Virus record (IMG/VR): IMGVR_UViG_3300025770_000052
Coordinates: 1 to 35,793 of that record
DNA: 35,793 nt
Direction: 5' to 3' (one strand)
DNA from: a virus
Below the pieces are notes generated by a model. That model had not been told where the DNA came from. It made no database searches and saw only the letters and a list, made by a program, of their open reading frames with translations. Both the position numbers and the translations under genes were made by a program. This document shows positions 1-35,793 of the stretch, one piece after another (position 1 is the stretch's first letter; every line of letters starts with the position of its first letter).

Positions 1-585
1 AATTGACCCCAAATCAAATTCTATAGAATTATATAAAGTATTATTAAAAGTATAACCAATATGACTACTTAATATACCTTCATTGACCATATAACTACCA
101 TCAGTTATAGTATCCCCTATAATATATTGTCCATACCCCATGGACTGTAATTTTATATTTGTTTGTATTAACTCATTATCAAATTCAACATCATCATTAT
201 ACAACCTCGGTCTTTCATCATATTCAAATCTTATTCTAAATGGTTGCCCATTTAATAATTCATTAGTGGTTTCCACCACGGCAACATGTTGTTGCGGTGT
301 TCCTCCAAGTATGTTAGTATAATTCGCACTACCATTATATCCGTTTGTTGGAAAAATATTAGTAAAAAATCTTTTGGTTATAACACTAGAAGTTGACGAA
401 TCAATTAATTCATTACCAGAAATATTATTGCCATTATACATAATCCAATCATTAGATAAATCAGATATTAACTTATATAATAATCCATTTGCATTATGTA
501 TATCAGTAAATGATGTCTCAGATGTAGATATTCCGTAATGTGTAAGATCCGAAAGAGAGATTACATTATTAGAAAAAGTTGCCAC
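1..585 (-). CDS. Virion structural protein, paralogue of the next gene upstream (3' end off the window)
   Basis: An open frame of 195 codons runs without a stop from a GTG at 585 to the window edge. The GTG lies 2 bases after the TAA of the preceding gene. No convincing Shine-Dalgarno is seen, so translation may depend on coupling. The start is chosen because the N-terminus (VATFSNNVISLSDLTHYGIS, with V read as fMet) aligns with that of the 587-aa neighbour, which also has a VIS...YG(I/V)S pattern. The likeness continues further in: GSANY, then QHV, then (F/Y)RIRFE(Y/F)D, R(L/I)Y, and a helix of the type Q.NI(K/R)(L/M)...G. The two genes are therefore tandem paralogues. I cannot assign a biochemical function; position at the end of the baseplate/fibre operon suggests an external virion protein. 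It contains Asn/Thr/Ser/Gly-rich stretches typical of beta-rich fibre proteins. Confidence 0.8.
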   Translation of the reverse strand, partial: MATFSNNVISLSDLTHYGISTSETSFTDIHNANGLLYKLISDLSNDWIMYNGNNISGNELIDSSTSSVITKRFFTNIFPTNGYNGSANYTNILGGTPQQHVAVVETTNELLNGQPFRIRFEYDERPRLYNDDVEFDNELIQTNIKLQSMGYGQYIIGDTITDGSYMVNEGILSSHIGYTFNNTLYNSIEFDLGSI

Positions 586-587
586 AA

Positions 588-2351
588 TTAAGTATGAGCA
601 TCAATATTAATGTCGGTATTAAGAATCCAATCACCCGAAACTAATATACATACTCTCATGCCATTACCATTTGGCAATGTAGAACGTAATCCATAATACC
701 TACGTTTATCAATCTCATCAAGCTGATCTCCCCTAGCATATGATACCATTGGAACAGTACTACCTTCTGCGATTACTTGAGCAGACGAAAAACAAATCAT
801 ATCTATTTCTTCTCCCGGATACATAAAAGATTGTGTTGTTAGACCGGTTGGAAATGTAATCACAAATCGATTGTCATCTGTAATTGATAATTGCTCCATT
901 GGATTCAGAATAGCATTGCTATCAGTTTCATGTTTAGTTGCAGACTTATGAACGTCCCATGGTTTTAATTTATCATATTCACGGACAACATACCTCCAAA
1001 TTGGTTTTGCAATCCAATCAGACGCCAATGGATCTTCTTTATCAAATGGATCCAATATATATGCAGTTTTACCTGTTGTTGTATTAAATTCTGAATGATT
1101 GAGTGTATATAAATTACCGACATAATCATGAACTTGTGTCGTTTCATCATTCACAGTATGTGATGATATAGAATTAGTTCCATAAAATATTCCAAAATCT
1201 CTAGGATAAAGTGAATCACGACTACATGAATATAAACAATGAACCGGATATCTATAAGCCGAATCTATACGAGTTTCCCCAGAAATATTACTGACTAATC
1301 GTTGAGATACTATCCACGCATAATCATCATTTTCTGTTGACCCCGCATCATCCCATAACCCCAAAGCAAAACCACGTTCACTCATTGTCAATCTATATGA
1401 CATGGGATATGTACCTTGAACATTTGGGTCAAGTTTTCCAAATCGTTTAAACCACCCTCTACCTTTTGTTTTTATTCTTGTTTTTATATTATTAACAGAG
1501 GCAGAACCGACATATGGATATACTGTATCATGAAATTCAAGATCTACAATTTCACCTGGCAACCTAGATATAGAACCATCTAAATATTGACCATTACTCA
1601 ATAGAGTTAATTGATTTTGATCAGTAGAAATAACTTCTGTTATATCACCACTATCTAATAATTGCAATGAAGTAGCTATATTAACTTTTAACCAACCATA
1701 CATTGGGTTAGGTATTCCAGTATTTCCGTGGAGTTCCCATGTACCATCTGCCGCCAAAGTTCCACTAAAATCATAACCATTACCTGCACCAGTTCTACCT
1801 AATGGTGCAAATGAAGTTTCATTGATACCCGCACCACCTGCATATTCAGGATGTCCTAATTGTCTCATTCTTATATTTAATTGATCTAGTTGATATAAAA
1901 AATCAGCATCTTCTAAATAAATTCGTTGTCTTAAATCAAATTCAAACCTAATTCTATATGTTTGGTCTATAGAAGATCCTATCTGGTTAGTATATGACAT
2001 ATCAGACGTAGTATCTAATAACATAACATGTTGTGCATTAGAAACACCATAATTGGCAGATCCTGTATACGTACTTAAAGAACCAGTTGTTACTTCTACA
2101 AAAAATTGTTTAGTAACGTTATTAGTTCCATCTGTTATAAGGTTACCAGTAACACTACCATTGGTATATAATTCCCACGCTCTAGTCATATCCGCCTTTA
2201 TTAATGATAAAAAGCTAGCATTCGGATGTGGTGACTCCACATTATTAATAAAGGCGTGTGGTCCATCTATAGAAGTAATACCACTTCTTTGTCTAGATAC
2301 ACCATAATTAAATAAATTTTCAGGTGATATTACTGAATCTACATGTGACAT
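588..2351 (-). CDS. Virion structural protein, probably peripheral tail or fibre-associated (587 aa)
   Basis: A complete 587-codon gene with a good Shine-Dalgarno (AGGAAAT) about 9 bases before the ATG at 2351. The C-terminal part (about residues 510-578: YPGEEIDMICFSSAQ, then RRYYGLRST, then MRVCILVSGDW) looks like a virion structural protein seen in marine T4-like phages; that is recalled and not searched. The N-terminal 150 residues are clearly repeated in the next gene downstream. No signal peptide, membrane segment or enzyme motif is visible. It follows the 90-aa Cys protein gene by 15 bases. Its role is inferred from position after the fibre genes: a tail fibre, baseplate decoration or head decoration protein are all possible. 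Confidence 0.8.
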   Translation of the reverse strand: MSHVDSVISPENLFNYGVSRQRSGITSIDGPHAFINNVESPHPNASFLSLIKADMTRAWELYTNGSVTGNLITDGTNNVTKQFFVEVTTGSLSTYTGSANYGVSNAQHVMLLDTTSDMSYTNQIGSSIDQTYRIRFEFDLRQRIYLEDADFLYQLDQLNIRMRQLGHPEYAGGAGINETSFAPLGRTGAGNGYDFSGTLAADGTWELHGNTGIPNPMYGWLKVNIATSLQLLDSGDITEVISTDQNQLTLLSNGQYLDGSISRLPGEIVDLEFHDTVYPYVGSASVNNIKTRIKTKGRGWFKRFGKLDPNVQGTYPMSYRLTMSERGFALGLWDDAGSTENDDYAWIVSQRLVSNISGETRIDSAYRYPVHCLYSCSRDSLYPRDFGIFYGTNSISSHTVNDETTQVHDYVGNLYTLNHSEFNTTTGKTAYILDPFDKEDPLASDWIAKPIWRYVVREYDKLKPWDVHKSATKHETDSNAILNPMEQLSITDDNRFVITFPTGLTTQSFMYPGEEIDMICFSSAQVIAEGSTVPMVSYARGDQLDEIDKRRYYGLRSTLPNGNGMRVCILVSGDWILNTDINIDAHT

Positions 2352-2366
2352 AAAATATTTCCTGTG

Positions 2367-2639
2367 TTATTTGTTTTCTATATATGATTGTTTGGTATCA
2401 ACAACTTCATTTCTAAAAGATGCTAATGTTGATGTGTTTATTCTATTAATATTTGCAACCTCTAAATCCAATATAGGCATCCATGCAATTGCACATTTCC
2501 AATCATCATATTCTTTTTTAGAGTCCTGTGGGTCTGTGCCAACTATCTTAGTGTACCAAGCACATCTATGTATTTTATTATCTTTAATTTCTTCACATTT
2601 ACTACCTAATGGACAAGTAATTATTACATCATCAATCAT
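2367..2639 (-). CDS. Small conserved cysteine-containing phage protein (90 aa)
   Basis: The 90-aa product starts at 2639 behind a strong AAGGA located 7-12 bases upstream, inside the end of the preceding gene. It has four cysteines at C9, C15, C26 and C49, with H24 near C26; key segments are TCPLGSKCEEIKDNKIHRC and WKCAIAWMP. Proteins of this look (CPLG.xCE.I.xxKxHRC.WY) recur in tail regions of marine phages as uncharacterised proteins; that is from memory. The Cys/His spacing would suit a metal site, but this is inference. It lies between two fibre/virion genes with no signal peptide or membrane segment, so a small structural or assembly-factor role is possible. Confidence 0.75.
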   Translation of the reverse strand: MIDDVIITCPLGSKCEEIKDNKIHRCAWYTKIVGTDPQDSKKEYDDWKCAIAWMPILDLEVANINRINTSTLASFRNEVVDTKQSYIENK

Positions 2640-2643
2640 AATA

Positions 2644-3993
2644 TTAATCCTTCACACACATAATAACATTAGAATATTTAGGGGTTATAATTAATTGCTT
2701 TACATTTCCAGTAAAAGAACTTTTTAATGTATGTCTATGTCCGGCACCCGCACCTGTAAAATCTGTAGTAGAATCATTATGAATATTATGTAGTTCATTT
2801 GTTCTAGCAGACCTCCAACCTGGACCACGGCTGTCACCTGTTCCGTAGGTATGATTATGACGTGGCATTTCATTAATTGATAGCGGATGATAATCGGTAT
2901 ATCCAGACATTTTTAAATCATGTGTATGCGTATGTGTGAAAATAGTAGAAGCTGATGCTCCATCTTGATTAGTATTACCACCATCTGATTTAGTTTTGAC
3001 AACACGTAATATACTATCATTTGCAACAGTATATAATGTCCAACCAAGTGGCACATATGACTGATAAAATAACAAAGTAGTTCCCGTTGCAAATTCTGAA
3101 GAATTATCACCAACCGATGGTCTGTTAATTATGTCTACCCAATATACATCGTGATTATGATCACCACCACCACCAGAATCAACACCAGTTGGTAAATTAT
3201 TTAATTTATAATCTAAGGCATGAATATCTTCTTTGATATTGTCTGTTTTTGCAATAACATTTAATGGTTCTGAATAATACTGTCCTGCTGATGAATTAAC
3301 CGTTGAAATACTTAATCCTATAGATTCTATCATATTATCCATACGATTGTCAATATCAACAATATTTGTTCTAATTACTCCATTTTCTGTAAATATAGTA
3401 TTAATTTTATTAGTATGTTCAATGTCAACCTTATCATGATATTCTGATCTAAATGCAACTATTTCAGTATCAAGTAAATTAATATCAGTTTTAATATTAT
3501 CGGTAGTACTATATATATTATAAACACCTGACGTATATATCCCGTCTGAATTTAACCCAACATTACTTTCTATTGTATCAACATTAGTAATAGTATTATG
3601 TAATAAATTAATAGTACCATTTAATGTGTCATTAGTCTCCTTGAGTTTTATATCAAGTGTATTAATATTAGTTTTTATAACATCTGACGAAGTGTAATTT
3701 GGTCCTATTGCAATATAATCACCATTTAATTCCAATCCGATATATCTAAATGCATTTGCTTGTTTTGTTTCTAATGATTGTATTCTATTATCATTAGAAA
3801 CAACATAATCATACGTTTCATTTAAAGAACTGACAAATGTATCTTTATTTGTTGTTTTTAATCCTGACCAATTTCCAAATACCACTTCAATATAATCTGA
3901 ATGTAATTTTATTTTATTAGTTTTATTTCTCCAATCTTCAAAAGTATCAGTCTGTAAAACTTCGTTTATTTCTGGATATATTGGTATTGACAT
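2644..3993 (-). CDS. Tail fibre / receptor-binding-like protein with a His-rich tip (449 aa)
   Basis: The first ~35 residues (NEVLQTDTFEDWRNKTNKI) match the N-terminus of the 713-aa fibre protein upstream and probably form a common attachment domain. Residues ~70-285 hold degenerate repeats of the type GL...G.Y....(D)NIK.DI..LD..L, likely a coiled-coil/beta shaft, ending in a Gly linker (SGGGGDHNHD). The C-terminal part (from about 300) resembles short-tail-fibre/collar tips: PLGWTLYTVANDSILRVV and three His clusters (FTHTHTHDL ~350, MPRHNHTYG ~378, AGHRHTL ~420). In T4 gp12 related His-x-His motifs bind metal at the trimer axis; the same is inferred here. The ATG at 3993 follows GAGAAA. Receptor binding is a proposal; the family assignment as a fibre is fairly secure. 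Confidence 0.75.
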   Translation of the reverse strand: MSIPIYPEINEVLQTDTFEDWRNKTNKIKLHSDYIEVVFGNWSGLKTTNKDTFVSSLNETYDYVVSNDNRIQSLETKQANAFRYIGLELNGDYIAIGPNYTSSDVIKTNINTLDIKLKETNDTLNGTINLLHNTITNVDTIESNVGLNSDGIYTSGVYNIYSTTDNIKTDINLLDTEIVAFRSEYHDKVDIEHTNKINTIFTENGVIRTNIVDIDNRMDNMIESIGLSISTVNSSAGQYYSEPLNVIAKTDNIKEDIHALDYKLNNLPTGVDSGGGGDHNHDVYWVDIINRPSVGDNSSEFATGTTLLFYQSYVPLGWTLYTVANDSILRVVKTKSDGGNTNQDGASASTIFTHTHTHDLKMSGYTDYHPLSINEMPRHNHTYGTGDSRGPGWRSARTNELHNIHNDSTTDFTGAGAGHRHTLKSSFTGNVKQLIITPKYSNVIMCVKD

Positions 3994-4014
3994 AATATTT
4001 CTCGTTAATTTAAA

Positions 4015-5709
4015 TTATGGTAATTGTGTTAGTTTCGCAGTTGCAACGGTAGAGGTATCACCACCCCATCTTATAGATACCCAACCTGACTGAGACCCAG
4101 TACCACCTAACGGTACACTAGTATTTATAACTGATGGATGGACATAACTGAGTGGGTTAACCTGACACCAATATGAAGTAAATTGATATGGATTACCACC
4201 ACATGCACTATTGTCACAACATGTATGGAATGGACCTCCTGATGAACTACCAGATTTAATATTACCGGAAATGCCAGACTTTATAGAAGATGAACCACTT
4301 CCGTGTCGAGAAGTGCCATGTCCACATGTAAATATAAGAGATCCATTATAACTTAGTGTAGTATTAGTGCCCTCACCACCCACAGTAGTCCAATGATATC
4401 CATATCCACCACCACTTCCTACTATAATATTTACTGTAGAACCAGGAGTCACCGATAACTTAACATCTGTAACTCCAGCACCAGTACCACCTATGTATGC
4501 AAATCTGCCATAATCTCCGTCATGAGTACCATACCCAGCACCACCACCACCAACAGCATCAATTGACAATTCATATACACCACTAGGTACGGTAAATGTA
4601 TGACTACCAGAGTGCATATATGTCTTAAAATCAATCCCAGCAGCACCACCTTTGGCAACCACCGTCTGTGTGGCACCATCATCCCAAGAAACATATGAAG
4701 AAATACCAGGACTTCCTCCCCAATGATTTTTACTATAAGAAATAGGGTTTGTTGATCTATTTGGCCAATACGTTTCTGGATATCCATATGATTGAGGTGG
4801 GGATGGATTAGTTATACCATCTCGTCCAACTTTAAAATTAATTCTTTGTCCAGGTGTTACTGGTATTATATCTGACTTAATTTCACCAGGTATACCAGAC
4901 CCTCCATTAATTTGACTCCAACCAGTTTGTCCACCACCAGTTCCACCTATAAGATCATATTTTAAATTAAAAACTCCGTGTGGAACCCGATAATCAACGG
5001 TTGTATCTGGTATTGTATACGATTTATATTTATCCTCATATAATACCGGTTTCCATTCATTATTTTCACGTACATATACCTCATGTACATGTTCCCACTT
5101 ACCTTTTTTCTTAACCCAAATTTGATCACTTTGTGTATAACTACCAGATTGAACAATTTCACATTCAGTCTGTGTATTACCATCTGACGGAACTTCTGTA
5201 CTAGTATAAGTTGACTCATCATATGAAGTATCTACCCATGAAGAAACTGTTGCAGAAAAACTAAGATTAGTATTCCCACGTCCACGTCCTTGTTCCACCC
5301 AACCGCTAACTTTAATAGATATAGTTTTATATACATTACCTGAATTTGATATAGTTATATCTGAAAAGTATCCGTATTGTGTTCTCCTTGCAACAGTACA
5401 ACAATGTATCCACGGACCATTATTTAATCTATAGTATAAATATGCCCCGTGATGCCATTCTTGAGAATAACTGTCTTGTTTTGCCCAAGCATTAGTTATG
5501 GTTATTGTAGTTAAACCACTTATATCAATATAATTATGATACGATACTTGTCTAGTATCTGCAAATGTAACAACTAAATTCTTCTTAAATCCTTGAGATA
5601 CATGTGTCTTTGTCCAATTAGTAATAACCTTAGTGCCTGAAGCAATATTGGCAGATGCCGTTTTACTATTAAATTCAGTATATCTACTGTCATGAATATA
5701 AAAAGTCAT
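4015..5709 (-). CDS. Glycine-rich adhesin-like tail protein (564 aa)
   Basis: The start is placed at 5709, where the upstream stop and this ATG overlap as TAATG; an in-frame ATG at 5739 would lie inside the preceding gene and is less likely. The N-terminal half is beta-rich. Residues ~190-225 carry a short WVKKKGKWEHVHEVYVREN segment of the type found in phage fibre proteins. The C-terminal half has two related glycine-rich blocks, each introduced by a (V)P.GV(F/Y).L..D.(I/V)GG pattern: about 228-350 (IGGTGGGQTGW) and about 365-550 (VGGGGAGYG). The second block contains a Cys cluster (HTCCDNSACGG, ~497-507). Polyglycine-sandwich adhesins such as T-even gp38 determine host receptor binding, and by analogy this may be the tip adhesin or its partner. 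It sits between two fibre genes. Homology to gp38 itself is not claimed. Confidence 0.7.
   Translation of the reverse strand: MTFYIHDSRYTEFNSKTASANIASGTKVITNWTKTHVSQGFKKNLVVTFADTRQVSYHNYIDISGLTTITITNAWAKQDSYSQEWHHGAYLYYRLNNGPWIHCCTVARRTQYGYFSDITISNSGNVYKTISIKVSGWVEQGRGRGNTNLSFSATVSSWVDTSYDESTYTSTEVPSDGNTQTECEIVQSGSYTQSDQIWVKKKGKWEHVHEVYVRENNEWKPVLYEDKYKSYTIPDTTVDYRVPHGVFNLKYDLIGGTGGGQTGWSQINGGSGIPGEIKSDIIPVTPGQRINFKVGRDGITNPSPPQSYGYPETYWPNRSTNPISYSKNHWGGSPGISSYVSWDDGATQTVVAKGGAAGIDFKTYMHSGSHTFTVPSGVYELSIDAVGGGGAGYGTHDGDYGRFAYIGGTGAGVTDVKLSVTPGSTVNIIVGSGGGYGYHWTTVGGEGTNTTLSYNGSLIFTCGHGTSRHGSGSSSIKSGISGNIKSGSSSGGPFHTCCDNSACGGNPYQFTSYWCQVNPLSYVHPSVINTSVPLGGTGSQSGWVSIRWGGDTSTVATAKLTQLP
4132..4139 (-). 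promoter_or_regulatory. Possible internal late promoter before the 449-aa fibre gene
   Basis: A perfect TATAAATA on the minus strand inside the 3' end of the glycine-rich adhesin gene, about 140 bases before the next start at 3993. It could give separate late expression of the distal fibre genes. It also encodes protein sequence, so it may be chance. Confidence 0.3.
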
Positions 5710-7850
5710 TATTCTGTCCGTTTCCACATATAAACACATTTAAATCGGGGTACTATGGAAAATGATTCAGCAGTACCAGCATTACCTGTTTTCACACTAA
5801 ATATATCTGGTAATGAACCATTACCAGGTGCTCTTGAAATACCAGCTGGCCATTCTGCCCCATTGGTATATCTCAACGATGGTGGTAGAGATTGTCCCAC
5901 GAAGCTATTAGTAGAATGGTTAGGGTCAACTGACCATTGAATAGCATTTTTATGATCATCGGTAGTAAATATATTCCCTCCAGGTATATTATCATCTGTC
6001 AATGTAACGGTAGATGCACCACCCTCATCTTCTGAACCTAACCCATCTACACCAACCGATACACCAGTAAGGACTCTTCCAATTCCATATGCTACCCATA
6101 CACCAAATCCAAATATAGCATTGGGATTTCGGTCATCCGTGGCATTCTGATATATTGATCCTATAGGATATATATCCGATAAACTTGGTGCTAAATGTGC
6201 TGTTGAAGATATATACCCATCAATATGAACCGCAATTGCTCCTGGAGATCCGCCACTATTAACAAGATACATGTCATATCGCACTTCAAATGAACTAGTA
6301 TATGGAAATTGCAAAGTATTATAATCCGAAGTCGTATCCGCATATGATGATACTACTGACCTTGAACTAGATACAATCCTCTCTGACACCTTAGACGATC
6401 TAAATTTCATATCAACATAAGTCTCAAAAGAAAAAGATTCAAATGTTATTATAAGTGCATGGGCATCACTTGGTATTTCTGATGGCACTGTAAATGAATG
6501 CCATTGATCTGATCCAGCTTCAGTTGCATTAATTAAATTATGTTGTAGAACATGACTAACCCTGTCTATATATACAATATCTCCCTTAAACATACCACCA
6601 CCACCACCTGATGATGCAGTTTCCCATCCTATTGAATTGTTACTAGTCGCAACTAAATGTTTAGTTGTACCTGAAGAAAACGCATTACCTGGTTCCGGCA
6701 CATGTAACCCTGTCGGATGATTGAAAGAGGGTCCATCACCACCAGAGGCATTCAATGTTCCATCATAATCTACAGTTAAATTGGCACCGACTTTAATCGC
6801 ACCAAGTTGAGCAGATGATGCCATTCTTAAATCATTATTAGTAAAATGTGGTGTATCGTCACCACCACCACTGCCACCACCACCACATGGAACTGCTCCT
6901 CCAACTCTATACCATATATCACCATCAGCACCACCACTTGGCGGTGATGATGATATAGTTCTAGCACCTTGTCCATTAGAATTATCTATATGGTATTGTC
7001 TTAAATTATCAAAATTAATATCATTAGAATTTTGGTCATTAGTATGTTCTGTTCGTAAATTTTTGAGTTCATCATCTATATCACGAATATCACTCTTTAT
7101 ATTATCATTTATCGCAATAAGATTATTGGCAGAAGAACTATATTTACCATCCCCACCTAATCCTATATAATTAAACGATGTAGTTTGTTTTAATATCAAA
7201 TCATCAATATTTGTTTTATTAAAATTGATGTCGGATTCATTAGTTGATATTAAAACACGTATATCATCATCTTTTGAATTTATTAAATTAAAATTATCAG
7301 TAATACGTTCATCTAAATACACGATGTCACCAGACACAGATCTATTTAATAATCCCAACCCATCATAAGACCCATCTAAACTAAATCCCAAATTAGATAA
7401 TGTATTATTAAATCTTACACCCGTTTTAGTCAGTAAAGAATCAGTTAAAACAATAGTATCGTAATTACTTTCAGTCTTGTCATCTAATAATTTTATATCT
7501 TGTTTTATTATATTACTAATGGCATAACTGTTATCGATATCTGAACTATATATACCGCGTGAATTTAATCCAATATAATTAAATGCATTCTTAAGTCTAT
7601 CATTTATATCAACTATTTCTTTAGTATTATTATCTGAATGAGTATCTAATTCGGTTACTATACTTACTAAATTATTAGAATCATAGTTGTCACCATGTCC
7701 AGTTTTTGTTGGTAACTGTTTCCAATCTCCTAATAATTTTTCTACTTCTATAGAATGTTCTTTTAATAAATTTGTTTTATCTTTCCAATCATCAAACGTA
7801 TCAGTACGTAATACCTTTAATATTTTTGTATAATTATCTGTAACTGACAT
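5709..7850 (-). CDS. Tail fibre protein with tail-collar domain (713 aa)
   Basis: The N-terminus (KVLRTDTFDDWKDKTNLL) matches that of the 449-aa fibre protein. Residues ~85-280 contain repeats of FNYIGL...G.YSS.......I..(N/I)IK.DI..LD, followed by Gly-rich linkers (GGGGSGGGDD ~320; a second around 420). The C-terminus (about 555-713) is a recognisable Phage_Tail_Collar-type domain: YPIGSIYQNATDDRNPNAIF, FGVW..YG.GRVL.G, and a final (S)IVPRFKCVYMWKR. The collar domain is typical of T4 gp12-like and other trimeric fibres. GGAGAAAT precedes the ATG at 7850 and overlaps the end of the 68-aa gene. It probably forms a trimeric fibre attached to the baseplate. Translation of the next gene is coupled through TAATG. 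Confidence 0.82.
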   Translation of the reverse strand: MSVTDNYTKILKVLRTDTFDDWKDKTNLLKEHSIEVEKLLGDWKQLPTKTGHGDNYDSNNLVSIVTELDTHSDNNTKEIVDINDRLKNAFNYIGLNSRGIYSSDIDNSYAISNIIKQDIKLLDDKTESNYDTIVLTDSLLTKTGVRFNNTLSNLGFSLDGSYDGLGLLNRSVSGDIVYLDERITDNFNLINSKDDDIRVLISTNESDINFNKTNIDDLILKQTTSFNYIGLGGDGKYSSSANNLIAINDNIKSDIRDIDDELKNLRTEHTNDQNSNDINFDNLRQYHIDNSNGQGARTISSSPPSGGADGDIWYRVGGAVPCGGGGSGGGDDTPHFTNNDLRMASSAQLGAIKVGANLTVDYDGTLNASGGDGPSFNHPTGLHVPEPGNAFSSGTTKHLVATSNNSIGWETASSGGGGGMFKGDIVYIDRVSHVLQHNLINATEAGSDQWHSFTVPSEIPSDAHALIITFESFSFETYVDMKFRSSKVSERIVSSSRSVVSSYADTTSDYNTLQFPYTSSFEVRYDMYLVNSGGSPGAIAVHIDGYISSTAHLAPSLSDIYPIGSIYQNATDDRNPNAIFGFGVWVAYGIGRVLTGVSVGVDGLGSEDEGGASTVTLTDDNIPGGNIFTTDDHKNAIQWSVDPNHSTNSFVGQSLPPSLRYTNGAEWPAGISRAPGNGSLPDIFSVKTGNAGTAESFSIVPRFKCVYMWKRTE

Positions 7851-7851
7851 T

Positions 7852-8058
7852 TTATAATTTCTCCAATAATTGGTTTAATATATTCTTTATTTCCGATACT
7901 TCAGATTTCAAATTTATAAATTCTTGTTCATCTTGTTCTCGTTTTCTTTTGACCATTATATACTTGTTGTATTCGTTATCATCAACATTAACTATACTCC
8001 CAACATTCATATCTCTAATTAAAGATGAATGTCCGTCAACCTTTCTTCTATTAATCAT
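7852..8058 (-). CDS. Small coiled-coil phage protein (68 aa)
   Basis: A 68-aa ORF with AAGGTG about 11 bases before its ATG, lying between the 870-aa structural gene (12-base gap) and the 713-aa fibre gene (1-base gap). The N-terminal part (HSSLIRDMNVGSIVNVDDNEY) resembles small proteins encoded in tail or head gene blocks of marine T4-like phages. The C-terminal half (about 36-68) is highly charged with heptad-like hydrophobics (FINLKSEVSEIKNILNQLLEKL) and likely forms a coiled coil. Function is unknown; a small structural adaptor or fibre-assembly factor would fit the context. Confidence 0.75.
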   Translation of the reverse strand: MINRRKVDGHSSLIRDMNVGSIVNVDDNEYNKYIMVKRKREQDEQEFINLKSEVSEIKNILNQLLEKL

Positions 8059-8070
8059 AATTAAATCACC

Positions 8071-10683
8071 TTATGATGTTGCTATGACTCTAAGGTCTTT
8101 AACTTTTGGCACATCACAAGTATTAATACCAATCATTACTATTTTTATACCAAATGATGTGAATTCTGGCAATGGTGTAGTCATACCTAAATCCATAGAT
8201 AATTCAGTATAATCATCAGGTTCTTTAGATATTATGTTATAATACCCTTCAGGATTATCTATTAAAGTATATTGCAGTTCTCTATAATTATCAGCATCAG
8301 AGTGTTTAAGTTTATAATACACATTAATATCACTACCCAACGGTATATGAACACTTAATGCAATCCTTAATGAAGTTGCTGGATTAAGTAGTGCAACTTC
8401 TTTTGTGATATATTTACAATCAGCAGAACCGCCATTAGGTTCTAGTTCAGACACCCACCCATCATTTGCAATATACCCATCTTCGTTAATATTTGATGGG
8501 AGTTGATCACCATTACTGTTAATACTATATGTCGGATTATTTAATCTGTTAGACATACAAGTTGCGCTTATCCTTTGATTATCTATCATTGGTGTCAAAT
8601 AATCGGTGGTTGACGATAATATTGCTTTATATTGTAATGATGGTTCCCCACCAAAAAAATACTCATTCTCATGTGAAAATATATTACGTGGGGTATTAAA
8701 TTCTATAGCGCCCGAATCAGGCACAAATGGTGACCAACCAGTATCACGAATTCCAGGTTGTGATTGAGAATGTTGGGACGATCCTGATGTTGATTTTAAG
8801 AAGAATGAAACATCAGTTTCATCTAATATCACTCTTTGTATAGCTGGATATAAAATATCATATTTAGAATTTATATAAACTCTAGGTAAATCTTTAGTAT
8901 TATTTTTAATTGGAGTATATAATCCACTATTTGAGGGTACAATAGAAGTCCCAACAACTAAAGTCGATCTAACTGCATCATTAATAGACTTATCAGTAGA
9001 TGCATAATAATTCATTTTAGATTTTGAAACATCAATAGTAAAAGTATCCAATGATGTCTCTACAACTTCATGAACACCATTAATATCAGCTCCACTAATT
9101 GCACTATTAGTATCGGTGCCTCCATATAATGTATTTGGATATAATCCAGTTATTGCAACATAATATCTATTATTATATGACAGTTTATCATATAAATCGT
9201 GATTAAGTACTTTTATTATTACTTTAGAACTACCCTTTGTTATACGCATAGATGATAATCCTAATTTGGCACTAGAAGTATCATAATCATTTTCATCAAC
9301 AGATGTACTATTATACGTAACTATGGATGTGTTATTAATATCAAATTTAGCACGATATACTCTAAATTTAAGATCCTCCATTTGGTCAGCAGTCCATGTA
9401 GATGCATTCTGAGATTTAAAAAATACACCAGCGTATGGTTGTTCAGATATAATACCTTTACCGTCTAAAGATTCTTCACCTAATCTAGAAACATAACATC
9501 TATAATCTTGGGTGTCCGCTAAGATAACTATACAATATTCTACTCCACTTTTAAGATGAAATGGATATTTAAAAGTAAAAATACTTTCAGCCGTACCATC
9601 ATCAGATACCGTAATATCACGTGGGTGTAATTGAGTTTCTGCCATAACTATTTGTCCAGGAAATCCAGCAAGAGTATTACGAATTTGTACTCTAGCTTTA
9701 ATTTGGGGGCTACCTGGTTGTGGTTTAGTTGCAAAATATAGTCCAACGCGTGATATAAAAAATCCATCTGTTGGTTTTATTTCTAATGTTTGAGCCAACG
9801 GATCATACCAACCAGTTGTAGAAATCATTTTTCTTCCTAAACTAGTTGAGTCCAAATAACTAGCATCAACAGTCCCCATATCTTTACTTTCAAAGGTGGC
9901 AGAACGAACATCCACAACAGTTTCTTCTTGATGTTCTAAAATACCCCTTGCAGTATATTCTGTCTCACATGACGTTCCGGCATCTGCCGAATTATTAATT
10001 TGATCGGTTAATCTAAATACTCTATCACCAGTTCTAAATCTCAAACTCTCAGAATTTGGTATAGTAAATATACCATTAACACTACCTTCATTAGTTGTTG
10101 TGATAGCACCAGAACCACCATCAATCCAAGAATTGGATTTATATTTTCCGATTCTAAAAGTTTCTCCAGGTTTTAATGACATAGACAAAAACATTTCTTC
10201 ATCATCTACAAACGACTTAGGATCTAAATTATTAGTAACCGTATACACAATTTCATCGGGAACACCATCCCAAGCAATATCTACTATTCGGACAGTATGA
10301 CTTGAAGTTGACCCTGTTATATATATTTTAGGATCATCCTTTAAAAAGGCAGCATTAACTGGATCATTTACAGCAGACTCTGCCGATGGTTGTCCAGATG
10401 CATCAACCGTATCACGTAATATCATTTGAGAAGGAGTACTACAATATGCTGTTACATTTTCCCCATCAAAAAAAGCATACAACTTCGTATTTGGTTTCAT
10501 AGTATCTGCTGTAAATTTAACAATACGAGATCGTATAAATGGTACAAACTCTGTGCTAACTACACGTTTACCATATCGTTCTTGGTATTTCTTTTCATGT
10601 ATAGAATTAAACTTAACAGATTTGTGTGCCTTTACCTGTTGTATCGCAGTAACATCCGCATATGTATCATATCTTATTGACAT
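8071..10683 (-). CDS. Large virion structural protein, companion of the DUF4815 protein (870 aa)
   Basis: The product contains segments I recognise from large tail/baseplate structural proteins of T4-like cyanophages: VPFIRSRIVKFTADTMKPNT and LYAFFDGENVTAYC (~45-80), FTIPNSESLRFRTGDRVFRL (~210), a YTARGILEHQEETVV segment (~245), WYDPLAQTLEI followed by FFISRVGLYFATK (~285-315), and VQIRNTLAGFPGQIVM (~330). No membrane segments or catalytic motifs are seen. The start at 10683 has AAGGAAA at 10695-10689. In several cyanophages I recall comparable sequence in the same region as DUF4815, so these two genes may make one fibre or baseplate-periphery assembly; that is inference. The position equals where T4 encodes gp9-gp11, but no sequence match to them is claimed. 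Confidence 0.75.
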   Translation of the reverse strand: MSIRYDTYADVTAIQQVKAHKSVKFNSIHEKKYQERYGKRVVSTEFVPFIRSRIVKFTADTMKPNTKLYAFFDGENVTAYCSTPSQMILRDTVDASGQPSAESAVNDPVNAAFLKDDPKIYITGSTSSHTVRIVDIAWDGVPDEIVYTVTNNLDPKSFVDDEEMFLSMSLKPGETFRIGKYKSNSWIDGGSGAITTTNEGSVNGIFTIPNSESLRFRTGDRVFRLTDQINNSADAGTSCETEYTARGILEHQEETVVDVRSATFESKDMGTVDASYLDSTSLGRKMISTTGWYDPLAQTLEIKPTDGFFISRVGLYFATKPQPGSPQIKARVQIRNTLAGFPGQIVMAETQLHPRDITVSDDGTAESIFTFKYPFHLKSGVEYCIVILADTQDYRCYVSRLGEESLDGKGIISEQPYAGVFFKSQNASTWTADQMEDLKFRVYRAKFDINNTSIVTYNSTSVDENDYDTSSAKLGLSSMRITKGSSKVIIKVLNHDLYDKLSYNNRYYVAITGLYPNTLYGGTDTNSAISGADINGVHEVVETSLDTFTIDVSKSKMNYYASTDKSINDAVRSTLVVGTSIVPSNSGLYTPIKNNTKDLPRVYINSKYDILYPAIQRVILDETDVSFFLKSTSGSSQHSQSQPGIRDTGWSPFVPDSGAIEFNTPRNIFSHENEYFFGGEPSLQYKAILSSTTDYLTPMIDNQRISATCMSNRLNNPTYSINSNGDQLPSNINEDGYIANDGWVSELEPNGGSADCKYITKEVALLNPATSLRIALSVHIPLGSDINVYYKLKHSDADNYRELQYTLIDNPEGYYNIISKEPDDYTELSMDLGMTTPLPEFTSFGIKIVMIGINTCDVPKVKDLRVIATS

Positions 10684-10715
10684 TATTGTTTCCTTATTTT
10701 TATATAACTATAATT

Positions 10716-10723
10716 AATTTATA
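10716..10723 (-). promoter_or_regulatory. Possible late promoter before the 870-aa gene
   Basis: TATAAATT on the minus strand, one mismatch from the T4 late consensus, in the 47-base gap between the DUF4815 gene and its companion. A start near 10709 would leave a ~26-base leader containing AAGGAAA. One-mismatch boxes are common in such A+T-rich DNA, so this is weak. Confidence 0.35.
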
Positions 10724-10730
10724 ATTAACA

Positions 10731-13700
10731 TTAACTATGTCGAAATACCGTCGTTTGATTGCTATTCACGGTAGTTAAAGTGGTGCGACTCTCTTCTTCA
10801 ACTTCACCATATACTGTACCTAATGCACCTGATATTTCTGCCAATTCTTTAAATGTGGAATATTCATCACGGTCTATTTTAAGATCTGGGTTAGTTACAA
10901 CGTCACGCCAATCATCATTAGGTGGTTTTAATTCAACCGAACCTCTAAACGTAAATACGGCATAAGGGTTAACATTAACAGTTTTAGAACATTTTGGTTG
11001 GTCAATTACTAATTCATGTGTATATGGTAACATAACAACATCATCCAAACATACAAACCCTTCAGATTCACTTGGGTTAAATGTCATATTAACATTTTTC
11101 TCATTGAATTTAGGTCTTAACTCAGAAGTTCTCATATCAATAGAACACTGATAATCCGGATCTAAAATATCTCCAATATTATGTCCATCAAATGGTTCAA
11201 CTAAAAATCCATTTTTAAATCTATTATTACCATTAACATCTAGTATTTCCATATCAGAAGTATTTTTTTCTAATAAAGATAAACTCGTATAATATTCTAA
11301 AGTACTAACTCGTTGGTCAATTTTACCAATGTCGCGCATAGTATATCGTCTATTATCAATCATTGTTTTAATAACATCACCACTTGACGATGTAAACGGT
11401 AAAGCAAGTAATTCATATAAAACCATACCATCATCTGGCGTTTCTGGTAACAATGGTTCTATTGCAGATATTCCGTAAGCAACTTTAAAAAATCCATTTT
11501 TAGTTAAATATAATAAATCCCTTCTTGGTAAATATACTCTATAATCTGTTATTATATCAGAATTATTTAATGGATAATCTATCTTTTGTGTAGATATATC
11601 ATTACTTAACAATACTCTATCAGTAATTTTTCCAGCTGTTGCCGCGGGTCTAAAATCAAAATATGAAGACAATTTCTGTTTTCTATAAGTCGGAACATCA
11701 TCATATTCGACATTAGTATATGAGTCAACTATTGCAAATGATCCAGAACTATGTTCAAAAAAAGAATACACAACTATCATTCTACCAATACAAGGGTCAT
11801 AACCACGTTTTACATTTAAATATCCCAAATTAATAACTTCATTCCGCTGTCCGTCATCTAAATTATAAGAATCTGTAATATCATATAATGGTAATGGGGA
11901 TGTACTGTCATCTGTCCAATCCATAGAATTAGTATTTGCCAAAAAACGTTCTTCCATTTCTTCATAAAATGGAGATAATTCACCAGTAGCACTAGGACTA
12001 TATGCCCAAGGGTTAAGTCCAGTTTTTTCAAAATAATTAAAAGCATCAGAAGCATACTGTAATTGTTCAACCGACATACTATTAATTAATTCAGTTTCAT
12101 TATCTAAATTTATTCTATATACAAGATTATCAATATTTACAGTATCATATATTCTATCCACCTCACATATATCAGAATGTTTTAATTGTACATTTTTCAT
12201 AGTATATTCACCACGATACTCAACCGGTGATACAGCATCATACATAATACCAGAGCTCGTAGTATAAGTTGTTGAATTCGTTTTAATCATATCAAGGTTA
12301 AACGATGAGGCAATAGCCGAAGATATGTCGGAATTACCTGACCCCAAATTAGTTACAGAAAACCCGTCTATGGCATCACCCGTATTATCAACCAATGAAT
12401 ATGGTAACTCAATAACATTATAAACCTTTCGTTTAAGTTTCTCTACCGCTTCCGTTTTCACTATAGGAATATATATATCAATTGTGGAAAAACTATTCCA
12501 ATCTGTCGGGTTGGATATATCCACAGTTCTATAATTATTAGAAAATGTCACCATCGATGACGTTATTTTATGAACTACTCCCAAAAGGCCGGTACTGCTA
12601 TTAGTATATGAAAAATAATAACGCTCATCAAATGCCATAAATTTTTCAAAAGAGTTATCACTTAAAGTTAAAGTGATAGAACCATTTGCAACTGATGTAT
12701 CTGAATATAATCTAAGAAATTTATATGAAGTATCAATGGAAACACTACCAGTAACTTCATCAACATGTCTTACAGTTTTTATATAAGAACTCTCTAATGG
12801 TATTAATGAACCAGAACCAGATATATCTATAATTGATTTAGATGTTATTATTCCACCAGTATCACGTTTTATAAGATCTGATATAGTCCCCGAATTACCC
12901 ACCCAATCACCACCAGAACCAATATATTCACCCGAACCAATATTATCACCAACATTAAACATATTAGTATTAACTGTTTCTCCTGTACTATATTCAGAAC
13001 TACCCAAATGTTTGATAATAATATTACCAGAATCTGAATAATAAACATTTCCAACCGTTTTATTATTAAGACCAAACTTCTTATACGCTATGGCTTTATT
13101 TCCAACATCAATAGACCCAACACCATTACTAACAATATTATAAGATACTAATGTTGATGCACTAAATGTCCATGTACCATTTATAGAAGGTCTAGAAGAT
13201 ACTGACCTAATATGTTCACTAGTATACTTATTACCAGAAATATCTGAGTCATATTCAATATCAGAAATAAATAATTTAAATATGGCACTTCTCTCATCGG
13301 ATGTAGTTGGCCTAGTTCTAGAATGAGATAATCCATTAGCAATACTACCACTACTCGATAAATATTCAAATCCTTTAACTCTTGCAGTTGCAACTACACG
13401 CACCCCTAAAGTATTCTCAGTTGTATTTTGAATATTATATACACTAGTGCCCCATAAAGAATCACTATGAATTCTAGTATCAGTATGTAATATATTTATG
13501 ATTGCGTTATTGATATCGAAATCGGGTTTGGTTACATAAAATTGGCAACCTTTATCAAGTATTGGAGTATTATAAAAATTAACTCTAGACCCCACTTCGG
13601 GTACGCCAGATATATCCGATATATATATGAAAGATCCAAGTCCAGTATTAATATATTCATTATTCCGTTGTATACTGTCTAATGCCTTTTTATATGGTAT

Positions 13701-15008
13701 ATACTTTGTATTCCTACTTCTAATATTCCATCCAAAAACATAAGCATTACCTCTCTCAATACCAAGTGATAAATGCTCATCAAAAACATCCATCATATCG
13801 TCATGAGTTTTACCTGGATAAAATATTGTATTATCTATTTCTAAATTTTGATAAGGATAATTAATTTTATCCTGTAATGATACATTATGAATTAATGGTA
13901 CATCATTAATACCATCAAATAATTTAGTATTAATAAAATTATCAATTACAAACTTTTCTGCCAATAATGGGTCAATGAATTTTAAAGAATCAACATTGAC
14001 AACACCTCTATTACTATCTTTATTAAAATATTCTCTAACATCCAATCCAAACGGAGACACCGTATAATGTCCAGATTCGTCATATGTACGTCTAGCTAAT
14101 ATTTCCATCCAATTAAACATACCGTCGTCACGGTCTATTAACTCTTCGACTCCATTTTTAACGCCCAACAACTGAATAAAATTCTCTGTTAAATTCTCAT
14201 CATAAGGTATTGTTGTAAATAATAAATTCACTTTATATCTATCAGCACCTGGCGAATTATAATTAGTTGACCCCTGTGCATTATCAAATAACGAACTATC
14301 GTCATATACTGATACTATTTCTTCCTGTAAAAACAACCCAATCTTATATGATGGTTCATCTGAATATCTATCCAACGATATAGTCTGTCTAAAAACATTT
14401 ACTAAATTGCCGTCAATATAATAAATACCATTATCTATATGTGCAATAGACCCCAACCCAATAGATGGGGCGTGTGATGCTATGTCAATAGATATTTCAC
14501 ACTGGTATGCCGATAATGGTATTGTTGTTGGTCTTCCATCATCATCTAAAACAAAACCATCAACCGTATTTAATATATCCCCTATAGAATATGACACATC
14601 ACCAGAATCGTTATTAGAACCTGTTCTGTATTTTATAAAAAGTGTATCCGTCATATTATCATCATCCAAAATTGATGATTCTACATGAACAACCGTGGCC
14701 AAAATACCTATTGTATTTATAATATCTCTACCAACAAAATCCGACACCGCATTATATGATGATCCAACAGACCTAATTACTTTTATATACGTGATTCCAA
14801 TATCCATAGAGGTTCCACCTGGAACTACCATTGCCCCATTTTTATAAAACGAATCGGATAAATTTGAAATTTGTTTTTGTAAAATCGACTGTATCTGTGT
14901 CAATTCCCTAGCCTGCACACTATATCCAGGTTTAAATAATATTTTCAAAAAACCTTTATCATTATCAAAATCATCATGATATGGAGTAGTATTTAAATTT
15001 ATAGTCAT
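10731..15008 (-). CDS. DUF4815 virion structural protein (1425 aa)
   Basis: The N-terminus shows the DUF4815 signature seen in T4-like marine phages: PYHDDFDNDKGFLKILFKPG, then YSVQARELTQIQSILQKQIS and MVVPGG (residues 8-66). A long Ser/Gly/Asp-rich beta region fills the middle. A second conserved block lies near the C-terminus: YLPRRDLLYLTKNGFFKVAYG, then YTMRDIGKIDQRVSTLEYY, then GNNRFKNGFLVEPF and SELRPKF. The family is known as a virion structural component; the exact site (fibre or baseplate periphery) is not established here. The gene follows gp8 by 42 bases, with a possible AATAAATA late-promoter-like box in the gap. No strong Shine-Dalgarno is seen (GAGAA ~10 bases upstream). Its 3' neighbour appears to carry the companion part. 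Confidence 0.82.
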   Translation of the reverse strand: MTINLNTTPYHDDFDNDKGFLKILFKPGYSVQARELTQIQSILQKQISNLSDSFYKNGAMVVPGGTSMDIGITYIKVIRSVGSSYNAVSDFVGRDIINTIGILATVVHVESSILDDDNMTDTLFIKYRTGSNNDSGDVSYSIGDILNTVDGFVLDDDGRPTTIPLSAYQCEISIDIASHAPSIGLGSIAHIDNGIYYIDGNLVNVFRQTISLDRYSDEPSYKIGLFLQEEIVSVYDDSSLFDNAQGSTNYNSPGADRYKVNLLFTTIPYDENLTENFIQLLGVKNGVEELIDRDDGMFNWMEILARRTYDESGHYTVSPFGLDVREYFNKDSNRGVVNVDSLKFIDPLLAEKFVIDNFINTKLFDGINDVPLIHNVSLQDKINYPYQNLEIDNTIFYPGKTHDDMMDVFDEHLSLGIERGNAYVFGWNIRSRNTKYIPYKKALDSIQRNNEYINTGLGSFIYISDISGVPEVGSRVNFYNTPILDKGCQFYVTKPDFDINNAIINILHTDTRIHSDSLWGTSVYNIQNTTENTLGVRVVATARVKGFEYLSSSGSIANGLSHSRTRPTTSDERSAIFKLFISDIEYDSDISGNKYTSEHIRSVSSRPSINGTWTFSASTLVSYNIVSNGVGSIDVGNKAIAYKKFGLNNKTVGNVYYSDSGNIIIKHLGSSEYSTGETVNTNMFNVGDNIGSGEYIGSGGDWVGNSGTISDLIKRDTGGIITSKSIIDISGSGSLIPLESSYIKTVRHVDEVTGSVSIDTSYKFLRLYSDTSVANGSITLTLSDNSFEKFMAFDERYYFSYTNSSTGLLGVVHKITSSMVTFSNNYRTVDISNPTDWNSFSTIDIYIPIVKTEAVEKLKRKVYNVIELPYSLVDNTGDAIDGFSVTNLGSGNSDISSAIASSFNLDMIKTNSTTYTTSSGIMYDAVSPVEYRGEYTMKNVQLKHSDICEVDRIYDTVNIDNLVYRINLDNETELINSMSVEQLQYASDAFNYFEKTGLNPWAYSPSATGELSPFYEEMEERFLANTNSMDWTDDSTSPLPLYDITDSYNLDDGQRNEVINLGYLNVKRGYDPCIGRMIVVYSFFEHSSGSFAIVDSYTNVEYDDVPTYRKQKLSSYFDFRPAATAGKITDRVLLSNDISTQKIDYPLNNSDIITDYRVYLPRRDLLYLTKNGFFKVAYGISAIEPLLPETPDDGMVLYELLALPFTSSSGDVIKTMIDNRRYTMRDIGKIDQRVSTLEYYTSLSLLEKNTSDMEILDVNGNNRFKNGFLVEPFDGHNIGDILDPDYQCSIDMRTSELRPKFNEKNVNMTFNPSESEGFVCLDDVVMLPYTHELVIDQPKCSKTVNVNPYAVFTFRGSVELKPPNDDWRDVVTNPDLKIDRDEYSTFKELAEISGALGTVYGEVEEESRTTLTTVNSNQTTVFRHS

Positions 15009-15044
15009 AATTTGATTCTCATTGTTATCTATGTATTAAGTTAA

Positions 15045-15052
15045 TATTTATT
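15045..15052 (-). promoter_or_regulatory. Possible late promoter before the DUF4815 gene
   Basis: AATAAATA on the minus strand, one mismatch from TATAAATA, overlapping the gp8 stop. A start near 15038 would give a ~30-base leader to the ATG at 15008. Weak evidence for the same compositional reason. Confidence 0.3.
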
Positions 15053-16781
15053 AGAATTCAAATACAACTTTTATATCTTCTATTTGATCTATAGCACGTG
15101 ACACCGGCTGTCTATTCTCAATATATAATACTTTACCTCGTCCACGTTTTACGTCAAATGACTTCTCATTAGTAGTTTCATAATTAGGATGATTTGGTCC
15201 TCTATACATTTCATTTTGTGCAATCATATTATTATAAGAATTTATAGGGTCACTTATAATACTAACCTGTCTAAACACTGACTCATTACCAGATACGGGG
15301 AAAAATGGAATAGTTTTAGAAACATTTAAATCGTCCCCCAACGTTGCCTGTTCATCATACTCTAGTTTTAAAGAAATCATACCATAATATGCCCCCAACT
15401 CTTCGACCGCATTAAACCCGTGTCCGTGTAGAGGTGATATGATTGGTCTAACTTTGCACTCAACAAACCCTAGAGCATTCTCAGTGACATTACCTGCCCC
15501 TAATGAGACATTACCATCACCATAAGTATAGTCAATACCTTTATTTAATATTACCACCCTATTAACTTCATTAGTAGTAATACGTGCGTATCCAGAAAAT
15601 CCAGTTCCATCACCGGTTACAATAACAGAAGGTGCTATAATTATCGTCTGTATAGTTCCCAACTCCGCAGTTGTAAACGTGAACGGTGTTTCTACACTCC
15701 ATGTGAGATTCCCACCACTCACTACATTATCAATACCAGCATTAGTAGTATGTAATACTCTAAATGCCCCTGAATCAACAGCAGAGGTGGTTTGAATATA
15801 TATAGAATATCCAGTAAAATCAACCCCGTCAACGACACTTGCTGGTAATGAACCAGTACCAGTATTTAATGAGGAAAGAATTGAAGAAGTTAGGGTTGTC
15901 ACTATTATATTGTCATTATATCCATGCCCACTAGATTGTGTTGTATCTAATACATCAGGGTCACTACCGTCATCTGGTAATACTCTAACCCAATCAATTC
16001 GTCCAGAATTTAAAGATGACTGTGCATTTTCTTTTATTTGCCACTGTGTATAATCTGCCGTATTTATTGAACCAGGATCTGATGATATAAATTTAACAGG
16101 CATATAATCTTTTGTTAAAAATTGAATAGCATCTAACATAAAGATAGAATACATATATTTCCAAACGTAACCATCCGCAGTTTCAAATGGTTCACCTACC
16201 AAAGACCCACTAGGGGATATGGTTGACGGCACTTTAGTGACACCGGTTGTCCCATTCCACTTAGAATTATTAAGACACTTATATACAGAATATTGATTAT
16301 CAGTACCAACCAACACATATCCATTAGGAATAATAGATTCACTTCTAGTATTATCATACATTTCATATACAATACCAGATGTCCAATCTATCCTTGGGGC
16401 AGATAATGTTATACTGTCAGGGTTAACACGTTTTATAGATGTTAAATTAGATAGTATATCAAACGAACCAGAAACCGAATCATCTGGGGTTGGGGGGTTG
16501 GCATCATCCCACCATTGTGAAGACTTACCTACTCCTAAATAAATATTATTATAGTGTGATTGTGTATAATATAACCAATTATTTGTAACTCCTGTTGCAT
16601 GTGTAGGTGCAATATCCACTGGAATATCATCTATTGCAATATAAAGTCGTTTCTGATGTAATACTGTATCACCACTGCTATAGGTGGTGGCAGATCTCCA
16701 TTGAGGAGCATTCAATTTTATAGATTCTATAAATTGTTGTGCATTAAATATTCTTAATTTATTTGTTATAATCGCCGACAT
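15051..16781 (-). CDS. 8: Baseplate wedge subunit gp8
   Basis: A 576-aa protein located between gp7 and the peripheral structural genes, as in T4-like phages. Diagnostic segments for the cyanophage-type gp8 are FNAQQFIESI near the N-terminus, NNIYLGVGKSSQWWDDANPP (~78), TPDDS, YKCLNN (~165), and ETADGYVWKYMYSI (~200). Gp8 is a dimeric part of the baseplate wedge, joined to gp7 and gp10 in T4. The length is greater than T4 gp8 (334 aa) but fits the longer cyanophage form. An AAAGGA lies 8 bases before the ATG at 16781. The 28-base gap from gp7 argues for cotranscription. Confidence 0.85.
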   Translation of the reverse strand: MSAIITNKLRIFNAQQFIESIKLNAPQWRSATTYSSGDTVLHQKRLYIAIDDIPVDIAPTHATGVTNNWLYYTQSHYNNIYLGVGKSSQWWDDANPPTPDDSVSGSFDILSNLTSIKRVNPDSITLSAPRIDWTSGIVYEMYDNTRSESIIPNGYVLVGTDNQYSVYKCLNNSKWNGTTGVTKVPSTISPSGSLVGEPFETADGYVWKYMYSIFMLDAIQFLTKDYMPVKFISSDPGSINTADYTQWQIKENAQSSLNSGRIDWVRVLPDDGSDPDVLDTTQSSGHGYNDNIIVTTLTSSILSSLNTGTGSLPASVVDGVDFTGYSIYIQTTSAVDSGAFRVLHTTNAGIDNVVSGGNLTWSVETPFTFTTAELGTIQTIIIAPSVIVTGDGTGFSGYARITTNEVNRVVILNKGIDYTYGDGNVSLGAGNVTENALGFVECKVRPIISPLHGHGFNAVEELGAYYGMISLKLEYDEQATLGDDLNVSKTIPFFPVSGNESVFRQVSIISDPINSYNNMIAQNEMYRGPNHPNYETTNEKSFDVKRGRGKVLYIENRQPVSRAIDQIEDIKVVFEF

Positions 16782-16809
16782 AATTATTCCTTTATATTCG
16801 TATTTTAAT

Positions 16810-19800
16810 TTAATCTCTTAGTTCTTTTATCATATTTAAATCATTGACATTCCAAGTAGACCGCGGGATGGTATCTTTGGTATATATTGTCATTATTGAT
16901 TCATGTCCAACATTCACTCTCTCATGACTATAATTAGTTATATCATTTATCTTATAGTTTAAAAAATCATTATCCTTAAACCACTGTGGTGTATTGTAAA
17001 ATTTCATACGTTCTATTGATTTATATGTCATACCAGATATCTTATTATATTTAGTATCCGTATCTTCTTCTGTTACAATCAATATTTTAGGCAATATATC
17101 TATCTCTGAATCTAATACCGCATGATAATTACGTTCATATAAAGATTCTATTATCTCTATAGTAGACGATGGCCAGATATGGTCACCATAATCAGTTATA
17201 CCTAAATTCTTATTGAAATAATGGTTGAATTCCTCAATTCTCATCATAGGAGTTATTATATTCTCTACAATAACTGGATATTTTTCTATATCAACTCCAT
17301 GTCGCAAAACCTTCATGACATCTTTTATTGTAGTCTCACCGTCATTATCAATATCCCACCTAGCAACTCCATTAACTTCTGACATCAAGAATTTTTTAAG
17401 TTTCTTAATTCTTGGTGGATTATGAACTATATCAGTTGCTATTTCAAGTGCAATATCGTGTACCAGTTCACTAATATCTACTGTATCATATTTATAATTA
17501 AATTGTTTTAAATTATAATAAGTCCACAACGTCTCATCTATAAATCTATCAGATATATCAACTATAGATTTAATAACATTTGTCTTATTGTATGTATATT
17601 GTCTAGGTGTCGTCCCATCTATGACACCACTAACTTTATAATTAGTATACGGTGACACTAACACTTCATCAACATTAGTATATCTATATTTCATGAGTTG
17701 TTTATACTCAGTACCAGATCTAAATCTGAACTTCGTCCTCTCTAGAGACTTAGTAGATACTCCTAACGTTGGTATTTGATGCAACCTCTTATTCAACCTT
17801 ATCACAAACTTATCATCCCTCGCATCACCACCATTTGCGACAGACCCTACCCAATTATTCGACGATGACTCCACATTGCCACGTGACCTACTATCCCACC
17901 GTATCTCTACAACATTCGGGTAATCTGATTTTATTTCATTAGTCGTATTATCATATGGACCCTCTCCATCCGGTATTTCTCCCATAGATATAACATAATC
18001 CACACCCAGAATAACATACCCCCCCATAAACTTCACAGAGAGAACTTGGAACCTGCCCCAATTATAACTGCTATCATAATATTTAAATACGTCTCGCCGT
18101 TTATAAATAACAAAATACGACCCGATAATGTTGTCATCTTCAAAATAAGACAACATGGATTTTTCAAACATGTCTTTGTTGTTGAGGCCGACGAAAGTGA
18201 TTGACGACCAAGGGTCACTATCAACAACTGGGGTTTGTCCAACGTCAGAAAGGTTAATATCTTTATACAACCCATACCTACCACCGCCAGAATCAACAGT
18301 TGACAACATGTTTATAACACCACCAACATGATCGGTTAATACTACACCACTATTATCATCAACGTGTACATGTGATGTGTCACTTTCTAAATATTGTGTA
18401 GTATCCTGAACCCCTGTCATTGGTTCATCACCAAATTGTAAATTATCATAATACATAATGTCGTGATGTGCTGCTCCCAATACATCATTAATATCAATTA
18501 ATTCATCTGACATTTCTAATAAATTAGTACTACTGTTAAGTGTTATGTTTCTAGTCCATTTCCCAGCAGCATCCATATTATCAACTGTCAATTCTACATT
18601 TTTAATAATTTCATATAATATGGCACTTGACGCTATTGTAATATCCTTTCTATCTACAACTTCCGTCTCCAAAACAAATTCACCAAACATCATCATTCCT
18701 GCAGGATGAAGTATTTGTTTAACAACATCACGCCATTTATCAATTACAACACCACACCTCAATACATAAGAATAATCTTGCCACAACAACCCATCATGAA
18801 TTTTATCATCTGCTGACGGATACCCTTTGCGATTACTAAAATATCCTTCTCTCACACATAACGGTCCTGTTTTAACATTTATAACCGCTTTACCATTACC
18901 AATCGTAGATAAGTCAAATGTTGGTGGAATGTCATATCCAATACCAAAATCAGTATATAATGAATGTTTAATACTTAAAACACTAACATTTTTCACAGAA
19001 CCGATACTACTACCAATAGTTTTAAATATAGCACCAGATCCAACTGACTGATAATCATCAGTCCAATACGAAACATATGCACTAGGTAACGATTGATATC
19101 CATATCCACCATAAATAACTTTAACTTTAGTTATAGCTCCCCTTGACTTATTATTAAATACTATCTTCATAGTATGCCAGTCAGGTAAGGTATATGCAAT
19201 CAACGACGTATTATTAACAAAATCACCATTAAAAGATCGTTTCCATAACGTCAATATATTATTATCAATTTCCCACTCATCATCTTCAAGAGTAACATTA
19301 GTCCTAATAGGATTCATATCCCAATATTTTATATTACTAACAGACCCACCAACACTATAATCTTCAAATCGTTTTCCAACCGATACCCTAAATGTGGCAT
19401 ATATACCATTACATAAATCAGTTACTGGTGGAATACCTGAAACAATAGAAGTACTGTTAGGTGCATTATCCCAATCTATATTACCACCAATAATAAAAGC
19501 ATCCTCTACATATGTTAACTCATAATTTGCAAAATATCTATCAAATTCTTGAATTAACAACATTGGTGAAATTATTAATTCATGTAAATATCGTAAATGT
19601 TTATAAGATACCCTATGTTTTAATAAATCAATTACATCTGATATAGACGTACTACCATCAAAATTAATATCACTTCTTTTATAAGTAGTATTGTTAAGTA
19701 TAACATCTTCTTGTAAAAAATTATATAAATCAACATCCTTCTGTGCAGAACCAACTAAAATGCCACCCAATTCATGGGATACTGCCTCTAAAGCTTCGCC

Positions 19801-22800
19801 CCACCCATATATCATATCATTATGATTTTTAGCAAATGGTGCAGAAGTTATAGCAAATGGAGTAAATGATTGTTCAAAGGTTGATGCTGTTGCAACCCCA
19901 TTAATATGCAAACTACATTTATTAGTATTCATATTAATGTAACAAGATAGATGCATCCAATCATCAGGTGAAACATTAACGTTAGCATAATCTATAACAG
20001 GAATGTCTGTGGCATTAAATATAATACTACCACCACTCGCATCATTTACTTCCAATCTAAACCACAACCCACCAATATCAGTAGTATTCGCAGCACATTC
20101 TTGCCATAATACTATCTTATTTGTATGTGGTGTATCAAAAAGAGAACATAATGAAAATAAAGTACATTGTGTTGGGTAATAATTATTCGTAGACCCCGCG
20201 ATATATATTTTAGTAGGTTTATACCAAAAGTCTATAGTAAAATCGTCAGGATAAAGATCAGCTGGGGAATTATTACATTTAGATAATGACTCTCCAAGTC
20301 CTTTGACATACAAATATCCATTTTCAAAAGATAAAGTAGTCTGATCACCAAACACATGAGAATCTAATCCGGTTGGATTTATATATGAACCACTATTATT
20401 AGAAATACATTCATTTTTATTTAAAGTATATTCTTGAGAAAATGACGTACCATTGGGGTCTTCAATATGACATAACCCATCACGATTACCATGATTTGTC
20501 ACATATGATCCAACCTTTTGCAAATCAAACATATTCATATGATTAGAATATGCAACACCAGAATCTTCATTAAAATCTAATAACAATAAGTTGGAATTAT
20601 AATGTATGTCTATATTAGTAATAACAATAGACGTATAGTATGAATAGGATATATCCCACACAGGACTACCAGATATATCGGATATATCAAATTGAGCAAA
20701 TCTACCAGCTGCAAGTGATGGGTCTTGTATCCACTCCCCAGAATATTCAGTAACAGGTGAGAAACATTTTTCTATTTTAGCTATAGCACCAGACCCGAAT
20801 GTTCCATCTTCTATAAATGATATCAATTCCCCCTCTATGTAACCATCCCCACCTTCTACAACCTCCACCCCACTAACGTTACCGTTACTTATATCACTAA
20901 TATAACTACTAAATCCCTGCCCACTTCCACTGTCAGATATATATATATCCAATAATCTATTCATGGGGTAATCCGATCCACCGTTAAGTATGTCAACACC
21001 AATAGCACATTCGTAAAGTTGTTCAATGTGAGTTTGTAACTTTTCATCACCACCTAAAGAATATACCATAACTGTTTCTTTAGTAAGAAACTCTCCATGT
21101 TGTATATTAGATAAGAAATACTCAATGGCATATAATCCGTTTATATTATGTGTTACATATCTATCAACGGTTGCCGTAGTACCACTAACTACACCTACAA
21201 CATCAACTGGATTATAATTCACATTATTATAGTTAGTCATAACCCCATCGGCATCCCTATAAGGAACACAACGTATACTTGTATCAGACACCCATATATT
21301 ATTACTTGGTTTAAATAAATGATTTTTGGGATAGAAAAAATTCACATCTTTATTATAAAATGCATGAAATATAAATTCGTATGATTTCTCTGAACCTTTA
21401 TTTCTATAAAACTCTTTCATAAACTTAAGAAATTGTTTCTTATTACTATACCTAGCCTTCACCGGCATTGTAGTCTCATCAGTGGAAGCCGACTCTTCAC
21501 TAAAATATTCTCTATTAACTGTATACTCGACTTTAAATACTACTTGTGACTTAAGAGTAACAATATCATTTCCATTTAAAAACCTGAGAGTATTGCCATC
21601 TACTATATAATTACTATCGTCTAAAACTTGATAATCGGTACTACCATGATATTGAAGAATTTTAATCGTTAAACTGATAAAAGAATATAAGGAATTCTCA
21701 ACCTTAATACGTAGAGTTACGGAATTATTTAATTTAGTTCTAACCTCATCTGGTATAAATAAACGTGGACCATTCAACTCATTTGTAGTAAAATTCAACC
21801 ATGTAGAACCATTATCAAATGAAGCATATACAACACACGTTCCACCACCACTACCAATTATACTGTCTGGTTGAATTTTAAAAACATTACCATAACTTAT
21901 AACTATTCCAGTATCATACTCAAAATCACTTTGGGGTGAACCAGGGTTCGTATGTGATATTACTACAGTTCCTGTCAAATATCCAGAAAGAAAATTAATC
22001 TTAGCAGGAGTCTCGTTAGTATAACCAGTACCACCATATCCTATACTATAACCATTAACCCCACCATCTACTACCGTCATTATTACTTGTCCGTTATTAT
22101 CCCCACCATTAACGTCCACATAATATACCCCATCGGTTAAAAAATAACCATTATATCCATCGGTAAAAATAGTATCAATTGATCCACTTAGATTATATGT
22201 GAAATATGATTTTGGTGCTATAGCATACTCAGTATGCATACCATATCCAGCCTCATCTTGATTATTAAAAAAATCTACATCAGTCATTTTAATATCAGTA
22301 TACCCATCACCACCATTAACTTTATTAACTGATGTTATATATGAGTTCTCTACTTTAATTGATAAAACACCACCCTTATTATCAACATTAACATAAAATA
22401 TACCATCTGTCCATCCACTAGATTCTCCATCATATATAACATCAGATATCCTACCTTTTTGTAATATTAAACTCTTACTATCGTCTGATGGATCAACTAT
22501 CGTTGTTTCTTCGATTTTAAAGATAAATTCTGGCAACTCTATAACTTTATAATTAGGATTAAATGACAACGATTTAAGTATATCATCACGATCCATCGTT
22601 ATTCTATTGTTATACTCAGATATTTCACTATATGTACTTGATGTATCTGAAATTTGATTACTTAATACACCAACATCTATAAAATCATAACTATTAACAT
22701 ACACCTTAATAAGTTTAACTTTAACTTTAACATCTAAGTCCTCATAATATGATGGTTCATAATATGATAAATCATATATTGACACCACACCATTTGATAT

Positions 22801-23157
22801 GAAATTGTCTGACTCATATGTTATTTTATTAAATGTTCGATTAGATGAAGATGATATATTCTTTGGAGACACTTCATCTCTAAATCGTTGTAAAGATACT
22901 ACATCGGGTATTGTTGATGCCAATTCAGATTTAAATTGATCGATAAATATATCTATAGTATAATCTATATCTGAAAATTCAGTAATACGTGATAACAAGT
23001 CAATTTGTCCATATTCACGTTCCATCCACTCATAATACAATTCTAGGAATTGTATAAAATTATCATATTCACCTTCATCATTATCTACCGACATCCACAT
23101 CGGTAACTGTGTTCTAATACCCTCCGATATATGATTTATAAAGTTCATTTTTTTCAT
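16810..23157 (-). CDS. 7: Giant baseplate wedge protein gp7 with LamG and dockerin-like insertions (2115 aa)
   Basis: Placed between gp6 and gp8. The N-terminus (LPMWMSVDNDEGEYDNFIQF, ELYYEWMER) and the KGSEKSYEFIFHAFY...FYPKNHLFK region (~585-625) are typical of gp7 from marine T4-like phages. GG.GY/GSGA beta-repeat segments follow (~240-380, ~735-790, ~1330-1400), and a conserved end-type block SYVLRCGVVIDKWRDVV...HPAGMMMFGE reaches ~1495. T4 gp7 is 1032 aa, so this is about twice as long. Two additions are visible: a LamG-like lectin domain (~945-1110) joined to a dockerin-like module (~1145-1205), and a C-terminal extension (~1500-2115) ending in a second copy of that module (~1920-1980). 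The ATG at 23157 overlaps the gp6 stop (ATGA); another ATG lies three codons in. Gp7 organises each wedge and contacts gp10, gp8, gp6 and gp53 in T4. Confidence 0.82.
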   Translation of the reverse strand: MKKMNFINHISEGIRTQLPMWMSVDNDEGEYDNFIQFLELYYEWMEREYGQIDLLSRITEFSDIDYTIDIFIDQFKSELASTIPDVVSLQRFRDEVSPKNISSSSNRTFNKITYESDNFISNGVVSIYDLSYYEPSYYEDLDVKVKVKLIKVYVNSYDFIDVGVLSNQISDTSSTYSEISEYNNRITMDRDDILKSLSFNPNYKVIELPEFIFKIEETTIVDPSDDSKSLILQKGRISDVIYDGESSGWTDGIFYVNVDNKGGVLSIKVENSYITSVNKVNGGDGYTDIKMTDVDFFNNQDEAGYGMHTEYAIAPKSYFTYNLSGSIDTIFTDGYNGYFLTDGVYYVDVNGGDNNGQVIMTVVDGGVNGYSIGYGGTGYTNETPAKINFLSGYLTGTVVISHTNPGSPQSDFEYDTGIVISYGNVFKIQPDSIIGSGGGTCVVYASFDNGSTWLNFTTNELNGPRLFIPDEVRTKLNNSVTLRIKVENSLYSFISLTIKILQYHGSTDYQVLDDSNYIVDGNTLRFLNGNDIVTLKSQVVFKVEYTVNREYFSEESASTDETTMPVKARYSNKKQFLKFMKEFYRNKGSEKSYEFIFHAFYNKDVNFFYPKNHLFKPSNNIWVSDTSIRCVPYRDADGVMTNYNNVNYNPVDVVGVVSGTTATVDRYVTHNINGLYAIEYFLSNIQHGEFLTKETVMVYSLGGDEKLQTHIEQLYECAIGVDILNGGSDYPMNRLLDIYISDSGSGQGFSSYISDISNGNVSGVEVVEGGDGYIEGELISFIEDGTFGSGAIAKIEKCFSPVTEYSGEWIQDPSLAAGRFAQFDISDISGSPVWDISYSYYTSIVITNIDIHYNSNLLLLDFNEDSGVAYSNHMNMFDLQKVGSYVTNHGNRDGLCHIEDPNGTSFSQEYTLNKNECISNNSGSYINPTGLDSHVFGDQTTLSFENGYLYVKGLGESLSKCNNSPADLYPDDFTIDFWYKPTKIYIAGSTNNYYPTQCTLFSLCSLFDTPHTNKIVLWQECAANTTDIGGLWFRLEVNDASGGSIIFNATDIPVIDYANVNVSPDDWMHLSCYINMNTNKCSLHINGVATASTFEQSFTPFAITSAPFAKNHNDMIYGWGEALEAVSHELGGILVGSAQKDVDLYNFLQEDVILNNTTYKRSDINFDGSTSISDVIDLLKHRVSYKHLRYLHELIISPMLLIQEFDRYFANYELTYVEDAFIIGGNIDWDNAPNSTSIVSGIPPVTDLCNGIYATFRVSVGKRFEDYSVGGSVSNIKYWDMNPIRTNVTLEDDEWEIDNNILTLWKRSFNGDFVNNTSLIAYTLPDWHTMKIVFNNKSRGAITKVKVIYGGYGYQSLPSAYVSYWTDDYQSVGSGAIFKTIGSSIGSVKNVSVLSIKHSLYTDFGIGYDIPPTFDLSTIGNGKAVINVKTGPLCVREGYFSNRKGYPSADDKIHDGLLWQDYSYVLRCGVVIDKWRDVVKQILHPAGMMMFGEFVLETEVVDRKDITIASSAILYEIIKNVELTVDNMDAAGKWTRNITLNSSTNLLEMSDELIDINDVLGAAHHDIMYYDNLQFGDEPMTGVQDTTQYLESDTSHVHVDDNSGVVLTDHVGGVINMLSTVDSGGGRYGLYKDINLSDVGQTPVVDSDPWSSITFVGLNNKDMFEKSMLSYFEDDNIIGSYFVIYKRRDVFKYYDSSYNWGRFQVLSVKFMGGYVILGVDYVISMGEIPDGEGPYDNTTNEIKSDYPNVVEIRWDSRSRGNVESSSNNWVGSVANGGDARDDKFVIRLNKRLHQIPTLGVSTKSLERTKFRFRSGTEYKQLMKYRYTNVDEVLVSPYTNYKVSGVIDGTTPRQYTYNKTNVIKSIVDISDRFIDETLWTYYNLKQFNYKYDTVDISELVHDIALEIATDIVHNPPRIKKLKKFLMSEVNGVARWDIDNDGETTIKDVMKVLRHGVDIEKYPVIVENIITPMMRIEEFNHYFNKNLGITDYGDHIWPSSTIEIIESLYERNYHAVLDSEIDILPKILIVTEEDTDTKYNKISGMTYKSIERMKFYNTPQWFKDNDFLNYKINDITNYSHERVNVGHESIMTIYTKDTIPRSTWNVNDLNMIKELRD
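17210..17400 (-). repeat. Dockerin-like EF-hand module, copy 2 (within gp7)
   Basis: Residues about 1920-1980 of gp7. The loop DIDNDGETTIKD occupies 1935-1946, with D1935, D1937, D1939, G1940 and D1946 at EF-hand positions 1, 3, 5, 6 and 12, followed by VMKVLRHGV. It then continues with VENIITPMMRIEEFNHYF, matching copy 1 (LHELIISPMLLIQEFDRYF) in spacing and most hydrophobic positions. Both copies are preceded by a short FL..(D/E)V segment. This shows an internal duplication of the module. Confidence 0.6.
19530..19725 (-). repeat. Dockerin-like EF-hand module, copy 1 (within gp7)
   Basis: Residues about 1145-1205 of gp7. The loop DINFDGSTSISD occupies 1163-1174, with D1163, N1165, D1167, G1168 and D1174 at EF-hand positions 1, 3, 5, 6 and 12, followed by a VIDLLKHRV helix as in dockerin type I. 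A second helix region (LHELIISPMLLIQEFDRYF) follows. The same order of elements recurs about 770 residues later. Ca2+ binding is inferred from the ligand spacing. Confidence 0.6.
19800..20325 (-). other. LamG/concanavalin-A-like domain within gp7
   Basis: Residues about 945-1110 of gp7 follow the laminin-G/pentraxin-like pattern: LSFENGYLYVKG, then DDFTIDFWYKP (D971 onward), then LWFRLEVN, then DDWMHLSCYINMNTNKCSLH with W1067, and HINGVATAS. The pattern FTI(D/E)FW...W.H....(R/N)......(L/V)..NG is characteristic of LamG_3-type folds, which bind carbohydrate or other ligands with Ca2+ in many proteins. It lies directly before the first dockerin-like module. Limits are approximate. A jelly-roll carbohydrate-binding module of another family is an alternative. 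Confidence 0.6.
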
Positions 23158-25085
23158 AATATCTTAACAGAATGTACACTGTTATCTAACGTATATATCT
23201 CATTAGACTTTGCTCTAACATTCAATGTAATCACATCAATATATAATATTTGATTTTCCCTTGCATAAATATCAGGTGATTCTAATACACAAGTAATAGT
23301 TATATCAGTTGCATCTTCTTCTTTCTGTAATATAATATCTCGGATAGTTACTATACCAGTATCATAATCAATATCAGATATCACAAATGGATTATCATAC
23401 CTATTCCCCTCACCATCATGAGTATATGCCACTAACTTACCCACCTTATCATCTGAAAATAAATATTCCCTATCGTCACCGATCAACTTAAATTTAGTAG
23501 ATGTTATAGTACCACGTTTAATCCTATTAGAAAACTTAGATACATAACTAATTTTAGATTCATGAATTTCATGTGAAATTGATACAGACACAGTTGTGAC
23601 ATTATTGGATATTGAATGATGAGTGTCATCTATAATAGATAGAAACCTAGAATATCTAAAGTAGTCTCCGAAACTATTCAACACATCATTTGAGTATTCC
23701 ATTATATTAGTACTAACCATTTCCACTATATCAGGTTCCGATAGTAGGGTAGATTGTGTATTATATTTAACTAATGTATTGATATTAATTTTAATATATG
23801 TCGGACTCATTAACATAGGCACTATGCCAATTACTGAATGATTCCTCTTTAATTTAAATTCTATATTATCACGTTCATGGTCTGATAGGTATAAAGAATT
23901 CTTTGGTTTTATTGATACTAAAACCTTACCATACATGGGTGGTACATTTTCTTCACCACCCCAAACATTAATAGAATCTATATTTGGATATATTTGTCGT
24001 AATATTTCTCTATAATCCTCAGCAGTAACTGCACGCCGTTGTGTAGAAAACTCTCTGGGAGCTGAATGTTTAATAGTCTTTATATCATCCTTATCATACC
24101 CACCCCAAGTCTTACCAACTACTGATGCTGAAATGGATGGAGCAGGAACGTGTGGTGGTGGTGTAACCCAATTCATATCACCAGATTTATTATTGGCGAT
24201 ACTACCCAAACAGTTAATATATTTAACATTTGCAATAGACCCAGTTGGTATATATTTACCTAATATACCATCACCGAAATATATTTCATACTGTTCATTA
24301 TATGACTCCTGTAAAAAATAAACCTTGGACTCAGAATCCAATTTCATATTATCATCTTCCAATGTATATATATTTGACTCAATTGAGGTTTCATTCGGTC
24401 TAACCGTAACTACCATACTTGTCGTGTCAATGTCTTGATTAGATATAAGATGATGTTGATTAATATCTTCATTATTAATAATAAAAACTTCTTCTACCTG
24501 ATTACCCTGAACCAATACCATATTATCTAATCTATATACATAATAATCATGTGGTGCCTCATACAGTATATCAATATCCTTCTTAGCATATTGTACATAC
24601 TTAGGAGTATAATAATGAATATTACCCTTTCCCGTATTAGAATTTAAAGTAAATACATCACCAGTACTAATTGGGAATTTATTATTAATAATCTTCTTGA
24701 CATTGCCATTAATATCTAGAACCTCATCAGAAATAAACATACTATCTGTAGTTAAATCATCTATCACCGATGCCTTTACTTTAAAAACTAAATCAACAAT
24801 AGCAGTTGCACTCTTATTCGATTTCGGCATATATCCAAGTAATTTACTTTTAGATACTACATTCTCTCTAAGTTTAGCAGTATCTAAAAACATTTCATTA
24901 GCTACCATGTTTAAATAAAATGCCTGGTGATGGGTATTATATGCCAACAAATCTATTAACGTATTTAACCCAGACCCCTCAAAATCATATGAGTTAAATG
25001 TTTGATCCGGATGACTCTTCATATAATTAATTATACTTGATTTTATATTATCAAAGTCTAATTCTGTAAGTTTTATATTTGACAT
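23154..25085 (-). CDS. 6: Baseplate wedge subunit gp6
   Basis: A 643-aa protein, close to T4 gp6 (660 aa), in the conserved order gp25-gp6-gp7. The N-terminus carries the gp6 signature: SGLNTLIDLLAYNTHHQAFY followed by NMVANEMFLDTAKLRENV and LLGYMPKS (about 35-92). The centre has the J-like segment APREFSTQRRAVTAEDYREI, then IYPNIDSINVWGGEE (about 340-378). Gp6 forms the continuous dodecameric ring around the baseplate hub and undergoes the hexagon-to-star change in T4. The stop codon overlaps the gp7 start. Only a weak Shine-Dalgarno is seen before the ATG at 25085. Confidence 0.92.
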   Translation of the reverse strand: MSNIKLTELDFDNIKSSIINYMKSHPDQTFNSYDFEGSGLNTLIDLLAYNTHHQAFYLNMVANEMFLDTAKLRENVVSKSKLLGYMPKSNKSATAIVDLVFKVKASVIDDLTTDSMFISDEVLDINGNVKKIINNKFPISTGDVFTLNSNTGKGNIHYYTPKYVQYAKKDIDILYEAPHDYYVYRLDNMVLVQGNQVEEVFIINNEDINQHHLISNQDIDTTSMVVTVRPNETSIESNIYTLEDDNMKLDSESKVYFLQESYNEQYEIYFGDGILGKYIPTGSIANVKYINCLGSIANNKSGDMNWVTPPPHVPAPSISASVVGKTWGGYDKDDIKTIKHSAPREFSTQRRAVTAEDYREILRQIYPNIDSINVWGGEENVPPMYGKVLVSIKPKNSLYLSDHERDNIEFKLKRNHSVIGIVPMLMSPTYIKININTLVKYNTQSTLLSEPDIVEMVSTNIMEYSNDVLNSFGDYFRYSRFLSIIDDTHHSISNNVTTVSVSISHEIHESKISYVSKFSNRIKRGTITSTKFKLIGDDREYLFSDDKVGKLVAYTHDGEGNRYDNPFVISDIDYDTGIVTIRDIILQKEEDATDITITCVLESPDIYARENQILYIDVITLNVRAKSNEIYTLDNSVHSVKIL

Positions 25086-25090
25086 AATGG

Positions 25091-25561
25091 TTACTTTATT
25101 CTCTCTATTGGAAATGTAAAACGTATTACGTGATCGGATGTCGGGATGACATATTCTATTGTAATATTTATAATATGTTTATTATTCTGAAACTTCCCCT
25201 CAGCAAACGATACATCAACAATATCCACACGTCTTTCATATCGTGATACTAATTCACGTATAATGTCAGATAAATGAGACATTAAAGAAATATCATCTAT
25301 ATTCTCAAATAATTGACTATACACATTACCACCGAAATTGATATCAAATGGTCTTTCATATATATTGGTTAATAATATATTCCTTAATGATTGATTTATT
25401 GATGAATATGAAGTCATATGGGTTATGTCATTATTAGATATACCCTTTTCATTTAAATCAATTTCCCAATCAGTCTGTCCGTTATTCATAACAGATTCCC
25501 ACTTTCTAAATTTCAAATCAATATCATAGTATTGGAATTTTTTCTCATATCGTTTATTCAT
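25091..25561 (-). CDS. 25: Baseplate wedge subunit gp25
   Basis: A 156-aa protein (T4 gp25 is 132 aa) with the GPW/gp25 fold signature: a SINQSLRNILLTNIYERPFD segment with the conserved R (of ER) followed by FGGNV and LFE, then helical DISLMSHLSDIIRELVSRYE and the beta strands EGKF...ITIEYVIPTSDHVIRFTFPI. Gp25 is a sheath-initiator-like baseplate core protein that ties gp6 to the first sheath ring. It sits 5 bases before gp6 and 16 bases after gp5. Confidence 0.92.
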   Translation of the reverse strand: MNKRYEKKFQYYDIDLKFRKWESVMNNGQTDWEIDLNEKGISNNDITHMTSYSSINQSLRNILLTNIYERPFDINFGGNVYSQLFENIDDISLMSHLSDIIRELVSRYERRVDIVDVSFAEGKFQNNKHIINITIEYVIPTSDHVIRFTFPIERIK

Positions 25562-25577
25562 ATAATTAACTACTTTA

Positions 25578-26429
25578 CTAGTTTAAATTGATTTTCGGTG
25601 CAGTTTTTTTCATATTCCCACCGCTGTTAGTTGTATGTGACCCACCAACCTTTGCATCCCACGATCCGTTTACTTTTATTTTAACAGAACCGTTAACATA
25701 TATATTGAGATTACCAGAGACATGTAAATTCTTATCTCCATATACTATTTCATAGTCATTACCAACTATTTTAGTTACTCTATCACCATTAGGATGATAT
25801 TCTTCAAAAGAACCACTCTTATGATAAGTATGAATCCTTTCAGCACCAGGAGTATCATCAAATTCTTGATGGTGTCCTGAGTCAGTGCTTAATACTTTAT
25901 TATCAGGATAGGTAGGAGCATATTTAGTTGGTGGCTCTGAAAATAAAGAATTATTAATAACTGATGATTTTTTATTTGTTACTATAGTATCGTCAACTAC
26001 ACTTCTAGCTAATCTATTAACATCGGATTCATTAAGAACACTATTGTATTGTGACGTTTCTTCTTTATATGGATATACTTCTGTTGGATCACCATAATCC
26101 AATTCATCCTCATCTGGACCAGACGGTATTCCAGGAATAGTACCCATCATTATTGGGTCTTGGGCACTCTCACCATCTCTGAAAAATCCAACAACCCACG
26201 AACCCAACATAATACCGGTTGGAGATATACCAATACCACCAATTGATGCCGATGTTATTGGCATCATAGGACTCGCCCACGGTAACTTGTCAGTTGGCAA
26301 CATAGAACGATTGTTATCATGTAATCCAATAACACGTACACGACACCTACCAATCATTAATGGATCATCGGTATCTTCAACAATACCATGAAACCATATG
26401 AAATTATTCATACCCATATAAGAATTCAT
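25578..26429 (-). CDS. 5: Baseplate hub / central spike protein gp5, no lysozyme domain
   Basis: The N-terminal OB domain (about 1-105) closely follows T4 gp5: WFHGIVEDTDDPLMIGRCRV, RVIGLH, TDKLPWASPMMPITSA and IGGIG..PTG. A linker rich in Asp/Glu/Pro follows. The stretch SGHHQEFDDTPGAERIHTYH and then SGSFEEYHPNGDRV leads into a C-terminal triple-beta-helix needle with V.G...(I/V)(Y/K)VNGS repeats (about 215-283). T4 gp5 is 575 aa with a lysozyme domain between OB and needle; here there is no room for one (283 aa total) and no lysozyme motif. The ATG at 26429 overlaps the gp27-like stop as TAATG. Gp5 trimerises on gp27 to form the membrane-puncturing hub spike. Confidence 0.9.
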   Translation of the reverse strand: MNSYMGMNNFIWFHGIVEDTDDPLMIGRCRVRVIGLHDNNRSMLPTDKLPWASPMMPITSASIGGIGISPTGIMLGSWVVGFFRDGESAQDPIMMGTIPGIPSGPDEDELDYGDPTEVYPYKEETSQYNSVLNESDVNRLARSVVDDTIVTNKKSSVINNSLFSEPPTKYAPTYPDNKVLSTDSGHHQEFDDTPGAERIHTYHKSGSFEEYHPNGDRVTKIVGNDYEIVYGDKNLHVSGNLNIYVNGSVKIKVNGSWDAKVGGSHTTNSGGNMKKTAPKINLN

Positions 26430-27673
26430 TATAAATTTAATCCTATTCTGTCTTTAGCTACATCAATACTCATAATATATGAATCTCTAGTTATTATATG
26501 TGTTATGTTTATAATCAACCACTTACCAGCATAAATCTCATCACGAACAACCTCATTTCCAGGACGTTTTACCGGAATTTCTATTTCTAATAAGTCACCA
26601 ACAGCTAGTGAAGTATTACCGGAAACTTCTATATTCATCTTTAAATTATCAAATAACTGATTACCATAATTATATTTTAAAATATTATCTGATATATTAT
26701 ATTTATTTAACTGATTGTGTGGAACTAACATAACATTATCAGGATAATATTTCAACATAGAGTTTGGATTCTTACTCATTAATGGGTATAACCGACTCTT
26801 TATTTCTCTTTTTCTAACTTGATACTTCTCAGAATCTTCATACCACGAATGTGTTGTTTTCTTAACCTTTCTATGTACAACATCACAACTCATAACACCA
26901 GATGCATACATACCCTTGGTTATATTATCTATAACATTAAATCTGGATATAACTTTATATGATATTAATGACCTATTTTCTTCTTCTTGATTCTTCATAG
27001 TTCCATAGCTATTAACATTCTTACCAGAGCCCCGATATTTATATTTAATACTCTCATCGAAAAATGATTCAATCGACTTAAACATATATTCACGATTGTT
27101 CTCAAAAAATACATAAGATGTACTAGTATCATTATGACACCTAGAAGACAACCAATTTATACACCTAAAAGGAGACATATTAGGTATAACTAAGTCATGT
27201 TCGTCCATACTTTGTTCAACTGATATAAATTTATTTGAATCAATATCACTTTCGTTAAATATATCACTTGCAATAGAACTTCCATATCCAGATACATGTC
27301 TTGATATCTTTTCTTCAAAATTCATAGTAAAGTCAGTAGTAACCAACTGCAATACATATTCTATAGTCTCGTTAACTGTCTTTATATCAGTTACGGAATA
27401 CACCTTCATACTCAACTTTAAAATTTCAGCACTATTAAGTTCTGACTGTAGCCATATATTCACCGTCTCCTGACCTACTATTGGTAATGTAACTAACATA
27501 TTCTCAGGATCTTGTATGATGATATCAACATGCATAGAAGATGTAAACATACTTTCATATATTCTCACCTCCTTAAACCATTCTCTTAAATCATAAGTTG
27601 TAGATGAATCATATGAAGTCAAGTCTAATGCCCAAAACTTATAAGCATTAAATGTAATGTTGGAAGTTGTCAT
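26429..27673 (-). CDS. 27: Baseplate hub subunit, gp27-like
   Basis: A 414-aa protein directly before gp5 and translationally coupled to it; T4 gp27 is 391 aa and forms the trimeric torus that carries gp5. The N-terminal pattern (LREWFKEVRIYESMFTSSMH, then IIQDPENMLVTLPIVGQETV) is the usual beginning of gp27/gpD-type hub proteins of marine myophages. The C-terminus (GNTSLAVGDLLEIEIPVKRP, KWLIINITHIITRDSYIMSI) matches the second barrel of that fold. In T4 gene 27 is elsewhere (next to 51 and 28), so assignment rests on pattern and context, not on T4 synteny. The first codon is at 27673, 7 bases after gp53. Confidence 0.75.
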   Translation of the reverse strand: MTTSNITFNAYKFWALDLTSYDSSTTYDLREWFKEVRIYESMFTSSMHVDIIIQDPENMLVTLPIVGQETVNIWLQSELNSAEILKLSMKVYSVTDIKTVNETIEYVLQLVTTDFTMNFEEKISRHVSGYGSSIASDIFNESDIDSNKFISVEQSMDEHDLVIPNMSPFRCINWLSSRCHNDTSTSYVFFENNREYMFKSIESFFDESIKYKYRGSGKNVNSYGTMKNQEEENRSLISYKVISRFNVIDNITKGMYASGVMSCDVVHRKVKKTTHSWYEDSEKYQVRKREIKSRLYPLMSKNPNSMLKYYPDNVMLVPHNQLNKYNISDNILKYNYGNQLFDNLKMNIEVSGNTSLAVGDLLEIEIPVKRPGNEVVRDEIYAGKWLIINITHIITRDSYIMSIDVAKDRIGLNL

Positions 27674-27679
27674 AATATA

Positions 27680-28267
27680 TTAACCATATAAATTATAAGT
27701 TTCTTGAAGTGTTAGGATAAAGTTGGTAATATGCATTGGTCGTAATAATCGTATTTTTCTATTTTTATCATTCTGATCCATCATATATTCATATTCACTC
27801 ACAGGTTTAAACTCATTCCTTTTAATTTTATCATCTATAAACTTATATGTGGTTTCGGTTATATCATATTTCTTTATAATATGAGTATAATGGTGGATAT
27901 TCACACGTGCATTTCTAATATCACCAAATTTTGATTTTAATCTACGTTCAACCGCACTAACAGGTTTAGGCCATTCATCATATATATTATTAATATCATT
28001 TAACATTAATATAACCCAATATAATGAAGGGTCATCATAATAATCAGCTGATATACTTTCAGGGGTATCCTTATCTTTAACCGTGTAATCATACCAAGTA
28101 TCAAATGCATTCAACCATATATCATTAATATCAACGGATGTAAATATATTTTTAACTTGTCTTGGTATACCATCATAATTAGTATATCCGTATAACATCT
28201 TCCCAGAAATATCAGTTACATTTAACTTTAACTCTGGACGTATAAGTTCTGGCATATAAATAAACAT
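27680..28267 (-). CDS. 53: Baseplate wedge subunit gp53
   Basis: A 195-aa protein (T4 gp53: 196 aa). The central part is diagnostic: YDYTVKDKDTPESISADYYD followed by PSLYWVILMLNDI (about 61-95), the LysM-like segment of gp53 that clamps the wedge to its neighbour. The start at 28267 overlaps the preceding stop (TAATG); an internal ATG at codon 5 is an alternative start. It is encoded between the tube cap and hub genes, as in other marine T4-like phages. Confidence 0.9.
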   Translation of the reverse strand: MFIYMPELIRPELKLNVTDISGKMLYGYTNYDGIPRQVKNIFTSVDINDIWLNAFDTWYDYTVKDKDTPESISADYYDDPSLYWVILMLNDINNIYDEWPKPVSAVERRLKSKFGDIRNARVNIHHYTHIIKKYDITETTYKFIDDKIKRNEFKPVSEYEYMMDQNDKNRKIRLLRPMHITNFILTLQETYNLYG

Positions 28268-29151
28268 TAATAACCCCCGTCTTCATCCATTACGTCATCT
28301 GACGTAATTATTTCAAGTTCTTGTACCGATAATGTCATGGTAGTGCTATAGGGGTATTCTGTATCACCCTCCATCATACCAAATACACCCTCAGAACCAT
28401 ATGTTATATTACACGAAGTTATAACCGAATCTTTAATCCTGGGCAATTTCTCTAGACCGTTATCTGTACTACCGGGTGATTTAAATCTTATAGATATTGA
28501 ATCTGGTACTGTATACCAAACATTATTAAAATTAGGATACATTCTAGCACGAAACCACTTAACAATTTTATAAACTACTTCTGCCTCATTTTTACTTTTA
28601 GGTACAAACTCAAACTCAAACTCAAATGTTCTCATACCCACACCCTCAAATAATAACTGTTTATTCATATTTTGTATCACCCCATGTTTTTTCTGAAAAT
28701 CAATACCAGCTTCATCCCCATCGGTAAACGACCCCATCATATTTCTAAGTTTTCCTTCGATAGCGTCAGCCGAACCTCCAAAATCACCATGTTTGTTAGT
28801 CCTCGCGGCACCAAAACTACCCGAAAACTCAGCTTCTCCCCAATTGACCCCACCATTTACATTTATCACAGGCGGGATATATAAATGAACAGCAATGTTA
28901 CTCTTTAATGCAGATTTAGTTATTGCTAATGATTTATCATCCCCCTTATCAATCACCCAATTACGTTTTTCGCCAGCATATTTCTCATACTGGCCTTCGG
29001 ACGAGTCTTTAAACTCCAACCAAACACGAATCTCTTCTAAACCATCATCATGTGTATGAGGAATCCCTATTGTTTCTGGATACTTTAAAAGGTCGGCGGT
29101 ATTCCTTTTATTTTGAGATTGCCGGATTTTATATTCGGGTTTATCGCTCAT
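28267..29151 (-). CDS. 48: Baseplate tail-tube cap protein, gp48-like
   Basis: A 294-aa protein, first gene of the leftward operon. The diagnostic part is the C-terminal half: QLLFEGVGMRTFEFEFEFVP followed by KSKNEAEVV and IVKWFRARMYPNF, then RIKDSVITSCNITYG and TMTLSVQELEII, all features of the gp48/gp54 tube-initiation family, which shares the tail-tube fold. Gp48 (364 aa in T4) sits on the hub and with gp54 starts tube polymerisation. AGGAA at 29162-29158 precedes the ATG at 29151 by 6 bases. A perfect late-promoter box lies 62 bases upstream. Gp54 is the alternative identity. Confidence 0.7.
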   Translation of the reverse strand: MSDKPEYKIRQSQNKRNTADLLKYPETIGIPHTHDDGLEEIRVWLEFKDSSEGQYEKYAGEKRNWVIDKGDDKSLAITKSALKSNIAVHLYIPPVINVNGGVNWGEAEFSGSFGAARTNKHGDFGGSADAIEGKLRNMMGSFTDGDEAGIDFQKKHGVIQNMNKQLLFEGVGMRTFEFEFEFVPKSKNEAEVVYKIVKWFRARMYPNFNNVWYTVPDSISIRFKSPGSTDNGLEKLPRIKDSVITSCNITYGSEGVFGMMEGDTEYPYSTTMTLSVQELEIITSDDVMDEDGGY

Positions 29152-29182
29152 TATTAGTTCCTGGCATCTTATGTGTCCGTTT

Positions 29183-29190
29183 TATAAATA
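29183..29190 (+). promoter_or_regulatory. T4-type late promoter for the rightward operon
   Basis: Perfect TATAAATA, the gp55 sigma-factor late-promoter consensus of T4-like phages. The predicted start site is about 29196-29198, giving a leader of roughly 37 bases before the gp4 ATG at 29234. No Shine-Dalgarno is evident in that leader. Confidence 0.65.
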
Positions 29191-29212
29191 TAATTATGAA
29201 TATTATTATTAT

Positions 29213-29220
29213 TATTTATA
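29213..29220 (-). promoter_or_regulatory. T4-type late promoter for the leftward operon
   Basis: Perfect TATAAATA on the minus strand. The predicted start is about 29205-29207, giving a ~55-base leader before the ATG at 29151, with AGGAA placed correctly. It would drive the baseplate operon at late times. Confidence 0.65.
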
Positions 29221-29233
29221 AGTCATAACAGTT

Positions 29234-29665
29234 ATGAAATACCATAAAGGTAGATATATACCACATAACAAACAAAAATACATTGGAGATATTACCAATA
29301 TAATTTACCGTTCATCATGGGAAAGAAGATTTATGAAATATTGTGATACCAACTCATCAATAATTGAATGGGCATCAGAAGAATTATATGTCCCGTATGT
29401 CTCACCCATAGACAATAAATATCACAGGTATTACCCAGATTTTATCATAAAAGTAAAATCTAAAAAATCAACAAAAATAATAATGATCGAAATAAAACCG
29501 TCAAGTCAAACAAAAAGACCAGAGAAGGGTAGGAAAAAAAATACTACATACTTATCCGAAATAAGAACATGGACAATAAATACTTCCAAATGGAAACACG
29601 CCCTTAAATACTGTGCAAAGAAAAACTGGGAATTCAAAATTTTAACTGAAGAACATATATTATAA
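29234..29665 (+). CDS. 4: Head completion nuclease-like protein gp4
   Basis: A 143-aa protein (T4 gp4, 150 aa) with the family layout: NIIYRSSWERRFMKYCD (E30), IIEWASEELYVPY (E49/E50), RYYPDFIIK (D69), and IMIEIKPSS (E86, K88). The E...PD...E-x-K arrangement is a PD-(D/E)XK nuclease core like that of TnsA-type enzymes. T4 gp4 is needed to complete packaged heads before tail joining. Its stop overlaps the next start (TAATG at 29663-29667). It is the first gene of the rightward operon; the ATG has no good Shine-Dalgarno. Confidence 0.9.
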   Translation: MKYHKGRYIPHNKQKYIGDITNIIYRSSWERRFMKYCDTNSSIIEWASEELYVPYVSPIDNKYHRYYPDFIIKVKSKKSTKIIMIEIKPSSQTKRPEKGRKKNTTYLSEIRTWTINTSKWKHALKYCAKKNWEFKILTEEHIL

Positions 29666-30228
29666 TGCAAAATTTTAAACAACTACTAAACCGTCTGTCT
29701 TCAACAGGTATAAAGGCAAACACAAACAAGTCTCGCGAATGGTTCAGAAAAAAAGTAAGACAATCTGGGATAAACAGAAAGTCGTTGATGATGGACAAGG
29801 ACAGGTTTTCTTCAAGAATAACTGTAGGGAAAATGTATTGTTACTACTACAACCCCAAACACTCTAAGACACTACCTTACTACGATGAGTTTCCGTTGAT
29901 ATTCGTTGTGGACATAAATAAGGGCGGGTTCTTAGGGATTAACCTTCATTACGTTTCCCCGCGTGACAGGCTTTTGATTATGGAGTCACTATCAACAATT
30001 GTGAATGATAAGCGGTATGGGAAAAATGCAAAGTTGGCTTTATCTTATTCGGTATTACAAAAGATATCTAAATATAATATAATAAAACCATGCTTAAAAC
30101 GGTATCTGGTTAGTCACGTTAGAAGTAACTTTATGCAAATAGACGCAAACGAATGGGATATTGCAATCTTTCTACCAGTACAGAAATTTAAAAAATCATC
30201 TCCATCAAAAATATGGAATAGAAATTAA
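29665..30228 (+). CDS. Conserved T4-like protein, probable gp2-like DNA end protector
   Basis: A 187-aa protein with a motif I recall from marine T4-like phages: KMYCYYYNPKHSKTLPYYDE followed by FPL.F and GGFLGINLHYVSPRDRLLIM, later KPCLKRYLVSHVRS, then EWDIAIFLPVQKF. Relatives are, to my memory, annotated as DNA end protector gp2, and T4 gene 2 lies beside gene 4, which agrees. T4 gp2 is longer (274 aa) and protects packaged DNA ends from host RecBCD on injection. I cannot confirm the homology without a search, so no symbol is given. The middle of the gene uses more G and C (AAG, GTT, TTG, GGG, CCC, TAC) than its neighbours. Confidence 0.6.
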   Translation: MQNFKQLLNRLSSTGIKANTNKSREWFRKKVRQSGINRKSLMMDKDRFSSRITVGKMYCYYYNPKHSKTLPYYDEFPLIFVVDINKGGFLGINLHYVSPRDRLLIMESLSTIVNDKRYGKNAKLALSYSVLQKISKYNIIKPCLKRYLVSHVRSNFMQIDANEWDIAIFLPVQKFKKSSPSKIWNRN

Positions 30229-30239
30229 AGGTAAACATA

Positions 30240-30812
30240 ATGTCAGATTTCTCTATAACTAACTTTAGGTCAAATATCAATCGGGCTGGTCTATCATTTT
30301 CTAACAGATATATCATAACTATTGCTCCAAAAAAATCACTGTCGGACGGATTATCATCTCCACTATTCGGTTACCATGAAGATTTGCGTCATATGTCATT
30401 ACGCATAGACTCATTCGAATTACCAGGAAAATCTCTCTCAACAAAAGAAGTGAAACATTACGGACCATTTAAAAAAATACCATATGCAATGACATATGAA
30501 GATCTTCAAGTTAATATACTATTATCACAAAACATGATTGAACGTGATATAATTTCAGATTGGATGAACTATATATATAATTACAATTCATCAAAATTAA
30601 GATATTTCGATGATTATGTTACTGAAATACATGTCACCACACTTAACAATCAGAATGAAAAAATACATATAGTTAAATTCGTAGATGCATATCCTACAGG
30701 AATAGGAGAAATTTCATACTCCTATTCCAATGCAGAGGCAAGTACAATACCAATAACATTTGCATATAGGAAGTGGGTGGAAGTTCCAATTAACTTAACA
30801 TCCGAACATTAA
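30240..30812 (+). CDS. Tail-tube-fold protein (gp19/gp54-like), probable tube initiator
   Basis: A 190-aa protein with the usual order of phage tube proteins: NFRSNINRAGLSFSNRYIIT near the start, SLRIDSFELPGKSLSTKEV (~60), a YGPFKKIPYAMTYEDLQVNI stretch (~82), the helix IISDWMNYIY (~113), then KIHIVKFVDAYPTGIGEISY and SNAEASTIPITFAYRKW at the end. These are shared by gp19-type tube subunits and gp54-type baseplate tube initiators. Adjacency to hub gene 26 favours a baseplate role; gp19 is usually next to the sheath gene 18, which is absent from the window. AAAGGT precedes the ATG at 30240. Confidence 0.65.
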   Translation: MSDFSITNFRSNINRAGLSFSNRYIITIAPKKSLSDGLSSPLFGYHEDLRHMSLRIDSFELPGKSLSTKEVKHYGPFKKIPYAMTYEDLQVNILLSQNMIERDIISDWMNYIYNYNSSKLRYFDDYVTEIHVTTLNNQNEKIHIVKFVDAYPTGIGEISYSYSNAEASTIPITFAYRKWVEVPINLTSEH

Positions 30813-30886
30813 TGTTAACATTTAGATTTAAAACCTATTCATCGGAAACAATAATATCAATTAAACAACAAGGATAAAAAATAATT

Positions 30887-31597
30887 ATGACTTTACCTAC
30901 TATAGTGACACCGATATATAAATTAATAATACCATCTACTAACAAATCAATAAAATATAGACCATTTCTAGTAAAAGAAGAAAAATTGCTATTAATGGCA
31001 AAAGAAACCGATTCAATTGTAGATAATATTGAAACTATAAAACAAATAATTGAAAACTGCATACTGTCAAATATAAATGTAAATAACTTATCTACATTTG
31101 ACATAGAATATATATTCATTCAATTACGTTCAAAATCAGTAGGTAATATAATTATTTTAAATTATGAACACGATTGTCCAAATAATGAAGATCAAAAACA
31201 AATAAAATTTAATGTTGACTTAGATAAGGTAACTATAGAAAATAATAACACAAATAATATCATCAAAATTAATGATGATATCTCAGTCGCACTAAGATAC
31301 CCAACATTTAATACATTAGAAAGTATAGACGTAACTAATAATATCATTTCTGATATCAATATACTTGCCAAATCTATAGACTATATCACTGATGGAAATA
31401 TAAAACACGATTCTGCCGACTATACTCATGATGATATTATTGACTTTTTGGAAGCATTAACATCAAAACAAATTAAAGATATATACCGTTTTTTTGATAA
31501 TATACCAACAACAGAATTTAATACAAATATAAAATGTCAAAGTTGTGATTTTAATAAAGACATAAAAATTACAGGCATTACTGATTTTTTCGTATAA
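30887..31597 (+). CDS. 26: Baseplate hub subunit gp26
   Basis: A 236-aa protein with T4_baseplate (gp26/gp51-type) features: an N-terminal IKYRPFLVKEEKLLLMAKET segment (22-41), then a helix IKQIIENCIL, FDIEYIFIQLRSKSVGNII (71-89), C97, a SVALRYPTF strand, and an end with CQSC (217-220) and ITDFFV. Gp26 takes part in assembly of the baseplate hub; T4 gp26 is 208 aa. AAGGA at 30870-30874 gives a spacing of about 12 bases to the ATG. The gene ends right after a slippery heptamer, and a protein-like -1 frame continues beyond the stop (separate entries). The 74-base gap before it shows no further gene. Confidence 0.8.
   Translation: MTLPTIVTPIYKLIIPSTNKSIKYRPFLVKEEKLLLMAKETDSIVDNIETIKQIIENCILSNINVNNLSTFDIEYIFIQLRSKSVGNIIILNYEHDCPNNEDQKQIKFNVDLDKVTIENNNTNNIIKINDDISVALRYPTFNTLESIDVTNNIISDINILAKSIDYITDGNIKHDSADYTHDDIIDFLEALTSKQIKDIYRFFDNIPTTEFNTNIKCQSCDFNKDIKITGITDFFV
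31585..31591 (+). promoter_or_regulatory. Candidate -1 ribosomal frameshift site (T_TTT_TTC)
   Basis: In the gp26 frame the codons are GAT TTT TTC GTA TAA, so T TTT TTC fits X_XXY_YYZ exactly, two codons before the stop. Slipping back one base gives CGT ATA AGT and then an open frame to 31776. No strong GC hairpin is seen downstream; the nearby stop may be the main pausing element. Confidence 0.6.
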
Positions 31598-31776
31598 GTT
31601 TATATTATGATAATCTATTAAACCATTATAAAACAAATTTCTCATTAATGCAATATCATAAATATAATTTAACTGAATTAGAAAATATGATACCATATGA
31701 AAGAGAAATATATATAACGTTATTAATAGAATATTTACGTGATTTAGAGAAACAAAAACAAATGATAAGAAAATGA
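31591..31776 (+). CDS. gp51-like extension read in the -1 frame after gp26
   Basis: The -1 frame is open from the slippery site and reads RISLYYDNLLNHYKTNFSLM, then QYHKYNLTELENMIPYEREI and YITLLIEYLRDLEKQKQMIR plus a final K, 61 residues. The pattern (hydrophobic) YKTNF.LM.(Y/H)HK(Y/W).L.ELE.(M/L)(I/L)P(Y/F/W)ER(E/D)IY(I/V) is familiar from the gp26/gp51 region of marine T4-like phages (from memory). Protein-like sequence begins upstream of the first ATG (31648), and no ATG, GTG or TTG lies between the slippery site and that ATG in this frame. A gp26-extension fusion would be 296 aa. A separate 42-aa product from 31648 is the alternative. Its stop overlaps the next start (ATGA). Confidence 0.65.
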   Translation, partial: RISLYYDNLLNHYKTNFSLMQYHKYNLTELENMIPYEREIYITLLIEYLRDLEKQKQMIRK

Positions 31777-31997
31777 ATATACCAACTAAAATAATAGAGA
31801 TATCAAAGGCAATAGATTCACTTAGAATATTCCCAAGAATATTTATATCTGTTTATATGATATTGTTATATGATGCAATTCAATGGTTTATGTTGTTGAA
31901 TGCACCAACGCCAGAACAGACTACACTTATATCAGTAATTACTGGTATAGGTGCAGCTTGGTTTGGACTATACATCGGATCAGGCAATAAAAAATAA
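31773..31997 (+). CDS. Small two-helix membrane protein, possible holin-like
   Basis: A 74-aa protein with two predicted membrane segments: about 20-42 (FPRIFISVYMILLYDAIQWF onward) and 50-71 (TTLISVITGIGAAWFGLYIG), joined by a short NAPTPEQ turn, and a basic C-terminal end (GNKK). The DAIQWFM...GAAWFGLY pattern appears in small uncharacterised membrane proteins of marine T4-like phages. Size and topology fit a class II holin, but no lysin gene lies nearby, so a role in tail assembly or membrane interaction cannot be excluded. The start overlaps the -1-frame stop by ATGA, suggesting coupled translation with the gp26 extension. Confidence 0.7.
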   Translation: MNIPTKIIEISKAIDSLRIFPRIFISVYMILLYDAIQWFMLLNAPTPEQTTLISVITGIGAAWFGLYIGSGNKK

Positions 31998-32008
31998 AGA
32001 GATAACAT

Positions 32009-35000
32009 ATGACTACATTAAATGATATAACTGGTAGATTACAAGAAGAAAATACGGATAAGTTATTACTCTCCTTGCAAGATAAGTTATTAAAAATACA
32101 AAATAATATAGACTCAGACTCTGGAAAATTCTTTCTCAAAGAATTAGAAGATATTATAGATAAATCTGACACAAAATCTCAAAAAGGACTAAACAAATTA
32201 AATAATAAATTAACTAATTTAAATAGTTCCATAGGCAAATCAAATTCACTTAATGAATCAGAGAAAAACACATTTAGAAGTGCCATATCAGAACAGAGTG
32301 AAATTGTTAATAACAATACAACATTAACCGCTAAAATTGAAAGTATTGTAACAAATAAAAAAGAAGAAATTGCCGATAGAGGATTTAATACAGATATAGG
32401 TGGGGCAGTAATGGCAGTAACGGGTTCACCCGCATTTGGTTTAGCTGCAGGATTTATTCAAGATAAAATACAAGACAGAATTAAAGAAAATGTCGAATCT
32501 GAACATGAAAGAAAAGAACAAGAATCTAGAATAAAACAACATGAAGAATTAAAATCAAAAGAATTTGATTTCTTAAGAACACAAATATCTGAACAAGACG
32601 TAAAAGATAAATTTAATCTTACTGAAGATGATATACTAAACAAGTCAAGAGAAAATAATACAACATATGAAGAATATTTAAATTCATTAAAAGATTCTAT
32701 TATAGAACAATCATCTCAAAATAAAAAAACAAATGAACGAAATGACGAAATAAAACAAGAAGAAGATTCTATAAGAAAAAAATACGGAATGAATGATAAT
32801 GATAATGTATCATCCAGCGCATCCAGAGAACCAACCGACAATGATAATGTATCATCCAGCTCATCCAGAGAACCAACCGACAATGATAATGTATCATCCA
32901 GCTCATCCAGAGAACCAACCAACAATGATAATGTATCATCCAGCTCATCCAGAGAACCAACCAACAATGATAATGATAATGATAATGTATCATCTATATT
33001 CCCAACAAGTTCTACCAGTACTGGACAGTCAATAGAAACAATAAGAGAACAAAATAGACAAGAAGAACAACAAATTAATGAACTGGAAGATACTAATAAC
33101 CATCTAATAGATATTAAAAATCTATTAGGTCAGAAAGGTGGTATAGGTGGTGCAGAAGAGGAAGGTGGTTTCTTTTCAGGTTTACTTGATAGCGCTCTAG
33201 ATATGTTTGGTATAAAGGGTATCGGGTCGGGGATAGGCAAGCTTGCCTCAAAGGTATTGCCATCTTCATTGATGACAATGATACCCAGCATCTTCGGAGG
33301 ATCAACTACCGCTGCTTCTATGACTACTCTAATGAGTGGTGCGAGTTCCACCGCAGGTGCAGCAACTACTGCTGCGGCTGGAGGCAGTGGTCTAATGAGT
33401 ACCATTGGAGGACTTGCCACTAACCCAATAGGACAAGCTGTATTAGCTACGGCAGCTCTAGGCGCAGGTGGTTATATGTTATGGGATCATATGAGAGGTT
33501 CTGAAGAATCAAAGGCTGCATTAGATTCAGCAGAAGAAGCGGGAGCAATTGAACATAACGTTTTTGGCGAATCTACAGTTTTAGATGGTGGATGGGAAAA
33601 AATCAAAACAATGAAACCTGAAGCAATACAGGCTCTCGCAGATTATGATGATTGGGATGCTGGAGCCAAAAAGGGATTTGATGAAATACTAAATCCAAAA
33701 GCTAAAAATACAAAGGACTATCAAGAAGGTAAAAAAGAAAAAGAAATAGCACAACAAAAATTAGATACTTTTAATAATGAAAATATTAATTCTGAAAAAA
33801 TTACAAAAACTAAAAAAGATATATGGGGCGACGATGAGAATTACCAAGAATATAAAGATCCTGAAATTCAAAAAGAAGAAAATAAATTAAATACGGATTT
33901 AGATTCAGCAGATAAAAAAATAGAAAGCGCCATTCAAAATGAAGTGAATAGACTTACTCCAGGATATACAAAACCAGATTTTCCAGATGACCCAGATGAT
34001 GTGAAAGATGCTGACTTTGAAAATCATATGTCCAAACTAAGAATGTTATCCGGTGTTGGATTAGTAGATTATACACCATTGGCTAAAGATGGTGATGACA
34101 AATACTCATCAGAAGACGTTTCCGAAAAGGCAAATTCAGGACTAGGTGGTCTTTGGCAATGGGATAGCGATAGAGAATACACAGGTGAAAATGCACATCC
34201 AAAGGTAGTGGATAATATCATGAATATACTGGCAGAAAAATCTCTTAATGCTGGGTCTAAAAACAACATAGAATCAAGGGGTGAAGTAACAAATACTAAA
34301 AGCAAACAGGCTTTCGAAGAATCGAAAGGTGACTTAGATAAAAAAACTGACTCAACTAAAAAAACTGACTCAACTAAAAAAACTGACTCAACTAAAAAAA
34401 CTGACACCGGAGATTACCAACCACTAGACACATCTAGATGGTTGGATTGGGGTAATGGTGATATGTCTGACTTATATACAATGGACGATGGTACATCATT
34501 AAGTTATAATTACTATAAAGGACAACGATATAAATGGACAGAAGAGGATATTCTATCTAAGTATAAACAATTCAAGCAAGGAGAAAAAGTTAGCATAGGG
34601 ATGAATGCAATGCCACAAGACCAAAATCATCTAAATGAGTTTTCCCCTTATTTTAAAAAATTACAAGATTCCGGACAACTAGATAGAAATATGTGGGAAA
34701 CAAAAACACCTTATAAATCTAACTCTAATAATATAACAACACAACCACCTAAAACTAAAATATCTGAAAATGATGAAAAACAAACAGACGAATCAACTCT
34801 ATTAGAAAAAGCATATGATTACACTCCTGTAGGTATGATGACTAATATGATGGGATTTACTACATCTGAATCCGATAAAGAAAAACAATCAGTTGACCCT
34901 AAAATTAGTTTGCCAAAGTCAGAAGAAATGACCGATGTGGAAAAAGAGATTGCTGAAGAAGAGGCTGAGCTTGATCAGCAAGCAAAAAAAGCATTTGGTC

Positions 35001-35647
35001 AACCCCCAATGCCAGAAGAATGGAGAAAATACTATGAAACACCAGATTTTCCAGATGACCCAGATGATGTCTCTGACGCTCTCAACGAAGCAAAACTAAA
35101 ATATAAATTAAGTAAAATAAAATATAAGAAAGGCGAAGAGTGGAAAGAGTATAGAAAACCTGCAAGAAATCCTGGCAATTCTAGAAGTGAGCGAGCAGCG
35201 GATGAAAAAGCAAAACTACAGTATAAATCAAACCTAAGCAAAAAAAGTAAAACAGGTAGTTTGATCGGTGGTGAACCTATTGGAGATGAACTAACCGATA
35301 TGCAATATTCCGCACTGAAAACTCAGCAAAGAATGAACAGCCCCTCTATCACCGGCAGACAATTGCTACCCGAATATCAACAACTGATGCAACAATACGA
35401 AATGGCACAATCTAAGAAAATTAAACCATTCAATAACCCTAACCAAAGTAATGCCGCATTAAGACAAAATGAATTAAACAATGAAAAATCTAAATACGAA
35501 GACAAAAATAAAAAGGAATCTAAAGACAGTATAATCAATGCACCAACCAACAATGTAAATAATTCTAAACAAAACATTACCAATGTAATAGATACTTCTA
35601 AAAATTCGTTTAACCAAGCTAACAAAGGATTACGCGGTGCGTTTTAA
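32009..35647 (+). CDS. Large repeat-containing tail protein, putative tape measure or hub component (1212 aa)
   Basis: The position after gp26 and the gp51-like segment corresponds roughly to where T4 encodes gp29 (tape measure/hub). Residues 1-255 are charged and mostly helical. Residues 263-329 contain four 14-aa repeats (DNDNVSSSSSREPT type). A hydrophobic Gly/Ala/Ser-rich block covers about 375-500 (GFFSGLLDSALDMFGIKGIG..., LATNPIGQAVLATAALGAGG), as tape-measure proteins often have. The remainder is Lys/Glu/Asp-rich and probably disordered, with a KKTDST repeat (778-799) and an exact duplicated PDFPDDPDDV motif (656-665 and 1012-1021). No lysozyme or peptidase motif was recognised. AAAGAG precedes the ATG by ~8 bases. 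A T4 homology claim is not supported; tape measure is an inference from place, size and composition. Confidence 0.6.
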   Translation: MTTLNDITGRLQEENTDKLLLSLQDKLLKIQNNIDSDSGKFFLKELEDIIDKSDTKSQKGLNKLNNKLTNLNSSIGKSNSLNESEKNTFRSAISEQSEIVNNNTTLTAKIESIVTNKKEEIADRGFNTDIGGAVMAVTGSPAFGLAAGFIQDKIQDRIKENVESEHERKEQESRIKQHEELKSKEFDFLRTQISEQDVKDKFNLTEDDILNKSRENNTTYEEYLNSLKDSIIEQSSQNKKTNERNDEIKQEEDSIRKKYGMNDNDNVSSSASREPTDNDNVSSSSSREPTDNDNVSSSSSREPTNNDNVSSSSSREPTNNDNDNDNVSSIFPTSSTSTGQSIETIREQNRQEEQQINELEDTNNHLIDIKNLLGQKGGIGGAEEEGGFFSGLLDSALDMFGIKGIGSGIGKLASKVLPSSLMTMIPSIFGGSTTAASMTTLMSGASSTAGAATTAAAGGSGLMSTIGGLATNPIGQAVLATAALGAGGYMLWDHMRGSEESKAALDSAEEAGAIEHNVFGESTVLDGGWEKIKTMKPEAIQALADYDDWDAGAKKGFDEILNPKAKNTKDYQEGKKEKEIAQQKLDTFNNENINSEKITKTKKDIWGDDENYQEYKDPEIQKEENKLNTDLDSADKKIESAIQNEVNRLTPGYTKPDFPDDPDDVKDADFENHMSKLRMLSGVGLVDYTPLAKDGDDKYSSEDVSEKANSGLGGLWQWDSDREYTGENAHPKVVDNIMNILAEKSLNAGSKNNIESRGEVTNTKSKQAFEESKGDLDKKTDSTKKTDSTKKTDSTKKTDTGDYQPLDTSRWLDWGNGDMSDLYTMDDGTSLSYNYYKGQRYKWTEEDILSKYKQFKQGEKVSIGMNAMPQDQNHLNEFSPYFKKLQDSGQLDRNMWETKTPYKSNSNNITTQPPKTKISENDEKQTDESTLLEKAYDYTPVGMMTNMMGFTTSESDKEKQSVDPKISLPKSEEMTDVEKEIAEEEAELDQQAKKAFGQPPMPEEWRKYYETPDFPDDPDDVSDALNEAKLKYKLSKIKYKKGEEWKEYRKPARNPGNSRSERAADEKAKLQYKSNLSKKSKTGSLIGGEPIGDELTDMQYSALKTQQRMNSPSITGRQLLPEYQQLMQQYEMAQSKKIKPFNNPNQSNAALRQNELNNEKSKYEDKNKKESKDSIINAPTNNVNNSKQNITNVIDTSKNSFNQANKGLRGAF
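32795..32995 (+). repeat. 42-bp tandem repeat, four copies plus a partial
   Basis: Units at 32795-32836, 32837-32878, 32879-32920 and 32921-32962, each encoding DNDNVSSS(S/A)SREPT or its NNDNV variant; a partial, expanded unit with extra GATAAT triplets follows to about 32995. Units 2-4 are almost identical, differing mainly at Asp/Asn. The repeat keeps frame, so copy number can change without breaking the gene. Confidence 0.9.
33974..34002 (+). repeat. 29-bp dispersed repeat, copy 1 (PDFPDDPDDV)
   Basis: An exact 29-base match to 35042-35070, encoding PDFPDDPDDV at residues 656-665 of the 1212-aa protein. Both copies are preceded by Y(T/E)(K/T) and followed by (K/S)DA. Confidence 0.85.
34340..34405 (+). 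repeat. 18-bp tandem repeat (KKTDST), three copies plus a partial
   Basis: AAAAAAACTGACTCAACT is repeated at 34340-34357, 34358-34375 and 34376-34393, then a 12-base partial unit to 34405. It encodes KKTDST units in a charged, probably flexible part of the 1212-aa protein. Confidence 0.9.
35042..35070 (+). repeat. 29-bp dispersed repeat, copy 2 (PDFPDDPDDV)
   Basis: Second exact copy, residues 1012-1021 of the same protein, 1068 bases after the first. Because it is identical at nucleotide level, including third positions, it is a recent duplication, conversion or otherwise constrained sequence. Confidence 0.85.
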
Positions 35648-35650
35648 TTA

Positions 35651-35793
35651 ATGAATTCTTTGTCAGTACTGATTTTGGTATCTGTGTTGTTAACTAATGT
35701 TGTTGTCAAAGAAGATAAAAAAAATTATTACCATCAAAATCGGAGAACACTATCAACATTTTCCATATTTACAGGGAAACAAACCGAACACAC
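35651..35793 (+). CDS. Start of a further gene (3' end off the window)
   Basis: An ATG 3 bases after the preceding stop opens a frame that stays open for 47 codons to the edge. The N-terminus is hydrophobic (MNSLSVLILVSVLLTNVVV) followed by a charged stretch (KEDKKNYYHQNRRTLSTFSI) and FTGKQTEH. The first part could be a membrane or signal segment or a helix; too little is visible to decide. There is no well-placed Shine-Dalgarno (an AAAGGA lies about 20 bases upstream). Same strand and tight spacing favour a real gene of the rightward operon. Confidence 0.5.
   Translation, partial: MNSLSVLILVSVLLTNVVVKEDKKNYYHQNRRTLSTFSIFTGKQTEH

Follow-up and report, generated by a model that had tools for sequence, protein, structure and literature searches.

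Why should a phage baseplate wedge protein contain two segments that resemble dockerins, the "plugs" of cellulose-degrading bacteria, and what might such segments do there? The question is raised by a 35.8-kb IMG/VR record of an uncultured virus of bacteria (IMGVR_UViG_3300025770_000052, positions 1 to 35,793, the whole of which we refer to as the window), which carries a T4-like tail operon encoding a tail tube cap, a gp53-like protein, hub/lysozyme (gp5), gp25, gp6, a gp7-like protein, gp8 and a DUF4815 protein.

The gp7-like wedge protein and its two modules

The initial annotation had placed both segments in a baseplate wedge protein, and this assignment holds. The gp7-like protein matches PF23786 (Baseplate_wedge) at 28.7 bits, above the cut-off of 27 (E = 1.2e-6), and phrog_17744 (baseplate wedge subunit) at 1.3e-42; it is flanked by gp6 and gp8 in the order gp25-gp6-gp7-gp8, as in cultured Kyanoviridae. 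The features on which the analysis draws are these:

15051..16781, minus strand: gp8-like wedge protein, context (PF09215, 7.9e-20)
16810..23157, minus strand: gp7-like baseplate wedge protein, 2115 aa, carrying both modules (PF23786, phrog_17744, gene order)
17203..17424, minus strand: module 2, residues ~1912-1985; helix KKLKKFL, loop, helix, then VENIITPMMRIEEFNHYF (profile, absence in locus L210)
17320..17355, minus strand: EF/dockerin-type loop of module 2, 12 residues, DIDNDGETTIKD, residues 1935-1946 (motif match)
18568..18840, minus strand: conserved gp7 core, WQDYSYV...HPAGMMMFGE, residues ~1440-1530 (basis of the survey and tree)
19357..19407, minus strand: last LamG strand, after module 1, residues 1251-1267, GIYATFRVSVGKRFEDY, matching GFFGSMRFTSGQRYEEQ of L210 (alignment)
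19510..19737, minus strand: module 1, residues ~1141-1216; helix LYNFL, YKR, calcium-type loop, helix, then HELIISPMLLIQEFDRYF (profile, paralogy, absence in L210)
19636..19671, minus strand: EF/dockerin-type loop of module 1, 12 residues, DINFDGSTSISD, residues 1163-1174 (motif match)
19738..20283, minus strand: LamG/concanavalin-A-like domain, larger N-terminal piece, residues 959-1140, interrupted by module 1 (Laminin_G_3, alignment with L210)
23154..25085, minus strand: gp6-like wedge protein, context (Gp6-like_1st, 1.2e-14; phrog_219, 9.9e-135)

Elsewhere in the window, ORFs of 870 and 1425 aa adjoin at 8071-10683 and 10731-15008 (minus strand) and correspond to successive parts of phrog_358; the split is kept in L002, L007 and L009, and L031 has a single fused ORF of 2337 aa.

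Both loops lie where they had first been reported, and read D1163-I-N-F-D-G-S-T-S-I-S-D1174 in module 1 and D1935-I-D-N-D-G-E-T-T-I-K-D1946 in module 2, with Thr at position 8, where Ile or Val is usual. The pattern D-x-[DNS]-x-[DNS]-G-x5-[DE] has no matches in the protein beyond these two. At least two matches to this loose pattern arose in 0.5% of 20,000 composition-preserving shuffles of the gp7-like protein, and two matches to the strict form D[ILVM][DN]xDGxxx[ILVM]xD in none of the 20,000. The likeness of the two modules (45% identity over 49 aa, blastp E ~1e-9 in a small local set) extends from an upstream helix (LxxFL) through the loop and into the second helical half II[ST]PM...[IQE]EF[DN].YF that had been noticed at the outset, and this second half is conserved between the copies equally with the loop. 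Against a profile of the module family, module 1 scores 1.1e-22 (19531-19737) and module 2 scores 2.3e-27 (17215-17409), with each sequence itself included in the profile. Duplication within gp7 is weakly supported as the origin of the two copies: the pair groups together in 76% of bootstrap trees, and module 2 is equally similar to modules of fibre proteins and to module 1.

Comparison with dockerins and calmodulin-type EF-hands

Type I dockerins are defined by two Ca2+-binding loop-helix segments in each domain, and type III dockerins are missing the second canonical Ca2+ loop (PMC12484212). Both window modules have the dockerin-type loop (D1, N/D3, D5, G6, D12) followed by a helix, in agreement with the D-[IV]-[ND]-x-D-G-x-x-x-x-x-D loop and amphipathic helix of type I dockerins (PF00404; PDB 1ohz, 4fl4, 2y3n). 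They fall outside the two-loop type I definition because the second half, HELIISPMLLIQEFDRYF in module 1 and VENIITPMMRIEEFNHYF in module 2, contains no Asp-rich or calcium loop; each module thus has one loop rather than two, a different helical second half, and a place in a baseplate protein without a known cohesin. The single canonical loop recalls the type III dockerins of Ruminococcus (PMC12484212), with the difference that the sequence match is weak (E = 0.026 between the module-family profile and the ScaH dockerin, 8ajy). Calmodulin-type EF-hands share an Asp-rich loop of 12 residues with the window modules, but they have Glu at position 12 and a helix entering at the loop. Low-confidence models of the window modules place strand or coil before the loop, and position 12 is Asp in the two window loops as well as in 25 of the 25 loops listed, a collection partly selected for Asp12.

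The initial annotation had proposed a search for PF00404 (Dockerin_1), and its outcome differs between the window protein, which scores 12.4 bits (E = 0.19) and misses the curated cut-off of 22.9, and three module-bearing gp7 homologues that pass it: L141 (25.7 bits), L147 (24.7 bits, E = 2.7e-5; retrieved through the gp7 core rather than the loop motif) and L089 (24.8 bits combined). A fourth homologue, L146, is under the cut-off. Searched in isolation against Pfam, the window modules matched neither dockerin nor EF-hand entries, and the whole window protein had no match in the PDB. The module-family profile has dockerins as its top four PDB matches (4fl4 at 1.4e-7, 2y3n, 2ccl and 1ohz), with calmodulins appearing only from ~0.1 upward, an E-value about a million-fold worse; this ranking comes from a profile that includes motif-selected members. 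A profile of the window clade, built with no motif selection, gave five weak PDB matches, two of them to dockerin-bearing chains. The family-profile matches align one loop-helix only, and the second helical half matches no dockerin half.

We also considered predicted structures, as had been suggested for both modules. AlphaFold2 yielded low-confidence models for module 1 (mean pLDDT 62.0, pTM 0.47) and module 2 (65.6 and 0.41), each with a helix, short strands, the loop and then three helices. In Foldseek searches of the PDB, dockerins made up eight of the ten matches for the module 2 model and five of 23 for module 1, none individually significant (E >1; TM-score to dockerins at most 0.40), and we therefore base no fold claim on them. 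Foldseek against predicted viral proteins returned nothing meaningful. By sequence, each module combines one dockerin-type loop and helix with a helical half in which no second calcium loop is present. The original dockerin reading is partly right: the loop-helix half is of dockerin type, as the PDB ranking and the homologues over the cut-off indicate, and the single loop and the sub-threshold score of the window protein do not fit a complete dockerin.

It might be argued that the modules are relics, past metal binding, in which the motif survives as inherited decoration. Such a reading could draw on the Thr at loop position 8, on the score under the Dockerin_1 cut-off, and on L003, the most divergent member of the window clade, which has Ser for G6 in both loops and in module 1 a helix pattern that is strongly altered or lost. 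Yet every acidic ligand position is retained in both copies across the clade, with loop D1, N/D3, D5 and D12 invariant; both modules are kept in every close relative (gp7 78-100% identical) in which the region is covered; and the dN/dS of ~0.1-0.2 for module 2 indicates purifying selection. We regard a relic as very unlikely. In L003, the divergent loop and helix of module 1 (~10490-10570) lie between near-identical flanks (DSSTSTLDVNDFSDYKTS), with the ligand Asp/Asn residues retained.

Insertion into gp7 and recurrence in other tail proteins

The nearest module-free gp7 that we found, L210, is 33-35% identical to the window protein over ~1,100 residues, and a profile search found no module in it, though its LamG domain and both flanks are present. 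Module 1 sits between ILVGSAQ and GIYATFRVSVGKRFED, and the L210 equivalents are FYVGARQ and GFFGSMRFTSGQRYEE; since both flanks match L210, module 1 splits the LamG domain, separating its last two strands. The LamG assignment in the window protein (Laminin_G_3, residues 1029-1097, E = 3.7e-4) is at 21.1 bits, under the cut-off of 27.6, and its L210 counterpart is over the cut-off (1.3e-9). A conserved DHxW block is found downstream of module 2, which is absent from L210 although the flanks align. By these alignments, both modules are insertions relative to L210. A gp7-core tree (84 columns, with many forks unresolved and L145 a truncated fragment) places the module carriers in two groups, the window clade, adjoining L210, and a clade of L031, L089, L141 and L146-148. 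Two gains of modules in gp7 are possible on this evidence, as is a single gain plus losses.

The initial annotation had also suggested a survey of other gp7 proteins. Related modules are present in the second gp7 clade, at one to three copies per protein (three each in L146 and L147), as well as in nozzle, fibre and subtilase-like proteins of other uncultured viruses. The nozzle protein of L029 (PF25675, 1.8e-203) was retrieved with the window-clade alignment, and the window-clade HMM matches fibre-like proteins of L037 and L107 across most of the module (E ~3e-7, within the fetched loci). The module is likewise carried by the tail-fibre proteins of L126 and L134, by a LamG protein in L144 and by a subtilase-like protein in L135, and the protein of L037 is fibre/wedge-like; in each record, the module occurs in a single protein only. 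The subtilase-like phage protein of L135 (PF00082, 5.3e-29) has one copy, and the modules of L136 and L137 are near-copies of it.

Some of these carriers (L031, L037, L089, L125, L126, L133-L137, L141 and L144) came from motif scans that required the Asp/Gly loop positions, and loop conservation in the extended family is biased because the family was partly collected in this way. The survey by the gp7 core is free of that bias; L146 and L147 were obtained through its HPAG motif. Modules were present in 3 of 63 gp7-like proteins surveyed, a count that does not give their true frequency in gp7 because proteins were ranked for the survey by how similar they are to L089. Cultured Kyanoviridae wedge proteins (S-PM2, Syn1, Melnitz) have the identical operon slot and HPAG core but no module, and none of the nine cultured gp7 loci examined has one. 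When eight module queries were run by tblastn on 50,697 records of cultured phages, no match was credible; this is weak evidence of absence because BLAST is poorly suited to short, diverged modules. A first scan of genome contigs returned nothing, and a second returned dockerin-type loops from bacteria alone (a planctomycete and an acidimicrobial MAG), which matched in the loop part only.

Other loop-bearing proteins were set aside or belong elsewhere. A motif-scan match in L034 was rejected as a loop alone, without a module, and about forty loci among L038-L115, whose viral proteins are for the most part 270-580 aa long and have a loop resembling YYRYDVNNDGRINISD, were excluded as a different family, apparently unrelated to gp7. 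The giant protein in the gp7 slot of P-SSM7 (L119) has a single EF-type loop, DENKDGVISQDE, at residue ~842 of the stretch. Viral proteins of L043 and L095 have classical two-loop dockerin-like repeats, internal in L043 and C-terminal in L095.

That such modules recur in several kinds of uncultured-phage tail protein suggests that they are a part open to reuse and not peculiar to this gp7. A single-loop dockerin-like module, with two copies in one baseplate wedge protein and relatives in other phage tail proteins, is a real and somewhat unexpected feature; in the small number of open-access papers located that name both dockerins and phages, such modules do not appear to be described in baseplate proteins.

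Possible roles of the modules in the baseplate

We propose that each module folds as a compact helical knob around a single dockerin-type (F-hand) loop, with one Ca2+ probably stabilising it, and that it behaves as a mobile cassette inserted in exposed loops of gp7, between the last two LamG strands and in the C-terminal region. Calcium binding is likely, given the conservation of the ligands and, if the phage is marine, the abundance of Ca2+ in seawater. With less certainty, another virion protein, such as a fibre or a network component, would dock on the knob at the baseplate rim in a calcium-dependent way; we infer this because of the dockerin relationship, the exposed insertion sites and the reuse of the module in different tail proteins. 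Should each wedge contain a single gp7, the T4 arrangement, a baseplate would have six copies of each module. Taken whole, this is the explanation that we favour, tentatively and at somewhat less than an even chance.

A role in structure alone is almost as probable as docking. The modules may be Ca2+-stabilised spacers that keep the long inserts of gp7 folded and have no partner, a possibility we take seriously: they are inserted in loops of pre-existing domains, their second half is as conserved between copies as the loop, each record has one module-bearing protein, and 15 incomplete records yielded no cohesin. Yet the modules occur in very different proteins (nozzle, fibre, subtilase-like and LamG), for which a generic docking part is at least as good an explanation, and many cultured gp7 homologues are very long and nevertheless lack modules.

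The initial annotation had further suggested looking for a cohesin-like partner elsewhere in the genome; a search for PF00963 in 15 phage records, all of them fragments, gave no match. A true dockerin-cohesin pair, in which the module docks on a cohesin-like domain of the virion or the host surface, would be in keeping with the Dockerin_1 matches of the homologues, the dockerin-first PDB ranking and the existence of type III dockerins without a second canonical Ca2+ loop (PMC12484212); against the missing PF00963 and a helical second half that aligns to no dockerin half, we think it very unlikely.

Lastly, the two modules might bind each other, or pair across neighbouring gp7 chains, each contributing one F-hand to a two-loop dockerin-like unit. 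EF-type hands usually pair, and there are two single-loop copies within one chain here and three in other gp7 proteins, but L031 and several fibre proteins have one copy only and each module has a second helical half of its own; we consider mutual pairing highly improbable.

Returning to the calcium-stabilised docking knob, a broader version would see the single-loop dockerin modules as a family of interchangeable, calcium-gated plugs for adsorption parts (fibres, lectin-like domains, proteases) on the tail, exchanged among gp7, nozzle and fibre proteins, with a putative socket protein as counterpart; this we offer as speculation, and think it rather unlikely as a whole. At ~75 aa, the module is a small, expressible target for studying the calcium dependence of adsorption-apparatus assembly. 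If calcium binding and docking are both true, the modules would be a modular phage-tail attachment part borrowed from the dockerin system, or sharing ancestry with it, and would account for some of the mosaic make-up of very large wedge proteins.
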